Shown here: in pieces, positions 1 to 61,044 of the stretch | Layout of the letters: each line of letters begins with the position of its first letter | Position numbering within the stretch: position 1 is the stretch's first letter | Assembly (NCBI GenBank): GCA_016873395.1 | Contig: VGXG01000010.1 | Location: forward strand, 1-61,044 | Reading direction: 5' to 3' | Source: Nitrospira sp. | GTDB taxonomy: Bacteria > Nitrospirota > Nitrospiria > Nitrospirales > Nitrospiraceae | DNA length: 61,044 nucleotides | Translations under genes and position numbers: made by a program | The notes under the pieces: generated by a model | Seen by the model: only the letters and a program-made list of their open reading frames with translations | Told to the model about the DNA's origin: nothing | Database searches by the model: none

Positions 1-199
1 CGTCCAACCCCAGCGATCGCGCATAGGACCGGACAAATCCCTTGGCAAAAACCTGATCGGGCAGCTTGGCAAAATTCCCTTCTTCCAACGCCTTCAGAAA
101 ATCCGGGTGGATGCGGGTCTTGGAAGCAACCTCATCCACGGTCAATCCCTTGGTCTCGCGGACCTGCCTGAAAAATTCGCCGACTGGTTCGTGTTCCAT
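1..199 (-). CDS. rodZ: RodZ-like HTH protein, N-terminal part (cut by window edge)
   Basis: Reading the minus strand from ATG at 199-197 gives 66 residues (starting MEHEPVGEFFRQ) that run off the window. They match the HTH_25 domain at the N terminus of RodZ-type proteins, with a helix-turn-helix core (KGLTVDEVASKTRIHPDFLKALE) and the typical following segment (LPDQVFAKGFVRSYARSLGLD split over residues 46-66). RodZ links MreB to the inner membrane in cell-shape control. An AAGGAA Shine-Dalgarno lies just upstream. It is the last visible gene of the long minus-strand run, 24 bp after the TPR lipoprotein. The membrane and periplasmic parts are outside the window, so another RodZ-domain protein is possible. 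Confidence 0.75.
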   Translation of the reverse strand, partial: MEHEPVGEFFRQVRETKGLTVDEVASKTRIHPDFLKALEEGNFAKLPDQVFAKGFVRSYARSLGLD

Positions 200-223
200 C
201 GTTATTCCTTCTTGTGCCATCCC

Positions 224-946
224 TTATCGCTTCAATCGTTCCAGCAGCTTGTCGGCCTCAGCCGCGTACTGCCGTTCCTTGTCGTCCAGTTGAGCCACCC
301 GGCTCAGCGCCTCACGGGCTTTGGTATCGTAGCCGAGGTGATAGTACGCCCGCCCCAGCTCCAGGTATGTCATCGCGGGCTTCACGTTGGGCGGACTGAC
401 CAGCAGCGCATCCTCGAACGCCTCGGCGGCTCCGCTCATGTCCCCTTCATGCGCCAGGGCCTGCCCTAGCTTGAAAAGCGCCATGTCCGGCGTCGCATAG
501 AGGCGATTGCTCAACGCCCGCCGGTAGGCCTTGATGGCCTCCTGCCAGCGGTCCTGGACCGTGAGCACCTGCCTGAGGTAATTGTAGGCATCGGAATAAT
601 CCGGATCGATCCGGAGCACCACGCGGAGCTCTTCTTCGGCCTCTTTATACTTTCCCTGAAGCGCATAAATATGCCCCACGTAATAATGCGCGTTTCGGTG
701 GTTGGGGTTCTCCTGGATGGCTTTCCCGAACGACAAGAAGGCTTTCTGGCGATCGCTGTCGAGGTTGGCGGCGCCTTCCTGATAGTACCCTTCCGCCTTT
801 TTGAGTTGTTCTTCAGGCACGCAGCCAGGCGTCACGGTCGCAAGCATGCCCAACAGTCCCAAGACCGCGGGATTCGGCCAGCTGCTGCATGGAACCTTGT
901 TCACAGCCGCCTCCGGATGCGGTCCATGATCATGGAATATCCTCAA
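224..946 (-). CDS. TPR-repeat lipoprotein (PilW/PilF-like)
   Basis: 240 residues. The N terminus has a hydrophobic stretch (about residues 27-40) ending in TPGC, a possible lipobox, so it is probably an exported lipoprotein. From residue 55 it is built of TPR units with the usual small/large pattern (AHYYVGHIYALQGKYKEAEE, then YLELGRAYYHLGYDTKAREA), ending in charged helices. TPR lipoproteins of this size include PilW/PilF, which help assemble type IV pilus secretins, but no pilus gene is nearby, so the role is open. Its start overlaps the end of the pfkB-family gene by 17 bp, suggesting translational coupling. Confidence 0.72.
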   Translation of the reverse strand: MRIFHDHGPHPEAAVNKVPCSSWPNPAVLGLLGMLATVTPGCVPEEQLKKAEGYYQEGAANLDSDRQKAFLSFGKAIQENPNHRNAHYYVGHIYALQGKYKEAEEELRVVLRIDPDYSDAYNYLRQVLTVQDRWQEAIKAYRRALSNRLYATPDMALFKLGQALAHEGDMSGAAEAFEDALLVSPPNVKPAMTYLELGRAYYHLGYDTKAREALSRVAQLDDKERQYAAEADKLLERLKR

Positions 947-1844
947 AATGCGTCAGCCGTTTGAACTGGCGGAAGCGGCCTTCGATCTCCTTGTAGTCGA
1001 GCGCGCGGAGTCGGTCGAGGCTAAACGCTTCCACCGTAAAGGACGCCATGACGCTGCCGAAAATGATCGCTTGGCGGTACGACTCCTCCGACAGGTTGCC
1101 GGTCGATGCAAGGTACCCCATGAAGCCTCCCGCGAAGGTATCCCCGGCTCCGGTGGGATCCTTGACCTGCTCCAGCGGAAACGCCGGCGCGCCGAAAGTC
1201 TGCTTGTGATTGAACAGCAGAACCCCGTATTCGCCCCGCTTGACGATGAGCTGTTTCGGACCCCTGGATAGGATCTCCTTGGCGACCTGGACCAGATTGG
1301 GATTGCCGCCCAGCGCGCGGGCCTCCCCGTCATTGATGATGAGTACGTCCACTTCCTTCAACGTGCGCCAGAGCGCATCCCGCTTCCCCTCGATCCAGAA
1401 ATTCATCGTATCACAGGCGACGAGCGCGGGACGACGGACCTGCCGAAGCACGTCCAATTGCAACTCCGGATCGATGTTGCCCAGGAACAACAGATCGGGA
1501 GAGCAGTACCGCTCGGGAATCTTGGGCCGAAACGACTCCAGCACGTTGAGGCGGGTATCCAGCGTACGAGCTTCGTTCAACTGGTGGGAATATTCCCCCT
1601 TCCAGCGAAAGGTCTCCCCTTTCCGCCGTTCCAGGCCGGCCAGGTCGATGCCGCGACTTTTGAGGAACTTCACATGCTGCTCCGGGAAGTCCTCCCCCAC
1701 CACCGCGATCAGATCCACGCCGGTGAAGTAGCTGGCCGCCGTCGCAAAATAGGTCGCGGACCCGCCCAGCACCTCACTGACTTCGCCAAAGGGGGTTCGG
1801 ACCGTGTCCAGCGCGACTGACCCGACAACAAGCAACTTGCCCAT
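930..1844 (-). CDS. PfkB-family carbohydrate/nucleoside kinase
   Basis: 304 residues from ATG at 1844, chosen over the upstream TTG because AAAGG lies about 10 nt before it. Ribokinase-fold kinase: N-terminal substrate region with GGSATYFATAASYF, and the C-terminal PfkB signature DPTGAGDTFAGGF carrying the anion hole and catalytic Asp. PfkB kinases phosphorylate sugars or nucleosides such as adenosine. Its neighbour mtnP cleaves methylthioadenosine, so a nucleoside or pentose substrate in purine/MTA salvage is a reasonable inference, but the substrate cannot be read from the sequence. Confidence 0.85.
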   Translation of the reverse strand: MGKLLVVGSVALDTVRTPFGEVSEVLGGSATYFATAASYFTGVDLIAVVGEDFPEQHVKFLKSRGIDLAGLERRKGETFRWKGEYSHQLNEARTLDTRLNVLESFRPKIPERYCSPDLLFLGNIDPELQLDVLRQVRRPALVACDTMNFWIEGKRDALWRTLKEVDVLIINDGEARALGGNPNLVQVAKEILSRGPKQLIVKRGEYGVLLFNHKQTFGAPAFPLEQVKDPTGAGDTFAGGFMGYLASTGNLSEESYRQAIIFGSVMASFTVEAFSLDRLRALDYKEIEGRFRQFKRLTHFEDIP

Positions 1845-1918
1845 GTTCAGCAACCTTTCATTAAACGGGGCACCCGTTGCATTCCTAGAGCAACGGGTCC
1901 CGTGAAGCGTCGTTCACA

Positions 1919-2041
1919 ATGAGTCGTCAGTCACAAGTCGCAAGTCTCAAGTGGCAAGGCACAAGTAGCAACCGCGCAAGTGACCAAGTAGCAAGAGTCC
2001 GAAACTTGTTACTTGGCTACTTGCAACTTGTCAGCTTGCTC
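1919..2041. repeat. Heptad-type intergenic repeat (word CAAGTNN)
   Basis: About 120 bp between mtnP and pfkB made of degenerate 7-mers such as TCACAAG, TCGCAAG, TCTCAAG, TGGCAAG and TAGCAAG. They are followed by an inverted arm of ACTTGTT, ACTTGGC, TACTTGC type words. The two arms could fold into one long imperfect hairpin. Confidence 0.8.
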
Positions 2042-2060
2042 CATGTGTCATTAGCCCGTT

Positions 2061-2954
2061 TCACGCTTCACGCTTTTTCAGCAGACGGGCCAGCAACAGA
2101 CCCAGCCGTCGGCGCGCGTCCGTGGAAATGTGCTGCGGCGCGGTGAGCACGGCGTTTTCCAAGGCCGTGGCGCAGTGACAAGTCCGGGGTTCCGCGGCGA
2201 CCGGTAAGGCGTTGCGCAGGATGCGTTTGGCCAATGCCACGTTCTTCCGTAGCGTGGCCAGGATCGCCTCCACCGAGACCGATTCCTCCGTTTCATGCCA
2301 GCAATCATAGTCCGTGGGCAGCGCCACCGTGGCATAACACAATTCCGCTTCCCGGGCCAGCTTGGCTTCCGGCAAATTCGTCATTCCGATCACGTCCACC
2401 CCCCAGTGGCGGTAGAGCAGAGATTCGCTGCGACTCGAAAACTGGGGGCCTTCGATGCAGAGATAGGTGCCGCCCTGATGGACCGTGGCCCCCGCTCCTT
2501 GAGCCGCTTTCAACAAAGCCATAGACAGAGTCCGGCAGATCGGGTCTGCAAAGGCGACGTGCGCGACCACGCCTCGATCGAAAAACGTTCCGCTGCGACG
2601 CTTGGTCAAGTCGATGAACTGGTCGGGGAGCAGCACGTCGCCCGGCCGCACGGCCTCCTTCATGCTCCCGACCGCGCTCACGGAAATGATCCTCGCCACT
2701 CCCACCGATTTCAACGCATAGATGTTCGCCCGGTAATTGATCTCGCTGGGGGAAATGCGGTGACCGCGCCCGTGCCGGGACAGAAAGGCCACCTTCACCC
2801 CGTCGATCATCCCCAGCACGAGGGCGTCGGACGGCCGACCGAAGGGCGTCGTCGGCCGCACTTCCTTGACCCGTTCCAGCCCTTCCATGTCGTAGAGGCC
2901 GCTTCCCCCTATGATTCCGATGTCCGCTTGCGGCGTTCCCCTCTTAACCGGCAC
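2061..2954 (-). CDS. mtnP: S-methyl-5'-thioadenosine phosphorylase
   Basis: 297 residues, normal for the family. It phosphorolyses methylthioadenosine to adenine and methylthioribose-1-phosphate in the methionine salvage pathway, in the cytoplasm. Visible signatures: IGIIGGSGLYDMEGL at the N terminus, SRHGRGHRISPSEINYRANIY, the phosphate-site SVSAVGSMKE, and GMTNLPEAKLARE, the motif that separates MTAP from other purine phosphorylases. The Cys-rich tail (EPRTCHCATALENAV) is common in bacterial members. It lies in the minus-strand run downstream of miaA. Confidence 0.93.
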   Translation of the reverse strand: MPVKRGTPQADIGIIGGSGLYDMEGLERVKEVRPTTPFGRPSDALVLGMIDGVKVAFLSRHGRGHRISPSEINYRANIYALKSVGVARIISVSAVGSMKEAVRPGDVLLPDQFIDLTKRRSGTFFDRGVVAHVAFADPICRTLSMALLKAAQGAGATVHQGGTYLCIEGPQFSSRSESLLYRHWGVDVIGMTNLPEAKLAREAELCYATVALPTDYDCWHETEESVSVEAILATLRKNVALAKRILRNALPVAAEPRTCHCATALENAVLTAPQHISTDARRRLGLLLARLLKKREA

Positions 2955-2969
2955 AGAACCTCCTTCAAT

Positions 2970-4103
2970 TCATCGGGCGACCCCAAGCGGCAAATTGGCA
3001 GGTTGACAAGTCGTCTGTTTCGCTTCCAAACGTCCGTCAGTCTTGCTCACTTGTCCGCTTGTTAACTCGTCAGCTTCCTTCTGCGCCGCCAGATCGGACA
3101 GGAACCGGCGCACCAAGTCCAGAATCCTGGCCGCCACCGCCTCCAACGGCTCTGATTCGCCGATCGACAGCCAGGTGATTCCCGGCTCCTTGCGGAACCA
3201 GGTGAGCTGGCGCTTGGCGAAATGACGGGTATCCCGCTTGAGCCGCCGGACTGCCTCCTCGTACGAATACTCGCCGGCCAGGTGCCCGGCCAACTGCCGA
3301 TAGCCCAGACCCTTCATCGACCCAAGGCGCCGCCCATAGCCCTTGTCCAGCAACCCCTTGGTTTCCTGCATCAGCCCCTTGGCCAACTGGTCCTCGACCC
3401 GCTGCTCGATCCGCCGATAGAGCGCGTCGCGCGCCCGCATCAAGCCGATCAGCAGGGGCGAGAAGGGAGTCTCGGCAAAGGCATGGCGTCGGTGAGATTC
3501 GGACAGGGGCCGGCCCGACAGGCGATGCACTTCCAACGCTCGGATGATCTTGACCTGATCATGGGGATGCAGCCGTGCTGCCGATTCAGGATCGACCAGC
3601 GCGAGCTCGCGGTGCAGGTGGTCGGTCCCCTTCACGCGCGCTTCGTTCTCCAGTCGCTGCCGCAAGCTCCAATCGGCCCCCGGTCCTTCCCACAGACCCC
3701 GGATCAGCGCCCTCACGTACAGCCCTGTGCCCCCTACCACCAACGGAAGCTTCCCCAAACCATACAGCCGATCTATGTCCATCAGCGCCAGCCGACGATA
3801 TTCTCCCACATTGAACGGCTGATCCGGCCCCACCAGGTCGATCAACCGGTGCGGCACGTCCTGTCGCTCGGCCAGCGTCGGCTTGTCCATCCCGATGTCC
3901 ATGCCGCGATAGACCTGCCGGGAGTCGGCCGTCAGGACTTCCGTGTCCAGCGCCTTGGCCAGAAGGACCGCGACCCGGCTCTTCCCCACCGCGGTCGGAC
4001 CGGTGATGACGACGAGCGGCCTCTTCTCCACCGTAAGGGGTGAGGGGTGAGGGGTGAGGGGTGAAGTCTGTTCCGCCGTCGTTATCGTAGCTCGATTCAT
4101 CAC
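2970..4103 (-). CDS. miaA: tRNA dimethylallyltransferase MiaA with repeat-encoded ends
   Basis: Transfers dimethylallyl from DMAPP to A37 of tRNAs that read UNN codons. The P-loop GPTAVGKS, TADSRQVYRGMDIGMDKP, and the DxxxxxVGGTGLYVRAL region are all visible. With 377 residues it is about 60 longer than usual. The first ~25 residues (including SPLTPHPSPLT) and roughly the last 35 are encoded by the heptad repeats flanking the gene. ATG 4103 has an AAGG derived from the repeat; a GTG at 4031 (VEKRPLVVITG) would remove the N-terminal extension, so the start is uncertain. It lies 38 bp downstream of mutL. Confidence 0.92.
   Translation of the reverse strand: MMNRATITTAEQTSPLTPHPSPLTVEKRPLVVITGPTAVGKSRVAVLLAKALDTEVLTADSRQVYRGMDIGMDKPTLAERQDVPHRLIDLVGPDQPFNVGEYRRLALMDIDRLYGLGKLPLVVGGTGLYVRALIRGLWEGPGADWSLRQRLENEARVKGTDHLHRELALVDPESAARLHPHDQVKIIRALEVHRLSGRPLSESHRRHAFAETPFSPLLIGLMRARDALYRRIEQRVEDQLAKGLMQETKGLLDKGYGRRLGSMKGLGYRQLAGHLAGEYSYEEAVRRLKRDTRHFAKRQLTWFRKEPGITWLSIGESEPLEAVAARILDLVRRFLSDLAAQKEADELTSGQVSKTDGRLEAKQTTCQPANLPLGVAR
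2998..3075. repeat. Heptad-type repeat overlapping the miaA 3' end
   Basis: Degenerate 7-mers (GTTGACA, AGTCGTC, TGTTTCG, then CTTGTCC, GCTTGTT, AACTCGT) run through the mtnP-miaA gap into the last codons of miaA, so they code for its C-terminal tail. Confidence 0.65.
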
Positions 4104-4140
4104 GCCTTACACCTTACGTCTCACGCCTCACGCCTAACGG
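4036..4140. repeat. Heptad-type inverted repeat between mutL and miaA (words GGGTGAG / CTCACGC)
   Basis: Left arm: four consecutive near-perfect 7-mers GGGTGAG at about 4039-4066, lying inside the miaA N-terminal codons. Right arm: TTACACC, TTACGTC, TCACGCC, TCACGCC, TAACGGG at 4104-4140. The arms are complementary and are separated by unique sequence. Confidence 0.85.
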
Positions 4141-4141
4141 G

Positions 4142-5980
4142 TTACGCGCGGCCAAAAATTTTGTCCAATTCCTCTGCCGGAAGCCGGAGGGCCACCCGTC
4201 GGCCGTGCGGACAAGTCATGGGCAGGCCTTCCTCAACCCAGTCTTCGATCAGCTGCTTGCTTTCCGCCGGCTCCATCGCTCGACCGGCCCGGACGGCTGC
4301 ATGGCAGGCCAGCGAAGCCAGCACGGGCCGCACCCGCGCTTCCAGAGAAGAGGCGGCATTCCACTCCGACAGGTCGTCCACGAGGTCTTGAATCAACGAC
4401 TGGTAGTCGAGCCGACCCAGCAAAGCCGGCACCGCTCTGACGACGAACGAGGAGGAGCCGAAGGGCTCCAGCAGAAGCCCGAGCTTTTCCAGGTCCGGCA
4501 CGTGACGCTGAACGAGAGGGACCGCACTGGGCGCCAACTCAAGCGGCTCGGCAATGAGCAGGGGTTGCAACTCCACAGCCCGGCTCTGCCAGGCCCGCCA
4601 GAGCCGTTCAAACAGGACCCGTTCGTGAGCCGTGTGCTGGTCAATCACCTGCAGCTCCGAACCTACCTGCGCGATCAGGAACGTGCGGCTGACCTGTCCT
4701 AAGGGGGTCACCTCGGCGCCGGGGCCGATCGACACAGGACCAAGAAGCGAGACCTGGGCCGTTCCGGAATCGGCCGACCCTTGAAGCCGGCTGCTCCCCG
4801 GAGAACCTGAGAACAAGGCCGCCTGAGTGGTCCGTATCCAGCGATCCTCAGGCCGACCCTCCGCCACGAAGCTGCTCCGGCCCTCCAGACCAATCCCCCC
4901 TGCCTGCCCTGCCGACTCTATAGGCGCAGCCAGGGAGGCTCGGCCGCCTATGGCCGCGCCCGTCCGCCCACCCAGTGCCTCCCGGACCGCCTGTCTCACC
5001 GTTTGGTGAATCAGGTCCTGGTCGGCAAACCGGACTTCCCGCTTGGCCGGATGCACGTTGACGTCCACCCGCTCCGGATCGACGTCGAGAAACAGGACGT
5101 ACCGGGGATGGCGGCCCTTTGCGAGAAAGGTGCCGTAGCCATCGGAGACCGCATGGGCGACGGCCGCGTTCCTGATCGCCCGGCGGTTCACGAAGAGATC
5201 CTGGGGGGCGCGCCCGACGCGCGTCTGCGCCGCGTCGATCGTGAGCCCGTGAAGCAACAAGCCGGGCCGTTCCGCGCGCACCTCGATCATCTGCTCCAAC
5301 ACCTTGGCGCCGTAGACTTGCAGCAGACGATCCCGCCAGGAAGCCACCGCGGGATAGGTCAGCACCTCCTGCCCGTTATGCCGGAGTTGAAACTGCACCG
5401 AGAGCCACGCCAACGCCGCCTGCTGCACTACCTGACAGATATGGGAAAACTCGGTCGTCTGTGTCTTGAGAAATTTCTTCCGGGCCGGCGTATTGAAAAA
5501 GAGGTTCGCCACCTCCACCTGCGTGCCGGGCGCCGCCGCCACGTCCTCCACCTTGGTCATCGTCCCTCCGGTCACGGCCACCAGGGTGCCGACCGGTTCG
5601 TGCCGACAGGCGGTGATGAGCCGGACCTTCGAGACGGCCGCGATGCTGGGCAGGGCCTCTCCGCGAAATCCCAGGGTCGTGATCGACCACAGATCGCGCT
5701 CCGCGTACAGCTTGCTCGTCGCGTGACGCTGGAAGGCCAGTTGGGCGTCGGCTCGGCCCATGCCTTCTCCGTCATCCGCCACCCTGATCAGCCCGCGCCC
5801 GCCGTCCGTCACCTCGACGGTGATCCGGCTGCTCCCGGCATCCAGGCTGTTATCGATCAGCTCCCGCACCACCGCGGCCGGCCGCTCGACCACCTCCCCG
5901 GCCGCGATCCGGCTGGCGACTTCGCCGGGCAGAACCCGGATTCTTCCGAGACTGCCAGCCACATTCATCGAGGCCTGCAT
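4142..5980 (-). CDS. mutL: DNA mismatch repair protein MutL
   Basis: 612 residues from ATG 5980, preceded by a clear AAGGAG. GHKL ATPase of mismatch repair. ATP-site motifs are all present: EVVERPAAVVRELIDNSLDAG, DDGEGM, the ATSKL segment and GFRGEALPSI. The C-terminal dimer/endonuclease domain has DQHTAHERVLFE, which fits the metal-binding DQHA(X)2E(X)4E motif except for Thr in place of Ala, plus ACHAAVRAG and CPHGRR. It is therefore probably a nicking MutL of the kind found in bacteria without MutH. Downstream of the cpoB-like genes, upstream of miaA. Confidence 0.96.
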   Translation of the reverse strand: MQASMNVAGSLGRIRVLPGEVASRIAAGEVVERPAAVVRELIDNSLDAGSSRITVEVTDGGRGLIRVADDGEGMGRADAQLAFQRHATSKLYAERDLWSITTLGFRGEALPSIAAVSKVRLITACRHEPVGTLVAVTGGTMTKVEDVAAAPGTQVEVANLFFNTPARKKFLKTQTTEFSHICQVVQQAALAWLSVQFQLRHNGQEVLTYPAVASWRDRLLQVYGAKVLEQMIEVRAERPGLLLHGLTIDAAQTRVGRAPQDLFVNRRAIRNAAVAHAVSDGYGTFLAKGRHPRYVLFLDVDPERVDVNVHPAKREVRFADQDLIHQTVRQAVREALGGRTGAAIGGRASLAAPIESAGQAGGIGLEGRSSFVAEGRPEDRWIRTTQAALFSGSPGSSRLQGSADSGTAQVSLLGPVSIGPGAEVTPLGQVSRTFLIAQVGSELQVIDQHTAHERVLFERLWRAWQSRAVELQPLLIAEPLELAPSAVPLVQRHVPDLEKLGLLLEPFGSSSFVVRAVPALLGRLDYQSLIQDLVDDLSEWNAASSLEARVRPVLASLACHAAVRAGRAMEPAESKQLIEDWVEEGLPMTCPHGRRVALRLPAEELDKIFGRA

Positions 5981-6059
5981 GACGACCCGCTCCTTCGCGC
6001 AGCCGGCTTCTCCGCCACCTCGACCAGGCCCGGAGACAAAGGGAACGATCGGCGGGGGC

Positions 6060-6908
6060 TCATCGCAGCTCGGCCAGCTTGTTCTTGGCCAACTTGGCTT
6101 CAGGGGATGCAGGAAACTCTTCGACAACCCGTTTGAGGAATCCGCGAGCCTTGAGCACGTCCCCGGTTTCGGTCGAGATCACGCCGAGTTTGAACAGTGC
6201 GGGCGGGACCTTTTCGCTCTTGGGAAAATCGGCGGCAACCCGCTCGAACGACTCAGTCGCGCGCCCGAACTCTTTCGTACTGTAATAAGACTCCCCCAGG
6301 AAATAGTGGGCGTCCGCCGTTTTCGAGGTGGCCGGGAAATCCTGCAAGAACCGCTGGAACCCTTCCACGGCAAGAGTGTACCGGCCGTCGATGTAGTCGT
6401 TGTAGGCCAGGTTAAACGCCGAGGTCGGGGTGATGGCCGGCGTGCCGGAAATCATCGGCCCCGTTTCCGGCAAGGAGGGGGTGGGAGCCAGCTTGGCCGG
6501 CTTGGATTGACGCGACGGCTCGCCGGGGACGGTCTCGGAGGGCGTCGGCTCAGGTGGACGGGCCTCCGAGAGTCGAGCCAGCCAGCCGCCCAATTCCTTT
6601 ACCCGATCTTCAAGCTGGGCGAGCCGTCGTCGGAGTCCCTCGATGTCCTTCCCGGTCGTCTCGCTCGATGCCGCCTTAGCAACCGGCTTGCCTTCGAGCT
6701 TCGCCTCCAAGGACTTGAGCCGGTTCTGCAGCTCTTCCTGCTTCTTACGGTCTTGCTCCTGAGCCTTCGTGGCGGTACGAAGATCATCCCGCAAGTCCAC
6801 GAAGTCTGCATGCCTGGCGCACCCGAGAGGGGCCACGGTCAGAAGGGCCATCAGAAAGACGGCTGGGGAAAGAACAGCCGGACGGTCGCGTGGAACAATC
6901 GCTTGCAT
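6060..6908 (-). CDS. CpoB/YbgF-like Tol-Pal accessory protein 1
   Basis: 282 residues from ATG 6908. Signal sequence (FLMALLTVAPLGC) with a lipobox-like end, a charged coiled-coil region at about residues 35-110 (the trimerising YbgF N-domain pattern), a Pro-rich linker, then a C-terminal TPR domain (AFNLAYNDYIDGRYTLAVEGFQRFL and two further units). YbgF/CpoB coordinates Tol-Pal with peptidoglycan synthesis at division. It follows the second copy at 6913 by only 4 bp, so the pair is co-translated. The two genes look like an old tandem duplication. Confidence 0.85.
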   Translation of the reverse strand: MQAIVPRDRPAVLSPAVFLMALLTVAPLGCARHADFVDLRDDLRTATKAQEQDRKKQEELQNRLKSLEAKLEGKPVAKAASSETTGKDIEGLRRRLAQLEDRVKELGGWLARLSEARPPEPTPSETVPGEPSRQSKPAKLAPTPSLPETGPMISGTPAITPTSAFNLAYNDYIDGRYTLAVEGFQRFLQDFPATSKTADAHYFLGESYYSTKEFGRATESFERVAADFPKSEKVPPALFKLGVISTETGDVLKARGFLKRVVEEFPASPEAKLAKNKLAELR

Positions 6909-6912
6909 GGAT

Positions 6913-8373
6913 TTACCTGCTTTGCTTGAGTTGCGCCAACTTATCCAGCGCCTTGCCTGCCTCGGGACTCTTGGGATAGGCATCGGCCACCTGCCGCAGG
7001 GTCGTCGAGGCCCTGCCCCGATCCTTGAGAGCCAGGTAGGCAAACCCCTTCTTTAACAACGCGGCCGGCACTTTTTCGCTGGTTGGGTAGGACAGTTTCA
7101 CCCGGTCGAAGGCTTCGATGGCCCGTTCATAGTCCTTTTTTCCATAATAACATTCTCCCAGCCAGTACTGAGCATTGGGGGCCAGATTGGAGGTGGGGTG
7201 CTGGACCAGGAAATCCGAAAACCCCTGGAGCGCGCCGTTCAAATCCCCCTGTTTGAATTTCTGGATGTTCCGGTCATAGGCCTCCTTGGCGCTGGCCGCC
7301 GCCTCGGTCTGGGCGCCGGCGGGCGTGGCAGTCCGTGCGGCGAGCGAAGCGGCCTGGGCCGAATCGTCAGCCGTCTCCTGGACCGGCTCAGAAGGAGCGA
7401 CCGGCTTCGACGGGGCCGCCGCCTCACCGGTCGGCGCATGCGCACCCTCCCCGGGAGACTGACTCGATCGCTTGGCGCGATGGGACTCTTTCGCCGCAGA
7501 GGGAGCGGAGGAAGGCTGCGCGGCTTTCTTCCCCCCCTGTTTACCCACTGCCGGGTTTTTGGTTTCCCGGAGTTGATTGACCGCTTGAGTGAGGGCTTCG
7601 ACTTGGCTCTTGACAGCCTCCACGCCCGTGTTCGTCTCGTCAAGGCGGCGATCCTGCTGCTCCTCCTGGGCCACAAATTTCTCACCCACGGCCTCCAGCG
7701 CCTTGGCAACCGACGTCACGCTTTTATTCACCTCGGCCAGATGGGCGGTGGTCGCTTGAGCGTCCGCTTCGACCTTGTCCCGCAAAGCATCCGTCCGTTG
7801 CGAGGCCGCCGCGGTGAAGTCGGTGATGCGTTGATCTTCCTGAATGAGCTTCTCCCCCAGACCATTGATGGCCAGCTTGAACTCCGCGAGGGCGCCGTTG
7901 AGTTGGACAATCTGCTCGCCCAAGGCCTGCCTCTGGGCGTCATCCGTTGCGAGGGCCTGGTCATGCGCTTGGAGGCGCGCGTCCAAAGTCTTGGTCGCGG
8001 AGACGACTCCGGCGTTCGCCGCCTTCAGGTCGGCGTTCAACTTCCCCAACCGATGTTCCAGATCATCCAATTTGGCTCGGATCGAGGTCTGTTCGTGCGT
8101 GCCCTTGTCCAGTCCGCCTCGGAGCGCCGCGACCTCCTCCTCGCGCAGTTCACTGACATCCTGATGGAGCTTCGCACCAGCCTCGTTGGCCCGCTTGATA
8201 GCCTCATCCAGCTTGGCGATCTTCAGGTCCACCTCCTGGTTGAGCTTGGTCAGGTCCGCCTTTTGGGCCAGACAGCCGCTCATCACCAATAGACCAACGA
8301 GAACGGCCGCAAGCCGTCCAGAACGCCGGTACCAGCCACCACTTTGGATCTGCCTGCTCACCACTTCTATCAT
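6913..8373 (-). CDS. CpoB/YbgF-like lipoprotein 2 with long coiled coil
   Basis: 486 residues. Signal peptide with lipobox VMSGC, then about 230 residues of nearly uninterrupted coiled coil (repeated KLNADLKAANAG, VEADAQATTAHLAEV type heptads), a low-complexity Ala/Pro/Ser linker at about 290-355, and a C-terminal YbgF-type TPR domain (AYDRNIQKFKQGDLNGALQGF onward). It is much longer than ordinary CpoB (about 260 residues) because of the coiled coil, which could span part of the periplasm. SD AAGGGGG precedes the ATG. It occupies the position between tolB and cpoB where pal normally lies. Confidence 0.82.
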   Translation of the reverse strand: MIEVVSRQIQSGGWYRRSGRLAAVLVGLLVMSGCLAQKADLTKLNQEVDLKIAKLDEAIKRANEAGAKLHQDVSELREEEVAALRGGLDKGTHEQTSIRAKLDDLEHRLGKLNADLKAANAGVVSATKTLDARLQAHDQALATDDAQRQALGEQIVQLNGALAEFKLAINGLGEKLIQEDQRITDFTAAASQRTDALRDKVEADAQATTAHLAEVNKSVTSVAKALEAVGEKFVAQEEQQDRRLDETNTGVEAVKSQVEALTQAVNQLRETKNPAVGKQGGKKAAQPSSAPSAAKESHRAKRSSQSPGEGAHAPTGEAAAPSKPVAPSEPVQETADDSAQAASLAARTATPAGAQTEAAASAKEAYDRNIQKFKQGDLNGALQGFSDFLVQHPTSNLAPNAQYWLGECYYGKKDYERAIEAFDRVKLSYPTSEKVPAALLKKGFAYLALKDRGRASTTLRQVADAYPKSPEAGKALDKLAQLKQSR

Positions 8374-8427
8374 TCCCCCTTAGATCGTGCTTACGCGCGG
8401 CGCGGCCGCCGCACGAGACCGCTCACA

Positions 8428-9735
8428 TTAATTCGGCGACCAGGCGGGAGAGCTGTGATGCGTTCCCCCGGCAGTCAGCCGTTCCAGCTCGGTCCCGTCG
8501 CTGTTGACCATGTAAATGTGGCTCTTCTCTTCGTCGGTCGAGCTGAACACCAGATGGCGCCCGTCCGGAGACCAGGACGGCGAATCATCGACTCCCGTGC
8601 CGGACGTGATCTGGACCCGCTTCTGCCCATCCGGGGTGATCAAACAGAGCTTATATTGTCGGTCCTCGGTCCGGCAGACATACGCGATCCAGTTCCCCTT
8701 GGGCGACCAGGCCGGGGCTGCGTTGTAATCGCCTTCGAAGGTCAGCCGGCGCACGTTTGAGCCATCCGCATTCATCAGATAGACTTGAGGTCCGCCACCC
8801 CGGTCCGAGACAAAGGCCAGCTCCCGACCGGTCGACGACCAGGCAGGAGACAGATCGCCGGCTGAGTGGGTGGTCAGCCGCATCAGCGCTTTGGTGGTCA
8901 GGTCCAGCTTATAAAGCTCCGAGTTCCCGTCCTGGCTGGTGGCGAAGGCCACGGAAGCCCCATCCGGCGAGTAAGCCGGCGTGATGTTCAACCCCGCGAG
9001 CGACACCAGCGTGGCGCGCCTGCCGGTCGCCAACTCGATCGTCTCGATGGACTGCCTGCTGCGGCTCCGATACGTCGTAAACACGAGCGCGCGCCGGTCC
9101 GGAGACCACCGCGGCATCAGGTTGATGAACCCGTCCGCGGTGACCTGGCGCGGGGCGAAGCCGTCATAGTCCATGACGTACAGCTCGCGGCTGCCTCGCT
9201 GTTCCGACACGAACGCAATCTTGGTCCTGGCGATCCCCTGCTCACCGGTGTAGCGGTAGACCAGCTCGTCCGCGAGGCGGTGCGTCATCAGGCGCAACAC
9301 GGACGGAGCGCCCACATACCGCTTGCCGACGATCCCTTCGCTTTTGATGTCGTCGTAGACATAGCCATCTAAGACCAGGTCGGCGTTCCGCTGGGCCACC
9401 TTGCCCCAGACCGCCGCCGTGGTCCCGTTATCGGCTGCCTGGTTGAGGAGCACTTTCCGGGGGTCGTTCAGGTCATCCCGTTTGATCCCCAGCTTTGCGA
9501 CATCATCAGTGACGGCAAAGATCTGGGATCGGCGGAGGTCCTTCTTGAGCACCTCGGCCACGCGCTCGCCCACCCGCTCCGGCATCGTGTCATCCAGGAA
9601 CCACAGGACCGCGATCGGAATCTTCTGAAAATCCGGTCGCGTGGCCTCCAGAAAGACATCGGCCGCGCCGGACTCGATGACACACGCCAGCCCGACGACG
9701 AGCAGCAGACATGTCGGGAGAACCAGCCGCTTCAT
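8428..9735 (-). CDS. tolB: Tol-Pal system beta-propeller protein TolB
   Basis: 435 residues from ATG 9735 with a signal peptide (MKRLVLPTCLLLVVGLACV). The N-terminal alpha/beta domain is followed by a six-bladed propeller with repeated TolB motifs (SPDRRALVFTTYRS, SPDGASVAFATSQDGNSELY, SPKGNWIAYVCRT, SPDGRHLVFSSTD). TolB is the periplasmic element that binds Pal and links the inner-membrane TolQRA motor to the outer membrane. No ribosome binding site is visible: a 188-bp palindromic element begins at the base next to the ATG and separates tolB from the tolA/tonB gene. Confidence 0.95.
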   Translation of the reverse strand: MKRLVLPTCLLLVVGLACVIESGAADVFLEATRPDFQKIPIAVLWFLDDTMPERVGERVAEVLKKDLRRSQIFAVTDDVAKLGIKRDDLNDPRKVLLNQAADNGTTAAVWGKVAQRNADLVLDGYVYDDIKSEGIVGKRYVGAPSVLRLMTHRLADELVYRYTGEQGIARTKIAFVSEQRGSRELYVMDYDGFAPRQVTADGFINLMPRWSPDRRALVFTTYRSRSRQSIETIELATGRRATLVSLAGLNITPAYSPDGASVAFATSQDGNSELYKLDLTTKALMRLTTHSAGDLSPAWSSTGRELAFVSDRGGGPQVYLMNADGSNVRRLTFEGDYNAAPAWSPKGNWIAYVCRTEDRQYKLCLITPDGQKRVQITSGTGVDDSPSWSPDGRHLVFSSTDEEKSHIYMVNSDGTELERLTAGGTHHSSPAWSPN

Positions 9736-9922
9736 AGGAGTCTGTCGGGGAATGCCTTCGTCACGAGGCGAATCGAGGTTGGGCCAGATGCAAGGCCGCA
9801 GGCTCGAAAAAACCGGAGGCGTATTCGCTGGAATACGTTGAGGATTTTTTAGAGCCGAGAACGACGCAGATGGCCTGAGATCGTTCGCCGTAGTAGAATG
9901 GTGATTCCCCGACAGACTCCTA
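9735..9922. mobile_element. MITE-like palindromic element between tolA/tonB and tolB
   Basis: Perfect 19-bp inverted termini: TAGGAGTCTGTCGGGGAAT at 9735-9753 and its reverse complement at 9904-9922. The interior is also self-complementary in blocks (GGCGTATTC / GAATACG, GGCTC / GAGCC, AAAAAACC / GGATTTTTT), so the whole element can fold as one long hairpin. No open frame inside. One end touches the tolB start codon. Confidence 0.8.
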
Positions 9923-9926
9923 GGGT

Positions 9927-10961
9927 TCACCCGGCCTCCTCTCCAACCGTAAAGCTGAAATGCGTGTCCAGGTATGGATCGGTCATCTCCTGCGGAAACG
10001 GGGGCAATCGACCGGCTTTCAGCACGGCCCGCCGGCCCGCATCATCGAAATACTCATTACCCGATTTGGTTTCAATGACCACCTCACTGACGCTGCCGGA
10101 GCGATCCAAACGAAACCGGATGACCACTCGAAGCGCGGTGCCGGGCAGGTCTACTGGCGGCGCGCTCCATTGGCTGCTGATCTTGCTCTGGACCAGAGCC
10201 AAGTATCGGTTCGGAGCAACACCCGGCACCTTGATATCCGTCTCCGGCTTCTGCGCGCTCGTGGTCTTGGCCTGGACCGACGGTTGAGGTTCCGATGGAC
10301 GTCGTGGCACAGGCTTGAGCGACAAGGTTGCATCCGGCACTTTCAAGCTGCTCAACAGATTTTGGATCTCTTTCTGGCTCGGAGGCGGCGCGGTCTTACC
10401 GGGCGCCACCGGCATCGGTTTGATTGCACCCAGCTTCGGAGCCTCCGGCGGCAGCTCGATTCCGCGCAAGGCGTCCTTCAACGGATTCTCCGGCTGGCGC
10501 CCTACCTCGCGCACCTCTTGGGGCGGAGGAAAGGCGGGGACAGGCGCCACCTTGGGGGCGGTTGGCGTGGGCATTCTTGCCGGGGCCTGCTTTGCCTGCC
10601 GGCGGGGAGGAGCCGGTGGCTGGAGTGTCGTCGGCGTGGGAGGAAGCGCAACCGGCTCGACCTCGCGCAAGGCGGAAACAGCCGGTGACGGAGATTCAAG
10701 GACTGGGGCCGCCGGTTCCGCTTCAACCGGACGCGGAGGGGCCGGTGCGGCAACCGGGCTCGTGGAGGGAAGGCTGACCAGCGAGACGTGATAGGTTGCC
10801 AAAGGCCGTTCCACCTGACGAGTGCCGCGCAGGCCGAAGACCAGCGTCAGCACGCAGAGGTGGAAGACCAGCGAGACCAGGAAGGTCCACTTGGCCCGGA
10901 GGCCGGCTGGCTGCTGGGCTCCCGACAGAGCAAGTAAGTTGGAATAGGATTCAACGGTCAT
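9927..10961 (-). CDS. TonB/TolA-family energy transducer
   Basis: 344 residues: cytoplasmic N terminus, one membrane segment (WTFLVSLVFHLCVLTLVFGL), a long Pro/Ala-rich periplasmic linker (about 60-240), and a C-terminal TonB domain (RYLALVQSKISSQWSAPP, then IRFRLDRSGSVSEVVIETKSG, with AVLKAGRLPPFP). Between tolR and tolB it must act as the TolA component that carries proton-motive energy to TolB at the outer membrane; by domain it is TonB-like, as in many non-enteric bacteria. It follows tolR by 28 bp. Confidence 0.85.
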   Translation of the reverse strand: MTVESYSNLLALSGAQQPAGLRAKWTFLVSLVFHLCVLTLVFGLRGTRQVERPLATYHVSLVSLPSTSPVAAPAPPRPVEAEPAAPVLESPSPAVSALREVEPVALPPTPTTLQPPAPPRRQAKQAPARMPTPTAPKVAPVPAFPPPQEVREVGRQPENPLKDALRGIELPPEAPKLGAIKPMPVAPGKTAPPPSQKEIQNLLSSLKVPDATLSLKPVPRRPSEPQPSVQAKTTSAQKPETDIKVPGVAPNRYLALVQSKISSQWSAPPVDLPGTALRVVIRFRLDRSGSVSEVVIETKSGNEYFDDAGRRAVLKAGRLPPFPQEMTDPYLDTHFSFTVGEEAG

Positions 10962-10989
10962 GGCTGGTCACTTGTTGACGTAGGTTGAG

Positions 10990-11445
10990 CTACGGGACGG
11001 CCGGGGTATGACGCTCCATGATGGGAAGATCCGTCACGGGCTCCGGCCCGGCCGGATCGGTCACCATGCCCAGCTTTTCGATCCCGGCCTTCTTGACCCC
11101 ATCCATCACCTGAATGACGGTCCCGTACGGCACATCGCGGTCCGCGCGGAGGAAGACCGACACCTCCGCATTCCGTTGCCTGACGGCTTTTAGCCTGTCC
11201 TCGAGCTGCGCCAACCCGATCGGGTCCTTATCCAGGTACAGCTTCTGATCCCGCTCGATGGTCAACACGATCCGCTCTTCCGGCTTGATGGTGTTGCTCG
11301 TGGAGGTCGGCAGCTTGATGTCCATGCCGCGGTACAGCATCGGTGCCGTCACCATGAAGATGACCAACAGGACGAGCATGACATCCACGAGGGGGATGAC
11401 GTTGATCTCGGCGAGAAACCGGCGATGGCGCGTCTCGAAAATCAC
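10990..11445 (-). CDS. tolR: TolR/ExbD biopolymer transport protein
   Basis: 151 residues. One N-terminal membrane helix with the invariant proton-path Asp in NVIPLVDVMLVLLVIFMVTAP, then a periplasmic domain (LYLDKDPIGLAQLEDRLKAV, VFLRADRDVPYGTVIQVMDGVKKAG) and a short Pro-rich tail. With TolQ it forms the proton-driven motor. Its ATG overlaps the tolQ stop in an ATGA arrangement, so translation is coupled. Confidence 0.93.
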   Translation of the reverse strand: MIFETRHRRFLAEINVIPLVDVMLVLLVIFMVTAPMLYRGMDIKLPTSTSNTIKPEERIVLTIERDQKLYLDKDPIGLAQLEDRLKAVRQRNAEVSVFLRADRDVPYGTVIQVMDGVKKAGIEKLGMVTDPAGPEPVTDLPIMERHTPAVP

Positions 11446-12143
11446 CCGCGCGTCCCCACGTGCTTCGGCTGGGTCCGGAGCCGATTCAGGAACTCGATGC
11501 TGAAGGCTTCGGCCCGAAAGGCCGCTTTGCGGATCCGCGTCAGAAAGTAGTTGTAGGCGATCACCGCGGGAATGGCCGTGAACAGCCCGGCCGCCGTGGC
11601 GACGAGCGCCTCCGCAACGCCGGGGGCCACGGCCGCAATGCTGGCGGTGCCCTGCCTGCCGATCTCTGCGAAGGCGTTGATGATCCCCAATACCGTGCCC
11701 AGCAGCCCGACAAACGGCGTGATGTTCCCCGCGGTCGCCAGAAACGGCAGGTAGATTTCCTGCTTGGAGATTTGGTCCTGCATGATGTGCGCCACGACGC
11801 GATCCAGATATTGGCGGTCCGCTCCGATCGCCTCGTCTGAGGAGTCCAGCGCAACCAGCCCGTTTTGCTCAGGAGGGAAACGATCGGCGATACCGAGAAA
11901 AAGGACCGCAGCCGGACTGGCCGGAAGGCGCCGCGCAGCGCGACGCAACTCCTCTCGGTCCTGCGTCTTGGCGTAGAGGCTCAGGAACCGCTGGTCGTCG
12001 CGGTCGCAGGCGCGGAACGCGCGCCACTTGAACAGGATCACGGCCCAGGAAATGACCGAAAAGAAGAAAAGAATCAGCAGAATGACTTTTGAAACCGCCC
12101 CGAGCGAACCGAGAAGCCCAATGGGACCGGCCTGAAACACCAT
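11442..12143 (-). CDS. tolQ: TolQ/ExbB proton channel protein
   Basis: 233 residues with three membrane helices (near 18-36, 130-155 and 165-190) and the MotA/TolQ/ExbB signature: FLATAGNITPFVGLLGTVLGIINAF, then AAVAPGVAEALVATAAGLFTAIPAVIAYNYF. Forms the inner-membrane channel of the Tol motor used for outer-membrane constriction at division. First gene of the tol run; the two tRNA genes upstream have the same orientation. Confidence 0.95.
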   Translation of the reverse strand: MVFQAGPIGLLGSLGAVSKVILLILFFFSVISWAVILFKWRAFRACDRDDQRFLSLYAKTQDREELRRAARRLPASPAAVLFLGIADRFPPEQNGLVALDSSDEAIGADRQYLDRVVAHIMQDQISKQEIYLPFLATAGNITPFVGLLGTVLGIINAFAEIGRQGTASIAAVAPGVAEALVATAAGLFTAIPAVIAYNYFLTRIRKAAFRAEAFSIEFLNRLRTQPKHVGTRG

Positions 12144-12222
12144 TCTTCTAGCGCATCCCCTCCCTAACCCGTCGTGACGACACAGAGGGTCCCAACAACT
12201 TTTCTCTCACCCGCGAGGAAAG

Positions 12223-12301
12223 TGGCGGGGCCGACGGGATTTGAACCCGCGACCTCCAGATTGACAATCTGGCGTCCTAAACCAGGCTGAACGACGGCCC
12301 C
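12223..12301 (-). tRNA. tRNA-Asp (GTC)
   Basis: The minus strand folds as a complete cloverleaf. The acceptor stem is GGGGCCG / CGGCCCC, the anticodon arm CCAGA-TTGTCAA-TCTGG gives anticodon GTC, the T arm is GCGGG-TTCGAAT-CCCGT, and the 3' CCA is encoded (TGG at 12223-12225 on plus). Confidence 0.95.
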
Positions 12302-12376
12302 CTCTTCACTGTTCGACATTAGCACAACAGAAGGTACGGTAATTGTCAGGCCGGTTCGCCCCGCGATGCAAAACCC

Positions 12377-12452
12377 TGGTAGGCGGAACAGGGATCGAAC
12401 CTGTGACCTCTGCCTTGTAAGGGCAGCGCTCTTCCATCTGAGCTATCCGCCC
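12377..12452 (-). tRNA. tRNA-Val (TAC)
   Basis: Minus-strand cloverleaf. The acceptor is GGGCGGA / TCCGCCT, the anticodon arm CTGCC-CTTACAA-GGCAG gives anticodon TAC (valine), the T arm is ACAGG-TTCGATC-CCTGT, and the encoded CCA corresponds to 12377-12379. Confidence 0.95.
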
Positions 12453-12551
12453 GAAAATTCAAAATTGCCGAATGGTTGCGCGAGTTTTCGGATGCTATCA
12501 AGTCCGCCCTGTCTTGTCAACCACGTCAGGCAACGATGAAGTGCAAATGAT

Positions 12552-12603
12552 GACCGGGAGTTTTTAGTTTTGAGTTTTTAGTCGGGAGCTTTTAGCTCAA
12601 ATT
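12552..12603. repeat. Heptad-type repeat downstream of xerD (word AGTTTTN)
   Basis: Consecutive 7-mers AGTTTTT, AGTTTTG, AGTTTTT, AGTCGGG, AGCTTTT in the gap between xerD and the tRNA genes. Only one arm is visible. The rest of this 315-bp stretch holds the tRNAs and no gene. Confidence 0.7.
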
Positions 12604-12616
12604 TAACACGCACAAC

Positions 12617-13561
12617 TCATTTCGTTATCGTTCCGCGTTCGGCTCGAGCTTTCGTGCGGAGCCGCCGCTTTCTGGGAAACAAGTCCGTATGGAGCCGTTT
12701 CAATCGTTCGCGCTCCACGTGGGTATAGATTTGCGTGGTCGTGATGCGGGCATGGCCCAGCATCGCTTGCACGGACCGCAAGTCTGCTCCATGGTCCAGG
12801 AGATGCGTGGCAAAGGAGTGGCGGAGCATATGCGGGGAGATCGGCTTGACGATGCCGGCCCGCCGCGCCCTGGCGCGCAACACCTTCCAGAACCCCTGCC
12901 TGGTCAGCTTGCCTCCCCGCCTGGTCACGAAGACATGCCGAGAGGGGCGCCCCTTGATCAGGGCCCCGCGCGCCGAATCAAGATAGGCTTCGACTTTCTT
13001 CCGCGCCAGCTCGCCGAGAGGCACGACCCTTTGCTTGGCTCCTTTCCCGAACGCCAAGACATACCCGACGGCCAAGTTCAGGTGCGAGAGCTCGAGGCTG
13101 ACGAGCTCCGAGACCCGCAACCCGGTCGCATAGAGCAACTCCACCATGGCGGCATCGCGCTTGTCTTCCGGTCTGGCCCCTTCCGGGACTTCCAACAGTT
13201 TGGCCACTTCGCCCTGTGTCAGGACTTTGGGCAGCTTCATCCAAGGTCGGGGCGAGCTCAGGCTGAGAAGAGGATTCTCCCGGAGGAGCCGCTCCCGCGA
13301 GAGGAAACGAAAAAACCCGCGGAGCGCCGCCATGCAGCGCGCGGTCGAAGCCGGCGACAGGTTCGAGCGCTTCAAGTGGACAAGGAACTCCGACAGGCTC
13401 TGCCGCGTCACGCCGGCCGGCTTCCGGATGTGCCGGGACGCCCAAAAGTCCTGCAACTTGCGCAGGTCCCGGCGGTAGGAATCCAGGGTGTTGCCGGACA
13501 GCCCGCCCTCAACCCGGAGCTCGGCCAGATACCGGTCGATCAAATCATCCATGTCATCCAT
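12617..13561 (-). CDS. xerD: Tyrosine recombinase XerD
   Basis: 314 residues. N-terminal SAM-like core-binding domain (DDLIDRYLAELRVEGGLSGNTLDSYRRDL) and C-terminal catalytic domain with the full set: Arg in ATGLRVSELVSLELSH, Lys in GKGAKQRVVPLG, HMLRHSFATH, LGHARITTT and the nucleophile Tyr in QIYTHV. XerC/D resolve chromosome dimers at dif; the start (MDDLIDRYL) is closer to XerD than XerC, but the distinction from one gene is not certain. It has its own sigma70-like promoter at 13603-13631. Confidence 0.9.
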   Translation of the reverse strand: MDDMDDLIDRYLAELRVEGGLSGNTLDSYRRDLRKLQDFWASRHIRKPAGVTRQSLSEFLVHLKRSNLSPASTARCMAALRGFFRFLSRERLLRENPLLSLSSPRPWMKLPKVLTQGEVAKLLEVPEGARPEDKRDAAMVELLYATGLRVSELVSLELSHLNLAVGYVLAFGKGAKQRVVPLGELARKKVEAYLDSARGALIKGRPSRHVFVTRRGGKLTRQGFWKVLRARARRAGIVKPISPHMLRHSFATHLLDHGADLRSVQAMLGHARITTTQIYTHVERERLKRLHTDLFPRKRRLRTKARAERGTITK

Positions 13562-13602
13562 GCATGCCGTTCCGCTCGTTTCTCTCCCGCCTTGCGAGGC
13601 TG

Positions 13603-13631
13603 ACTATAGTCGTGGAGCTTCGCAAAAACAA
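13603..13631 (-). promoter_or_regulatory. Predicted sigma70-type promoter of xerD
   Basis: On the minus strand TTGTTT, a 17-nt spacer, then TATAGT, about 42 nt upstream of the xerD ATG. Confidence 0.6.
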
Positions 13632-13653
13632 CAAGATGCGGGCTTCGGCAGCC

Positions 13654-13682
13654 TTGACAGCCCGCGGTCCGGTCCCTATAGT
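13654..13682 (+). promoter_or_regulatory. Predicted strong sigma70-type promoter for the LpoA-like gene
   Basis: TTGACA (13654-13659), 17-nt spacer, TATAGT (13677-13682). It points towards the gene at 13964, but the MITE-like element at 13714-13957 lies between the two, so any transcript carries the element in its leader. Confidence 0.7.
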
Positions 13683-13713
13683 ACCCTTGGTGATAGCTTG
13701 AGAATCCGATATG

Positions 13714-13957
13714 CTAGCCCGCATTATTCATGAACGCTTCTGCTGCAATCGTGGTTCCGCTGCTGGGCACCCGTTGCTCCAAGATTGCAATGGGTCCCGG
13801 CTTGGCCGCGGGTTTCCAGCGGCCAAGCGGGCGGGCTCGCCGCTTGGTCGGTCAACATACTGTTCAAGTATGTCTCCCTCCCTCGCGGCTCCACGCGCCC
13901 GTCTCGTTACGCGGCTCCGCGATTTCACGACGAACCGTCATGAATAATGCGGGCTAG
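13714..13957. mobile_element. MITE-like element with 20-bp perfect inverted termini
   Basis: Termini CTAGCCCGCATTATTCATGA at 13714-13733 and its exact reverse complement at 13938-13957; total 244 bp with no coding capacity. The interior holds several small hairpins (for example CCAGCGGCCAAGCGG / CCGCTTGG). The outermost CTAG is palindromic and could be either part of the terminus or a 4-bp target duplication. It ends six bases before the ATG of the next gene. The ends resemble, from memory, those associated with IS1380-type elements; that link is unverified. Confidence 0.85.
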
Positions 13958-13963
13958 GTAACA

Positions 13964-15952
13964 ATGGACAGGTTTCACTTTTTTGCAAAGCGGACCGCCA
14001 AGTTGACATCCGCCTTCCTGTCGGCCCTGCTCCTCTCGTTGACGATCGCCTCACTCCCCTCACCGACTGACGGGTCTCTTGCACTGGCGGCCGCCCTTTC
14101 GACCGAAGAAGCCACCCAGGAGAACCAGCTTCCTGCGACGGCCGATCAGAAGAACCCGCTCGCCCGCGCCAAGGGTTTGATCGCTTCCCACCAGGAGGAC
14201 GAAGCGATCAGCGTCCTCAAAAGCTTTATCGCCTCTTCCTCGCAGCCCCAGTCCCTGGCCCAGGCCTATCTGCTCATGGCGGAAGCGCTGAACGGCAAAC
14301 ACGAATATCCCGAGGCGATCCATTATCTGGAGCGTCTGCTGAGTGAATTTCCCCAGTCGGATCTCACGCTCGGCGCGCAGCTCCTCTTGGGTCAGGCTTA
14401 CACGAAAGTCGGGGAAGCCAACCAGGCGCTCTCTCTCCTGGCCGAAGTGCGCAACCAAGCTCCCGATCCGGACATGAAGCGGGCGGCGGTGGCGCTGATT
14501 GGAGAGGCCCAGGCCAGCAAGAAGGATTATGTGCGCGCCGTCCAAGCCTGGCTGGAGGAAATGGCGCTCAGCCCCGAGGAGAAACGGGGCGAGGCTCGCG
14601 CGCGCATCCGCGACCTTGTCCAGGACCAGATGGACAAGAAGGTTCTGCTGCACTTGCGCGACGCCTACGCGACCACCTTTCCCGGCGACCTGATCTTGAT
14701 CCGCCTGATCGAGCTGCACACCAATCGCGGGGAAGATCACCTGGCCGAGCGCAACCTGCGTCTCTTTCTGACCCACTTTCCCGACCACGAGTATGCGCCG
14801 ACGGCAGCGGAACAGTTGAAGGGCTTCAAGGCAAAGGTCAAAGGCAGCCAGTACGTCCTCGCCGCGCTGCTGCCGACCTCCGGCCGCCTCAGCCCCTTCG
14901 GCGCCGAAGCCTTGAACGGCATCCGCCTCGCGCTGGACAAGGGAAAAGAAACGTTGGGGCTCGCCTCAGTCGGCCTGGTCGTCAAGGACAGCCAGGCAAT
15001 CGAGAAATCGTCGTTCCGGTCCGAGGTGGCCGACCTCATCGCGGAGTATCACCCGCTGGCCGTCATCGGCCCTCTGCTCTCGCGTGAGCTCCAGCCGGCG
15101 GCGGCGGTCGCCGAGGACGAGAACACGCCCTTCGTGACCCCGGCCGCCACCCTGCCGGACGTACGTCGCCTGGGCGCGTACCTGTTCAGCACGACCCTCA
15201 CCTACCAGCAGCAGGCCACCCGTCTCGCGGACTACGCCGTGACCCGGATGGGCTACCGCCGGTTCTGCATCCTGCACCCGGAAAGCCCCTACGGCCTTGA
15301 ACTGGCCCGCCTCTTCAGCCAGGAAGTCAAGCAGCGGGGCGGCACGATCATCGCGGCGGAGTCCTACAAAGAGTCTGACACGGACTTCAGCGCCCAGATC
15401 AAGCGCCTCAAGGCCGAGGATCTGAAGCACGAGGGAACCGCCGAAACGACCCAGACCAGCAAAGGCGCGACCAGGGTCATCTATCAGCCGGGATTCGACG
15501 CCGTCTTTTTGCCCGGCAGCTATGCGCAGGCGGCGCTCATCGCCCCGCAACTGTTGTTCCACGATGTCAAGGTCCCCTTTCTCGGCAGCAGCGGCTGGAA
15601 CAACCAGGAGCTGCTTAGGCTGGCGGACCGGTCGGTGGAAGGCAGCGTCTTTGTGGACGGGCTTTTTCCGGACAGTCCTGATCCAGCCATGCACGATTTC
15701 GTCGAACGGTATCGGCGGCGCTTCCAAGCAACCCCGAGCCTCTTCGCAGCCCAGGCCTACGACGCGACGAGGTTGGTGCTGGAAGCGATCAAACGAGGGG
15801 CCTCGTCCGGCAAGGGGATCCGCGATGTGTTGCTGAAGCAACAGGACCTTCCAACGCTGGGGGGTCCGACTGCTTTCGGTCCGACCGGTACGTTGGAGCG
15901 GCGGGCTGTCCTGGTCCAGGTCAAACATGGCAAGTTCGTTCAACTCGACTAG
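13964..15952 (+). CDS. LpoA/LppC-like protein: TPR plus periplasmic-binding domain
   Basis: 662 residues. Signal peptide (LTSAFLSALLLSLTIASLPSP), then TPR-like units at about 60-290 (AQAYLLMAEALNGKHEYPEAIHYLERLL), then a type-I periplasmic binding fold from about 300 (LAALLPTSGRLSPFGAEALNGIRLAL, AVIGPLLSRELQPAAAV, TPFVTPAATLPDVR, VPFLGSSGWNNQEL). This order matches E. coli LpoA, the outer-membrane activator of PBP1A, and the wider 'penicillin-binding protein activator' family. No lipobox is obvious, unlike LpoA. There is no good Shine-Dalgarno because the MITE end sits six bases before the ATG. Confidence 0.8.
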   Translation: MDRFHFFAKRTAKLTSAFLSALLLSLTIASLPSPTDGSLALAAALSTEEATQENQLPATADQKNPLARAKGLIASHQEDEAISVLKSFIASSSQPQSLAQAYLLMAEALNGKHEYPEAIHYLERLLSEFPQSDLTLGAQLLLGQAYTKVGEANQALSLLAEVRNQAPDPDMKRAAVALIGEAQASKKDYVRAVQAWLEEMALSPEEKRGEARARIRDLVQDQMDKKVLLHLRDAYATTFPGDLILIRLIELHTNRGEDHLAERNLRLFLTHFPDHEYAPTAAEQLKGFKAKVKGSQYVLAALLPTSGRLSPFGAEALNGIRLALDKGKETLGLASVGLVVKDSQAIEKSSFRSEVADLIAEYHPLAVIGPLLSRELQPAAAVAEDENTPFVTPAATLPDVRRLGAYLFSTTLTYQQQATRLADYAVTRMGYRRFCILHPESPYGLELARLFSQEVKQRGGTIIAAESYKESDTDFSAQIKRLKAEDLKHEGTAETTQTSKGATRVIYQPGFDAVFLPGSYAQAALIAPQLLFHDVKVPFLGSSGWNNQELLRLADRSVEGSVFVDGLFPDSPDPAMHDFVERYRRRFQATPSLFAAQAYDATRLVLEAIKRGASSGKGIRDVLLKQQDLPTLGGPTAFGPTGTLERRAVLVQVKHGKFVQLD

Positions 15953-15957
15953 GAGAA

Positions 15958-16094
15958 GAGCGCTGAATGCAGAACGATGAATGCTGAATTTGAGTCGTCA
16001 GTCATCAGTTGTCAGTTTTCAGTTCCGGACAATCCCGAAACTGATAACTGTAAACTGAGAACTGTTCACTGTTCCGCGTTCATCGTTCATACTT
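15958..16094. repeat. Heptad-type inverted repeat (words GCTGAAT and TCAGTTN)
   Basis: Two nested word families: an outer pair GCTGAAT, GATGAAT / CGTTCAT, CATTCAT and an inner pair AGTCATC, AGTTGTC, AGTTTTC / GATAACT, GTAAACT, GAGAACT. The arms are inverted, so a long stem is possible between the two flanking genes. Confidence 0.85.
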
Positions 16095-16113
16095 GTTGAA
16101 CGGCATCGGACCC

Positions 16114-16836
16114 ATGAACTCATTGCCCCAGATCCTCCATACGATCTCCTACATGGCACTCCCGCTGCTGCTGGCCATGGTGTTCCACGAGTACGCCCAC
16201 GGGTGGGTCGCCCATCGTTACGGCGACGATACGGCGCGCGCGGCCGGACGGTTGACGCTGAACCCCCTGGCTCACATCGATCCTTTCGGCACTGTGATCC
16301 TGCCGCTCATCTGTTTGCTGTTCCCCGGCGGGTTTTTCCTGGGCTGGGCCAAACCGGTCCCCATCGACCCGGCGCGGCTGAAGAATCCGCGTCGAGACAT
16401 GGCGCTGGTCGCCGCCGCCGGACCCGGCATGAACCTGTTGCTGGCCGTCGCAAGCGCCCTGCTGCTCAGCCTGCTGGTGACCGTCGACCCGACACTCCTG
16501 GCCTATTGGCCGCCGCAGCCGGGCATGGAACCCCGCCGTGATCTGCTGGGCATGCTCCTGCTCCCCATCGCCGCCATGGCTCTGTATTCCGTGTTCATCA
16601 ATATTCTGTTGATGATCTTCAACCTGATTCCGATCCCTCCATTAGACGGAGGGCGGGTCCTGACCAGCCTGCTCCCGGCCCGGCCGGCGATCACCCTGAG
16701 CCGGTTGGAGCCTTACGGGATGTTGATTATCGTGGGCTTGATCTTCATGGACCCCCAGATACACGTGATCCAGACCATTACCGGCACGATGGTCAACATT
16801 CTGGCCGGCACGATCCTGTCCACGGTCTTGCACTGA
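16114..16836 (+). CDS. Site-2 protease family (M50) membrane metalloprotease
   Basis: 240 residues from ATG 16114 (an in-frame TTG at 16093 would add seven). Zinc motif HEYAHGW in the first membrane helix, second metal ligand in IPIPPLDGGRVL, and a FGTVILPLICLLF / GWAKPVPIDPARL stretch typical of the short bacterial Rip-like M50B group. Four to five hydrophobic helices, no PDZ domain. Such enzymes cut membrane proteins within the bilayer; the substrate is unknown. It leads directly into trpS (15 bp gap). Confidence 0.9.
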   Translation: MNSLPQILHTISYMALPLLLAMVFHEYAHGWVAHRYGDDTARAAGRLTLNPLAHIDPFGTVILPLICLLFPGGFFLGWAKPVPIDPARLKNPRRDMALVAAAGPGMNLLLAVASALLLSLLVTVDPTLLAYWPPQPGMEPRRDLLGMLLLPIAAMALYSVFINILLMIFNLIPIPPLDGGRVLTSLLPARPAITLSRLEPYGMLIIVGLIFMDPQIHVIQTITGTMVNILAGTILSTVLH

Positions 16837-16851
16837 CACGGGAGCACCAGC

Positions 16852-17844
16852 ATGGCGTCACCGGCACGAAAACGGGTCTTGAGTGGCATGCAGCCAAGCG
16901 GGCTGTTGCACCTGGGCAATCTGCTCGGCGCGTTGGAGAACTGGAAGGCCTTGCAAGAGCAGTACGACTGTTTCTTCTTCGCGGCGGACTGGCACGCGCT
17001 GTCCACCAACTATGCGGACACGAGCCGGGTGCGCGAATTCACGCGGGACCTGCTGATCGACTGGCTGGCCGCCGGGATCAACCCAGAACGAGCCACGGTT
17101 TTCGTCCAGTCGCGCATCCCGGACCATGCGATCCTGCACCTGCTCCTTTCAATGATCGTGCCGATCCCCTGGCTGGAGCGGAACCCGACCTATAAGGAGA
17201 AGCAGGAGGAGATCAAGGAGCGCGACCTCTCCACTTACGGATTTCTCGGCTATCCTGTCCTCCAGGCCGCCGACATCCTGTTATACAAGCCGGACTTCGT
17301 GCCGGTCGGCAAGGATCAGCTTCCGCACTTGGAGCTCACGCGCGAGATCGCCCGCCGCTTCAACAGCCTCTACAAGCCAATCTTCCCGGAGCCTCAGGAG
17401 CATTTGACCAAATTCCCCAAGGTGCTGGGTACCGACGGCCGGAAGATGAGCAAGAGCTACAACAACACGATCAACCTCTCGGACAGCGAGCCGGTGGTGC
17501 GTCAGAAATTGAAAACAATGGTGACAGACCCGGCGCGGGTGAAGCGGACCGACCCGGGCAACCCGGACATCTGTCCCGTCTATGACTTTCACAAGATTTA
17601 TTCTCAAGCCCCGGTCCTCGATCGGGTCAACCGCGAATGCCGGACGGCCGCAATCGGCTGCATCGACTGCAAGAAGCTGGTCGCAGATGTCATGGTGGAG
17701 AAGTTGCAACCGATCTGGGAGAACCGGACCAGGCTGACCGCCAAGCCGGATCAGGTCGAAGCCATCGTCCAAGCAGGCAGTACCCGCGCCGCCAAAGTCG
17801 CGCACCAGACGCTGGAAGAAGTAAAGGAGGCCATGAAAATTTAG
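16852..17844 (+). CDS. trpS: Tryptophan-tRNA ligase
   Basis: 330 residues, the normal bacterial length. Class I synthetase charging tRNA-Trp: ATP-site motif SGLLHLGNLLGAL (HIGH equivalent, residues 16-26) and KMSKS in DGRKMSKSYNN. The Trp-binding region (FFFAADWHALSTNY, GYPVLQAADILLYKPDFVPVGKDQ) is typical. GGGAGC lies before the ATG. It probably shares a transcript with the site-2 protease. Confidence 0.96.
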   Translation: MASPARKRVLSGMQPSGLLHLGNLLGALENWKALQEQYDCFFFAADWHALSTNYADTSRVREFTRDLLIDWLAAGINPERATVFVQSRIPDHAILHLLLSMIVPIPWLERNPTYKEKQEEIKERDLSTYGFLGYPVLQAADILLYKPDFVPVGKDQLPHLELTREIARRFNSLYKPIFPEPQEHLTKFPKVLGTDGRKMSKSYNNTINLSDSEPVVRQKLKTMVTDPARVKRTDPGNPDICPVYDFHKIYSQAPVLDRVNRECRTAAIGCIDCKKLVADVMVEKLQPIWENRTRLTAKPDQVEAIVQAGSTRAAKVAHQTLEEVKEAMKI

Positions 17845-17889
17845 CCGGGCATGGCACGGTTATCCACTGGCAGAAGAGTACATAGATGA

Positions 17890-18088
17890 CCTATTGAGGA
17901 AGTCTTGCAAGTTCTGAACGTTGGTGAGATCATCGAGACGTATCCGGAAGATTCTCCATATCCTAGTTGCCTCATCTTGGGTCGGACCGTTACAGAACGA
18001 CCGCTCCATATCGTGTGCGCCAGTTCCGGCTGAAGAGCGGTTGATCATTATCACCACGTACAATTCAGCGGTGGAACAACTCCCTTCC
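17890..18088 (+). pseudogene. Broken DUF4258 (RelE-like toxin family) gene remnant
   Basis: Between trpS and gap, frame 1 reads PIEEVLQVLNVGEIIETYPED and SPYPSCLILGRTVTERPLHIVCA, then hits TGA at 18031. The next frame continues with PVPAEERLIIITTYNSAVEQ. Joined across the shift this is the DUF4258 pattern (EVLxVLxxGExIExYPxDxPYPSxLxLGxxxxRPLHVV followed by RLIIITxY). The N terminus is missing (TGA directly before) and no YgiT-type antitoxin partner remains. It is read as a decayed toxin gene. The rest of the 458-bp gap holds the gap promoter and an inverted repeat. Confidence 0.7.
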
Positions 18089-18094
18089 GGGGCA

Positions 18095-18142
18095 AAGCCT
18101 TACTGTTTAAGCCAGTTTGTAGGACTCACGCACGTAAGGCTT
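18095..18142. repeat. Inverted repeat upstream of gap
   Basis: AAGCCTTAC (18095-18103) and its exact reverse complement GTAAGGCTT (18134-18142), loop 30 nt, no T-run. It may be the edge of the decayed toxin locus or a weak structure. Confidence 0.5.
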
Positions 18143-18211
18143 AGTTGAGTGTCATCAGAGATACTTCTGCAGCACCAACACTTGCCGCCCTTTCGGCTCT
18201 CCCAAATCGCC

Positions 18212-18240
18212 TTGACAACCTTTCACTGCCTGGGTACTAT
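18212..18240 (+). promoter_or_regulatory. Predicted strong sigma70-type promoter of the gap operon
   Basis: TTGACA (18212-18217), 17-nt spacer, TACTAT (18235-18240), about 63 nt before the gap start codon. An imperfect GC-rich hairpin (GCCGGTCGCGGTTCGGCCGGC region) lies in the leader. Confidence 0.75.
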
Positions 18241-18299
18241 TCGCTCTCCTGCCGGTCGCGGTTCGGCCGGCATTTCATTTTTAAAGGAGCACAACGTAA

Positions 18300-19307
<1,008 letters not shown>

Positions 19308-19412
19308 CGGCTTCAGGCATCTGACCAGCATTCTCCCGCCTCAACGTCCGCCATGATCGTCGGACCCGAGCGGGATTACACTGGACGGGATCAACGTGGA
19401 TAGGGAACGCCC

Positions 19413-20612
19413 ATGAACGTGCATAAGCGGACGATCGAGTACGTGGATCTGCGCAACAAGCGCGTGATCATCCGCGCCGACTTCAACGTCCCGCTCGACG
19501 AAGCTCACCAGATCACCGACGACAGCCGTATCCGGGCCACTCTGCCGACAATCAACCGGGCCGTGGACGAGGGCGCCAAGGTCATCCTCTGCTCGCACCT
19601 GGGCCGGCCCAAGGGGAAGCCGGACACCCGGTACAGCCTGGATTCCGTGGCACGGCGGCTTCAGCGGCTCCTGGGCAAGGAAGTGGCCTTCGCGTCGGAC
19701 TGCATCGGTCCAGCGGTCGAGAAGACGGTCGCCGGGATGAAGCCGGGCGACGTGCTGCTTCTGGAAAACCTTCGCTTTCACCAAGAAGAAGAACAGAACG
19801 ACGAAGGCTTTTCCAAGGCCCTGGCCTCCCTCGGCGACGTGTACATCAACGACGCCTTCGGTGCCGCGCACCGTTCCCACGCCTCCATCGTCGGGATCAC
19901 CAAGTTCGTCAAGGAAGCGGCGGCCGGCTACCTGTTGAAAAAGGAGGTCGAGTACCTTGAGGGTGCGGTGGCCAATCCCATGCGCCCGTTCGTCGCGATC
20001 CTGGGGGGGGCGAAGGTCTCGGGGAAAATCGGCGTGATCGAGAACCTGGGGAAGCGCGTGGACAAGGTCATCATCGGCGGCGGGATGGCCTTCACCTTCA
20101 TCAAGGCGATGGGGTTGGAGATCGGCAATTCCCTGGTCGAAAACGACATGCTGGACTTCGCCCGCGGGATTCAGGAGCACGCCCTCTCGCGTGGGGTCAA
20201 GTTTTATCTGCCCGTGGATTGCGTCGTGGCGGCCAGTCCCGAGCCGGGCGCGGAGACCAAGCTCGTGCCCATGCAGGAGGTTCCCAAGGGCTGGTACGGC
20301 CTGGATATCGGTCCCGCCTCGGTCAAGCTCTTCAGCGAGGCGATCCAAAACGCCAAAACCATCCTCTGGAACGGCCCGATGGGCATGTTCGAGACAGATG
20401 CCTACGCGCGCGGCACGCTCTCCGTCGCCCATGCCGTCGCCAACGCCTACGCTCTGACGATCGTGGGCGGAGGAGACACGGCCCTGGCGGTGCACCGGGC
20501 CGGCGAATCGGAGAGCATGTCCTTCATCTCCACCGGCGGCGGCGCGGCCTTGGAGCTCCTGGAAGGAAAGGTCCTGCCGGGCCTCGCGGCCCTGCCGGAT
20601 AATGGCCGCTGA
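19413..20612 (+). CDS. pgk: Phosphoglycerate kinase
   Basis: 399 residues. Substrate motif RADFNVPLD, basic patch SHLGRPKG, LLENLRFHQEEE, FINDAFGAAHRSHAS-like segment (YINDAFGAAHRSH), hinge and nucleotide site GGAKVSGKIGVIENL, GGGMAFTFIKA, and the C-terminal GGGDTALAVHRAG with STGGGAALELLEGK. Makes ATP and 3-phosphoglycerate in glycolysis or the reverse in carbon fixation. 105 bp after gap, co-directional. Confidence 0.97.
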   Translation: MNVHKRTIEYVDLRNKRVIIRADFNVPLDEAHQITDDSRIRATLPTINRAVDEGAKVILCSHLGRPKGKPDTRYSLDSVARRLQRLLGKEVAFASDCIGPAVEKTVAGMKPGDVLLLENLRFHQEEEQNDEGFSKALASLGDVYINDAFGAAHRSHASIVGITKFVKEAAAGYLLKKEVEYLEGAVANPMRPFVAILGGAKVSGKIGVIENLGKRVDKVIIGGGMAFTFIKAMGLEIGNSLVENDMLDFARGIQEHALSRGVKFYLPVDCVVAASPEPGAETKLVPMQEVPKGWYGLDIGPASVKLFSEAIQNAKTILWNGPMGMFETDAYARGTLSVAHAVANAYALTIVGGGDTALAVHRAGESESMSFISTGGGAALELLEGKVLPGLAALPDNGR

Positions 20613-20659
20613 CTTACGGCACCGTCCGCCGGCTCCATAACAAACTCGCCGAGGATCGC

Positions 20660-21442
20660 GTGCGCCGACGACTCATCGTAGGCAACTGGAAGATGCACAA
20701 GACCGCATCGGAGGCAGCGGCCTTCGTGCGCCGTCTCTCCGAGTTGGCGCCTCCGACCGCCGGCATCGAGGTCGTCCTGGCCCCGCCCTTCACGTCCCTG
20801 CAGGCCGCAGCCCAAGCCGCAGCGCCTTCCTTCCCCTTCACGCTCGCCGCACAAAATCTGTATTGGGAAGACAGGGGCGCCTTCACCGGCGAAGTTTCCG
20901 CCCCGATGCTGGCCGACCTCGGGTGCCGGTACGTGATCCTGGGCCATTCCGAGCGGCGGCAACTCTTCGGCGAGCAGGACGAGGGCATTCACAAAAAGGT
21001 GCGCGCCGCGCTGCGTCACGGGATGCGGCCGATGCTCTGCCTGGGAGAATCCCTGGCGGAACGCGACGCAGGGCAAACCGAGTCCATCGTGACCGGCCAG
21101 CTTGCGCGATGTCTGGAGGGGGTTTCGAAGGACGATGCCCTCCTGGTCACCATCGCCTACGAGCCGGTCTGGGCAATCGGGACGGGCCGCGCCGCCACGC
21201 CGGCTCAGGCGGCAGCCGTGCACGAGACCCTTCGTCGCACGCTGGCAAGCGGCTGGGGAAGCGAGGCCGGGCAACAGGTTCGGATTCTCTACGGGGGCAG
21301 CGTCACGCCTGAGAATACCGCGGCCTTCCTGGCCTCACCCCAGATTGACGGCGCGTTGGTGGGAGGGGCTTGTCTCGATCCTCAGTCCTTTGCTACAATC
21401 TGTTCCCTCGCTCAGAAACTCGCCGACTCGCGCGAGCGCTGA
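20660..21442 (+). CDS. tpiA: Triosephosphate isomerase
   Basis: 260 residues from a GTG start (GAGGATC just before). Catalytic Lys in GNWKMHKT, His in LGHSERRQLFGE, Glu in AYEPVWAIGTG, and the phosphate loop ILYGGSVTPENTAAF. Interconverts dihydroxyacetone phosphate and glyceraldehyde-3-phosphate. 47 bp after pgk and 14 bp before secG, so one operon is very likely. Confidence 0.96.
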   Translation: MRRRLIVGNWKMHKTASEAAAFVRRLSELAPPTAGIEVVLAPPFTSLQAAAQAAAPSFPFTLAAQNLYWEDRGAFTGEVSAPMLADLGCRYVILGHSERRQLFGEQDEGIHKKVRAALRHGMRPMLCLGESLAERDAGQTESIVTGQLARCLEGVSKDDALLVTIAYEPVWAIGTGRAATPAQAAAVHETLRRTLASGWGSEAGQQVRILYGGSVTPENTAAFLASPQIDGALVGGACLDPQSFATICSLAQKLADSRER

Positions 21443-21456
21443 CAAGAAGGAGAGGC

Positions 21457-21840
21457 ATGTATACCCTGGCCGTGATCGTGCATATTATCGTCTGCTTCCT
21501 GATGATCGGCGCCATCCTGTTGCAAGCCGGCAAGGGAGCCGAGATCGGGGCGGCCTTTGGCGGCTCCAGTCAGACCGTCTTCGGCAGCCGCGGGCCGGGA
21601 ACGTTCTTGAGCAAAGTCACGGTGGCGGCCGCCATCATCTTCATGCTCACGTCGTTGGGGCTTGCGGTCCTTTCCAGGGAACGGACTTTTTCCTCCACCG
21701 TCATCGACCTGAATAAGAAAAGTACGACCAGCTCCCCGGCGGCCGCGCCCGCCCAGCAGCAAGACACGAAGCAACCGGAGTCCTCTCAGGCCCCTCCGCC
21801 GAGCGAAACATCACCGCCTCCCGCTCCCGTGACACCGTAA
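21457..21840 (+). CDS. secG: Preprotein translocase subunit SecG
   Basis: 127 residues from ATG 21457 with AAGGAG. Two membrane helices (residues 3-22 and about 52-72) enclosing the SecG loop GAEIGAAFGGSSQTVFGSRGPGTFLSK. The C-terminal ~45 residues are Pro/Ser/Gln-rich and disordered, an extension common in this protein. Part of the SecYEG channel. The tpiA-secG order is widely conserved. Confidence 0.95.
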   Translation: MYTLAVIVHIIVCFLMIGAILLQAGKGAEIGAAFGGSSQTVFGSRGPGTFLSKVTVAAAIIFMLTSLGLAVLSRERTFSSTVIDLNKKSTTSSPAAAPAQQQDTKQPESSQAPPPSETSPPPAPVTP

Positions 21841-21852
21841 GGAAACGTTTTC

Positions 21853-21957
21853 AGTGATCAGTTTTGAGTTTTCAGTAGAGGCACAGACCCTACCCTGCAG
21901 GCATTGTAGGCCGTCTGCTTTACTGAAAACTGAAGACTGAGAACTGATAACTGAAGA
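21853..21957. repeat. Heptad-type inverted repeat between secG and ilvE (word CTGAAAN)
   Basis: Left arm TCAGTGA, TCAGTTT, TGAGTTT, TCAGTAG. Right arm CTGAAAA, CTGAAGA, CTGAGAA, CTGATAA, CTGAAGA. The genes converge here, so the palindrome could serve as a two-way transcription stop. Confidence 0.85.
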
Positions 21958-22872
21958 TCAGACGCGGGTGAGCCAGGCGGCGTGGGCGGAATCCTCACCC
22001 TGCACGATCTCAAAGAAGGTCTTCTGCAGGTCTTTGGTGACGGGCCCCGGGGTCCCGTTGCCGATCCGGCGGCCGTCAATTTCACGGACCGGCGTGATCT
22101 CCGCGGCGGTGCCGGTCAAAAACACTTCTTCAGCCACGTACATGGCATCACGCGTGAAGCGCTCTTCGAGCACGGGAATGTTCCGTTCGCGCGCAAGCTG
22201 CAGCACCGAGTCGCGGGTGACGCCTTCGAGAATGGAGGTCAGCGGTGTGGTTTTCAAGACGCCTTTGCGGACGATAAAGATATTTTCCCCCGTGCCTTCC
22301 GACACATAGCCATCCGGATCAAGCAAGATGGCCTCATCGTACCCGTCCGCCTTGACCTCATGCTTGGCCATGATGGAATTCACATAGTGGCCTGAGATCT
22401 TGGCGCGCGTCATCGAAATATTGACGTGGTGGCGGGTGAAGGACGACACCCTGGCCCTGATGCCCTTGGTCAAGGCCTCTTCGCCGAGATAGGTGCCCCA
22501 GCGCCAGGCGGCGATTGACACGCGGATCGGATTGTCTCCCGGGTACAAGCCCATCGCCCCGTACCCGATATAGACCAGGGGCCGGATATAGCAGGCCTCC
22601 AGCTTATTGATCCGCACGGTTTCCACGATCGCGTCCGTGATCTGCTTCCTGTCGTAGGGAATCGTGATCAAGGACACGTGCGCCGATTCGAACAGCCGAT
22701 CGACGTGCTCCTGGAGACGGAAAACCGCGGACCCGTTCTTCCCCTTGTAACAACGGATGCCTTCGAACGCCGCCAGCCCGTAATGAAGCGAGTGGGTCAG
22801 CACATGAACCGTGGCATCCGCCCAATCCACGAACTTTCCGTCCATCCAAATCTTTTCGCTTGGTTGCAACAT
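21958..22872 (-). CDS. ilvE: Branched-chain amino acid aminotransferase
   Basis: 304 residues. Class IV PLP aminotransferase: HYGLAAFEGIRCYKGKNG, RLQEHVDRLFESAHV, PLP-lysine region SGHYVNSIMAKHEVKADGYDEAILLD, cofactor-binding VSEGTGENIFIVRKG and LTGTAAEITPVREIDGR. Last step of Leu, Ile and Val synthesis. It stands alone on the minus strand with its own promoter. Confidence 0.95.
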   Translation of the reverse strand: MLQPSEKIWMDGKFVDWADATVHVLTHSLHYGLAAFEGIRCYKGKNGSAVFRLQEHVDRLFESAHVSLITIPYDRKQITDAIVETVRINKLEACYIRPLVYIGYGAMGLYPGDNPIRVSIAAWRWGTYLGEEALTKGIRARVSSFTRHHVNISMTRAKISGHYVNSIMAKHEVKADGYDEAILLDPDGYVSEGTGENIFIVRKGVLKTTPLTSILEGVTRDSVLQLARERNIPVLEERFTRDAMYVAEEVFLTGTAAEITPVREIDGRRIGNGTPGPVTKDLQKTFFEIVQGEDSAHAAWLTRV

Positions 22873-22946
22873 GGTTCGCTCGACCGGCCCGACTCGCTTC
22901 AGGGGTTGGAAAAAGATTTCCTTACATGAACATCACGCCCAAGGCC

Positions 22947-22976
22947 ACTATAGCAGCGCCTCGAAAGACGAGTCAA
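22947..22976 (-). promoter_or_regulatory. Predicted sigma70-type promoter of ilvE
   Basis: Minus strand TTGACT, 18-nt spacer, TATAGT, about 75 nt before the ilvE ATG. Confidence 0.65.
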
Positions 22977-23115
22977 GAAGCGCGGAAGAGCAGGAAGTAT
23001 CAAAAGAGATAGTTCAGAGAGATTAAGTGGAGAAAGCAAGAAAACCTCGGAGCCCCTGTGGACGTTCAAGCAGACTGTTCGTTGAGCGCGTCCAAGAAAG
23101 GCTCGGACGAGACGG

Positions 23116-23637
23116 TCAAGAGCGCGTTTCCCGCACCGGGAGCACCTGAGACCGGGACGCTCTTTCTTTGCCCTTCCATTCCTTCGCCAGCTTCCGGCCC
23201 TCCGCGATCTGCTCCGGCGTCATGATCTCAGCCAGGGCATCCCTGGCGCTGACGAACTCTCGGCTGCCTTGCGAGGCGGCAAGCTCCATCCACATGAAGG
23301 CCTGCACAGAGTCCCGCTCCGCTCCCATACTTTCGACGTACAGCCGACCCAAGTAATACTGGGCGCTGGCCAAGCCCTGTTCGGCGGCAAGGTGATACCA
23401 CCGTCGGGCCTCCTGGATATCCTGCTGTACCCCGAGGCCGTGGTGATACAGGGCCCCGAGGATGGTCTGGGCCACGGCGTTGCCCTGCTCTGCGGCAGGG
23501 CGGCATTCCCTCAGGGCAGTTGCATAGTCTCCCTGTAGATAGGCAATCACGCCCAGATCCAATTTTCCCCAGGCTGGTGACGCGAAGCTGAGCAGCAAGA
23601 TCCCGATGGCTGCTGTGGTGCGAGCCAGGGTTGCCAT
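23116..23637 (-). CDS. Secreted Sel1-repeat protein
   Basis: 173 residues from ATG 23637, chosen for its strong AGGAGG and the signal peptide that follows (ARTTAAIGILLLSFASPAWG). Three Sel1-type TPR-like units (AVAQTILGALYHHGLGVQQDIQEARRWY, ASAQYYLGRLYVE, and a degenerate third), then a charged tail (MTPEQIAEGRKLAKEWKGKE) common in such proteins. Probably a periplasmic protein-protein interaction module; no partner is indicated by the neighbours. Confidence 0.85.
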   Translation of the reverse strand: MATLARTTAAIGILLLSFASPAWGKLDLGVIAYLQGDYATALRECRPAAEQGNAVAQTILGALYHHGLGVQQDIQEARRWYHLAAEQGLASAQYYLGRLYVESMGAERDSVQAFMWMELAASQGSREFVSARDALAEIMTPEQIAEGRKLAKEWKGKERASRSQVLPVRETRS

Positions 23638-23750
23638 ATACCTACCTCCTCTGCGCCTCAGGACGCGGCTTCGGATTCGACCTGGCGAGCCTTGCCGTCT
23701 ACTTTGTCGGCAACATTGCCCGTAATCTTGAGGGTGGCCAAGCCGACGTC

Positions 23751-23780
23751 TGGACAGTTCGATCCTTCTTCCTTTAAAAT
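23751..23780 (+). promoter_or_regulatory. Predicted promoter of the secreted protein at 23824
   Basis: TGGACA (23751-23756), 18-nt spacer, TAAAAT (23775-23780), 44 nt before the ATG. Confidence 0.5.
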
Positions 23781-23823
23781 CAACTCGTTTGATGATGCGA
23801 GGTGATGTGCGCAGCGGACTGCC

Positions 23824-24240
23824 ATGTTGAAGCGACGCTTTCTTCTGCCCCAGGCAGGGTTGTGGCTTCTGTGCCTGCTGGTCGTCTCGTCGGTGTTCGC
23901 CGAAACGCTCACGATCACGGCGACGGGGGAATATCGCCTGGCGGAGAAAGACACGCCGGACGAAGGCAAGCGGCGCGCGCTGCAAGAGGCAACCCGTTTG
24001 GCTGTGGAGCGGATCTGGGCGTATCTCCTGGGGTTGCCGGAAGTGAACGCGCTCGGCATCGGTCAAAAAGACATTCAGGAATACACGCGGGGGCTCATCG
24101 AGCTGACGGAAGGACCAATCCAAAGCCGCAGTGATGGAGCGCAGGGCCTTGTTCGGGTCGAAGTCAAAGCCAAGATCGACACCGCCCTCCTGCTGCGTCG
24201 GATCAACGCGGTGCGTCAGTCGCAATCGGTGGGAGATTGA
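23824..24240 (+). CDS. Secreted protein of unknown function (FlgT-N-like pattern)
   Basis: 138 residues with a clear signal peptide (GLWLLCLLVVSSVFA, cleavage after VFA). The mature part has the pattern ITATGEYRLAEKDTPDEGKRRALQEATRLAVERIW, which resembles the small periplasmic fold at the N terminus of flagellar FlgT and related LPP20-type proteins (GxYxxxxxxxxxxAxxxAxxxAxxxAxxxV). No flagellar gene is nearby, so only a fold-level suggestion is made. Directly upstream of the rplU promoter. Confidence 0.7.
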   Translation: MLKRRFLLPQAGLWLLCLLVVSSVFAETLTITATGEYRLAEKDTPDEGKRRALQEATRLAVERIWAYLLGLPEVNALGIGQKDIQEYTRGLIELTEGPIQSRSDGAQGLVRVEVKAKIDTALLLRRINAVRQSQSVGD

Positions 24241-24246
24241 CGGAGC

Positions 24247-24276
24247 TTGACAGTTTTTCCAGGCCCGTGATACAAG
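24247..24276 (+). promoter_or_regulatory. Predicted promoter of rplU-rpmA
   Basis: TTGACA (24247-24252), 18-nt spacer, TACAAG (24271-24276), 33 nt before the rplU ATG. Confidence 0.6.
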
Positions 24277-24309
24277 TACAGCCTTTGTTGATGAATTGGA
24301 GAAGCGGTC

Positions 24310-24621
24310 ATGTATGCAATCGTTGAGACCGGAGGCAAGCAATATCGAGTGGAGCCGGGTGAGGTCCTCCGGATCGAGAAGCTGGCCGGCGAAGTGGGTG
24401 GAACGGTGGAGCTCGAGCAGGTGCGGCTCGTGCAGGGCGATGGCGGCCTACTGATCGGCAGGCCCTGGGTCGAGCGCGCCCGCGTGACGGCTGAGATCAT
24501 CGGGCAGGGACGAACCCGATCCACCATGGTCTTCAAAAAGAAGCGGAGAAAGAACTACCGACGCACGAAGGGTCACCGGCAGTGCTTCACCCAAGTGCGG
24601 ATTACCGGCATCACAACCTAG
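24310..24621 (+). CDS. rplU: 50S ribosomal protein L21
   Basis: 103 residues, the standard length. MYAIVETGGKQYRVEPGEVLRIEKL at the start and the basic C-terminal KKKRRKNYRRTKGHRQCFTQVRITGI are diagnostic for L21, which binds 23S rRNA in the large subunit. It is followed by rpmA, the usual order. Confidence 0.98.
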   Translation: MYAIVETGGKQYRVEPGEVLRIEKLAGEVGGTVELEQVRLVQGDGGLLIGRPWVERARVTAEIIGQGRTRSTMVFKKKRRKNYRRTKGHRQCFTQVRITGITT

Positions 24622-24660
24622 CAGAACGCGTGAAGCGTTGGTTGTGAAGCGCAGTTGAAA

Positions 24661-24705
24661 TAACGAGATACGAGCGACGAACGACGAGATACGAGGAACT
24701 AAGAG
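24661..24705. repeat. Heptad-type repeat between rplU and rpmA (word ACGAGAT)
   Basis: ACGAGAT, ACGAGCG, ACGAACG, ACGAGAT, ACGAGGA in tandem. One arm only; ends immediately before the rpmA ribosome binding site. Confidence 0.8.
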
Positions 24706-24969
24706 ATGGCAACAAACAAAGGCGGCGGCTCCTCCAGAAACGGCCGCGACAGCAATCCAAAATATCTCGGGGTCAAAGCCTATAGTGGGGAACTGGTCAA
24801 GGCCGGCAGCATCATCGTCCGGCAGAGAGGCACCAAGTTCTTCCCGGGATTCAACGTCGGCCTGGGACGGGACCATACGTTGTTCGCAAGGATTTCCGGG
24901 ATCGTCAAGTTTGAGGGCGGTGAGGCTCGGCAGAAAGTCAGCATCTACCCGCCCCCGCAGCCTGCCTGA
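24706..24969 (+). CDS. rpmA: 50S ribosomal protein L27
   Basis: 87 residues. [44 protein letters not shown] is the L27 signature; the N terminus reaches the peptidyl-transferase centre. There is no Firmicute-type cleavable leader. Co-transcribed with rplU. Confidence 0.98.
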
Positions 24970-25082
24970 GCCCTTTTTACAATTTCTCCCTTTCCCCTTT
25001 CAGGGATTTTCCTGTTCCGGGTCACTCCGCCTGATCCTATCGTCCATGCATGAGGAGTCGGTTAGACCCGGCGACACGGGGA

Positions 25083-25112
25083 CCGACAAGCAGCCGGCCT
25101 CTCGCTTGTCGG
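25083..25112 (+). repeat. Stem-loop in the rpmA-obg gap
   Basis: CCGACAAGC (25083-25091) pairs perfectly with GCTTGTCGG (25104-25112); no T-run follows. It could be a processing or attenuation site between the ribosomal genes and obg. Confidence 0.45.
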
Positions 25113-25173
25113 GGTTGATCCTCGTTGAATTTTCAGGCATCTTCTCACTATGTCAGGCGCATGAGGGCTCTGC

Positions 25174-26196
25174 ATGTTCGTGGATCAGGTCCGTATTTTC
25201 GTCAAGGCCGGACAAGGGGGAGACGGAGTCTCGAGCTTCCGACGGGAGAAGTATGTCCCGCACGGGGGGCCGGACGGAGGGGACGGCGGGAACGGGGGAA
25301 GCGTCGTCATGGTGGCGTCCCGCCGCCTCACCACCCTGCTGGATCTCCGCTATCAGCAGCAATATCAGGCCAAGGCGGGCGGTTCGGGACAGGGGTCGAA
25401 CAAGCACGGGCGCACTGCGCCGGACATCATCATCCAGGTGCCGATCGGCACCGTGATCGTCGATGACGAGACTGGCGATCTCTTGGCCGACTTGACCCGT
25501 GAGGAGCAGTCCTGCATCGTGGCACATGGAGGGAGAGGCGGACGCGGCAACGCCCGGTTCGCCACCTCAACGAACCGTGTGCCCACCCGGTTTGAGCCGG
25601 GCACTCCCGGAGAGGAACGGTGGCTCCGGCTCGAGCTCAAGCTCCTGGCGGACGTCGGGCTCGTCGGGTTCCCCAACGCCGGGAAATCCACGCTGATCGC
25701 GGCGGTCTCCTCGGCCCATCCCAAGATCGCCGACTACCCCTTCACGACCCTCACTCCCAACCTAGGCGTCGTGCCGTGGGGCAACGATCGCAGCTTCGTC
25801 GTCGCGGACATCCCGGGCTTGATCGAAGGGGCCCATGAGGGCAAGGGGCTCGGCTTGCAGTTTCTGCGGCACATCGAGCGGACCTCGTTCCTCCTCCACC
25901 TCGTCGATATTTCGGAATGGGCTTCCGAAGATCCCGTCACGAGCTTCGAGGTGCTGCGCAAGGAACTGGCCTCCTATGACGCCTCTTTGAAAGCCAAGCC
26001 CTTTGCCGTGGTCGGCACCAAACTGGACATCAAGGGCGACGAGCGGCGCCTGGAGCAACTGCGCGCCTACTGCAAGAAGCGCCGCCTGCGGTTTTTCGCG
26101 ATCTCCTCCGCCACGCGCGAAGGGCTGGAAACCCTGGTGAGCTTCGTCGGCAAACAGGTCGATTCCATGAGGGTGCCGTGCGCGACCACCTCCTGA
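25174..26196 (+). CDS. obgE: GTPase Obg
   Basis: 340 residues. N-terminal glycine-rich Obg fold (FVKAGQGGDGVSSFRREKYVPHGGPDGGDGG split by GG pairs), then the G domain: P-loop GFPNAGKST, switch II DIPGLIEGA, and specificity motifs GTKLD and ISSATREGL. Lacks the extra C-terminal OCT domain, as is usual at this length. Late assembly factor of the 50S subunit and stress regulator. Its 3' end overlaps proB by 19 bp. Confidence 0.97.
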   Translation: MFVDQVRIFVKAGQGGDGVSSFRREKYVPHGGPDGGDGGNGGSVVMVASRRLTTLLDLRYQQQYQAKAGGSGQGSNKHGRTAPDIIIQVPIGTVIVDDETGDLLADLTREEQSCIVAHGGRGGRGNARFATSTNRVPTRFEPGTPGEERWLRLELKLLADVGLVGFPNAGKSTLIAAVSSAHPKIADYPFTTLTPNLGVVPWGNDRSFVVADIPGLIEGAHEGKGLGLQFLRHIERTSFLLHLVDISEWASEDPVTSFEVLRKELASYDASLKAKPFAVVGTKLDIKGDERRLEQLRAYCKKRRLRFFAISSATREGLETLVSFVGKQVDSMRVPCATTS

Positions 26197-27299
26197 AACA
26201 GGCCAAGCGCATCGTCGTCAAAATCGGGAGCAGCCTGGTTGCATCCCGAGGGATGGGACTCCGGCCGGACCGGATCGAGCGCCTGGCCGAGGACATCTCC
26301 GCCCTCAAACAGGATGGCCGAGACGTGCTCGTGGTGTCCTCCGGCGCGATTGTTTCGGGCCTTCAGAAGCTGGGCCTCGCGGCCTACCCCAAGAGCCTTC
26401 CGGAGAAACAGGCGGCGGCGGCGGTCGGTCAGAGCCGCCTGATGTGGGCGTATGAAAAAGCTTTCGACCGGCTGCACCACAAGGTCGCCCAGATCCTGCT
26501 CACGCACGAGGACCTGGCGGACCGCCGCCGCTTCTTGAACGCCCGGCATACCCTGACCACTCTGATCGCGTTCGGAGTCATCCCGATCATCAACGAAAAC
26601 GACACCGTCGCCGTCGACGAAATCCGATTCGGAGACAACGACTCCCTTGCGGGCGATGTCGCCCACCTGGTCGACGCCGACCTGCTCGTCATCCTGTCCG
26701 ACGTGGACGGCCTCTTTACCGAGGATCCTCGACGGAATGCCTCCGCCACGCTCATTCCGCTGGTCGCGGAGGTCACCAAGGACGTGGAACGGCGCGCCGG
26801 CGCCTCCAGCAGCTTTGAAGGCACGGGCGGCATGACGACCAAGGTCGGAGCAGCCAAAAAAGCAGCCGCGTACGGGGTAGCCACCCTGCTCCTGAACGGA
26901 GACAAGCCGGGGCTGCTGCCGGCCGTCTTTCACGGACACCAGGCCGGGACCTTCTTTCTCCCCCGCGGGCGGCGTCTGACCAGTCGGAAGCATTGGATCG
27001 CCTTCACCCTGCGCGCCAAAGGCCAAGTGAAGGTCGACGAGGGGGCCGTCGAGGCGCTTGTGCGCCGGGGCAAGAGCCTGCTCGCCTCGGGCGTGATTGC
27101 CGTCCGCGGCGAGTTCGGCCCGGGAGACGCCGTCTCCTGCACCGACCCTCAGGGAAAGGAATTCGCCAAGGGACTGGTCAACGTGTCCGCCGAGACGCTG
27201 AGCCGCATCAAGGGGCTCAAGACCGCCGAGATCCGGAAGGCGATCGGCCTGCAGGAATATGAGGAAGTCATTCACCGGGACAATCTGGTGATCCTGTAA
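26178..27299 (+). CDS. proB: Glutamate 5-kinase
   Basis: 373 residues from GTG 26178. Amino acid kinase domain (RIVVKIGSSLVASRG, VVSSGAIVSGLQKLGL, ARHTLTTLIAFGVIPIINENDTVAVDEIRFGDND, LSDVDGLFTEDPR, GTGGMTTKVGAAKKAA) and a C-terminal PUA domain from about 280 (KGQVKVDEGAVEALVRRGKSLLASGV). First step of proline synthesis. The obg-proB-nadD-rsfS order is common in bacteria. Confidence 0.97.
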   Translation: MRDHLLKQAKRIVVKIGSSLVASRGMGLRPDRIERLAEDISALKQDGRDVLVVSSGAIVSGLQKLGLAAYPKSLPEKQAAAAVGQSRLMWAYEKAFDRLHHKVAQILLTHEDLADRRRFLNARHTLTTLIAFGVIPIINENDTVAVDEIRFGDNDSLAGDVAHLVDADLLVILSDVDGLFTEDPRRNASATLIPLVAEVTKDVERRAGASSSFEGTGGMTTKVGAAKKAAAYGVATLLLNGDKPGLLPAVFHGHQAGTFFLPRGRRLTSRKHWIAFTLRAKGQVKVDEGAVEALVRRGKSLLASGVIAVRGEFGPGDAVSCTDPQGKEFAKGLVNVSAETLSRIKGLKTAEIRKAIGLQEYEEVIHRDNLVIL

Positions 27300-27300
27300 G

Positions 27301-27381
27301 GACAGTTGTGAGTTCGTAGTTTTCAGTTTTAAGTGACTGACCGACAACTGAAAACTCATAACTGAAAACTCAAAACTTCAG
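27301..27381. repeat. Heptad-type inverted repeat between proB and nadD
   Basis: Left arm GTGAGTT, CGTAGTT, TTCAGTT, TTAAGTG. Right arm CTGAAAA, CTCATAA, CTGAAAA, CTCAAAA. Same word family as at 21853. Confidence 0.85.
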
Positions 27382-27382
27382 T

Positions 27383-28075
27383 ATGAAGATCGGCCTCTTC
27401 GGGGGAACCTTCAACCCCATCCACCGCTGCCACCTGACCATCGCCCTCCAGGTCAAGGAGCGCCTCTCTCTGGACCGCATCCTCTTCATCCCGACCGGCG
27501 ATCCGCCCCATAAATCCTCCGCCTCCCTGGCCGAAGCCCGGCACCGTCTCGCCATGGTCCGCGGTGCGATCGAAGGCACGCCCGGTTTGATGATTTCGGA
27601 GGTGGAGATTCATCGCCCGACCAAATCCTATTCGATTGAAACGGTCCGGACGCTGCAGGACGAGTGGGGCCCGGAGGCGGACCTCTTTTTTATTACCGGC
27701 CTGGATGCGTTCCTTGAGCTACCTACCTGGAGAGAGGCGGCCGTCCTGTTGCGCCTCTGCCACTTCGTCGTCGTGCCGCGTCCACCCAGCCGGTTCGCCG
27801 CCCTTTCCTCGATGCCCTTGCTCCCTCCGCTCGACCCGCGCGCTCTGGCGGCGCTGGATAGGAACCGGGACGACCGTCTTGAGGTGGCCGTTCCCGATGG
27901 ACCAGGCCTCACGCTCCTCGCGCTCCCTCCCTGCGAGGCCTCGGCGTCCGAGATTCGGGAGAAGCTCCGGAAAGGGATTACACCGTCAAATCTATTGCCT
28001 GCGTCGGTCGAATCTTATATAATCCGGCACCGGCTGTATCAGGAGGACACCGATCGTACCGGAGTCAAAGGCTAA
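27383..28075 (+). CDS. nadD: Nicotinate-nucleotide adenylyltransferase
   Basis: 230 residues. Adenylates nicotinate mononucleotide in NAD synthesis. Nucleotidyltransferase start IGLFGGTFNPIHRCHLTIA; the canonical HxGH is here HRCH, with Cys for Gly. The C-terminal ATP motif is SASEIREKLRKG. FITGLDAFLELPTWREAAVLLRL is the typical substrate segment. Its last codons overlap the proposed rsfS start. Confidence 0.94.
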   Translation: MKIGLFGGTFNPIHRCHLTIALQVKERLSLDRILFIPTGDPPHKSSASLAEARHRLAMVRGAIEGTPGLMISEVEIHRPTKSYSIETVRTLQDEWGPEADLFFITGLDAFLELPTWREAAVLLRLCHFVVVPRPPSRFAALSSMPLLPPLDPRALAALDRNRDDRLEVAVPDGPGLTLLALPPCEASASEIREKLRKGITPSNLLPASVESYIIRHRLYQEDTDRTGVKG

Positions 28076-28469
28076 AGCCCTGGCCATCGCGCAGGCCTCC
28101 TTCGACAAGAAGGCCGGTGATGTTCTGGTCCTCCACGTCGCCAAGTTGACCTCCGTCGCCGATTATCTCGTCCTCTGCTCCGGCGAATCCGAGCGTCAGG
28201 TGCGGGCCATCGCCGAGCACATCGACCAGGTGCTCTCCGCCCAGCGTCTCCCTCCCCTCAGCATTGAGGGCACCTCAACGGCGCAGTGGATTCTCATGGA
28301 TTTCGGGGATGTCGTCGCGCACATCTTCCGCGCCGACATCCGTGAGCATTACGGGCTCGAACGGCTCTGGAGCGACGCCAAGCGGGTGCGGCTGCCGGCC
28401 ATCCCCGCTTCCGTTCCAGCGGCGCCCGCGCCCCTGGTGAAGAAGCGCTCTGGACGGGCTCGTTCCTGA
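28053..28469 (+). CDS. rsfS: Ribosomal silencing factor RsfS (apparent ATC start)
   Basis: About 138 residues. RsfS binds L14 on the 50S subunit and blocks joining in starvation. The conserved core LTSVADYLVLCSGESERQVRAIAEHI, GTSTAQWILMDFGDVVAHIF and YGLERLWSDA is clear. Homologous sequence continues upstream (PESKAKALAIAQASFDKKAGDVLVL) beyond the only conventional candidates (CTG 28080, TTG 28146), back to ATC at 28053, which lies 6 nt after a perfect AGGAGG. An ATC start, or a sequence error in an ATG, is inferred. Overlaps nadD. Confidence 0.88.
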   Translation: MVPESKAKALAIAQASFDKKAGDVLVLHVAKLTSVADYLVLCSGESERQVRAIAEHIDQVLSAQRLPPLSIEGTSTAQWILMDFGDVVAHIFRADIREHYGLERLWSDAKRVRLPAIPASVPAAPAPLVKKRSGRARS

Positions 28470-28478
28470 GGATTGCTC

Positions 28479-29879
28479 ATGTTTCGGCTGCTGCTCACCG
28501 TCTTCCTGATCATCGTGGTCAGTTTCATCTTCGACTATTTCGAAGAACTGAACCCCGGCTCCATCACCATTCGGATCGGCCCGCTGGAGTCCTTCGACTT
28601 GAGTCCGGTGTCGCTGGTGCTGCTGTCCATGGGGATCGGCGCGCTGGCCGTCGCCCTCCTGGTCGGTGTCCGGGAGACCAAGCACCTGATCATGGACTGG
28701 CACAGCAGACGTCTGCGCCGGCGCGAGGAAAAGGTGGACGCCCTGTACCGCGAGGGCACCCACGCGTTCCTGTCGAAGCGGACCTCGGAAGCCATCAGCC
28801 TCTTCGAAAAAACCCTGGCGCTGGACCCCAATCATCTGGATTCGCTTCTCTGGCTGGGGAACATCCACCGTGTCGAGCGGAACTATCCGGAGGCCATTCG
28901 CCTGCACCAGAAGGCCAGGGGCATCGAAGAGCGCAACATCGAAGTGCTGTTGGCGCTGGCGAACGACTTGGAAGGGGCCAAGCGGTTCGAGGAGGCCCTG
29001 CAGACGCTCAAGAACGTGCTGAAGCTGGACCCCGGCCATCTCACGGCCCTGATGCGCAAGCGGGACCTATACATGCGGCTCGAACAATGGAGCGACGCGC
29101 TGGACATCCAGCAGCGCCTCATGAAAGCCACCTTGTCGGAGCAGGACCAGAAGGCCGAGGCCGGCTTGCTGGTGGGCTTGACCTATGAAGTAGGCCGCCA
29201 GCTCCTGATGCGGGGCCAGACCAAGAAGGCGCGCCACTCGTTCCGCGGCGCCATCAAGCGCGACAAGCGCTTCTTGCCGGCCTACATCGGCCTGGGTGAG
29301 ATCCTCGTGCGAGAGGGCAAGCTCAAGAACGCGGCGGAGATTTTCGAGAAGGTCTACGCCAAGACCGGCAACACCATCCTCTTGCACCGGCTGGAAGAGC
29401 TGTATCTGGAGATGGGGGAACCGGGGGAGATCATCCGCGTGTACCAGGACGCCGTTCAGCGGGACCCGCAGAATCCGGTCCTGAAGTTTTATCTGGGAAA
29501 GCTCTATTATCGGCTCGAGATGGTCGATGAAGCCTTCGACTTGTTGTCCACGCTGGAGGGACCGCAGGATCAGATGTCCGACTACCACAAGATCATGGCC
29601 AACCTGTACCTGCGCAAACAGCAAATGGACCTGGCCGTGGAGGAGCTCAAGAAGGCCCTGGGGCTCAAGAAGCGCGTGGTGGTGCCTTACTGCTGCACCC
29701 AGTGCCAGCACGAATCCATCGAGTGGTCGGGACGTTGCCGCCGCTGCGGGCTGTGGAACACCTTCGTGGCGCTCCCCTGGGTGGACGCCTCCGGTGTCGA
29801 GCCGCACCTGGAGCCCGGCACCCCGGCGACCAGGCCGATCCCCTACCAGGACATCGCGGCGCCCTTTGAAACCGTATAA
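28479..29879 (+). CDS. lapB: LapA-LapB-like fusion: membrane TPR protein with rubredoxin-type zinc ribbon
   Basis: 466 residues from ATG 28479. Two membrane helices (2-19 and about 45-65) separated by a short NPGSITIRIGPLESFDL loop resemble LapA/DUF1049; a basic segment (HSRRLRRREEK) follows, then about nine TPR units, then a zinc ribbon with CCTQCQHESIEWSGRCRRCGLW at the C terminus. LapB (YciM) has one helix, TPRs and the same rubredoxin-like knuckle; it controls LpxC and LPS assembly at the inner membrane. Here LapA- and LapB-like parts form one chain. Follows rsfS by 9 bp. Confidence 0.85.
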   Translation: MFRLLLTVFLIIVVSFIFDYFEELNPGSITIRIGPLESFDLSPVSLVLLSMGIGALAVALLVGVRETKHLIMDWHSRRLRRREEKVDALYREGTHAFLSKRTSEAISLFEKTLALDPNHLDSLLWLGNIHRVERNYPEAIRLHQKARGIEERNIEVLLALANDLEGAKRFEEALQTLKNVLKLDPGHLTALMRKRDLYMRLEQWSDALDIQQRLMKATLSEQDQKAEAGLLVGLTYEVGRQLLMRGQTKKARHSFRGAIKRDKRFLPAYIGLGEILVREGKLKNAAEIFEKVYAKTGNTILLHRLEELYLEMGEPGEIIRVYQDAVQRDPQNPVLKFYLGKLYYRLEMVDEAFDLLSTLEGPQDQMSDYHKIMANLYLRKQQMDLAVEELKKALGLKKRVVVPYCCTQCQHESIEWSGRCRRCGLWNTFVALPWVDASGVEPHLEPGTPATRPIPYQDIAAPFETV

Positions 29880-29899
29880 AGAAGGCAACGAAGGCTATG

Positions 29900-29982
29900 G
29901 GCGACATGGCGAAGGGGTGACACGGCGATGTCGCCGCGTTCCCGTGTCTCCGCGTCTCCCACTCGCCTATCGCCTCGCGCCA
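29900..29982. repeat. Short-period inverted repeat (word CGTGTCTC)
   Basis: GGTGACACGGCG on the left and CCGTGTCTCCGCGTCTCCC on the right, period about 8, downstream of the LapB-like gene. Related in style to the heptad repeats. Confidence 0.55.
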
Positions 29983-29995
29983 AAATTGGCTTCAA

Positions 29996-30128
29996 TTTCA
30001 CTGGAGGCAAAGTAACTACCCGCTCACAGCAAAGAAAAAGTTATCAGTCCTCAGTTTTCGGTTTTCAGTTTCATGACTGAAGACTGATGACTGAAAACTG
30101 ACCACTCGCTAGCAAGCTTGGTATGGAG
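29996..30128 (+). promoter_or_regulatory. Leader module upstream of bioB, hairpin disrupted
   Basis: Block A TTTCACTGGAGGCAAAGTAACTA split as 29996-30018 and block B CTAGCAAGCTTGGTATGGAG at 30109-30128 are identical to those in the mraZ leader. The hairpin's 5' arm CCGCTCAC (30020-30027) is present, but its 3' arm is missing: a heptad-type palindrome occupies the space. Block B ends in the ribosome binding site, seven bases before the bioB ATG. Confidence 0.8.
30041..30102. repeat. Heptad-type inverted repeat inside the bioB leader
   Basis: Left TCAGTCC, TCAGTTT, TCGGTTT, TCAGTTT; right ACTGAAG, ACTGATG, ACTGAAA, ACTGACC. It replaces the 3' half of the leader hairpin. Confidence 0.85.
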
Positions 30129-30135
30129 AACGACG

Positions 30136-31146
30136 ATGACTGACTTTCAGGTATGGACCGACAAGGCCCTCCGAGACGAGGTCCTCACACGGGCGGAATG
30201 TCTCGCCGTGCTGGCGACCCCGGATGAGCAGATCCTGGATCTGCTCCAGGCCGCCTTCAAGGTCCGCGAACGGTACTTCGGCAGAAAGGTCCGGCTGCAG
30301 ATGCTGTTGAACGCCAAGAGCGGGGCGTGCCAGGAAGATTGCCGCTACTGCTCGCAGTCTGCCTCGTCCACCGCCGAGATCGACCGGTATGGCCTGCTCC
30401 CGCAGGAGGACATGGTGGAGGGAGCGCGGCGTGCGGCCTCTGCCAAAGCGCAGCGCTACTGCGTCGTGATCAGCGGGCGGAGCCCCCTCGACCGCGAGAT
30501 CGCCGAGATCGCCGAGGGTGTCAGGGCCATCAAACAAGAGATTCCCATCCAGGTCTGCTGCTCGCTCGGCCTCTTGACGGAGGGGCAAGCGCGCACGCTC
30601 AAGCAAGCGGGCGTGGACCGGATCAATCACAACCTCAATACCAGCGAAACCTACCACCCGGCCATCTGCACGACCCACACCTTTCGCGACCGGCTGGCCA
30701 CCATTCAACATGCCAGGGCCGCGGGGCTGGAGATCTGCTCCGGCGGCATTATCGGCATGGGCGAGCAGGATGAGGATGTCGTCGATCTGGCCCTGGCGCT
30801 CCGGGAGGTCAAGCCGGACTCGATCCCGCTGAACACACTCCATCCGGTGTCCGGCACGCCGCTTGAGGACTGCCGGGCCCTGACCCCGCAGCGGTGCTTG
30901 AAAGTTTTGTGCCTGTTCCGCTTCCTCCATCCCCGGACCGAGATCCGCATCGCCGGGGGCCGGGAGTTCAATCTCCGCACCCTGCAACCCCTGGCCCTCT
31001 ACCCGGCCGACTCCCTGTTCGTGGGCGGATACCTGACCACGCCCGGCCAGCCGGCGCCGGAGGCCTGGAAGATGATCGCGGATCTGGGGTTTGAAATCGA
31101 GGTGGATTATCAACCGGCGACTGAGTCAACGGTCACTGGTCATTAG
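30136..31146 (+). CDS. bioB: Biotin synthase
   Basis: 336 residues from ATG 30136 (an upstream in-frame TTG lies inside the ribosome binding site and is rejected). Radical SAM enzyme that inserts sulfur into dethiobiotin: SAM-cluster motif CQEDCRYCSQS, second-cluster region with conserved Cys and Arg residues, LNTSETYHPAICTTHTF, GGIIGMGEQDEDVVDLA, RIAGGREFNLR. The last ~8 residues (ATESTVTGH) are encoded by a heptad repeat. No other biotin gene is nearby. Confidence 0.95.
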   Translation: MTDFQVWTDKALRDEVLTRAECLAVLATPDEQILDLLQAAFKVRERYFGRKVRLQMLLNAKSGACQEDCRYCSQSASSTAEIDRYGLLPQEDMVEGARRAASAKAQRYCVVISGRSPLDREIAEIAEGVRAIKQEIPIQVCCSLGLLTEGQARTLKQAGVDRINHNLNTSETYHPAICTTHTFRDRLATIQHARAAGLEICSGGIIGMGEQDEDVVDLALALREVKPDSIPLNTLHPVSGTPLEDCRALTPQRCLKVLCLFRFLHPRTEIRIAGGREFNLRTLQPLALYPADSLFVGGYLTTPGQPAPEAWKMIADLGFEIEVDYQPATESTVTGH

Positions 31147-31203
31147 TCAACGGTGTGGTCTTCCCAACCCAAAGACCATTGACCGATGACCATTGACCAG
31201 TGA
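31120..31203. repeat. Heptad-type inverted repeat at the bioB 3' end (word GGTCANT)
   Basis: CGGTCAC, TGGTCAT, TAGTCAA, CGGTGTG on the left and CCATTGA, CCGATGA, CCATTGA, CCAGTGA on the right; includes the bioB stop codon. Confidence 0.8.
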
Positions 31204-31221
31204 CCCTTTCGGTTGCCTCGG

Positions 31222-33849
31222 CTACTCGTACCGCAAGCCTTCTGCGATCACCTGCCTCGCGGCCCAGCGGGCCGGCAGATAGCCGGCCACCAGCGCCACA
31301 GCCAGCGCGAGCGCGACGGCTTCTACCAACAACCCCGTCGGAATCATCATCCGGATGGTCCAGCCGAATGATTGCTTGTTGATGACCTCGATGAGCAGGA
31401 CTGAAAGAAGCCCTCCGCCGACCAGCCCCAGCCCGGCGCCGAGCAGCCCGAGGCAGGACGACTCCCACAGGATGATGCGACGGATCTGTCGAGCGCTGGC
31501 CCCGATCGCGCGCAGCGTCGCCAGCTCTCGTTGGCGCTCCAGCACGGAGGTCAGCAGCGTATTCACGATCCCCAGCAGCGCGATTACGACCGCGATAAAC
31601 TCCAGCGCATGGGTGACCTGGAAGGTTCGGTCGAAGATCGCCAGGATCTCTTCCTTGAGCTCCCCATTGCTGACCACAGCCAGGCGCCCGTCTGATCCGA
31701 CCAGCTCACCCAGACGCTCGATGATCCGTTGTCGCACCAGCCCGGCATCGCCCTTCGGCGCCACGTAGACGGCGAACACGGTCGTCGTGTCATCCTGCCA
31801 GAGGCGGCGATAGAGGGAACGGTCCATGACCACCTTTCCTCCGTCGGTGGCATAGTCATAGAACACCCCCCTGACAGGAAACGACCGCTCGCCTGCAGGT
31901 GTCATCAATCGAAGCTGATCCCCGCGACCGAGTCCCAACGCCCTCGCCAGGACTTCCGACAGGATCACGCCCTCGGATGCAACGGTCCGCCTGAGGGTCT
32001 CAACTGAGCCGCCCTCCAGAAACAGGTACCGGCTGCGTTCTGCGTGCAGCAGCAGATCCCGCGACACGAGCGACGACAGTCTTCCTTGGATTTCCACCCG
32101 CAGTTGCCGGTACGGATCGACGGCCGCGACCCCCGGAATCGAAACCAGGGTCTCGGTCCAGGATAAGGGCAATCGCTTCGCCAGCATTCCGCTCTCCTCT
32201 CCCTGCAGCCAGGAGGAAGAGGCCACGACTAAATCGGCCATGACGGTTTGATTGATCCAGACCTCGACCGTGCGGCGGAAGCTCTGGATCATGATCCCGA
32301 CCCCCACCATGATCGCAATCCCGGCCATCAACGCCGAAATGGTGACGGCGCTCCGTCCCGGAGCCCGCGTGACCTGTCCGGCCGCCACTCGACTGATCGC
32401 GCCGGCTCCCCGCCACCCCCTCGCCGCTCCCGCCGCGCTTTCCATCCTCCTGGAGACGAGACGGTCCAAGAACAGAATCAGCAGCGGAGACAGGCACGAG
32501 AGGCTCACGAGCAAGAAAAAGGCGGAGGCGTATCCGAAGAGCGGAAGCCCATGAACCGGCCCGGGCAGGGCGAGCAGGGCGGCCAGGATCAATCCTCCGC
32601 CGCCCGTCCAAGCCAGCAACGGCGTTCTGAGTTCTTGCATCATTTCATATTCGCCCGGAGCAAGGGCTCGAGCCGGCGCTGTCCGGCTCGCCTCCAGGCT
32701 GGGCACGAAGGCCCCAAGGATCGAGACCGTGATGCCCACTAGGGCTCCTTGCAGCAGACTGCTCGTCGGCAGGGACAGCCAGGACCCGGCCAGCGTCTCG
32801 ACCGGGACGTAGAGTTCCGACACGGTCCGACTCAAGAGCGAGACGAGCCCTCTGGCCAGGAACCAGCCGAACCAGCTTCCCACGAGGCCGCCGACGAGCC
32901 CCATCATCGCCGCTTCTCCTATGAACAGGGCGCAGACCTGCCCGCGCCCCATGCCTAAGGCGCGGAGAATCCCGATCTCCCGACGCCGCTTCACGACCGC
33001 AAAGGCCACGGTGTTGTAGACCAGGAGCAGGCCCACCAACAATCCCACCGCGCTCAAGGTCACGAGGTTGAGCTGGAACGCCTTCACCATCCGCTCCACC
33101 TGCTCATTCCGTCGAGCCGGGCGGCTGACGGTTACGGCTGGAGGCAGCAGAGCCTGCAGCTCTTCCGCGACCGCCCCGACGGGCCTGGTTGGTTCGGTCA
33201 CCAGGTCGATGCGATCCAGTCGCCCGACCAGTCCGAACAGGGCCTGGGCTGCGGCGATATCCATGACCGCCATGCTCTCCCAAGCCGAGGGGACGCCGGT
33301 CTGAGTCTCCACGATTCCCTGGACAGTGACCGAGTAGCGGGCCGGCCCGACGAACAGGTCCAGCTTGCTCCCTACCTCGAGGCTCCAGTCGGAAGCCAAG
33401 CGCCTGCCCACAAAGATCGCGTCAGGTGCAAGCAGCGAATCGAATGGAGGCTCAGGCTCGGACCCGCCGGTCACGCGAACCCCCTTGATGTCGGCCGCCT
33501 CCAGCAGGTCAAGCCCCACCACAATGAGAGGCTGGCCCCGGTGGGGCCCTGAAGCCACAGTGGCTCCCTGCTGGATCACCGGAGAGGCGGCAAGCACAGC
33601 GGGATGCCGCCTGAGCTGAGCGATCACCAGCTCATCCAAACCCAGCTCGCCGCCGGCCACCTGGAGCGTGGCGCGCCCCGCCACCGCCAGGATGGTCTGC
33701 TCGAACGACTTCAACACCTCCACGTTCGCCGCCTGGATCGCGATGGAGACCGCGACGCCCAAGGCAATCCCGCAAATCGTAATCGCCGTGCGGACGGGCC
33801 GCTCCAGAAGCTGGCGACTGCCCACGAGGCAAAGGGCCTTTATTATCAT
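31222..33849 (-). CDS. FtsX/MacB-type ABC transporter permease (two FtsX domains)
   Basis: 875 residues. N-terminal membrane anchor and periplasmic domain, two FtsX core domains (about 260-385 and 760-870, the second starting HALEFIAVVIALLGIVNTLLTSVLERQRELATLRAIGA), with two more helices in the middle. This is the LolC-like/YbbP layout of exporters acting on lipoproteins, peptides or other envelope substrates. A LolD-type ATPase at 35228 is the likely partner, although pyrD and an opposite-strand HTH gene lie between. Substrate unknown. Confidence 0.88.
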   Translation of the reverse strand: MIIKALCLVGSRQLLERPVRTAITICGIALGVAVSIAIQAANVEVLKSFEQTILAVAGRATLQVAGGELGLDELVIAQLRRHPAVLAASPVIQQGATVASGPHRGQPLIVVGLDLLEAADIKGVRVTGGSEPEPPFDSLLAPDAIFVGRRLASDWSLEVGSKLDLFVGPARYSVTVQGIVETQTGVPSAWESMAVMDIAAAQALFGLVGRLDRIDLVTEPTRPVGAVAEELQALLPPAVTVSRPARRNEQVERMVKAFQLNLVTLSAVGLLVGLLLVYNTVAFAVVKRRREIGILRALGMGRGQVCALFIGEAAMMGLVGGLVGSWFGWFLARGLVSLLSRTVSELYVPVETLAGSWLSLPTSSLLQGALVGITVSILGAFVPSLEASRTAPARALAPGEYEMMQELRTPLLAWTGGGGLILAALLALPGPVHGLPLFGYASAFFLLVSLSCLSPLLILFLDRLVSRRMESAAGAARGWRGAGAISRVAAGQVTRAPGRSAVTISALMAGIAIMVGVGIMIQSFRRTVEVWINQTVMADLVVASSSWLQGEESGMLAKRLPLSWTETLVSIPGVAAVDPYRQLRVEIQGRLSSLVSRDLLLHAERSRYLFLEGGSVETLRRTVASEGVILSEVLARALGLGRGDQLRLMTPAGERSFPVRGVFYDYATDGGKVVMDRSLYRRLWQDDTTTVFAVYVAPKGDAGLVRQRIIERLGELVGSDGRLAVVSNGELKEEILAIFDRTFQVTHALEFIAVVIALLGIVNTLLTSVLERQRELATLRAIGASARQIRRIILWESSCLGLLGAGLGLVGGGLLSVLLIEVINKQSFGWTIRMMIPTGLLVEAVALALAVALVAGYLPARWAARQVIAEGLRYE

Positions 33850-33957
33850 CTGGGCTCCCCAAAAGTTCTGATTCGGTATTTACAGTCCATGGAGATTCTG
33901 TTAAGCTGATTTCGATCTTCAGACAGCGAATCGCCAGGAGGAAAGGCAGGTCGTACC

Positions 33958-34233
33958 ATGGCTAGAACCAGGATCAAGAAGAGCAGGTCGAAGGGCCGTT
34001 CGATAAGAAAAGGCACGACGCAGGCCCTGACGCCGCGGCAAAAAACCATCCTTCGTCTCGTGTCGCAAGGGCTGACGAATCGTGAAATCGCCGGACATTT
34101 GGGCATCAGCGTCCGGACGGTCGAGGTGCATCGGTTCAATCTAATGCGACGCCTGCGGGTGCGCAACGTGGCGCAACTGCTCCGGCAAGCCCTCCTGTTG
34201 CGTCTCCTGCCCAGGAGCTTTGGATCGAGATAA
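33958..34233 (+). CDS. Stand-alone LuxR/GerE-type HTH protein
   Basis: 91 residues: a very basic N terminus (ARTRIKKSRSKGRSIRKG) followed directly by a GerE HTH (LTPRQKTILRLVSQGLTNREIAGHLGISVRTVEVHRFNLMRRL). There is no receiver or ligand domain, so it is a DNA-binding module by itself. A good AGGAGG precedes the ATG. It is the only plus-strand gene between the permease and pyrD and could regulate the divergent permease gene. Confidence 0.88.
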   Translation: MARTRIKKSRSKGRSIRKGTTQALTPRQKTILRLVSQGLTNREIAGHLGISVRTVEVHRFNLMRRLRVRNVAQLLRQALLLRLLPRSFGSR

Positions 34234-34239
34234 CTGCCC

Positions 34240-35166
34240 TCACAGTTCTTTCAGCTTGCCCCGACAAGCAGCCGGAGAGTCATAGCCTTTCCTGGCCAGC
34301 ACGGAGGCCAATTCCCGTTCCAGCCGTTCAAACACCCCCAGGTCTTCCTCCACCAGAACAGTGCCGACCTGCACGGCCGAGGCACCGCAGAGGAGGTGCT
34401 CGAACGCATCTACGCCGCTGATCACCCCGCCGGTCCCGATGATCGGGAGTCGCCCCGCGAACAGCTTCCAGAAGGCGCGCACGTTGGCTAGCGCGACCGG
34501 CTTGATCAGCGTCCCTCCCAGCCCCCCAAACCCTCCCTTGGGCTTGATCACGACCGCCTCCCTTTCCGGGTCAACCACCAGGCCGTTCCCCACCGAGTTG
34601 ATGAGGGACAAAAAGTCCACCCCGACCCGTTCCAACACACGCGCCATCGCCTCCTGGTGAGCCGGATCGAAATAGGGAGGCAGCTTGACACCCATCGGGA
34701 CGGACACGACCTTTCGCACCCGCTTGAGCAGGCGCTCCGAAGCCTCCGCGTCATACCCGATTTGAGGCTCTCCCGGAATGTTGGGACAGGAGAGATTGAC
34801 TTCGATCAAGTCCGGCCGGCACTCGTTGATCGTGGCGGCAATGGTGACGAAATCCTCTTCGCCGAACCCTGCGACGCTGGCAATGACGGGTTTCTGGAAC
34901 CGCTTGAGGTCGGGAATGATCTGCGCGTAGGCGCGATAGCCCAGGTTCGGCAACCCCATCGAGTTGATGGACCCGGAGGGGAATCCATAGTACCGCGGCT
35001 CGGGATTGCCCTGGCGGGGCTCCAGCGTCATCGACTTGGTGACGATCGCGCCGGATTGGGAACGGCCAAGGGCTTCCAACTCCTCCCGCGTCACGCAACG
35101 CGCGCCGGCGGCGTTCATGAAGCAACTGGGGAAACGGACGCCGGCGATGGTGATGGACAAATTCAT
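34240..35166 (-). CDS. pyrD: Dihydroorotate dehydrogenase, class 1 (1A-like)
   Basis: 308 residues, TIM barrel binding FMN. The catalytic base is Cys in VNLSCPNIPGEPQIGYD, as in class 1 enzymes (class 2 uses Ser), and PNIPG-KPQ-type sequence and GFPSGSINSMGLPNLGY are typical of class 1A (fumarate-linked, soluble). FMN phosphate site GTGGVISGVDAFEHLLCGASAVQVGT. No pyrK neighbour is present, which argues against class 1B. It separates the ABC ATPase from its probable permease. Confidence 0.88.
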   Translation of the reverse strand: MNLSITIAGVRFPSCFMNAAGARCVTREELEALGRSQSGAIVTKSMTLEPRQGNPEPRYYGFPSGSINSMGLPNLGYRAYAQIIPDLKRFQKPVIASVAGFGEEDFVTIAATINECRPDLIEVNLSCPNIPGEPQIGYDAEASERLLKRVRKVVSVPMGVKLPPYFDPAHQEAMARVLERVGVDFLSLINSVGNGLVVDPEREAVVIKPKGGFGGLGGTLIKPVALANVRAFWKLFAGRLPIIGTGGVISGVDAFEHLLCGASAVQVGTVLVEEDLGVFERLERELASVLARKGYDSPAACRGKLKEL

Positions 35167-35227
35167 AGTTGTCAGTTGTCAGTTCTCAGTTTTGAGTTCC
35201 GAGGACTCGCCGCTCAACACTCACAAT

Positions 35228-35233
<6 letters not shown>
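35164..35233. repeat. Heptad-type inverted repeat downstream of the ABC ATPase gene
   Basis: AGTTGTC, AGTTGTC, AGTTCTC, AGTTTTG, AGTTCCG then ACTCACA, ATTCAAA, ACTGTAA; located in the 61-bp gap before pyrD and overlapping the ATPase 3' end. Confidence 0.8.
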
Positions 35234-35893
<660 letters not shown>

Positions 35894-35949
35894 ACACTAC
35901 CCAACCCAATGCTGACCCATCGACAGTGCTCAGGGTCATGGTGAGCGAG

Positions 35950-36066
35950 TCGAACCATGAATGCGGAACGATGAACGATTCAGTTTTGAGCTGTAATTGT
36001 TGAGTTCTCGTTGTGAGAACTCAACTCAAAATTCAACACTTAAAATTTAGCGTTCATCATTCAGCG
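35950..36066. repeat. Heptad-type inverted repeat between the ABC ATPase and comF-like genes
   Basis: Outer words GAATGCG, GAACGAT, GAACGAT / CGTTCAT, CATTCAG, and inner words GTTTTGA, GCTGTAA, GTTGAGT / GAACTCA, ACTCAAA, ATTCAAC. The divergent genes on either side leave the palindrome in the shared promoter region. Confidence 0.8.
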
Positions 36067-36119
36067 CTCGCGACGTGTGCGCCCCCTCCTATACCACACC
36101 CTGCCGCCGCCCCACAACG

Positions 36120-36148
36120 TTGACATCGCCCACGGAATTCCTTACAGG
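36120..36148 (+). promoter_or_regulatory. Possible promoter of the comF-like gene
   Basis: TTGACA (36120-36125), 17-nt spacer, TACAGG (36143-36148); the -10 is weak. Confidence 0.4.
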
Positions 36149-36191
36149 ATAAAGAATCAGCCAGCCCTCTGCTGAAACGTCGCGAGGCACT

Positions 36192-36926
36192 ATGCCCAGC
36201 CCGGCTGCGATCATCCGGCAGCTCCTGCACGTGATCTTGCCGGTTGAGTGCGAGACCTGCAGCGCGAGCTTGACCGACGACCCAGTCCCTTTTTTCTGCC
36301 GGCAGTGCTGGAGCGGCATCAAGCCGCTGGCCGGCCCCGCCTGTCCCCGCTGCGGGCGTCCCTTTGCGTCCGCGGTGACGCTCGCCTACAGTCCCGGTCA
36401 CCTGTGCCGGGCGTGCCGTCTGCGCCGGCCGGCCTACACCAGCGCCTGGTCGCTTTACCCTTACGAGCCACCCTTGCAGGATGCCATCCGACTCTTCAAG
36501 TATCACGGGAAGGTGGGACTGGCCGACGCCTTGGGAGACCTCATGTGGGCAGCCCTTAGACAGCCGCCGGATGTGGACCTCGTCATGCCGGTCCCCCTCC
36601 ATCCGTCCCGGCTGAGGGAGCGCGAGTTCAACCAGTCGCTTCTGCTGGCAGATCGCTTAAACCGCCGGCTCCGCCTACCGCTCTCCCATACCAACCTGGT
36701 CCGCCTGCGCCGGACGGAGCCGCAAACGGAGCTCACCAGGGCCGAGCGGCTCAAGAACCTGCGCAAGACCTTTGCCGTCCTTCGACCAAGCGAGGTGGCG
36801 GACAAACGAGTCTTGCTTGTGGACGATGTCATGACAACGGGCACGACCGTCAACGAATGTGCCAAGGCCTTGCGCAAAGCGGGGGCTGCCGATGTCTATG
36901 TCGGCACCCTGGCATGCACGATCTGA
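36192..36926 (+). CDS. ComF family phosphoribosyltransferase-like protein
   Basis: 244 residues. N-terminal zinc-binding double-zinc-ribbon (CETCSASL, CRQCW, CPRCGRPF, CRACRLRRPAY) and a C-terminal PRTase fold with the PRPP loop VLLVDDVMTTGTTVNECAKALRKAGA. ComF proteins act in uptake of single-stranded DNA in competent bacteria, although many carriers are not known to be competent. Stand-alone here. Confidence 0.9.
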   Translation: MPSPAAIIRQLLHVILPVECETCSASLTDDPVPFFCRQCWSGIKPLAGPACPRCGRPFASAVTLAYSPGHLCRACRLRRPAYTSAWSLYPYEPPLQDAIRLFKYHGKVGLADALGDLMWAALRQPPDVDLVMPVPLHPSRLREREFNQSLLLADRLNRRLRLPLSHTNLVRLRRTEPQTELTRAERLKNLRKTFAVLRPSEVADKRVLLVDDVMTTGTTVNECAKALRKAGAADVYVGTLACTI

Positions 36927-36936
36927 AGAAAGGAGC

Positions 36937-37076
36937 CTATGGCGAATAGCGTATGGCATGATAAGAGAAGAGCTAATGGCTTATAGCTTATGGCAAGACC
37001 GGATTCTGACTATATGCTATACGCCATATGCTCTTTATCTTATCTGACCATAGGCCATAAGCTATTAGCTCTTGGA
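36937..37076. repeat. Heptad-type inverted repeat (word TATGGCN / AGCTTAT)
   Basis: Left arm TATGGCG, AATAGCG, TATGGCA, then AGCTAAT, GGCTTAT, AGCTTAT, GGCAAG. Right arm carries TATACGC, CATATGC, CCATAGG, CCATAAG, CTATTAG. The two arms span about 140 bp and pair over most of their length. Confidence 0.85.
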
Positions 37077-37085
37077 GCTTGACTG

Positions 37086-37442
37086 ATGCCGATCTACGAA
37101 TACCGCTGCAAGGAGTGCGGGAAACGGAGCAGCCTGCTGGTGCTGAGCATCAACAACCCTCCGCCTCTGGCCTGCAAGCACTGCCGAAGCGCCAAGTTGG
37201 AGCGGGTCATGTCCCGGTTTGCCGCTCCCAAATCGGAAGAGGCGCGCCTGGAGTCACTGGCGGACCCCAGCAAGTTCGGCGACCTGGACGAAAACGATCC
37301 CAAGAGCATGGCGCAATTCATGAAAAAGATGGGACGAGAGATGGGCGAAGACCTTGGCGATGATTTCGGCGAAACGCTGGAGGGCGCCGGCGACGACCTC
37401 GGGCAGGACACGGCGGAATCGACCGCTACTGACATAGATTGA
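37086..37442 (+). CDS. FmdB/CxxC_CxxC_SSSS-type zinc ribbon protein
   Basis: 118 residues. Starts with the FmdB-type regulatory zinc ribbon MPIYEYRCKECG, second knuckle CKHC at about residue 34, then an acidic tail (Asp/Glu/Gly-rich). Such small proteins are widespread and poorly characterised. The acidic tail with FMKKMGREMGEDLGDDFGE could bind a protein partner; no function is claimed. Confidence 0.85.
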   Translation: MPIYEYRCKECGKRSSLLVLSINNPPPLACKHCRSAKLERVMSRFAAPKSEEARLESLADPSKFGDLDENDPKSMAQFMKKMGREMGEDLGDDFGETLEGAGDDLGQDTAESTATDID

Positions 37443-37465
37443 CATGCACAGACATACGAGTTTCC

Positions 37466-37494
37466 TTGACATTATTCCGGTTTCTTCCTAGACT
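37466..37494 (+). promoter_or_regulatory. Predicted sigma70-type promoter for the HTH gene at 37545
   Basis: TTGACA (37466-37471), 17-nt spacer, TAGACT (37489-37494), about 50 nt before the ATG. Confidence 0.65.
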
Positions 37495-37544
37495 GGCCAT
37501 CGAATAGACAGCACTTCTTTCTCAAGGGACGCACGTGTTCGACC

Positions 37545-37769
37545 ATGCCGCTGTCATCTCAGTCGGTATCGAAGGTCAAGGACGAACTGCTCACGGCGGA
37601 GGAGACCTGCCGGTATCTCAAGATTGCGCAGCGAACCCTCTACCGGTATATCCAGGATCGCAGCATGCCGGCCTTTAAGCTGGGGAAGGAATGGCGGTTC
37701 GTGCGGTCTGATTTAGAGCAGTGGCTCCGCCAGCGGGCAGCCGTAGGGCCACGACGACGCTCTGAGTGA
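37545..37769 (+). CDS. Excisionase-type (HTH_17) DNA-binding protein
   Basis: 74 residues. Winged helix of the MerR/excisionase superfamily: LLTAEETCRYLKIAQRTLYRYIQDRSMPAFKLGKEWRFVRSDLEQWL, the pattern of the HTH_17 family. Such proteins may be phage excisionases or simple regulators. No integrase is adjacent (xerD is 24 kb away), so regulation of the neighbouring mraZ locus is as likely. It is followed by 158 bp holding the tandem hairpin leader. Confidence 0.88.
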   Translation: MPLSSQSVSKVKDELLTAEETCRYLKIAQRTLYRYIQDRSMPAFKLGKEWRFVRSDLEQWLRQRAAVGPRRRSE

Positions 37770-37782
37770 AGATAATGACACG

Positions 37783-37920
37783 GGCGGCAAAAAACTCTCC
37801 GCTCACATTTGATCGAAGTGAGCGGTTCAAGCGAAGTTTGATCAATATTTCACTGGAGGCAAAGTAACTATCCGCCGCGATATGATCGAACGCGGCGGCT
37901 CTAGCAAGCTTGGTATGGAG
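37783..37920 (+). promoter_or_regulatory. Tandem hairpin leader module upstream of mraZ (candidate structured RNA)
   Basis: Two units. Unit 1: GGCGGCAAAAAACTCT then hairpin CCGCTCAC (37799-37806), loop ATTTGATCGAA (37807-37817), GTGAGCGG (37818-37825). Unit 2: block A at 37848-37870, then hairpin CCGCCGCG (37872-37879), loop ATATGATCGAA (37880-37890), CGCGGCGG (37891-37898), then block B CTAGCAAGCTTGGTATGGAG (37901-37920), whose end is the ribosome binding site seven bases before ATG. The stems differ but pair perfectly; the loops are nearly identical. Confidence 0.85.
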
Positions 37921-37927
37921 GCGCATC

Positions 37928-38377
37928 ATGTTCGCCGGTTCCTATCCGTGCAAATTGGATGAGAAGGGCCGCTTCATCGTGCCGTCCCCCATGAGGGAAC
38001 GGCTGGAGGCCGAAGGCAACGGCGTCGTCTTCATCAAGGGGCCGGAGCAGTCGCTCTGGGTCTATTCCACGGTCGAGTGGGAAAAGGTCCTGGAAAGCGC
38101 CCGGGCGAAGCTGGACGAAGATCAGAGCCGGCTGTTCATGCACACGGTCGTCTCCGAGGCCGGCACCTCCGATGTGGACAAGGCGGGACGGGTCCTGATT
38201 CCGGGGCGCCTCCGCAAGATGGTGCCGGTAGAGGAAGATTTGGAAATCGTGCTGGTGGGCCTCTTCAACCACCTGGAGATCTGGAACCCCTCCGAGTGGC
38301 GCCGGTACCTGAGCCGCAACGAAGAAAAAAGCGAACAGGCTTTGAGCAAAATCTCCAACCTTCTCTCACATAGGTAA
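37928..38377 (+). CDS. mraZ: Transcriptional regulator MraZ
   Basis: 149 residues from ATG 37928 (FAGSYPCKLDEKGRFIVPSPMRERL), which fits the conserved MraZ N terminus; an in-frame TTG inside the ribosome binding site is rejected. Two SpoVT/AbrB-like half domains with the DxxGR motifs (DEKGRF and DKAGRVLIPGRLRKM). MraZ binds DNA repeats before the division-cell-wall cluster and represses it. Here it is not followed by mraW/rsmH: a RusA-type gene follows by 1 bp. Confidence 0.95.
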   Translation: MFAGSYPCKLDEKGRFIVPSPMRERLEAEGNGVVFIKGPEQSLWVYSTVEWEKVLESARAKLDEDQSRLFMHTVVSEAGTSDVDKAGRVLIPGRLRKMVPVEEDLEIVLVGLFNHLEIWNPSEWRRYLSRNEEKSEQALSKISNLLSHR

Positions 38378-38378
38378 G

Positions 38379-38984
38379 GTGCCGCGTCCTCATCGCAGAG
38401 CCACGTCCCGCCTCAAGCCGGTTTCCCTTCGCCTCACGTCCTACCGCTCGACTCAAGCTTCCCCGGCAGCGGCCAGTCCGTCAGCCACCGGACCCAGTCA
38501 GCTATCCACAAGAACTGTCCAGTCGGTACACCGCGCGTCTCGACCGCGGCCTCGTCTCGTCCAACCGGCTCAACTGGGAACGTTCGCACCAGCCTCTCTC
38601 TCGCCTGACCGGCTGGCCCTGACCTTGCCGGTCCCGCCCAGCATCAACCACCAGTATGCCACGGTCAACGGGCGGCGCGTGCTCTCCGCCGTCGGGCGAG
38701 GCTACAAAGCGCTGGTGGCCCAGCAGACCCTGGTGGCTATTGCCCGGTCGCCCTACCGAACGAGGCTCCTCCAGACCCTGCGCGCCAGCTCTCTGGCCCT
38801 GACCATCAGCTTTCACTTCACCTCGCCGCTGCGCCGCGACGTGGACGGAGGCCTCAAGATCGCCCAGGACGCACTCTGCGAAGCGCTCGGCCTCAACGAC
38901 AACCGGATCGTGGAGATTCACCTCTTCAAGGAACAAGACTCCGCCAATCCCCGCATCGATGTGTTGCTCTGTCCTTGTCTGTAG
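38379..38984 (+). CDS. RusA-family Holliday junction resolvase with disordered N terminus
   Basis: 201 residues from GTG 38379, one base after the mraZ stop. The first ~80 residues are Ser/Pro/Arg-rich and look disordered. From about 85 it matches RusA: LTLPVPPSINHQYATVNGRRVLS, then the acidic residues in RRDVDGGLKIAQDALCEALGLNDNRIVEIHLFKEQ. RusA is a Holliday junction resolvase usually carried by prophages. The chromosomal site behind mraZ and the N-terminal extension are unusual; a later start is possible. Confidence 0.8.
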   Translation: MPRPHRRATSRLKPVSLRLTSYRSTQASPAAASPSATGPSQLSTRTVQSVHRASRPRPRLVQPAQLGTFAPASLSPDRLALTLPVPPSINHQYATVNGRRVLSAVGRGYKALVAQQTLVAIARSPYRTRLLQTLRASSLALTISFHFTSPLRRDVDGGLKIAQDALCEALGLNDNRIVEIHLFKEQDSANPRIDVLLCPCL

Positions 38985-39105
38985 AGCCTCCTCCGAACCA
39001 CCTTTTCTCCTTGCGAAGTCGGAAAGACCTAAGCCATTCACCCGCCTTGCACTCTAGCCTTTGATGTGGGCGGGGCTTACAATTTTTCTCTCTAATTTTT
39101 CGATG

Positions 39106-40347
39106 TTACTCGTATCTGAGGGCTTCGATCGGATTAAGCCGGGAGGCCTTATTGGCGGGATAGAGGCCGAAGAAGAGTCCCACGGCCAGGGAGAAGAGAA
39201 AGGCGATCAGGATGGATTCGGCCGAGATGATCGTCGGCCAGCCGGCCAGCATCGTGGTCGCGCGGGCGCCCACGACGCCGAATAGGATCCCCACGATCCC
39301 ACCGACCAGGCTCAGGGTCATGGCCTCGATCAGGAACTGCGCCAGGATATGGCGCCGCTTGGCCCCCACCGCCATCCGCACGCCGATCTCGCGGGTCCGC
39401 TCGGTGACCGAGACCAGCAGGATATTCATGATCCCGATGCCTCCGACCAGCAGCGAGATCGAGGCCACGGCGAACATCATGAGCGTGAGGGTATGGCTAG
39501 TCCCTTCCTGTACCTTCCCGATGTCCACCTGGGTACGGATCGTGAAGTCGTCCGGCTGGTCCGGCTGGAGACGGTGTCGGGCCCGCAGCACATCGCGGAT
39601 GGCCTCCACCGCGGCCGGCAGGTCTTCCGGATGATCGGTGGACGCGAACAGGGCGCCCACTGAGCCCAGGAACTGCGTGCCCAAGACTTTCCGCTCCGCC
39701 GTCGTGAAGGGGATAAACACGATGTCGTCCTGGTCCGATCCCTGCGCCGATTGTCCCTTGGGTGCCAGGACCCCGACGACCTTGAACGGCACGTTCTTGA
39801 TCCGGATCGCGGAACCGACCGGCTCCTCTCCCAGCTCGAACAGGTTCTCGACCACCGTCTGTCCGATCAGCGCCACGCGGGCCCCAGCGTCCATGTCCAC
39901 TTGGGTGATCGGCCCCCCGCTGCTGTAGGACCAGTCCCGGATCGTCAGATAGCCGGGAGAGATCCCATTCACCGGCACGTTCCAGTTCTTGTTGCCCGCC
40001 ACGACCTGCATCACATCCCGCTTCGACCAGGCCGTCTCGCTGAGTAAGGGAATCTTCTTCTTGAAATCGAGGGCGTCGGCCATGGTCAAGGTCACGGCGC
40101 TCCCCTGCGCGCCCCGCACCCCGCCGACGGTGGTGGCGCCCGGCAGGACGATGATCACGTTGGTCCCCATGCTGGCCACCTGGGCTCGCACCGCCGCCTT
40201 GGCTCCCTCCCCGATACTGACCATCGCGATCACCGCCCCCACGCCGATGATGATACCCAGCATCGTGAGGCCGGCCCTCAGCCGGTTCCGGCTCAAGATG
40301 CGGAAGGCGGTCATGATCGTTAGCAGGAGAAAGGCGCCCATAATCAT
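39106..40347 (-). CDS. macB: MacB-type ABC transporter permease
   Basis: 413 residues. N-terminal helix (AFRILSRNRLRAGLTMLGIIIGVGAVIAMVSIGEGAK), a large periplasmic MacB_PCD domain, then the FtsX domain with three helices (TLMMFAVASISLLVGGIGIMNILLVSVTERTREIGVRMAVGAK). Tripartite pumps of this kind export macrolides, peptides or siderophores in other bacteria. It is fed by the ATPase gene with a 4-bp overlap. No outer-membrane TolC gene is in the window. The MacB domains are split over two proteins. Confidence 0.92.
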   Translation of the reverse strand: MIMGAFLLLTIMTAFRILSRNRLRAGLTMLGIIIGVGAVIAMVSIGEGAKAAVRAQVASMGTNVIIVLPGATTVGGVRGAQGSAVTLTMADALDFKKKIPLLSETAWSKRDVMQVVAGNKNWNVPVNGISPGYLTIRDWSYSSGGPITQVDMDAGARVALIGQTVVENLFELGEEPVGSAIRIKNVPFKVVGVLAPKGQSAQGSDQDDIVFIPFTTAERKVLGTQFLGSVGALFASTDHPEDLPAAVEAIRDVLRARHRLQPDQPDDFTIRTQVDIGKVQEGTSHTLTLMMFAVASISLLVGGIGIMNILLVSVTERTREIGVRMAVGAKRRHILAQFLIEAMTLSLVGGIVGILFGVVGARATTMLAGWPTIISAESILIAFLFSLAVGLFFGLYPANKASRLNPIEALRYE

Positions 40348-41057
40348 CCGTGAGGCGTGAGGGGTAAGGCGTGAGGAGTGCCTGAACGGTCGCTCACGAC
40401 CTGCCCGTCCTTGACCAGGATCTGCCGCAAGGCATAGGCCGCGATGTCCTTCTCGTGCGTGACCAGGATCACGGTGATGCCGTCCTCTTGATTCAGCCGC
40501 TCCAGAGTCTTCATGATCTCCCGGCTGGACTCGGTATCCAAATTCCCGGTCGGCTCGTCGGCCAGCAGAATCGACGGAGCGGACACGAGGGCCCGCGCAA
40601 TCGCCACCCGCTGTTGTTGCCCGCCGGACAACTGGGCCGGATAATGCTGTTCCCGGCCGGAGAGCCCGACTCGCGCAAGCGCCGAGGCGGCCCGTGCCCG
40701 CTGCTCGCGCAGCGACAGCCCCCTGTAAAACAGCGGGAGCTGGGCGTTCTCCAAGGCGCTGGTTCGGGGGATCAAGTTGAAATTCTGGAAGACGAACCCG
40801 ATCTTCCGGTTCCGGATCTCCGCCAGCTCATCCTGACCGGCGCGCGCCACATCCAGCCCGTCCAGCCAGTAACCGCCTTTGGTCGGCAGATCCAGGCAGC
40901 CCACGATGTTCATCAGCGTGGATTTCCCGGAGCCGGACGCGCCCATGACCGCGACGAACTCTCCGCGCGTGATGTCCAGGCTCACGCCTCGCAGAGCCTG
41001 CACCTCCACGTCACCCAGCCGATAGATTTTCCAGATGTCTTGGCAGGAGATGAGCAT
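40344..41057 (-). CDS. MacB-type ABC transporter ATP-binding protein
   Basis: 237 residues. Walker [18 protein letters not shown], signature [16 protein letters not shown], Walker [10 protein letters not shown] and switch His in [12 protein letters not shown]. It pairs with the permease directly downstream. The final ~12 residues ([12 protein letters not shown]) are encoded by a heptad repeat, and the stop overlaps the permease start. Confidence 0.93.
40349..40381. repeat. Heptad-type repeat inside the 3' end of the pump ATPase gene
   Basis: GAGGCGT, GAGGGGT, AAGGCGT, GAGGAGT. One arm only; it codes for the C-terminal tail of the ATPase. Confidence 0.75.
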
Positions 41058-41201
41058 ACAGCTATCAGCCCTTCTTGATCCGAGACGCGGAGAAGGGGTG
41101 ATTGGGGGACGCGGGGACCTCAGATTCGCCCCGTCGCCCCTTCTCCGTGTCGCCGTGTCACTCGGTGGGAAAAGGAAAGCTGACGGCTGAGAGCTGACCC
41201 C
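41056..41201. repeat. Nested short-period inverted repeat between macA-like and ATPase genes
   Basis: Outer words AGCTATC, AGCCCTT / AGCTGAC, GGCTGAG, AGCTGAC. Inner words GACGCGGAGAAGGGGTG / CCCCTTCTCCGTGTCGCC. Forms a long potential stem. Confidence 0.7.
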
Positions 41202-41208
41202 ACACAGC

Positions 41209-42528
41209 TCACAGGCCCCGGTCGCGCGGGCTTGGGCGCCGCTGCCCTGAGCCGAACCCCGGCGGCAGCGCGTCCTGTTTCCCGGCTCCCCTGGGCGTGT
41301 CGATGCCGATGATGACCGCGTCGCCTTCTTTCAGCTCTCCGCCGAGCAGCTCGGTGAAGTTGCCGTCCGAGATGCCGACCTGAACCGGCACCGGCTCCGG
41401 GTCGCCCGAAGACCCAAGTATCCACACGCTCCTGGACCCGATAGGCTGGCCGGCGCTTGTGTCCCCAAGGCGCGCGACTTTTCCCTCGGCGCCACTTCCA
41501 CCGGAGACGGAGGTCCGGCTGTCCGACCGCCCCGGCCCTTCGCCCTTCGACAAGCTCAGGGGGCTCAGGGCAGGTTTCGGCGGGGTGAAGCGGAGCGCTG
41601 CATTCGGCACCTTGACCACTTGGTCCTTCCGGGCCACGATGATCGAGACGTTGGCGGTCATGCCGGGCTTGAGCCGCAAGTCACGGTTGTTCACGCCGAC
41701 CACGACGTTGTAGGTCACGACATTCTGCACGCTGATGGGGGCGTTTCTCACCTGCCGGACCTGCCCTTGAAAGCGCTCCCCCGGATAGGCGTCCACCGTA
41801 AAGCTCGCCTCCTTGCCTTCGGTGATGCCGCCGATGTCGGATTCGCTGACGTTGGTGTCGACCTGCATCTGTGTCAGATCAAGCGCGATCAGAAAAAGGT
41901 TGGGGGTCGCGAAACTGGCCGCGACGGTCTGGCCGACTTCCACGTTGCGGGCGATGACGATCCCGTTCACAGGGGACCGAATCACCGTATATTTCAGGTC
42001 CAGTTCGGCGGCGCTGAGCGTGGCTTCGGCTTGCTTCACCTGCGCGTCGGTCACCTCCAACTGCGCCTGGGCGCCCTGGTAGGCGGTCACCGCCACATCC
42101 ACATCATTTTGGGACACGAACTGCCGGTCCACGAGCGCCTTGAGCCGATCCAGCTCGCGCTTCCGCTGCGCCAGGTCCGCCCGGGCCTTGGCCGCATTGG
42201 CCTTTGTGATCTCAAGGTTGGCCGCGGCCTGATCGCGACGGGCTTTGAACGGCGCCGAGTCGATCCGGGCCACCACCTCGCCGGCCTTGACGTTCGTATT
42301 GAAATCCGCGTGGAGGCTCTGGATCATGCCCGACACCTGGCTGCCGACCTGTACCGACACGACCGGATTGATCGTGCCGGTCGCAGCGACCATCGAGACG
42401 ACGGGGCCCCGCTCAAGCGGAGCGGTCCGGTACCGGACGGGAACCTTCCGCTCTCCGCTGAAAAACACGTAGCCGCCGATCGCCAGCCCGACCGTCAGCA
42501 CACCGATGATCCAGATGGCTTTACGCAT
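41209..42528 (-). CDS. macA: MacA-type periplasmic adaptor (HlyD/RND family) with an in-frame palindrome
   Basis: 439 residues. N-terminal membrane anchor (IWIIGVLTVGLAIGGYVFF), barrel-sandwich/lipoyl halves (VQVGSQVSGMIQSLHADFNTNVKAGEVVARID), a long alpha-hairpin (KANAAKARADLAQRKRELDRLKALV), beta-barrel and membrane-proximal domains. After RFTPPKPA comes an inserted LSPLSLSKGEGPG-type segment plus a Ser/Gly-rich stretch (about 41470-41590) not typical of MacA; its DNA is a palindromic repeat. The adaptor should bridge the MacB-type pump to an outer-membrane channel. Confidence 0.9.
   Translation of the reverse strand: MRKAIWIIGVLTVGLAIGGYVFFSGERKVPVRYRTAPLERGPVVSMVAATGTINPVVSVQVGSQVSGMIQSLHADFNTNVKAGEVVARIDSAPFKARRDQAAANLEITKANAAKARADLAQRKRELDRLKALVDRQFVSQNDVDVAVTAYQGAQAQLEVTDAQVKQAEATLSAAELDLKYTVIRSPVNGIVIARNVEVGQTVAASFATPNLFLIALDLTQMQVDTNVSESDIGGITEGKEASFTVDAYPGERFQGQVRQVRNAPISVQNVVTYNVVVGVNNRDLRLKPGMTANVSIIVARKDQVVKVPNAALRFTPPKPALSPLSLSKGEGPGRSDSRTSVSGGSGAEGKVARLGDTSAGQPIGSRSVWILGSSGDPEPVPVQVGISDGNFTELLGGELKEGDAVIIGIDTPRGAGKQDALPPGFGSGQRRPSPRDRGL
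41543..41590. repeat. Palindromic repeat (CCCTTCGACAAGCTCAGGG) inside the macA-like gene
   Basis: The 19-mer at 41543-41561 is a form of a widespread intergenic palindrome. It reads in frame as a PLSLSKGEG-type peptide and is followed by a second CTCAGGGCAGG unit. Confidence 0.75.
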
Positions 42529-42712
42529 ACATGAACAACGAGGGAATTTCCGGCAATAGACGCTGGCTCATTCTACGGGGTTTTCATCCGATCAGCAAGG
42601 AGCCGTGCGGGAACAGGCCTCTGGAAACGGCACAGGCCATCCGCCGAGAAGCGGATGGCCTGTGCCGATCGAGCAGCGTCTGCCTGTGCGGTTGCTGTGA
42701 ACGTTTACAACG

Positions 42713-43459
42713 TCACGGTGCCAGGGTGATCCGGTCTTTGATCACGTCATACGTCGCCTGGGGCAGAACGTTCTTGGCCACTAACTCGCCCCGGACTTTG
42801 TAGGGCCGGTTCGCCACCACCCGCTCCGCCACCTCTTTGGTGAGACCCAGGAACAGCACCATGTCATTGGCCGAGGCCTTATTGACGTTGACGGGGGCCA
42901 AGCCGCCCTGCTGGCCGGGCGGCACGGGAGCCACGCTCGGTTGCGGGGGCGATCCCTTGGGCCCGGGAGTCGTCTGCACCGGCGACGGAGGCACAGGGGG
43001 ACTGGGTGGAACTGGCTGAGCGGGCGGCGCGCTGACAGGCTGTCGTTCCTTCAGTTCTTTCTGGTAGCGGGCCACAGACGCCTTCAGGGTTTCGTTGCGC
43101 TGCTTGGCACCCTCAATTTCCTGCCGCAGATTCCTCTGCTGAGCGGTCAGGTCCTTGATTTTTAGTTCCTGTTCCTTGATACGCCCTTCGATGCTGGCTC
43201 GTTCCCGGTCCCGACTGTCTTTCAGCCGTTGCAGCTCGGCTTGTGCCAGCTCTGCATCGGCCGTCAGCCTTCCGCTGGACTCCTTGAGGCTTTTCACCTG
43301 CTGTTCCAGGGCACTCTTCTGCGCCTGCGTCCGTTCCAGCTCGGCCTGGGCGTTCTGCGTCTCCTGCACCGCCATGTTGTACTTACTCTGCGACACCATG
43401 CATCCGCCGGTCGCCGTTGCCACCGCAAGAACCAAGCCAAGCATTGCCGACCTGCTCAT
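42713..43459 (-). CDS. Lipoprotein with coiled coil and C-terminal helix-hairpin-helix (ComEA-like) domain
   Basis: 248 residues from ATG 43459; GGAGGG lies five bases upstream. Signal peptide with lipobox ATGGC (Cys20), a coiled coil at about 25-140 (AQAELERTQAQKSALEQQVKSLKES), a Pro-rich linker (about 145-185), then a ComEA-type HhH: APVNVNKASANDMVLFLGLTKEVAERVVANRPYKVRGELV. ComEA is the periplasmic DNA receptor of competence. Here the HhH is tethered to a lipid by a coiled coil; DNA binding is possible but unproven. The gene is preceded by the tandem hairpin leader. Confidence 0.8.
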   Translation of the reverse strand: MSRSAMLGLVLAVATATGGCMVSQSKYNMAVQETQNAQAELERTQAQKSALEQQVKSLKESSGRLTADAELAQAELQRLKDSRDRERASIEGRIKEQELKIKDLTAQQRNLRQEIEGAKQRNETLKASVARYQKELKERQPVSAPPAQPVPPSPPVPPSPVQTTPGPKGSPPQPSVAPVPPGQQGGLAPVNVNKASANDMVLFLGLTKEVAERVVANRPYKVRGELVAKNVLPQATYDVIKDRITLAP

Positions 43460-43465
43460 TCCACC

Positions 43466-43569
43466 CTCCATACCAACCTTCGGTTGAGCCGCCCGCTTCG
43501 ATCACATGCGGGCGGAGAGGTCTTTTGCCGCCAGTGTTCTTGCCCCATCACATGCAAGCGGAGAGTTAG
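43466..43569 (-). promoter_or_regulatory. Tandem hairpin leader module upstream of the HhH lipoprotein
   Basis: Read on the minus strand. Unit 1 has AACTCTCCGC and a degenerate hairpin CTTGC / GCAAG (43554-43558 / 43539-43543). Unit 2 has CACTGGCGGCAAAAGACCTCT, hairpin CCGCCCGC (43508-43515), loop ATGTGATCGAA (43497-43507), GCGGGCGG (43489-43496), then GAAGGTTGGTATGGAG (43466-43481). It has the same layout as the mraZ leader. The remaining sequence up to uppP (43570-43864) holds no gene that I can support, apart from a short GGCCAT/ATGGCC palindrome near 43760. Confidence 0.8.
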
Positions 43570-43864
43570 CCTGCCCCTCGCGAGCGTTGTTTCGTGCTTC
43601 TCTCCAGCCTCCTGACATGCCGCACAAATTCATCGTTATCACCTATTCTCTAGCTTGGGAGCTTGTGATGATGTGTAGTCGATCAGGCCGGTTTTGTCAA
43701 TAGCGCTCCATGATAGTTCTCGATGTGTCGCCTGCTTGAAAACCCGCGTATTGCGTCTGGCCATAAGGTCATGGCCGGTCTTGACTCTGCCTCCCGACTA
43801 ATGTGATGATGCCGCCTGCTCTTTGCCTTGGGCTTGTTCCCCTGTACAACTGGGATGGCGTTGG

Positions 43865-44758
43865 ATGGAGTTTGGACCTGGACTTGCGGCACTGCTGGGA
43901 GCCGTGGAGGGGCTCACCGAATTCCTGCCTGTGTCCTCCACCGGGCACTTGATCCTAGTCGGCCATTGGCTCGGGTTCACCGGCGGCGTCGCCGTGAGCG
44001 TGGAAATCTCCATCCAGCTCGGATCGATCCTGGCGATCATTGCCTATGAACGGAAGCGGATCGCCTCGATCCTCAGCCAAGCTAAGGTCGAACGAGCCTC
44101 CTTCCTGCGGTTGATCCGGGGCTCCAGTAAAGCCAGCGACCTGTCCATGAAGCAAGATTGGTCCTATATCCTCTACCGTTCATCAGGCGACCAGCCCCAC
44201 CTGTGGTTTCTGCTGGGGCTCAGCCTCGCTTTCATACCGGCAGCCGTCATCGGATTGCTGGCCCGGCCCTGGATCGAGGCGTACCTCTTTAATCCGGTCT
44301 CCGTCGCCATCATGCTGATCACGGGCGGGTTGGTTATTCTGGTGGTCGAAGCCAGGCCCCGCAAACCCACCATCACGGAGTTAGACCACGTGAATTTCAT
44401 GACGGCGATCTTAGTCGGGCTCGCGCAATGCTTCTCGTTGATCCCCGGCGTCTCCCGGTCCGGCGCAACGATCGTGGGCGGGCTGCTGGTCGGCATGGAA
44501 CGTCGGGTGGCAACCGAATACTCGTTCTTCCTGGCCCTCCCCACCATGATCGCCGCCACGACCTACAAGATGTATAAATCACAAGACTTGCTGACAAGCG
44601 CGGATGTCTTCGCGCTGGCGATCGGCCTGGTCGTCGCGTTCTTTGTTGCCTGGGCCGTCATCGCTGCCTTCCTGGCCTTCCTCAAGCAGCATACCCTTCG
44701 CACCTTTGCCTACTATCGAGTGGTCCTGGGAGCCGTGATCCTGATGGTCTTTGGATAA
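43865..44758 (+). CDS. uppP: Undecaprenyl-diphosphatase
   Basis: 297 residues from ATG 43865. Integral membrane BacA/UppP: GAVEGLTEFLPVSSTGHLIL with catalytic Glu and Ser/His motifs, and the second motif IPGVSRSGATIVGGLLVGM. About eight membrane helices. Recycles undecaprenyl pyrophosphate for peptidoglycan and O-antigen synthesis and gives bacitracin resistance. An insertion of about 30 residues (FLRLIRGSSKASDLSMKQDWS) after the second helix is longer than in E. coli. Confidence 0.95.
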   Translation: MEFGPGLAALLGAVEGLTEFLPVSSTGHLILVGHWLGFTGGVAVSVEISIQLGSILAIIAYERKRIASILSQAKVERASFLRLIRGSSKASDLSMKQDWSYILYRSSGDQPHLWFLLGLSLAFIPAAVIGLLARPWIEAYLFNPVSVAIMLITGGLVILVVEARPRKPTITELDHVNFMTAILVGLAQCFSLIPGVSRSGATIVGGLLVGMERRVATEYSFFLALPTMIAATTYKMYKSQDLLTSADVFALAIGLVVAFFVAWAVIAAFLAFLKQHTLRTFAYYRVVLGAVILMVFG

Positions 44759-44792
44759 CCGCAGCCGGCGTCACAACCGACCAAAGAGGATC

Positions 44793-45062
44793 ATGGCCGA
44801 GCAGCAGTCCGACACCGTGAAAATCTTCGACACCTGGGTCAAGGGAAAAGGGAGCACGCTGCACTTTGACGTGATGACGACGGATGAAACCACAGCGCTC
44901 AAGCTTGCCAAGGCCTACCTGACTACTATCGGCGAAGCGGACGCCACGATCACGAGCCGCGAGTGCCGGTTCTGCCACAACGAACCGCTGGTCTTCTTTT
45001 CGGCCGAACAGCAGAAGCAGTTCAAGGAGCAGGGCGGGTTCATCCTGCCGTTGCCGGCCTGA
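44793..45062 (+). CDS. DUF2024 family protein
   Basis: 89 residues from ATG 44793. The pattern VKIFDTWVKGKGSTLHFDVMTTDETTALKLAKAYL and ECRFCHNE is characteristic of DUF2024, a small alpha/beta protein of unknown function. The single CxxC-H cluster (CRFCH) could bind a metal. It follows uppP by 34 bp. Confidence 0.85.
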   Translation: MAEQQSDTVKIFDTWVKGKGSTLHFDVMTTDETTALKLAKAYLTTIGEADATITSRECRFCHNEPLVFFSAEQQKQFKEQGGFILPLPA

Positions 45063-45080
45063 ACGAATCCGCAAAGAGCG

Positions 45081-45596
45081 TTATTCATGAAGCGAAGGAA
45101 CCGGACCGGCTTCCTTTTTCTCGAATGCGAAGTGGACGATGAGGAAGCAGACGCCGACGCTGATGGCCGCGTCCGCCACGTTGAAGGCGGGCCAGTGGTA
45201 GATGTCGACGTAAAAATCCAGGAAGTCGATGACCTCTCCATACCGCAATCGATCCAGCAGGTTGCCGACGGCCCCCCCTAGAATGGCTGCGATGCTGAGC
45301 TGCCCCACCAAATCATCCTGACGTAGACGAGAAAAAATCGTCCCCAAGAGCACGAGGGCGAAGAGCGAGGTGAAGCCGAAGAACAGCAGGCGGAACCCGT
45401 TGCTGCTTGACGCGAGGATGCCGAAGGCCGCGCCGGGATTCCGGATATAGGTGAGGCTGAAGAAGCTCGGGATTACCGGAATCGATTCATGCAGGCGCAT
45501 CGTCTGCATGATGTGGGCCTTGCTGACCTGGTCCAGGATAATCGTCCCCAGGCTGACCAGCGCCAGAATGACATGCCGCGTCGCCCCGTTCTTCAC
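45081..45596 (-). CDS. lspA: Lipoprotein signal peptidase (signal peptidase II)
   Basis: 171 residues from GTG 45596, which overlaps the ileS stop as GTGA. Four membrane helices and the aspartyl-protease motifs: DQVSKAHI, YIRNPGAAFG, GNLLDRLRYGEVIDFLDF, FNVADAAISVG (catalytic Asp in the last two). Cleaves prolipoproteins, of which this window encodes at least five. The ileS-lspA pair is a conserved arrangement. Confidence 0.96.
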   Translation of the reverse strand: MKNGATRHVILALVSLGTIILDQVSKAHIMQTMRLHESIPVIPSFFSLTYIRNPGAAFGILASSSNGFRLLFFGFTSLFALVLLGTIFSRLRQDDLVGQLSIAAILGGAVGNLLDRLRYGEVIDFLDFYVDIYHWPAFNVADAAISVGVCFLIVHFAFEKKEAGPVPSLHE

Positions 45597-48412
45597 CGGA
45601 CGGCCTCGACGCATCGATCGCACAGGGTCGGATGCTCGGGGAATGTGCCGACCGCAGATCGATAGTTCCAGCAGCGTTCGCACTTCTTCCCGTCGGCCTT
45701 GCGCACGTCTACCTGCAAACCCTTTCCGTCCGATGACGTCAGTGAAGCCTGCGACACGATAAACAAGCTCGGCAACTCCCCCTGATAGGGCTTCAGAAAC
45801 TCCAGCAGGCCTGCCTCCGTTTGGAGCACAACCTGAGCCTCCAGCGAAGAGCCGATCACCTTATCGCGCCGTTGTGCCTCCAGCGCCGCCTGCACGGTGG
45901 CCCGGACTTCCAGCAGCCGCCCCCACCGCTTCGCTAACTCCGCGTCGGTCCATCGAGGGTCCGGCTCGGGGAATGAAGCCAGGTGCACGCTCGACATCAT
46001 CCCTTGTCCCCGTACACTTTCGGGGAGAAGGCGCCAGATTTCCTCGGCCGTGAAGCTCAGGACCGGCGCCATCAACTTCGTGAGCGCCACCAGCACATCG
46101 GACAAGACGGTCTGCGAGCTTCGACGCAAAGGAGAGTCCTTGCGAAAGGTGTAGAGCCGATCCTTCAGGATATCCAGGTAGACCGCACTCAGGTCCACCG
46201 AGCAGAAATTGTTCAGCGCGTGGAAGATCGCATGAAACTCAAATTCCTCATAGGCCTTCTTGACCCGGGGGATTAACTCGCCCAATCGCATGAGCGCCCA
46301 GCGGTCCAATTCGGGCAACTGCTCGAACGGCACGCGATGTAAGACCGGATCGAAGTCATACAGGTTGCTCAGCAGGAAGCGGCAGGTATTGCGGATTTTT
46401 CGGTAGGCCTCAACGAGCTGGGCCAGGATTTCCGGCGAGATACGGAGGTCTTCCCGGTAGTCCTGCGCGGCGACCCACAGGCGGAGGATCTCGGCGCCGG
46501 ATTGCTTGATCACGTCCTGCGGCGCGACGACGTTGCCGGCAGATTTGGACATCTTCTTGCCGGCCCCGTCCACGACGAAACCATGTGTGAGCACAGCCTT
46601 GTAGGGGGCCTTTCCATCGGTCGTGACCCCGGCCAACAGCGCACTGTGGAACCACCCCCGGTGCTGGTCTGAGCCTTCCAAGTACAGATCAGCCTCCCAT
46701 TGACGAGGCTTCAGAACCGCTGCATAACTCACTCCGGACTCGAACCAGACATCTAGAATATCCCGTTCTTTCTCAAAGGTCTTACTGCCGCACTTACAGA
46801 CCGTGCCTGACGGCAACAGTTCTGCTGCAGTTTTTTGAAACCACACGTCCGTCCCCTTCTTTGCTACCACCCCTGCAACGTGCTCGACGACCTTGGGATC
46901 GGCCAGGACCGTCTTGCAGCCCGTGCAGGTGAATCCTGGGATCGGCACGCCCCAGACTCGCTGGCGAGAGAGACACCAGTCCGGACGGTTTGCAATCATC
47001 CCGTTGATGCGATCCCGCCCCCAGGAGGGAATCCACTTCACCCGCTCAATTTCGCTGAGTGCCTGAAGGCGCAGCTCGTTCTTCTCCATCGAGACGAACC
47101 ACTGCTCGGTCGCCCGAAAAATGACCGGCTGCTTGCACCGCCAGCAGTGGGGATAGGAGTGTGGGATGCTTAAATCATTCCGATTGAGGAGCAGGCCCTT
47201 CTCTCTTAGCCGCTGAATGATCTTCGGGTTGGCTTTGAAAACCTGTTCGCCGGCGAATTCTTTCACAGCCTCGGTGAACCGACCCACATCGTCAACCGGC
47301 GCAAAAACCTCGAGAGGCCGAGCAAGAACCTGCGAATGGGACGGCGAGTTGTATTGGATGGCTAATTGATAGTCTTCCTGTCCATGTCCAGGGGCGATGT
47401 GAACGCAGCCTGTGCCCTGATCCAGCGTTACAAAGTCTCCATTAACAATAGACGACAGGCCTTCTGAGAGCGGGCGCTGGCAATCGAGCCCTTCAAAACC
47501 TTCCCCTCCCTTCTTGCTGCCAAGCACCTGGTAGTCGCCTAGCCCGCAGGTCTTGGTAACAGCGTCCACGAGCTTTTGGGCGATCACAAGGACTTCGTCG
47601 CCGACCTGTACAAACGCATAATCGAAGTCTGGATGGAGGCAGACAGCCTGATTCGCGGGAAGCGTCCATGGCGTTGTGGTCCAAATCACAATAGACACCT
47701 GCCTGATATCCGCCGGAAACTTGAAGCCAAACCAGCCTGCAGCTTTCGGCGGCGGAGGCAAGTTTTTGACAGGAAACTTCACATAGATCGAGGGCGAGGT
47801 ATGGTCTTCATACTCCACTTCCGCTTCGGCCAGTGCGGTCTGGTCCACGGTACACCAGAGGACCGGCTTCAGCCCCTTGTAGACCCCGCCCTTCGCAACG
47901 AATTTACCGAACTCGCGCAGGATCGTGGCTTCATAGGCCGGGTCCATCGTGAGGTACGGATGGTCCCAGTCCCCCAGCACGCCCAGGCGCTTGAATTCGT
48001 CGCGCTGGATCTTGAAATACTTCTCCGCATAGTCTCGGCAGAGCTTGCGGATCGCAAGGGCATCTAAGCCCTTCTTTTTGTCGCCCAATTCCTTCAGGAC
48101 CTGATGCTCGATCGGAAGCCCGTGACAGTCCCAGCCCGGCACGTAGGGCACCCGATAGCCGGCCATCGTCTTGGATTTGATGATGATGTCCTTGAGGATC
48201 TTATTCAGCGCGTGGCCGATGTGGATGCGGCCGTTGGCGTAGGGTGGGCCGTCGTGCAGAACATACAGGGGACGGTCTTTCCCTGCTTCCTGGATGCGCT
48301 CATAGAGGCGCTCCTGCTCCCACCAGGCAAGCAGCTCCGGCTCCCGCTGCGGCAGGTTCGCCTTCATCGGGAAATCGGTGCGGGGGAGGTTCAGCGTCGC
48401 CTTATAATCCAT
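45593..48412 (-). CDS. ileS: Isoleucine-tRNA ligase
   Basis: 939 residues from ATG 48412 (MDYKATLNLPRTDFPMKANL). Class I synthetase: HIGH at 64-67 in PYANGRIHIGHALNKILKD, KMSKSAGN, an editing CP1 domain (WTTTPWTLPANQA), and a C-terminal zinc finger CERCWNYRSAV ... LCDRC. The zinc-finger type is the bacterial, mupirocin-sensitive class by family knowledge. Upstream in-frame codons lie in a heptad repeat and are not counted. Confidence 0.97.
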   Translation of the reverse strand: MDYKATLNLPRTDFPMKANLPQREPELLAWWEQERLYERIQEAGKDRPLYVLHDGPPYANGRIHIGHALNKILKDIIIKSKTMAGYRVPYVPGWDCHGLPIEHQVLKELGDKKKGLDALAIRKLCRDYAEKYFKIQRDEFKRLGVLGDWDHPYLTMDPAYEATILREFGKFVAKGGVYKGLKPVLWCTVDQTALAEAEVEYEDHTSPSIYVKFPVKNLPPPPKAAGWFGFKFPADIRQVSIVIWTTTPWTLPANQAVCLHPDFDYAFVQVGDEVLVIAQKLVDAVTKTCGLGDYQVLGSKKGGEGFEGLDCQRPLSEGLSSIVNGDFVTLDQGTGCVHIAPGHGQEDYQLAIQYNSPSHSQVLARPLEVFAPVDDVGRFTEAVKEFAGEQVFKANPKIIQRLREKGLLLNRNDLSIPHSYPHCWRCKQPVIFRATEQWFVSMEKNELRLQALSEIERVKWIPSWGRDRINGMIANRPDWCLSRQRVWGVPIPGFTCTGCKTVLADPKVVEHVAGVVAKKGTDVWFQKTAAELLPSGTVCKCGSKTFEKERDILDVWFESGVSYAAVLKPRQWEADLYLEGSDQHRGWFHSALLAGVTTDGKAPYKAVLTHGFVVDGAGKKMSKSAGNVVAPQDVIKQSGAEILRLWVAAQDYREDLRISPEILAQLVEAYRKIRNTCRFLLSNLYDFDPVLHRVPFEQLPELDRWALMRLGELIPRVKKAYEEFEFHAIFHALNNFCSVDLSAVYLDILKDRLYTFRKDSPLRRSSQTVLSDVLVALTKLMAPVLSFTAEEIWRLLPESVRGQGMMSSVHLASFPEPDPRWTDAELAKRWGRLLEVRATVQAALEAQRRDKVIGSSLEAQVVLQTEAGLLEFLKPYQGELPSLFIVSQASLTSSDGKGLQVDVRKADGKKCERCWNYRSAVGTFPEHPTLCDRCVEAVR

Positions 48413-48417
48413 CGCGC

Positions 48418-48493
48418 CTCGTAAGGCGTAAGGGGTTAGGCGTGAGGGGACACACATCACTCCCCTTACGTTTCACGCCTCACGTTTCACGTC
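48418..48493. repeat. Heptad-type inverted repeat between nadA and ileS (words AAGGCGT / TCACGCC)
   Basis: GTAAGGC, GTAAGGG, GTTAGGC, GTGAGGG and on the right CCTTACG, TTTCACG, CCTCACG, TTTCACG. Same word family as at 4036 and 53548. Confidence 0.85.
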
Positions 48494-48497
48494 TGGG

Positions 48498-49601
48498 TTA
48501 ACTTACCGCCATCATGCGGTCCAGTGCGATTTTGGCCCAGGCCTTTTCATCGTCCGGCACGACGATGTGGTTGACGACGTGTCCGTCGGCCAGGTTTTCC
48601 ATCGCCCAGCAAAGGTGGGGGGCATCAATCCGGAACATGGTCGCACATTGGCAGACCGTGGAAGAAAGGAAGAAGACCCGCTTGTCAGCCTGCTCACGCT
48701 TGAGCCGGTTGACCAGGTTCAGCTCCGTGCCGACCGCCCAAGCCGTACCGGCTGAAGCCGAACTTACCGTCCTGATGATGAATTCCGTGGAGCCGACGAG
48801 GTCCGCCCGATTCACCACCTCCTCGTGACATTCCGGATGGACAATGACCTTAACGCCGGGATACTTTTTCCGGAAGTAGTCCACGTGCGCCGGCTGGAAC
48901 ATCTGGTGCACGCTGCAGTGGCCTTTCCAGAGGATCAGCCTCGCCTTCCGGACCGCTTCAGTGCTGTTGCCGCCGTTGGGCAGGAAGGGGTCCCAGACGA
49001 TCATCGCGTCGCGCGGCAATCCCATCTTGTTCGCCGTATTGCGCCCCAGGTGCTCATCGGGGAAAAACAGGATTTTCTCGCGCCGCGCCCAGGCCCAGTC
49101 CATCACCGCCCTGGCGTTGGAGGAGGTGCAGGTGATACCGCCGTGCTCCCCGCAAAACGCCTTGAGCACCGCCGCCGAGTTCACATAGACCACCGGCGTG
49201 ACCGTCTCCTCCACGGGAATGATTCGCGCCAAGGCGTCCCAGCATTCATCCACTTGCTCGATCGCCGCCATGTCGGCCATGGAGCAGCCGGCTGCCAGGT
49301 CCGGGAGGATGACGGTCTGTTTGGACCGGCTGAGGATGTCGGCCGTTTCGGCCATGAAGTGCACGCCGCAAAAGACGATGTACGGTCGCTCGGCCCGTGC
49401 CGCCGCCAGCTTGGCCAGCAGCAACGAGTCCCCGCGGAAATCGGCATGCTCGATCACTTCATCACGTTGGTAGTTGTGGCCCAAGATGAGCACCCGGTCC
49501 CCGAGCGCCTGCTTGGCCGCCGCCGTGCGGGCGAACAGCTCTTCCGGCGTGAGCGCCTGAAAGTCGGCCACCGGACGTGGGACAGTCTCAACGGATTTCA
49601 T
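48498..49601 (-). CDS. nadA: Quinolinate synthase
   Basis: 367 residues. Condenses iminoaspartate with dihydroxyacetone phosphate to quinolinate using a 4Fe-4S cluster. LILGHNYQRDEV, the first Cys in FCGVHFMAETA, VYVNSAAVLKAFCGEHGGITCTSSNA, HPECHEEV, and a distal SSTVCQCATM carry the cluster ligands. Longer than the E. coli form, close to the Gram-positive type. Together with nadD in this window it supplies de novo NAD synthesis. It has its own promoter at 49672. Confidence 0.95.
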   Translation of the reverse strand: MKSVETVPRPVADFQALTPEELFARTAAAKQALGDRVLILGHNYQRDEVIEHADFRGDSLLLAKLAAARAERPYIVFCGVHFMAETADILSRSKQTVILPDLAAGCSMADMAAIEQVDECWDALARIIPVEETVTPVVYVNSAAVLKAFCGEHGGITCTSSNARAVMDWAWARREKILFFPDEHLGRNTANKMGLPRDAMIVWDPFLPNGGNSTEAVRKARLILWKGHCSVHQMFQPAHVDYFRKKYPGVKVIVHPECHEEVVNRADLVGSTEFIIRTVSSASAGTAWAVGTELNLVNRLKREQADKRVFFLSSTVCQCATMFRIDAPHLCWAMENLADGHVVNHIVVPDDEKAWAKIALDRMMAVS

Positions 49602-49671
49602 GTTCGACCCTTCGCGGAGGAGCCTGTTTTTTTACCTGCCGAACCTCAGTCCGGCTCACCTTAAGTGGGTC

Positions 49672-49701
49672 ATTTTACGCTAGACTATAGCGGACAATCA
49701 A
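49672..49701 (-). promoter_or_regulatory. Predicted promoter of nadA
   Basis: Minus strand TTGATT, 18-nt spacer, TAAAAT, about 70 nt before the nadA ATG. Confidence 0.55.
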
Positions 49702-49767
49702 CGGCATCTCCCCCATCAAGACCGGAGACAGAGCCAGATCACCGGACCGGCTAGGTCGAATGGCCGG

Positions 49768-49797
49768 TTGACAACGAGAAAAACCGAGGTGTACGAT
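49768..49797 (+). promoter_or_regulatory. Predicted promoter of the thiC riboswitch transcript
   Basis: TTGACA (49768-49773), 18-nt spacer, TACGAT (49792-49797), ending about 14 nt before the THI box. Confidence 0.6.
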
Positions 49798-49810
49798 CTC
49801 TTTCCATAGC

Positions 49811-49935
49811 TAGGGGAGCCCAGGAGTCTGGCGGAGGATTAGGAGTGATCCTCCGTCAGACTCCCTAGGCTGAGAGTCCGACCCAGCGGACGACCCTCAG
49901 AACCTGACCTGGATAATACCAGCGTAGGGAAGCGG
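49811..49935 (+). ncRNA. TPP riboswitch (THI element) with a long P3 arm
   Basis: GGGGAGCCC at 49813, GGCTGAGAGT at about 49867, GACCCTCAGAACCTGACC and GGATAATACCAGCGTAGGGAA: the complete THI-box core that binds thiamine pyrophosphate. The P3 side arm is extended by a 17-bp stem (GGAGTCTGGCGGAGGAT / ATCCTCCGTCAGACTCC) whose sequence resembles the terminal repeat of the element at 9735-9922. Controls thiC downstream, together with the terminator at 49963. Confidence 0.95.
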
Positions 49936-49962
49936 CGCAGAAGCGACTCGGCAGCGAGGCAG

Positions 49963-49990
49963 GCCGCACCTATTCTGGTGCGGCTTTTTT
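49963..49990 (+). terminator. Intrinsic terminator of the thiC riboswitch
   Basis: GCCGCACC / GGTGCGGC, 8-bp stem, 6-nt loop TATTCT, followed by six T. Located 28 nt after the riboswitch and 129 nt before thiC, so the switch most likely acts by premature termination when TPP is bound. Confidence 0.85.
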
Positions 49991-50022
49991 GTTTGGATCA
50001 GAGTTGTCAGCCGTCAGCTTCG

Positions 50023-50072
50023 CCCCCACCCTCCCCTCCCCCTTCAAGGGGGAGGGTCTCGGGGAGGGGGTG
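50023..50072. repeat. GC-rich intergenic palindrome in the thiC leader
   Basis: CCCCCACCCTCCCCTCCCCC and the matching GGGGGAGGGTCTCGGGGAGG arm with a TTCAA loop, about 50 bp. Flanked by short heptad words GTTGTCAGCCGTCAGC / GCTGAGAGTTGAACG. The same type of palindrome occurs in frame inside ygfZ. Confidence 0.75.
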
Positions 50073-50076
50073 CTGA

Positions 50077-52038
<1,962 letters not shown>

Positions 52039-52112
52039 GTCAAGTCGTCAGTTTTCAGTTATCAGTGGTCAGTTTCAAACTGAAGGTTGACGACTGAAAA
52101 CTGAGCACTCCG
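52039..52112. repeat. Heptad-type inverted repeat between thiC and thi4
   Basis: AGTCGTC, AGTTTTC, AGTTATC, AGTGGTC, AGTTTCA on the left and ACTGAAG, GTTGACG, ACTGAAA, ACTGAGC on the right. Confidence 0.85.
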
Positions 52113-52125
52113 AGGGAGCCTACCC

Positions 52126-52926
52126 ATGAACCGGCCCAAGCCAGCGCCCTTGCGGGAACGGGACATCACCCGACAGATCGCACGGGAACACTATAAAGAG
52201 TTCGACCAACTCATCGAGAGCGACGTGATCATTGTGGGAGCCGGTCCCTCCGGCCTCGTCTGTGCGCGGGATTTGGCAGCCAGAGGCTTCCGCACGCTGA
52301 TCGTGGAGCAGGGCTTGGCGCTGGGCGGCGGGTTCTGGTCCGGCGGCTATCTGATGAACAAGGCCACGATCTGCGCGCCGGCCAACGAGATCCTCGAAGA
52401 ACTCGGCGTGCCCTGCAAGCAGGTGAAGGAATGCGAGGGCATGTACATCGTGGACCCGCCGCACGCCACCGGTGCGCTGATCGCCGGCGCTTACCAAGCC
52501 GGCGCCAAAGTCCTGAACCTGACTCGCGTCGTGGACCTGATCCTTCGCGGGGATGGCAAGCTGGAAGGCGTGGTCGTCAACAATACCACCGCCGAGATGG
52601 CGGGGCACGACGTGGTCCACGTGGACCCGATCGCGCTGGAGAGCAAGGTCGTCGTGGACGCCACGGGTCATGACGCGGTGGTGGTGAACCTGCTCCACCG
52701 CCGCAACCTGTACAAGGAGGTGCCGGGCAACGGGGCCATGTGGGTGTCCCGCTCGGAGGAAGACGTGATGGAGCGGACCGGCGAGGTCTACCCCAATTGC
52801 TTCGTGGTCGGGCTGGCCGTCGCGGCGGTTTACGGCACGCCCCGCATGGGGCCCGCCTTTGGATCCATGCTGCTGTCGGGACGGTACGGAGCGGAACTCA
52901 TTCGGAAGAAACTGAAGCAGGAGTAG
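52126..52926 (+). CDS. thi4: Archaeal-type Thi4 thiazole synthase (His at the sulfur-donor position)
   Basis: 266 residues. FAD/NAD-binding Rossmann start DVIIVGAGPSGLVCARDLAARGF, FWSGGYLMNK, and the C-terminal GTPRMGPAFGSMLLSGRYGAEL identify the Thi4/ThiI-like thiazole synthase family, which builds ADP-thiazole from NAD and glycine. At the site of the sacrificial Cys of yeast and plant Thi4 (Cys in the xxCMDP segment) there is His165 in VVHVDP, as in methanogen enzymes that use free sulfide catalytically. It replaces ThiG/ThiS in thiamine synthesis and probably belongs to the thiC transcript. Confidence 0.92.
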   Translation: MNRPKPAPLRERDITRQIAREHYKEFDQLIESDVIIVGAGPSGLVCARDLAARGFRTLIVEQGLALGGGFWSGGYLMNKATICAPANEILEELGVPCKQVKECEGMYIVDPPHATGALIAGAYQAGAKVLNLTRVVDLILRGDGKLEGVVVNNTTAEMAGHDVVHVDPIALESKVVVDATGHDAVVVNLLHRRNLYKEVPGNGAMWVSRSEEDVMERTGEVYPNCFVVGLAVAAVYGTPRMGPAFGSMLLSGRYGAELIRKKLKQE

Positions 52927-52930
52927 GAGA

Positions 52931-53022
52931 GTCAATGGTCAACAGTCAATGGCCAATGGGAAGATCGAACGGTTGGCTCACGCCGTTCACCATTGACTAA
53001 TGACCGATGACCATTGACCGTC
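52931..53022. repeat. Heptad-type inverted repeat before the TPR gene (word GTCAATG)
   Basis: GTCAATG, GTCAACA, GTCAATG, GCCAATG on the left and CCATTGA, CTAATGA, CCGATGA, CCATTGA on the right. Confidence 0.85.
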
Positions 53023-53030
53023 TTGGAACG

Positions 53031-53546
53031 ATGGACATTCAGGATTTTCTCTTCCAAGGGGAAGGCAGCGAGCAGGACAAGCGGGAGGCCTGGCATTGGT
53101 TCCAGCAGGCCTACGAGCATCAAATGAAAGGCGAGCTTGAGGAAGCCGTCACCCTTTACAAACGCTCGCTCGAGACTCATCCCACCGCCGAGGCCTACAC
53201 CTTCCTCGGCTGGACCTATAGCTTCATGGGCAAGCTGGACGAAGCGATCGACGAATGTCATCGCGCCATCGCGATGGACCCTGAGTTCGGCAACCCGTAC
53301 AACGACATCGGCGCCTATCTGATCGAGCAAGGCAAGTATGATGAGGCGATTCCCTGGTTCGAGCGGGCTCTGCTGGCCAAACGGTATGAGAGCCCGGCCT
53401 TCCCCCATCTGAACCTCGGCCGTGTCTACGAACGGAAGGGGCAATGGGACCACGCCCTCGAGTCCTATAAGAAAGCGTTGACGCTCAATCCGAACTATGC
53501 CCTGGCGAGGCGAGCCCTGGGGCGCCTGATCGGCATGCTCAACTAA
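53031..53546 (+). CDS. TPR-repeat protein
   Basis: 171 residues from ATG 53031 (MDIQDFLFQGEG). An alternative ATG at 53007 lies inside the repeat and is less likely. Four TPR units (EEAVTLYKRSLETHPTAEAYTFLGWTYSFMGKLDEAIDECHRAI and following). No signal peptide, so cytoplasmic. Function unknown; it precedes the pseudo-receiver gene. Confidence 0.85.
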   Translation: MDIQDFLFQGEGSEQDKREAWHWFQQAYEHQMKGELEEAVTLYKRSLETHPTAEAYTFLGWTYSFMGKLDEAIDECHRAIAMDPEFGNPYNDIGAYLIEQGKYDEAIPWFERALLAKRYESPAFPHLNLGRVYERKGQWDHALESYKKALTLNPNYALARRALGRLIGMLN

Positions 53547-53547
53547 C

Positions 53548-53626
53548 CGTAAGGGGTGAGGGGTGAGGCGTAAGGGGACTGGACGTATTTGTACACCTTA
53601 CCCCTCACGCCTAACGCCTCACGATC
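53548..53626. repeat. Heptad-type inverted repeat (words GTAAGGG / CCTCACG)
   Basis: GTAAGGG, GTGAGGG, GTGAGGC, GTAAGGG on the left and CCTTACC, CCTCACG, CCTAACG, CCTCACG on the right. Confidence 0.85.
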
Positions 53627-53670
53627 ATCAAGCAGCTATGAAACGGTCAATAGGAACAGGGATCCGTTAG

Positions 53671-54069
53671 GTGGACCGCGCGGGAAAAACGGTGCTGGTC
53701 GCGGTCAGCGACATCTTCTTCTACACCAAGGTGCGCGATGCGCTGCTTCCGCGCGGCTACCAATTGGAACGGGTCCGCGCCCTGGACGAAGTCACAGCCA
53801 AGGCCGCGACGCTGCATCCAGCCGCCCTGATCCTCAACATGAACGACCTGGCATTGGACGCGTTCCAAGTCTTGGAACGGCTCAAGGCGGAGGCAGGCTT
53901 GAAGAAAATTCCAGTCCTGGCCTTCGCCAACCACGAGGAAGTGGAGACCTGGAAGCGGGCCAAGGAACTGGGGGTCTCCAAGATCGTGTCGCGCAACGAG
54001 CTCTCGGCACGGACGCGGGAACTGATCGAGGAACTCATAAAGGGCGAGAGGCCAGCGGCGAGAGGCTAG
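53671..54069 (+). CDS. Receiver-fold protein lacking the phosphorylation Asp
   Basis: 132 residues from GTG 53671. Overall CheY-like pattern (TVLVAVSDIFFYTKVRDALLPRGYQ, AALILNMNDLALDAFQVLERLKAE, PVLAFANHEEVETWKRAKELG). The phospho-acceptor position is Asn56, the N-terminal acidic pair is reduced to one Asp, and the Thr/Ser of the switch strand is not present, so it cannot be phosphorylated in the usual way. Probably a pseudo-receiver used for protein contacts. Its last residues are encoded by a repeat. Confidence 0.75.
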   Translation: MDRAGKTVLVAVSDIFFYTKVRDALLPRGYQLERVRALDEVTAKAATLHPAALILNMNDLALDAFQVLERLKAEAGLKKIPVLAFANHEEVETWKRAKELGVSKIVSRNELSARTRELIEELIKGERPAARG

Positions 54070-54119
54070 AGGGAAGCATGCCGGAGTTCCGCCGCTCGCC
54101 CCTTGCCACTCGCCTCTAG
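54043..54119. repeat. Heptad-type inverted repeat (word GCGAGAG / CTCGCCN)
   Basis: GCGAGAG, GCCAGCG, GCGAGAG, GCTAGAG on the left and CGCTCGC, CCCTTGC, CACTCGC, CTCTAGC on the right; the left arm codes for the tail of the preceding gene. Confidence 0.8.
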
Positions 54120-54133
54120 CCCATCCGGTTGAT

Positions 54134-55273
54134 ATGAAACAATCCCGTTTGCACGATCAGCATCTCAAGCAAGGAGCGGTTTTCGCCGAGGTGACCGGCT
54201 GGGACATGCCGCTCCATTACGGCGACCCGGCGGCGGAACATCGGACGGTCCGCAGCGGCGTGGGCCTGGCCGACCTGGCGCACCGTGGGAAGCTGCGGGT
54301 CACCGGCGAAGACCGCGTCAAGTGGCTGCAAAGCGTCATCAGCAACGACATCCTGCCGCTGCGCCCAGGCCAGGGCCTGTACTCCAGTTTCCTCACCCAC
54401 AAAGGCAAGATGCTGACCTATTTTCGAGTCTATACCCTAGCCGAGTCTCTGATGCTGGAGGACGTGGGGGAAATCGGCGAGACTACCCATCAGGCCCTCC
54501 GCAAGTTTCTCTTGTACGGCACCAAAGCCAAGATGGAGAACCTGGCCGAGACCTGGGGGCTCTTGCTTGTAAGCGGACCCAAGGCAGCGGAGTTGGTCCA
54601 CGCGGTCTTTGGAGTGGATGTCAGTGGACTACAACCGTTGGCATTCGTTACCTCAATCATTCCCCTCACCCCAGCCCTCTCCCCCCAAGGGAGGAGAGGA
54701 GAAAGTGAGGGGGGGCACCAAGTTCTCTTCATCCGAACCGAGGAGACCGGCGAGATTGACGTGGAGATTCTGCTTCCGACTGACGGACTGACCTCAGCCT
54801 GGGAACGACTCTGGGAAATGGGAGGTCCGATGGGGTTGAGGCCCTTCGGGACTGTCGCTCGCGAATCCCTCCGGATCGAGGCGGGGCTCCCGAAGGCCGG
54901 TGCGGACCTGACCGAAGAGATCGTTCCGCCGGAAGCAAACCTCGAAGGGAAGGCCTTCAGCCTGAGCAAGGGCTGCTACCCTGGCCAAGAAGTAGTAGCC
55001 CGGATGGATACCTACGGCAGCGTAAGGCGGCATCTGGTTGGGCTGACATTAAAGGATGCCGTGATTCCTCCGAAAGGCGCGAAGCTCTTCAACGGGGACC
55101 GAGAGGTCGGTTGGGTCTCCAGCGCCGCCCACTCCCCTTCACTCGGAACTGTCATCGCGTTCGGGTTCCCGCTGCGAGATTTTTCCAGCCCGGGAACCGT
55201 CCTCGCCGTGGAAATCGAGGGACAACGATACGAAGCCTCGGTCGCTTCCCTGCCGTTCTATACAAAGACCTGA
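54134..55273 (+). CDS. ygfZ: YgfZ/GcvT-family folate-binding protein with an in-frame repeat insertion
   Basis: 379 residues. T-protein-like fold with the YgfZ signature KGCYPGQEVVARMDTYGSVRR; YgfZ assists iron-sulfur enzymes using tetrahydrofolate. N-terminal domain GADM-type start (FAEVTGWDMPLHYGDPAAEH). Between about residues 175 and 195 the segment PLTPALSPQGRRGESEGG is encoded by a GC-rich palindromic repeat and has no counterpart in the family, so it is a repeat insertion kept in frame. Confidence 0.9.
   Translation: MKQSRLHDQHLKQGAVFAEVTGWDMPLHYGDPAAEHRTVRSGVGLADLAHRGKLRVTGEDRVKWLQSVISNDILPLRPGQGLYSSFLTHKGKMLTYFRVYTLAESLMLEDVGEIGETTHQALRKFLLYGTKAKMENLAETWGLLLVSGPKAAELVHAVFGVDVSGLQPLAFVTSIIPLTPALSPQGRRGESEGGHQVLFIRTEETGEIDVEILLPTDGLTSAWERLWEMGGPMGLRPFGTVARESLRIEAGLPKAGADLTEEIVPPEANLEGKAFSLSKGCYPGQEVVARMDTYGSVRRHLVGLTLKDAVIPPKGAKLFNGDREVGWVSSAAHSPSLGTVIAFGFPLRDFSSPGTVLAVEIEGQRYEASVASLPFYTKT
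54658..54715. repeat. GC-rich palindromic repeat inserted in frame in ygfZ
   Basis: CCCCTCACCCCAGCCCTCTC on the left and GAGGAGAGGAGAAAGTGAGG on the right with a CCCCCCAAGG centre. Same class as the intergenic palindrome at 50023. Confidence 0.85.
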
Positions 55274-55275
55274 GT

Positions 55276-55342
55276 AGGAAGTTTTAAGTTTCGAGTTTTG
55301 AGTTGTCATGACTCAAAACTTACGACTAACAATTCGAAACTG
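55276..55342. repeat. Heptad-type inverted repeat (words GTTTTGA / ACTCAAA)
   Basis: GTTTTAA, GTTTCGA, GTTTTGA, GTTGTCA and then ACTCAAA, ACTTACG, ACTAACA, ATTCGAA, ACTGAAT; between convergent genes. Confidence 0.85.
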
Positions 55343-55347
55343 AATGG

Positions 55348-55830
55348 TCACCGCTCCGGGTGGCGTGCCATCCCCACCGCTGAGGCGAAGGCCAGGAGGC
55401 TCTTCCGTTCCTCGTCGTTCAGCGCCAGCAACAGGTGGGCCTCCTCCGCGTGCATCAGGCGCAGGCTCAAGAAGGGCTCCTCCTGCCGCTTCTCGCGATT
55501 CTCCCAGACCGCGTCGATCACCTGCACCTTGTCCAGATCGCTGACCGACACGATGTCATACCGGAAATACGAATCGCCGACCACCAGGTCATAGACCACC
55601 TTCCCGCCGGTCAGCAACAGGACATTGAAGCGCCCCTGGTCCTCGTACCCTTCCGGCAGAAATTTATTGACGTGCATCAGCGCGACTTTCCGATCTCCGA
55701 GCGCCGCCTGGATATTTGTTTTGAGCGCCGAATAATCGATCTGCAAGGCCCGCTCATCGGGGCCCGTGGCGGCTGCCGCCGCCGTTTGAATCTTCTCGAA
55801 CACCTCTGCCGCCGTCATCAACCCAGCCAT
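55348..55830 (-). CDS. Conserved hypothetical protein
   Basis: 160 residues; I do not recognise the family. No signal or membrane segment. Mixed alpha/beta with VLLLTGGKVVYDLVVGDSYFRYDIVSVSDLDKVQVIDAV in the middle and a C-terminal helix-rich part ending HAEEAHLLLALNDEERKSLLAFASAVG. A good GGAGG-like site precedes the ATG (AGGAGGAAAAC on the minus strand), so it is a real gene. Confidence 0.75.
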   Translation of the reverse strand: MAGLMTAAEVFEKIQTAAAAATGPDERALQIDYSALKTNIQAALGDRKVALMHVNKFLPEGYEDQGRFNVLLLTGGKVVYDLVVGDSYFRYDIVSVSDLDKVQVIDAVWENREKRQEEPFLSLRLMHAEEAHLLLALNDEERKSLLAFASAVGMARHPER

Positions 55831-55935
55831 GTTTCGTTTTCCTCCTCAATCAAAGGACTGCTTCTGCGATTTTTCAGGATGCCTGTCCGAACCGGACGCT
55901 ACAGTAACCGGGACACACACGAGATTGCAATGGGT

Positions 55936-57423
55936 CTAATTTCGGGCCGGGAAGGTTCGGACAAAGCGGGAGGTTCCGGTCTCGTCAATGATCTCCAGGG
56001 TGAGGCTGTTCCGCAACACCGTCACCTTCCCGAAGTTCATGAACCCGGTGGCGCTGTAGAGCGTCGTGGGCCGCAAGGCGGCATCCGGCAGCGCCAGCTT
56101 GCCTGGATTGGCGGCGAGGGGCCCGCAGATGAATTCATGGAAGTCCGCCTGGCCGTCTCCGTCCGGATCATAGGCATTGACCTGGGCGAAGTGAACATCC
56201 GTCACCAACCAGACCACGTTACGGATCTTGCGTGCCAACAGTTCGTTGACGATCAGGCGCAACTCAGTCTGGAAGCCGGTGCCGTCCACTCCCGGCGCCC
56301 AACTGTCATTGCCCGGCACCAGCTTGCTCCCGGCCTTCGGGACAGCGAGCGGAACGACCGTCGCAATGATCTTCCACGTAGCGGTCGAGCGGGCCAACCC
56401 CTCCAGGAGCCAGTCACGCTGGGCCTTCCCCAACATAGTCTTGCGCTCTCCGTCCGGCTCGGCGTTTGCGCTGCGGTATTGTCTGGCATCCAGGATAAAC
56501 AGCTCCAGATCGGCGCCCCGGCGGAAGCTCCGGTAGAGACGATGGGGGTCCTCCGACGGCGTCCCAATGGGCCAGTACTCCATGAACGCCTGGCGCCCGA
56601 CCGGCATCAGCGGCTCATGCGGACCGGAGAAGTTGTTCCGCACCTCATGGTCATCCCAGGTGGCATAGACCGGCACGGACGTCAGGAGACGCCGCAATGC
56701 CGGATCTTCCCGTTGATAGCGATGCTTTGCCCGGTAGCCATCCAGATTGGCAGCCAGGAAGTCGCTGCCCGGCACATTTGGCGGCGAGGGACAACGGTCA
56801 TCCCCATAGATCGTATCGCCGAGCACAAGCACGAAGGTGGGCTCCCGCTGAAGCATCGTATCGAAAACCCGGTAGCCTGTCTGCTGATCCCGACAGTGTC
56901 CCTGCCCGCCGAGATCGCCGCTCCAGAGAAACGTGACCGGCTGCGAGACGGCGGAATCGGTGGCCGTCACGAACCGGCCGGTCCCGGCTTCGATCCGCGC
57001 TTCACCGGTCAACACCCGATACCGATAACGTGTCCCCGGTCTCAAGCCGTCGAGCCGGACGGCGGCGGTGAAGTCGTGCTCATGGCTCGTTGCCAAGGGG
57101 ACACTCCGAAGGACCCCGGCATCCCCATCGGCCGAGTCCGGGGTCCATTCGACCCTGGCTTTGGCTGGGCCAGCGGTGCGGAACCAAACCAGGGCCGATC
57201 CGTCGGTCACCTCACCGGACGCGACGCCGTGGGTGAGGGTCCCGTTGGCGACCGCGATTTCCTCGGCAAAGGGACTTCCGGGAGGGAGACCGGGGCGGGA
57301 TTCTGACGTGCAGCCGGCTTGCACAGCCAGCAGTAGAAGCAGAAGCACCGATTGCCGAGGGTTGAAGGCTGACGCGCCGGCCTCCTTGCATTCCCGAGAC
57401 AGGTCCGGCATACTTTCTGTCAT
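55936..57423 (-). CDS. PhoD-like alkaline phosphatase lipoprotein
   Basis: 495 residues. Hydrophobic leader with LLAVQAGC lipobox (near residue 38), a fibronectin-like N domain (LTHGVASGEVTDGSALVWFRT, GLRPGTRYRYRVLTG), then the metallophosphatase core: FLWSGDLGGQGHCRD, LVLGDTIYGDD, YATWDDHEVRNNF and WLVTDVHFAQVNAYDP. PhoD enzymes release phosphate from mono- and diesters outside the cytoplasm using Fe/Ca. The exact start (57423 or the Met at 57411) is uncertain. Divergent from the small gene at 57447. Confidence 0.9.
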   Translation of the reverse strand: MTESMPDLSRECKEAGASAFNPRQSVLLLLLLAVQAGCTSESRPGLPPGSPFAEEIAVANGTLTHGVASGEVTDGSALVWFRTAGPAKARVEWTPDSADGDAGVLRSVPLATSHEHDFTAAVRLDGLRPGTRYRYRVLTGEARIEAGTGRFVTATDSAVSQPVTFLWSGDLGGQGHCRDQQTGYRVFDTMLQREPTFVLVLGDTIYGDDRCPSPPNVPGSDFLAANLDGYRAKHRYQREDPALRRLLTSVPVYATWDDHEVRNNFSGPHEPLMPVGRQAFMEYWPIGTPSEDPHRLYRSFRRGADLELFILDARQYRSANAEPDGERKTMLGKAQRDWLLEGLARSTATWKIIATVVPLAVPKAGSKLVPGNDSWAPGVDGTGFQTELRLIVNELLARKIRNVVWLVTDVHFAQVNAYDPDGDGQADFHEFICGPLAANPGKLALPDAALRPTTLYSATGFMNFGKVTVLRNSLTLEIIDETGTSRFVRTFPARN

Positions 57424-57446
57424 ACCCGTCCCAGAGGAGCACCAGC

Positions 57447-57659
57447 ATGAGCACCCAGACCTGTTTGATCGGAGGCTGCACTGTCCGGGTTTACGCCCCG
57501 GCAGGAACCGGCTCCCTTTGCAAGGAGCATTTCCTCAGTTTCTTGACCTGGCGGCGGAAAAAAGGCCCCGCGATGTTCCACAAATACGGAGCCATGCCGA
57601 TGGAGGAGCGGGACACGGTCGTCGCAGAATGGGGGAAAGCCGTCAAGGCTGAAGAGTAG
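57447..57659 (+). CDS. Small Cys/His protein of unknown function
   Basis: 70 residues with AGAGGAG upstream. CLIGGCTVRVYAPAGTGSLCKEHF supplies three Cys and one His in a C-x4-C...C-x2-H pattern that could hold one zinc, as in treble-clef knuckles. The remainder is helical and basic then acidic. No known family is recognised. Divergently transcribed from the phosphatase gene. Confidence 0.65.
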   Translation: MSTQTCLIGGCTVRVYAPAGTGSLCKEHFLSFLTWRRKKGPAMFHKYGAMPMEERDTVVAEWGKAVKAEE

Positions 57660-57660
57660 C

Positions 57661-57755
57661 AGGCGCGTCATTCGTCACTCGTCATAGCAGAGAAGGCTTT
57701 TCCCTCACGAATGACCAATGACGGATGACCAATGACGGATGACGAATCACCTTTC
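57661..57755. repeat. Heptad-type inverted repeat (word ATGACGN)
   Basis: Right arm: ATGACCA, ATGACGG, ATGACCA, ATGACGG, ATGACGA in strict period seven. Left arm: GCGTCAT, TCGTCAC, TCGTCAT. Confidence 0.9.
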
Positions 57756-57757
57756 TC

Positions 57758-58168
57758 TCACTCCATGACCGGGGAGCCGTGGTGGTGGATGATCTTCCAT
57801 CGGGCTCCCGCCTTTTCGTAGAGGTTCGTGGCCAGCACCCGGCTTTCCTGGGCGGCCTCTCCCTGCCGGCTCGTGATGTTCTCCGTGCAGATGACCCAGG
57901 CCAGATCGCCGGCCACCTGCACCTGCATCTCCGTCAGCTCAAACTTCATCGAGAACGTGTTGTTGAAGATCAGGACCCAGGAATCGCGCACGGCCGGCCA
58001 GCCGACCCGCAGGCTCCATCCTGGATGGATGCAGGTGACGTAGTCCTCCTGCAGCCAGATCCGGTCCATGCAGCCGACGTCCAGGCTCTCAAACGCGTGG
58101 TAAAACTCCTCATTGGCCCGCGTCACCGCCTTGATCTTTTCCTTCAACTGACTGCCGGCGTCGCTCAT
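57758..58168 (-). CDS. SnoaL/NTF2-like protein
   Basis: 136 residues with the cone-shaped NTF2-like fold pattern: ANEEFYHAFESLDVGCMDRIWLQEDYVTCIHPGWSLRVGWPAVRDSW and a C-terminal LATNLYEKAGARWKIIHHHGSP. Proteins with this VTCIHPG / WKIIHHHGSP signature are annotated as nuclear transport factor 2 family or SnoaL-like; function is generally unknown. Cytoplasmic. Confidence 0.85.
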   Translation of the reverse strand: MSDAGSQLKEKIKAVTRANEEFYHAFESLDVGCMDRIWLQEDYVTCIHPGWSLRVGWPAVRDSWVLIFNNTFSMKFELTEMQVQVAGDLAWVICTENITSRQGEAAQESRVLATNLYEKAGARWKIIHHHGSPVME

Positions 58169-58275
58169 AGCCGCGCATCATACCCCAAACGGTTGGGGTT
58201 TGGCGACTGAGTCCGAGGACCAGGCAGCGTCTTCACTGGCGCCTACAGCCGGCCATGATGGATCCCTTGGCCGGA

Positions 58276-59604
58276 TCAGCTTTTCCCGGCCCGGACGAGG
58301 CAGGCGCGGACACGAGCGTTCAGTTGGGGGATCGAGAAGGGTTTCGACAGATAGTCCATCGCACCGGCGTTGAAGCAGGCTTGAATTCGGCTCTCATCGC
58401 CGTGCGCGGTGAGGATCAGGACGGGTGGACAGGTCCCGCCCGGCTTGGAACGCAGTGCCCTAAGGACCTCCATGCCGCCCATCTGCGGCATTTCCAGATT
58501 CAGGACCACGAGGTCTGGGTGCAGTTCTTCGATCAGGCGAAGACCCTCGGCTCCATTGCCGGCCTGGCTCACCGTCATCCCATCCTGTGTGAGTCCATGG
58601 ACAACCAACAGACGCAGATCCGAACTATCATCCACAATCAGGACATGTGCCGCGGAGGGCGCTGCCCGGTTCGACGAAAGCATGGGCTCGGAGATAGAGA
58701 GCCCTCCAGCCTGCCGAGGCCTGATAGAAACCTCGCACCCCTCGTAAGCGCAGAAGACTTCTAACCGAGAGCCGCGCCGCTCAGCCAGGGCTTGCGCGCG
58801 CCGTTCAATCTCGGCGACCGCGGCATCATCGTGGGCCGGATCGTGGTGCGTCAGCGCAAGTCGCTGCACGCCCGCTGCAGCCGCCAGCTCGACGGCATAT
58901 TCATACGTGCTGTGACCCCATGTCCTCTTCGAGGAATATTCCTCCGGCGTGTACTGGGCATCGTGAATGACTAAATCCGCGCCGGCCATGAATCGCGCAT
59001 GCCGGCGGTCGCCCTCATGAAGTATGGACTCGAGGCGCCCCGGCGCCGAATCCCCGCGCCACACCTGATCAGCAAAGGGCTCGTGATCGCACAGGTAGAC
59101 AACCGTCACGCCGTCGGCCTCGACGCGGTAGCCAGGCGTCACGGCTGGGTGATGCAGATATTGCGCCACGACCCGCGCATGGCCGATCTGGTGCGTCCCC
59201 TCGCGCAGGTTATGGTAGGACATGGCAGCAGGCAACTGGTTCACGCCGACGGGAAAGACGGCGTACTCCATCTGGCCGGCCAGCACCTGGTGAAACGAAC
59301 GCCGGCCGCCTTCGGGGCCGTAGATCGCGAACTCGTGATCCGGCAGAAAGAACGGGGCAAAGAAGGGAAATCCCTGAATGTGATCCCAATGGGTATGGCT
59401 GAGCAAGATGCACGCCTGTAGAGGCTTGAGCGCGTTCGCCATCAACTCGCTCCCCATGGCGCGAGCCCCTGTGCCACAGTCAAAGATCAGACGATCGCCC
59501 GCGGACGTGGTCACTTCGACGCAGGACGTGTTCCCGCCAAAGCGAATGGTGCCAGGCCCGGGCGTGGCGATCGAGCCCCTGGTCCCCCAGAAACGTACCA
59601 GCAT
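58276..59604 (-). CDS. Metallo-beta-lactamase-fold hydrolase fused to a receiver domain with Asn at the phospho-site
   Basis: 442 residues. N-terminal MBL fold of the PhnP/RNase Z-like type (FWGTRGSIATPGPGTIRFGGNT, metal motif HTHWDH at 70-75, later CDH at 172-174, HDAQY, LTHHDP). From about 318 a CheY-like receiver: DD at 325-326, Thr399, Lys421, but Asn369 in VVLNLEMP where the phospho-accepting Asp belongs. MBL-receiver proteins of this kind may hydrolyse cyclic nucleotides or esters under signal control; here control by phosphorylation looks lost. Confidence 0.87.
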   Translation of the reverse strand: MLVRFWGTRGSIATPGPGTIRFGGNTSCVEVTTSAGDRLIFDCGTGARAMGSELMANALKPLQACILLSHTHWDHIQGFPFFAPFFLPDHEFAIYGPEGGRRSFHQVLAGQMEYAVFPVGVNQLPAAMSYHNLREGTHQIGHARVVAQYLHHPAVTPGYRVEADGVTVVYLCDHEPFADQVWRGDSAPGRLESILHEGDRRHARFMAGADLVIHDAQYTPEEYSSKRTWGHSTYEYAVELAAAAGVQRLALTHHDPAHDDAAVAEIERRAQALAERRGSRLEVFCAYEGCEVSIRPRQAGGLSISEPMLSSNRAAPSAAHVLIVDDSSDLRLLVVHGLTQDGMTVSQAGNGAEGLRLIEELHPDLVVLNLEMPQMGGMEVLRALRSKPGGTCPPVLILTAHGDESRIQACFNAGAMDYLSKPFSIPQLNARVRACLVRAGKS

Positions 59605-59720
59605 GTCAGGTTCCGGCCTTCCGTTCGCTACGCCCCGGATCGGACGCGTTACTCATAGACGACCTCGATCCGGTCAAGATAGGCGGCAAGCTCGACGAGG
59701 CAGTCGCGGAGTACGAGACG

Positions 59721-61044
59721 GTGCTCGCCCAATATCCTGACCGGCTCTCCCTGAGCCTCGCCTTGGCAGGGCTTAAAGCGAGACAGAAGAAATTCCAGGA
59801 CGCTCAAACCCTCTACAAGAAGGTGCTCAGCACTGATCCGAACAGCCTGGCGGCACGGCGAGGTCTGGCGGATGCCTTGTACCTCAGCGGCCAACGCGCC
59901 CTTGCGCTTCCCTATTATGAAACCTTCTATGCCGCCACAAAAAACGCGACCGTCGCAGAGTTGATCAAGAACGTGAAAGCGGAGCTGCTGGAACGCGCAC
60001 GCGCGCTGGACGCGGCCCAGCGCTACAAAGAGGCCGCAGCGGCCTACCGGGAATACCTGGCCGCCAGGCCGGACGATGACGATGCCCGCAGCGCCTTGGC
60101 GCGCACCATGGCCCTGCAGGGACTCCTGCCTGAGGCCGTGGCCCTCTATCAAGAGGTCCTCTCCAGACGCCCGTCAAACATCAGTGCTCTGGTCGGGGTG
60201 GGGAAAATTTTCATCTGGCAGAAAAACCCAGGCTCGGCGCGGAGCTACTATGAAGAGGCACTCAGAATCGAGCCGGGCAACATCGAAGCCAGGCGCGGGA
60301 TGGCCGATGTTCTGTACTGGAGCGGCAAAGATCAAGATGCCCTGCGCTCGTATGAAGCGGTCTTTGCGAGCACGCAGGATGCCGAGGCCGGCCAGCGGGT
60401 CCGAGAGCTTCGCGGCGAACAACTCGGCACCCCCAGGGCCCCGATCGGCAAGCGCCAGTTGCTGCCGACCTTGCCATTCCGGGATTACATAAAAGCCGGC
60501 TATGGCCAGTACACCTATACACAAAAGATTGCCGACGAGCGGGATTATCTGCTGGAGGCAAGCATGTCCCTCGGCAACCACACCCTGGTCGGGCGGTTGG
60601 AGCGTCTGCACCGATTCACCTTTGAAGACATTCCGTTCTCAGCCAAACTCTACAGTCCGCTCTGGGACAAAGCCTGGGGCAGCCTGAGCGTATTGGCCAC
60701 TGCAAGCCCCAATTTCGCCCCAAACTATCTCCTTGGGGGAGAGGTCGTTCAGGGCTTGGGCGTGCTGCACAGCTCCCTTGCCTCTCTAGAAGTCTCAGCC
60801 AGCTATAAGCGCCTGGCCTACGCTTATACAGCCAGGACCCCCCCCCGACCTTTTCAATCCCGTCCCAGGAGATTGACGTGCTGAGTCCGAGCTTGACCTA
60901 CTACCTCCCTTACAATTTGTGGCTGACGGAAAAGCTCTTGTATATCCCACAGACCGGATCTATCACCCTGTCGTCTCGGCTGACCTGGAGACCGACGGAT
61001 CGCCTGGAAGCCTATGCCTCCGGGGCCTTCGGCACCTCGGGGGA
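59721..61044 (+). pseudogene. TPR protein with YaiO-like outer-membrane barrel, frameshifted at a C-run, cut by window end
   Basis: From GTG 59721 (coding-like frame reaches back to about 59649, without a signal peptide) there are five or six TPR units, then a YaiO-type beta-barrel begins (RDYIKAGYGQYTYTQKIADERDYLLEASMSL). At a run of nine C (60838-60846) the frame ends in unrelated RPFQSRPRRLTC and stop. The next frame continues the barrel (PTFSIPSQEIDVLSPSLTYY) to the window end. Ten C would restore the gene. It is either a phase-variable tract, a real mutation or a sequencing error. Confidence 0.75.

Follow-up and report, generated by a model that had tools for sequence, protein, structure and literature searches.

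The leader of mraZ in this Nitrospira sp. genome raises the question of whether a structured regulatory RNA or a repetitive element stands before the gene. The window analysed here is the whole 61,044-nucleotide stretch of contig VGXG01000010.1 (assembly GCA_016873395.1). A pattern search of the window with CCGCNNNNATNTGATCGAANNNNGCGG gave three exact matches, at 37799-37825 (+), 37872-37898 (+), and 43489-43515 (-), compared with a chance expectation of 0.06. These are the two hairpins before mraZ and the third elsewhere in the window that were described in a first-pass annotation, which read them as a riboswitch-like or protein-binding leader RNA. The present analyses suggest a different answer: mraZ is probably preceded by a tandem pair of copies of a mobile-type hairpin repeat found in Nitrospirota, one that is dispersed, modular, and non-autonomous. 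The repeat family is apparently undescribed, and is apparently not a conserved mraZ switch. A search of the literature on repeats in Nitrospira or on repeats landing on Shine-Dalgarno sequences (SDs) found no description of it.

The tandem consists of two type I units on the + strand. The upstream unit (37777..37847; covariance model match, 63 bits) ends with the linker GATCAATATTTCAC in place of GGTATGGAGG; its 8-bp main stem (P1) and 11-nt loop, CCGCTCAC-ATTTGATCGAA-GTGAGCGG, are an exact pattern match at 37799..37825. The mraZ-proximal unit (37849..37921; 95 bits) is complete, with the right border GGTAT directly followed by GGAGG. It contains P1 and its loop at 37872..37898 (CCGCCGCG-ATATGATCGAA-CGCGGCGG, exact pattern match) and an imperfect form of the small second hairpin (P2), TCTAGC-AA-GCTTGG, at 37900..37913, assigned by the consensus helix that covaries in other copies. 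By position, the GGAGG at 37917..37921 (+) is the mraZ SD, flush with the right border of the element; GGAGG also stands at the same place in an empty orthologous mraZ site. The mraZ gene itself (37928..38377, +, 149 aa) is a host gene outside the element, and MraZ was found in 73 of 78 family genomes. The third type I unit (43465..43538, - strand; 92 bits; P1 at 43489-43515) lies before a lipoprotein-like gene with its start codon at ~43459, and a probable decayed upstream copy, CTAACTCTCCGCTTGCATGTGATGGGGCAAG, was read from the sequence at 43545..43575 (-). A type III copy occupies 29997..30129 on the + strand (also given as 30001-30124), before a gene start at ~30136, with a weak covariance model match at 29997-30090. 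Its 5' module is CTGGAGGCAAAGTAACTACCCGC, its 3' module is CTAGCAAGCTTGGTAT followed directly by GGAGA, and an unrelated heptad-repeat hairpin stands between them.

Alignment of 28 copies gave the unit as TTTACTGGAGGCAAAGTAACTAT-CCGCNNNN-ATNTGATCGAA-NNNNGCGG-TTCAAGCGAAGCTTGGTATGGAGG. Two-sided changes were observed in six pairs of the 8-bp stem and in two pairs of P2, which forms a second small covarying hairpin within the 3' block (CAAGC-GAA-GCTTG). The unit is made up of a 5' module (..CTGGAGGCAAAGTAACTATCC), an exchangeable hairpin, and a 3' module which carries the small hairpin and ends in GGTAT; at mraZ, the exchangeable hairpin is the 8-bp GC stem with the TGATCGAA loop core. The covarying stems seen by the first-pass annotation extend well past its three original copies: across 78 copies, 98.7% of the P1 cells are paired, with 143 double changes and 1 G-U in ~609 cells. 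The 3' block is real as well: it reads TTCAAGC(G)AAGCTTGGTATGGAGG and overlaps the SD. The loop, described as invariant over 11 nt, is near-invariant in its core TGATCGAA, but its first three bases vary. A wider sample of P1 in named genomes contained 843 Watson-Crick, 3 G-U, and 10 unpaired cells. G-U pairs are normally tolerated in RNA helices as intermediates. Their near absence from P1, as expected of a DNA palindrome, suggests that such a palindrome is under constraint, or that some process keeps both arms identical.

Three hairpin types were identified between the common 5' and 3' modules, and tandem and nested forms are frequent. Type I has the TGATCGAA loop; type II has TTCGATAAAGCG-like loops; type III consists of the heptads AGTTTTC/ACTGAAA. 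The home-genome copies on the tRNA side are often type II. Some type I hairpins contain a small hairpin, ACCCGTCGAGAGCCTCTGGGTCGA, within the loop (G000:C1:21382, C34:23417, and C27:23687). The sequence of the type III inner hairpin is that of AGTTTTC/ACTGAAA-type 7/14-nt heptad repeats, which form several families of intergenic hairpins; in the window they occur at 12559, 16000, 21853, 27304, 30046, 35167, 52043, 55266, and other positions. A second heptad hairpin family, GTGAGGG / CCTCACG, was found at window positions 4030-4146, 40347-40380, 48418-48498, and 53546-53623, with inverted partners at the same places. The window also holds an inverted repeat with 47-nt arms 150 nt apart (13714-13957; CCCGCATTATTCATGAACGCTTCTGC). 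Similar sequence lies near copies in L022 and L068, so this is probably another dispersed repeat. A TPP riboswitch was identified at 49802-49947 (Rfam RF00059, 63 bits).

The home genome is a fragmented metagenome assembly of 2.34 Mb, and its sequence was read as stretches around the matches. With up to 3 mismatches allowed, the CCGCNNNNATNTGATCGAANNNNGCGG pattern was found at 52 places, ~43 of them real hairpins; the reversed-pattern control gave 0 matches at the same threshold. The covariance model gave 77 matches at E<0.001 and 122 at E<=10, so that copies and variants number about 80-120 in this genome. Beyond it, covariance model matches were found in 49 of 100 relatives, and the family reaches far beyond the three copies first noted. 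Among these relatives, the copy number by this model varies from genus to genus, between 0 and ~50. When 85,000 species were scanned for the exact pattern, at least 103 stretches were obtained; among the matches listed, almost every title names Nitrospira or Nitrospirota, apart from a single short contig binned as Aquabacterium.

The placement of these copies is not random. In the home genome, an open reading frame starts 3-9 nt after GGNGG at 55 of 84 right ends, compared with 11.9% for shifted positions and 8/83 for the opposite side, read outward. The association with SDs is therefore real, and the proposal that the copies are placed non-randomly before start codons holds in this genome. 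Such orientation and spacing, together with the covariation and the near-invariant loop core, would favour a cis-acting regulatory RNA, riboswitch-like or protein-bound, which controls translation of a dispersed regulon. The downstream genes are functionally diverse, which speaks against this reading.

Other landing sites also argue against a leader RNA. At 11 of 20 home tRNA genes, CCA is followed directly by TACCAAGC, which is the element in antisense; these 20 genes are a sample from stretches chosen around the element, and 11 is a minimum. In relatives, the antisense element was also found behind Ala, Thr, Arg, Phe, Gly, Lys, Leu, and Glu tRNAs. Of 107 copies in the named genomes, 62 sit within a larger palindrome and have GTACCTCC after them. 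Among the others, 6 abut tRNAs and 5 abut SDs by a strict script test, with 29 unclassified, several of them visibly tRNA or palindrome cases. The border GGTAT followed by G is common to the SD, tRNA, and palindrome contexts. The larger palindrome is ~230-250 bp long, with a type I hairpin in its centre, and occurs in many Nitrospira genomes (L265, L266, L276; 62 copies). Its ends read CAGGATG(T/C)TGAAAAAG .. CTTTTTGA(A/G)CATCCTG, and it looks like a separate repeat family. In G030, G038, and G043, tRNA-Leu or tRNA-Lys ends that bear the element in G019 are joined to other sequence (L288, L289, L290, L293, L298); by eye, this flank encodes a tyrosine integrase C-terminus. In G019 (L263), the border GGTATGGACCCG appears to provide the start codon of the open reading frame ATGGACCCGAAG...

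Orthologous sites were compared next to the same genes. The element was found before mraZ in 0 of 27 readable leaders of relatives. The nearest MraZ proteins, in G007 and G035 (~92% identical), both have plain leaders; in G035, taacaaGGAGGcgcctccATG takes the place of the home array, which ends ..ggtatGGAGGcgcatcATG. For 17 element-bearing home genes, ortholog sites were sought with a chimeric protein query confined to the nearest neighbouring genus, g8, and 29 of 30 orthologous starts were empty with a plain SD. The sole filled site of the 30 is the thioredoxin gene in G025, which is empty in G035; one more filled site, besides the 30 starts, is L250. Three gene starts in genus g20 show different patterns: the first carries the element in G019 and G038 and is empty in G030, the second carries it in G019 alone of these three, and the third carries it in all four, with differing stems. 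Dispersed copies with both filled and empty orthologous sites, polymorphic within a genus, were thus found, as is characteristic of a mobile repeat. The starts of trx, a GYD-domain gene, and the MFQEEK gene are occupied in the home genome and in distant genera, which might be taken in favour of a regulatory RNA. At some gene starts, distant genera are filled and nearer genera are empty. This could reflect repeated use of some sites, or the survival of old copies that have been lost elsewhere; such starts, which count against the mobile-repeat reading, could be ancient, selectively kept copies with losses.

The predicted RNA folds bear on the same question. For the mraZ-proximal unit taken singly, stability does not exceed that of shuffled sequence (z 0.42), and the two-unit leader is only mildly stable (z -1.40). 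In the single-unit fold, GGUAU is unpaired and the SD is weakly paired with the mraZ coding start. Sequestration of the SD was considered and rejected on these grounds: GGUAU is free, the SD pairing is weak, and the fold does not outdo shuffled sequence. The bottom strand, folded as DNA, forms the main stem alone (z -2.32). An Rfam search with the element gave no family at the gathering score or at E<=10. With the orthologous leaders empty, the copies antisense to tRNAs or, in other Nitrospira, mostly inside the larger palindrome, unrelated hairpins exchanged between the same ends, and G-U pairs nearly absent, the regulatory RNA interpretation is very improbable.

A related possibility is that the repeat is mobile-type by origin and now serves as a functional 5' UTR at certain sites, where a stable hairpin 20 nt before the SD would protect processed operon mRNA or tune initiation. 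Where the element precedes a gene, the SD is good and spaced 3-9 nt from the start; copies occur inside operons (such as between clpP and clpX); a number of gene starts are used again or kept in different genera; and expression can be altered by BOX and similar repeats (PMC3049150). However, the nearest relatives run the same genes without the element, and we consider adoption improbable. This proposal is compatible with the mobile-repeat explanation and does not oppose it, and the element may affect translation or have a regulatory use at some sites.

The mobile-repeat interpretation may be extended to a mechanism. Copies would arise by transposition-like insertion of a DNA hairpin, with the stem kept as a DNA palindrome for the insertion process. 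The right border meets GG(nG), which in intergenic DNA is mainly found in SDs or, on the other strand, in tRNA CCA ends, and this would account for the abutment on both. Placement at SDs might result from the target motif together with selection against copies that land within genes; insertions would be kept where they are harmless, which in compact genomes is before genes and behind tRNAs. A bolder form of this proposal is integration by some enzyme aimed at GG(nG), with the hairpin as a cassette, rewiring dozens of translation starts in one genome. This is a tentative suggestion, on balance doubtful. If true, mobile hairpins repeatedly become gene 5' UTRs and tRNA 3' flanks.

Alternatively, the module might spread by recombination or gene conversion between dispersed palindromes (template switching at hairpins), and not by transposition. 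The arrays, nested hairpins, and ragged left borders would fit such a process, as would the porC start, a single site at which stems are swapped within one genus (CCGCCGCG vs CCGACCCC). However, unrelated sites all have an exact right border that abuts GG. A site-specific step seems to be needed for this, and recombination as the means of spread is unlikely.

The left side of the mobile-type repeat is less regular. At clpX, trx, and ftsH, the old SD is retained on the left of the element, the arrangement expected from a target duplication. These three sites prompted the proposal that GGAG is duplicated in general, which a count then weakened: GGAG stands left of 11 of 41 first copies, compared with 15% in controls, and the left borders are ragged, so target duplication is not established in general. 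By eye, AATCTAAGCCTA / ATACCAAGCTTG weakly resemble terminal inverted repeats, and the left ends vary. Several mobilisers were considered. IS200/IS605 or RAYT (Y1) enzymes were rejected, with no copy-number correlation (Y1 transposase vs copy number, Spearman 0.19, p 0.14) and none beside copies; the home Y1 locus has no element copy beside it, and G004, G019, G023, G028, and G038 have many copies and no Y1 match. Reverse transcriptases and serine recombinases were also rejected, as they showed no pattern in 18 high- and zero-copy genomes. The home genome yielded no long parent copy that carries genes.

The mobile-repeat reading explains a striking covariation signal without a regulatory RNA. 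This is a warning for motif discovery pipelines, in which mobile hairpins landing on SDs mimic new riboswitch classes. The family might also serve as a testable system for how a non-autonomous hairpin picks translation starts, and for whether Nitrospira, which are important nitrifiers, use it.

Several known systems resemble the element in part. Structured leader RNAs in Rfam, such as riboswitches and r-protein leaders, share the covarying stems, the conserved loop, and the position before SDs; the Nitrospira element differs in that it is not tied to orthologous genes, also lies antisense to tRNAs and inside palindromes, and belongs to no Rfam family. The cyanobacterial SDRs (Elhai, 2008) are reportedly very small repeats beside heptamer repeats, with mobility inferred from empty sites; their sequence and landing sites are different. 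REPIN and REP-RAYT repeats are likewise small, extragenic, clustered mobile hairpins, and REPINs show compensatory stem changes without a demonstrated RNA function (PMC3116915, PMC2817692, PMC3733652); such changes are common among them (PMC3116915). The Nitrospira element, unlike these, has no GTAG or CGTC tag, inverted doublets, or Y1/RAYT association. The BOX elements of Streptococcus pneumoniae have the order boxA-boxB-boxC, with a variable inner boxB between the constant boxA and boxC (PMC3049150). They have terminal inverted repeats and target duplications, neither of which is convincing in the Nitrospira element, whose hairpin sequence differs and whose right border goes with SDs and the CCA ends of tRNAs; in the BOX paper (PMC3049150), the term "Shine-Dalgarno" occurs only once. 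Exact abutment on SDs and tRNA CCA ends, and a central hairpin exchanged between constant ends, are unusual for a repeat family. In architecture, the level at which the comparison with PMC3049150 was made, both families are short and modular, with constant outer modules and variable, repeatable inner hairpins; both have ~100 intergenic copies, structured if transcribed, and are considered non-autonomous and mobile.
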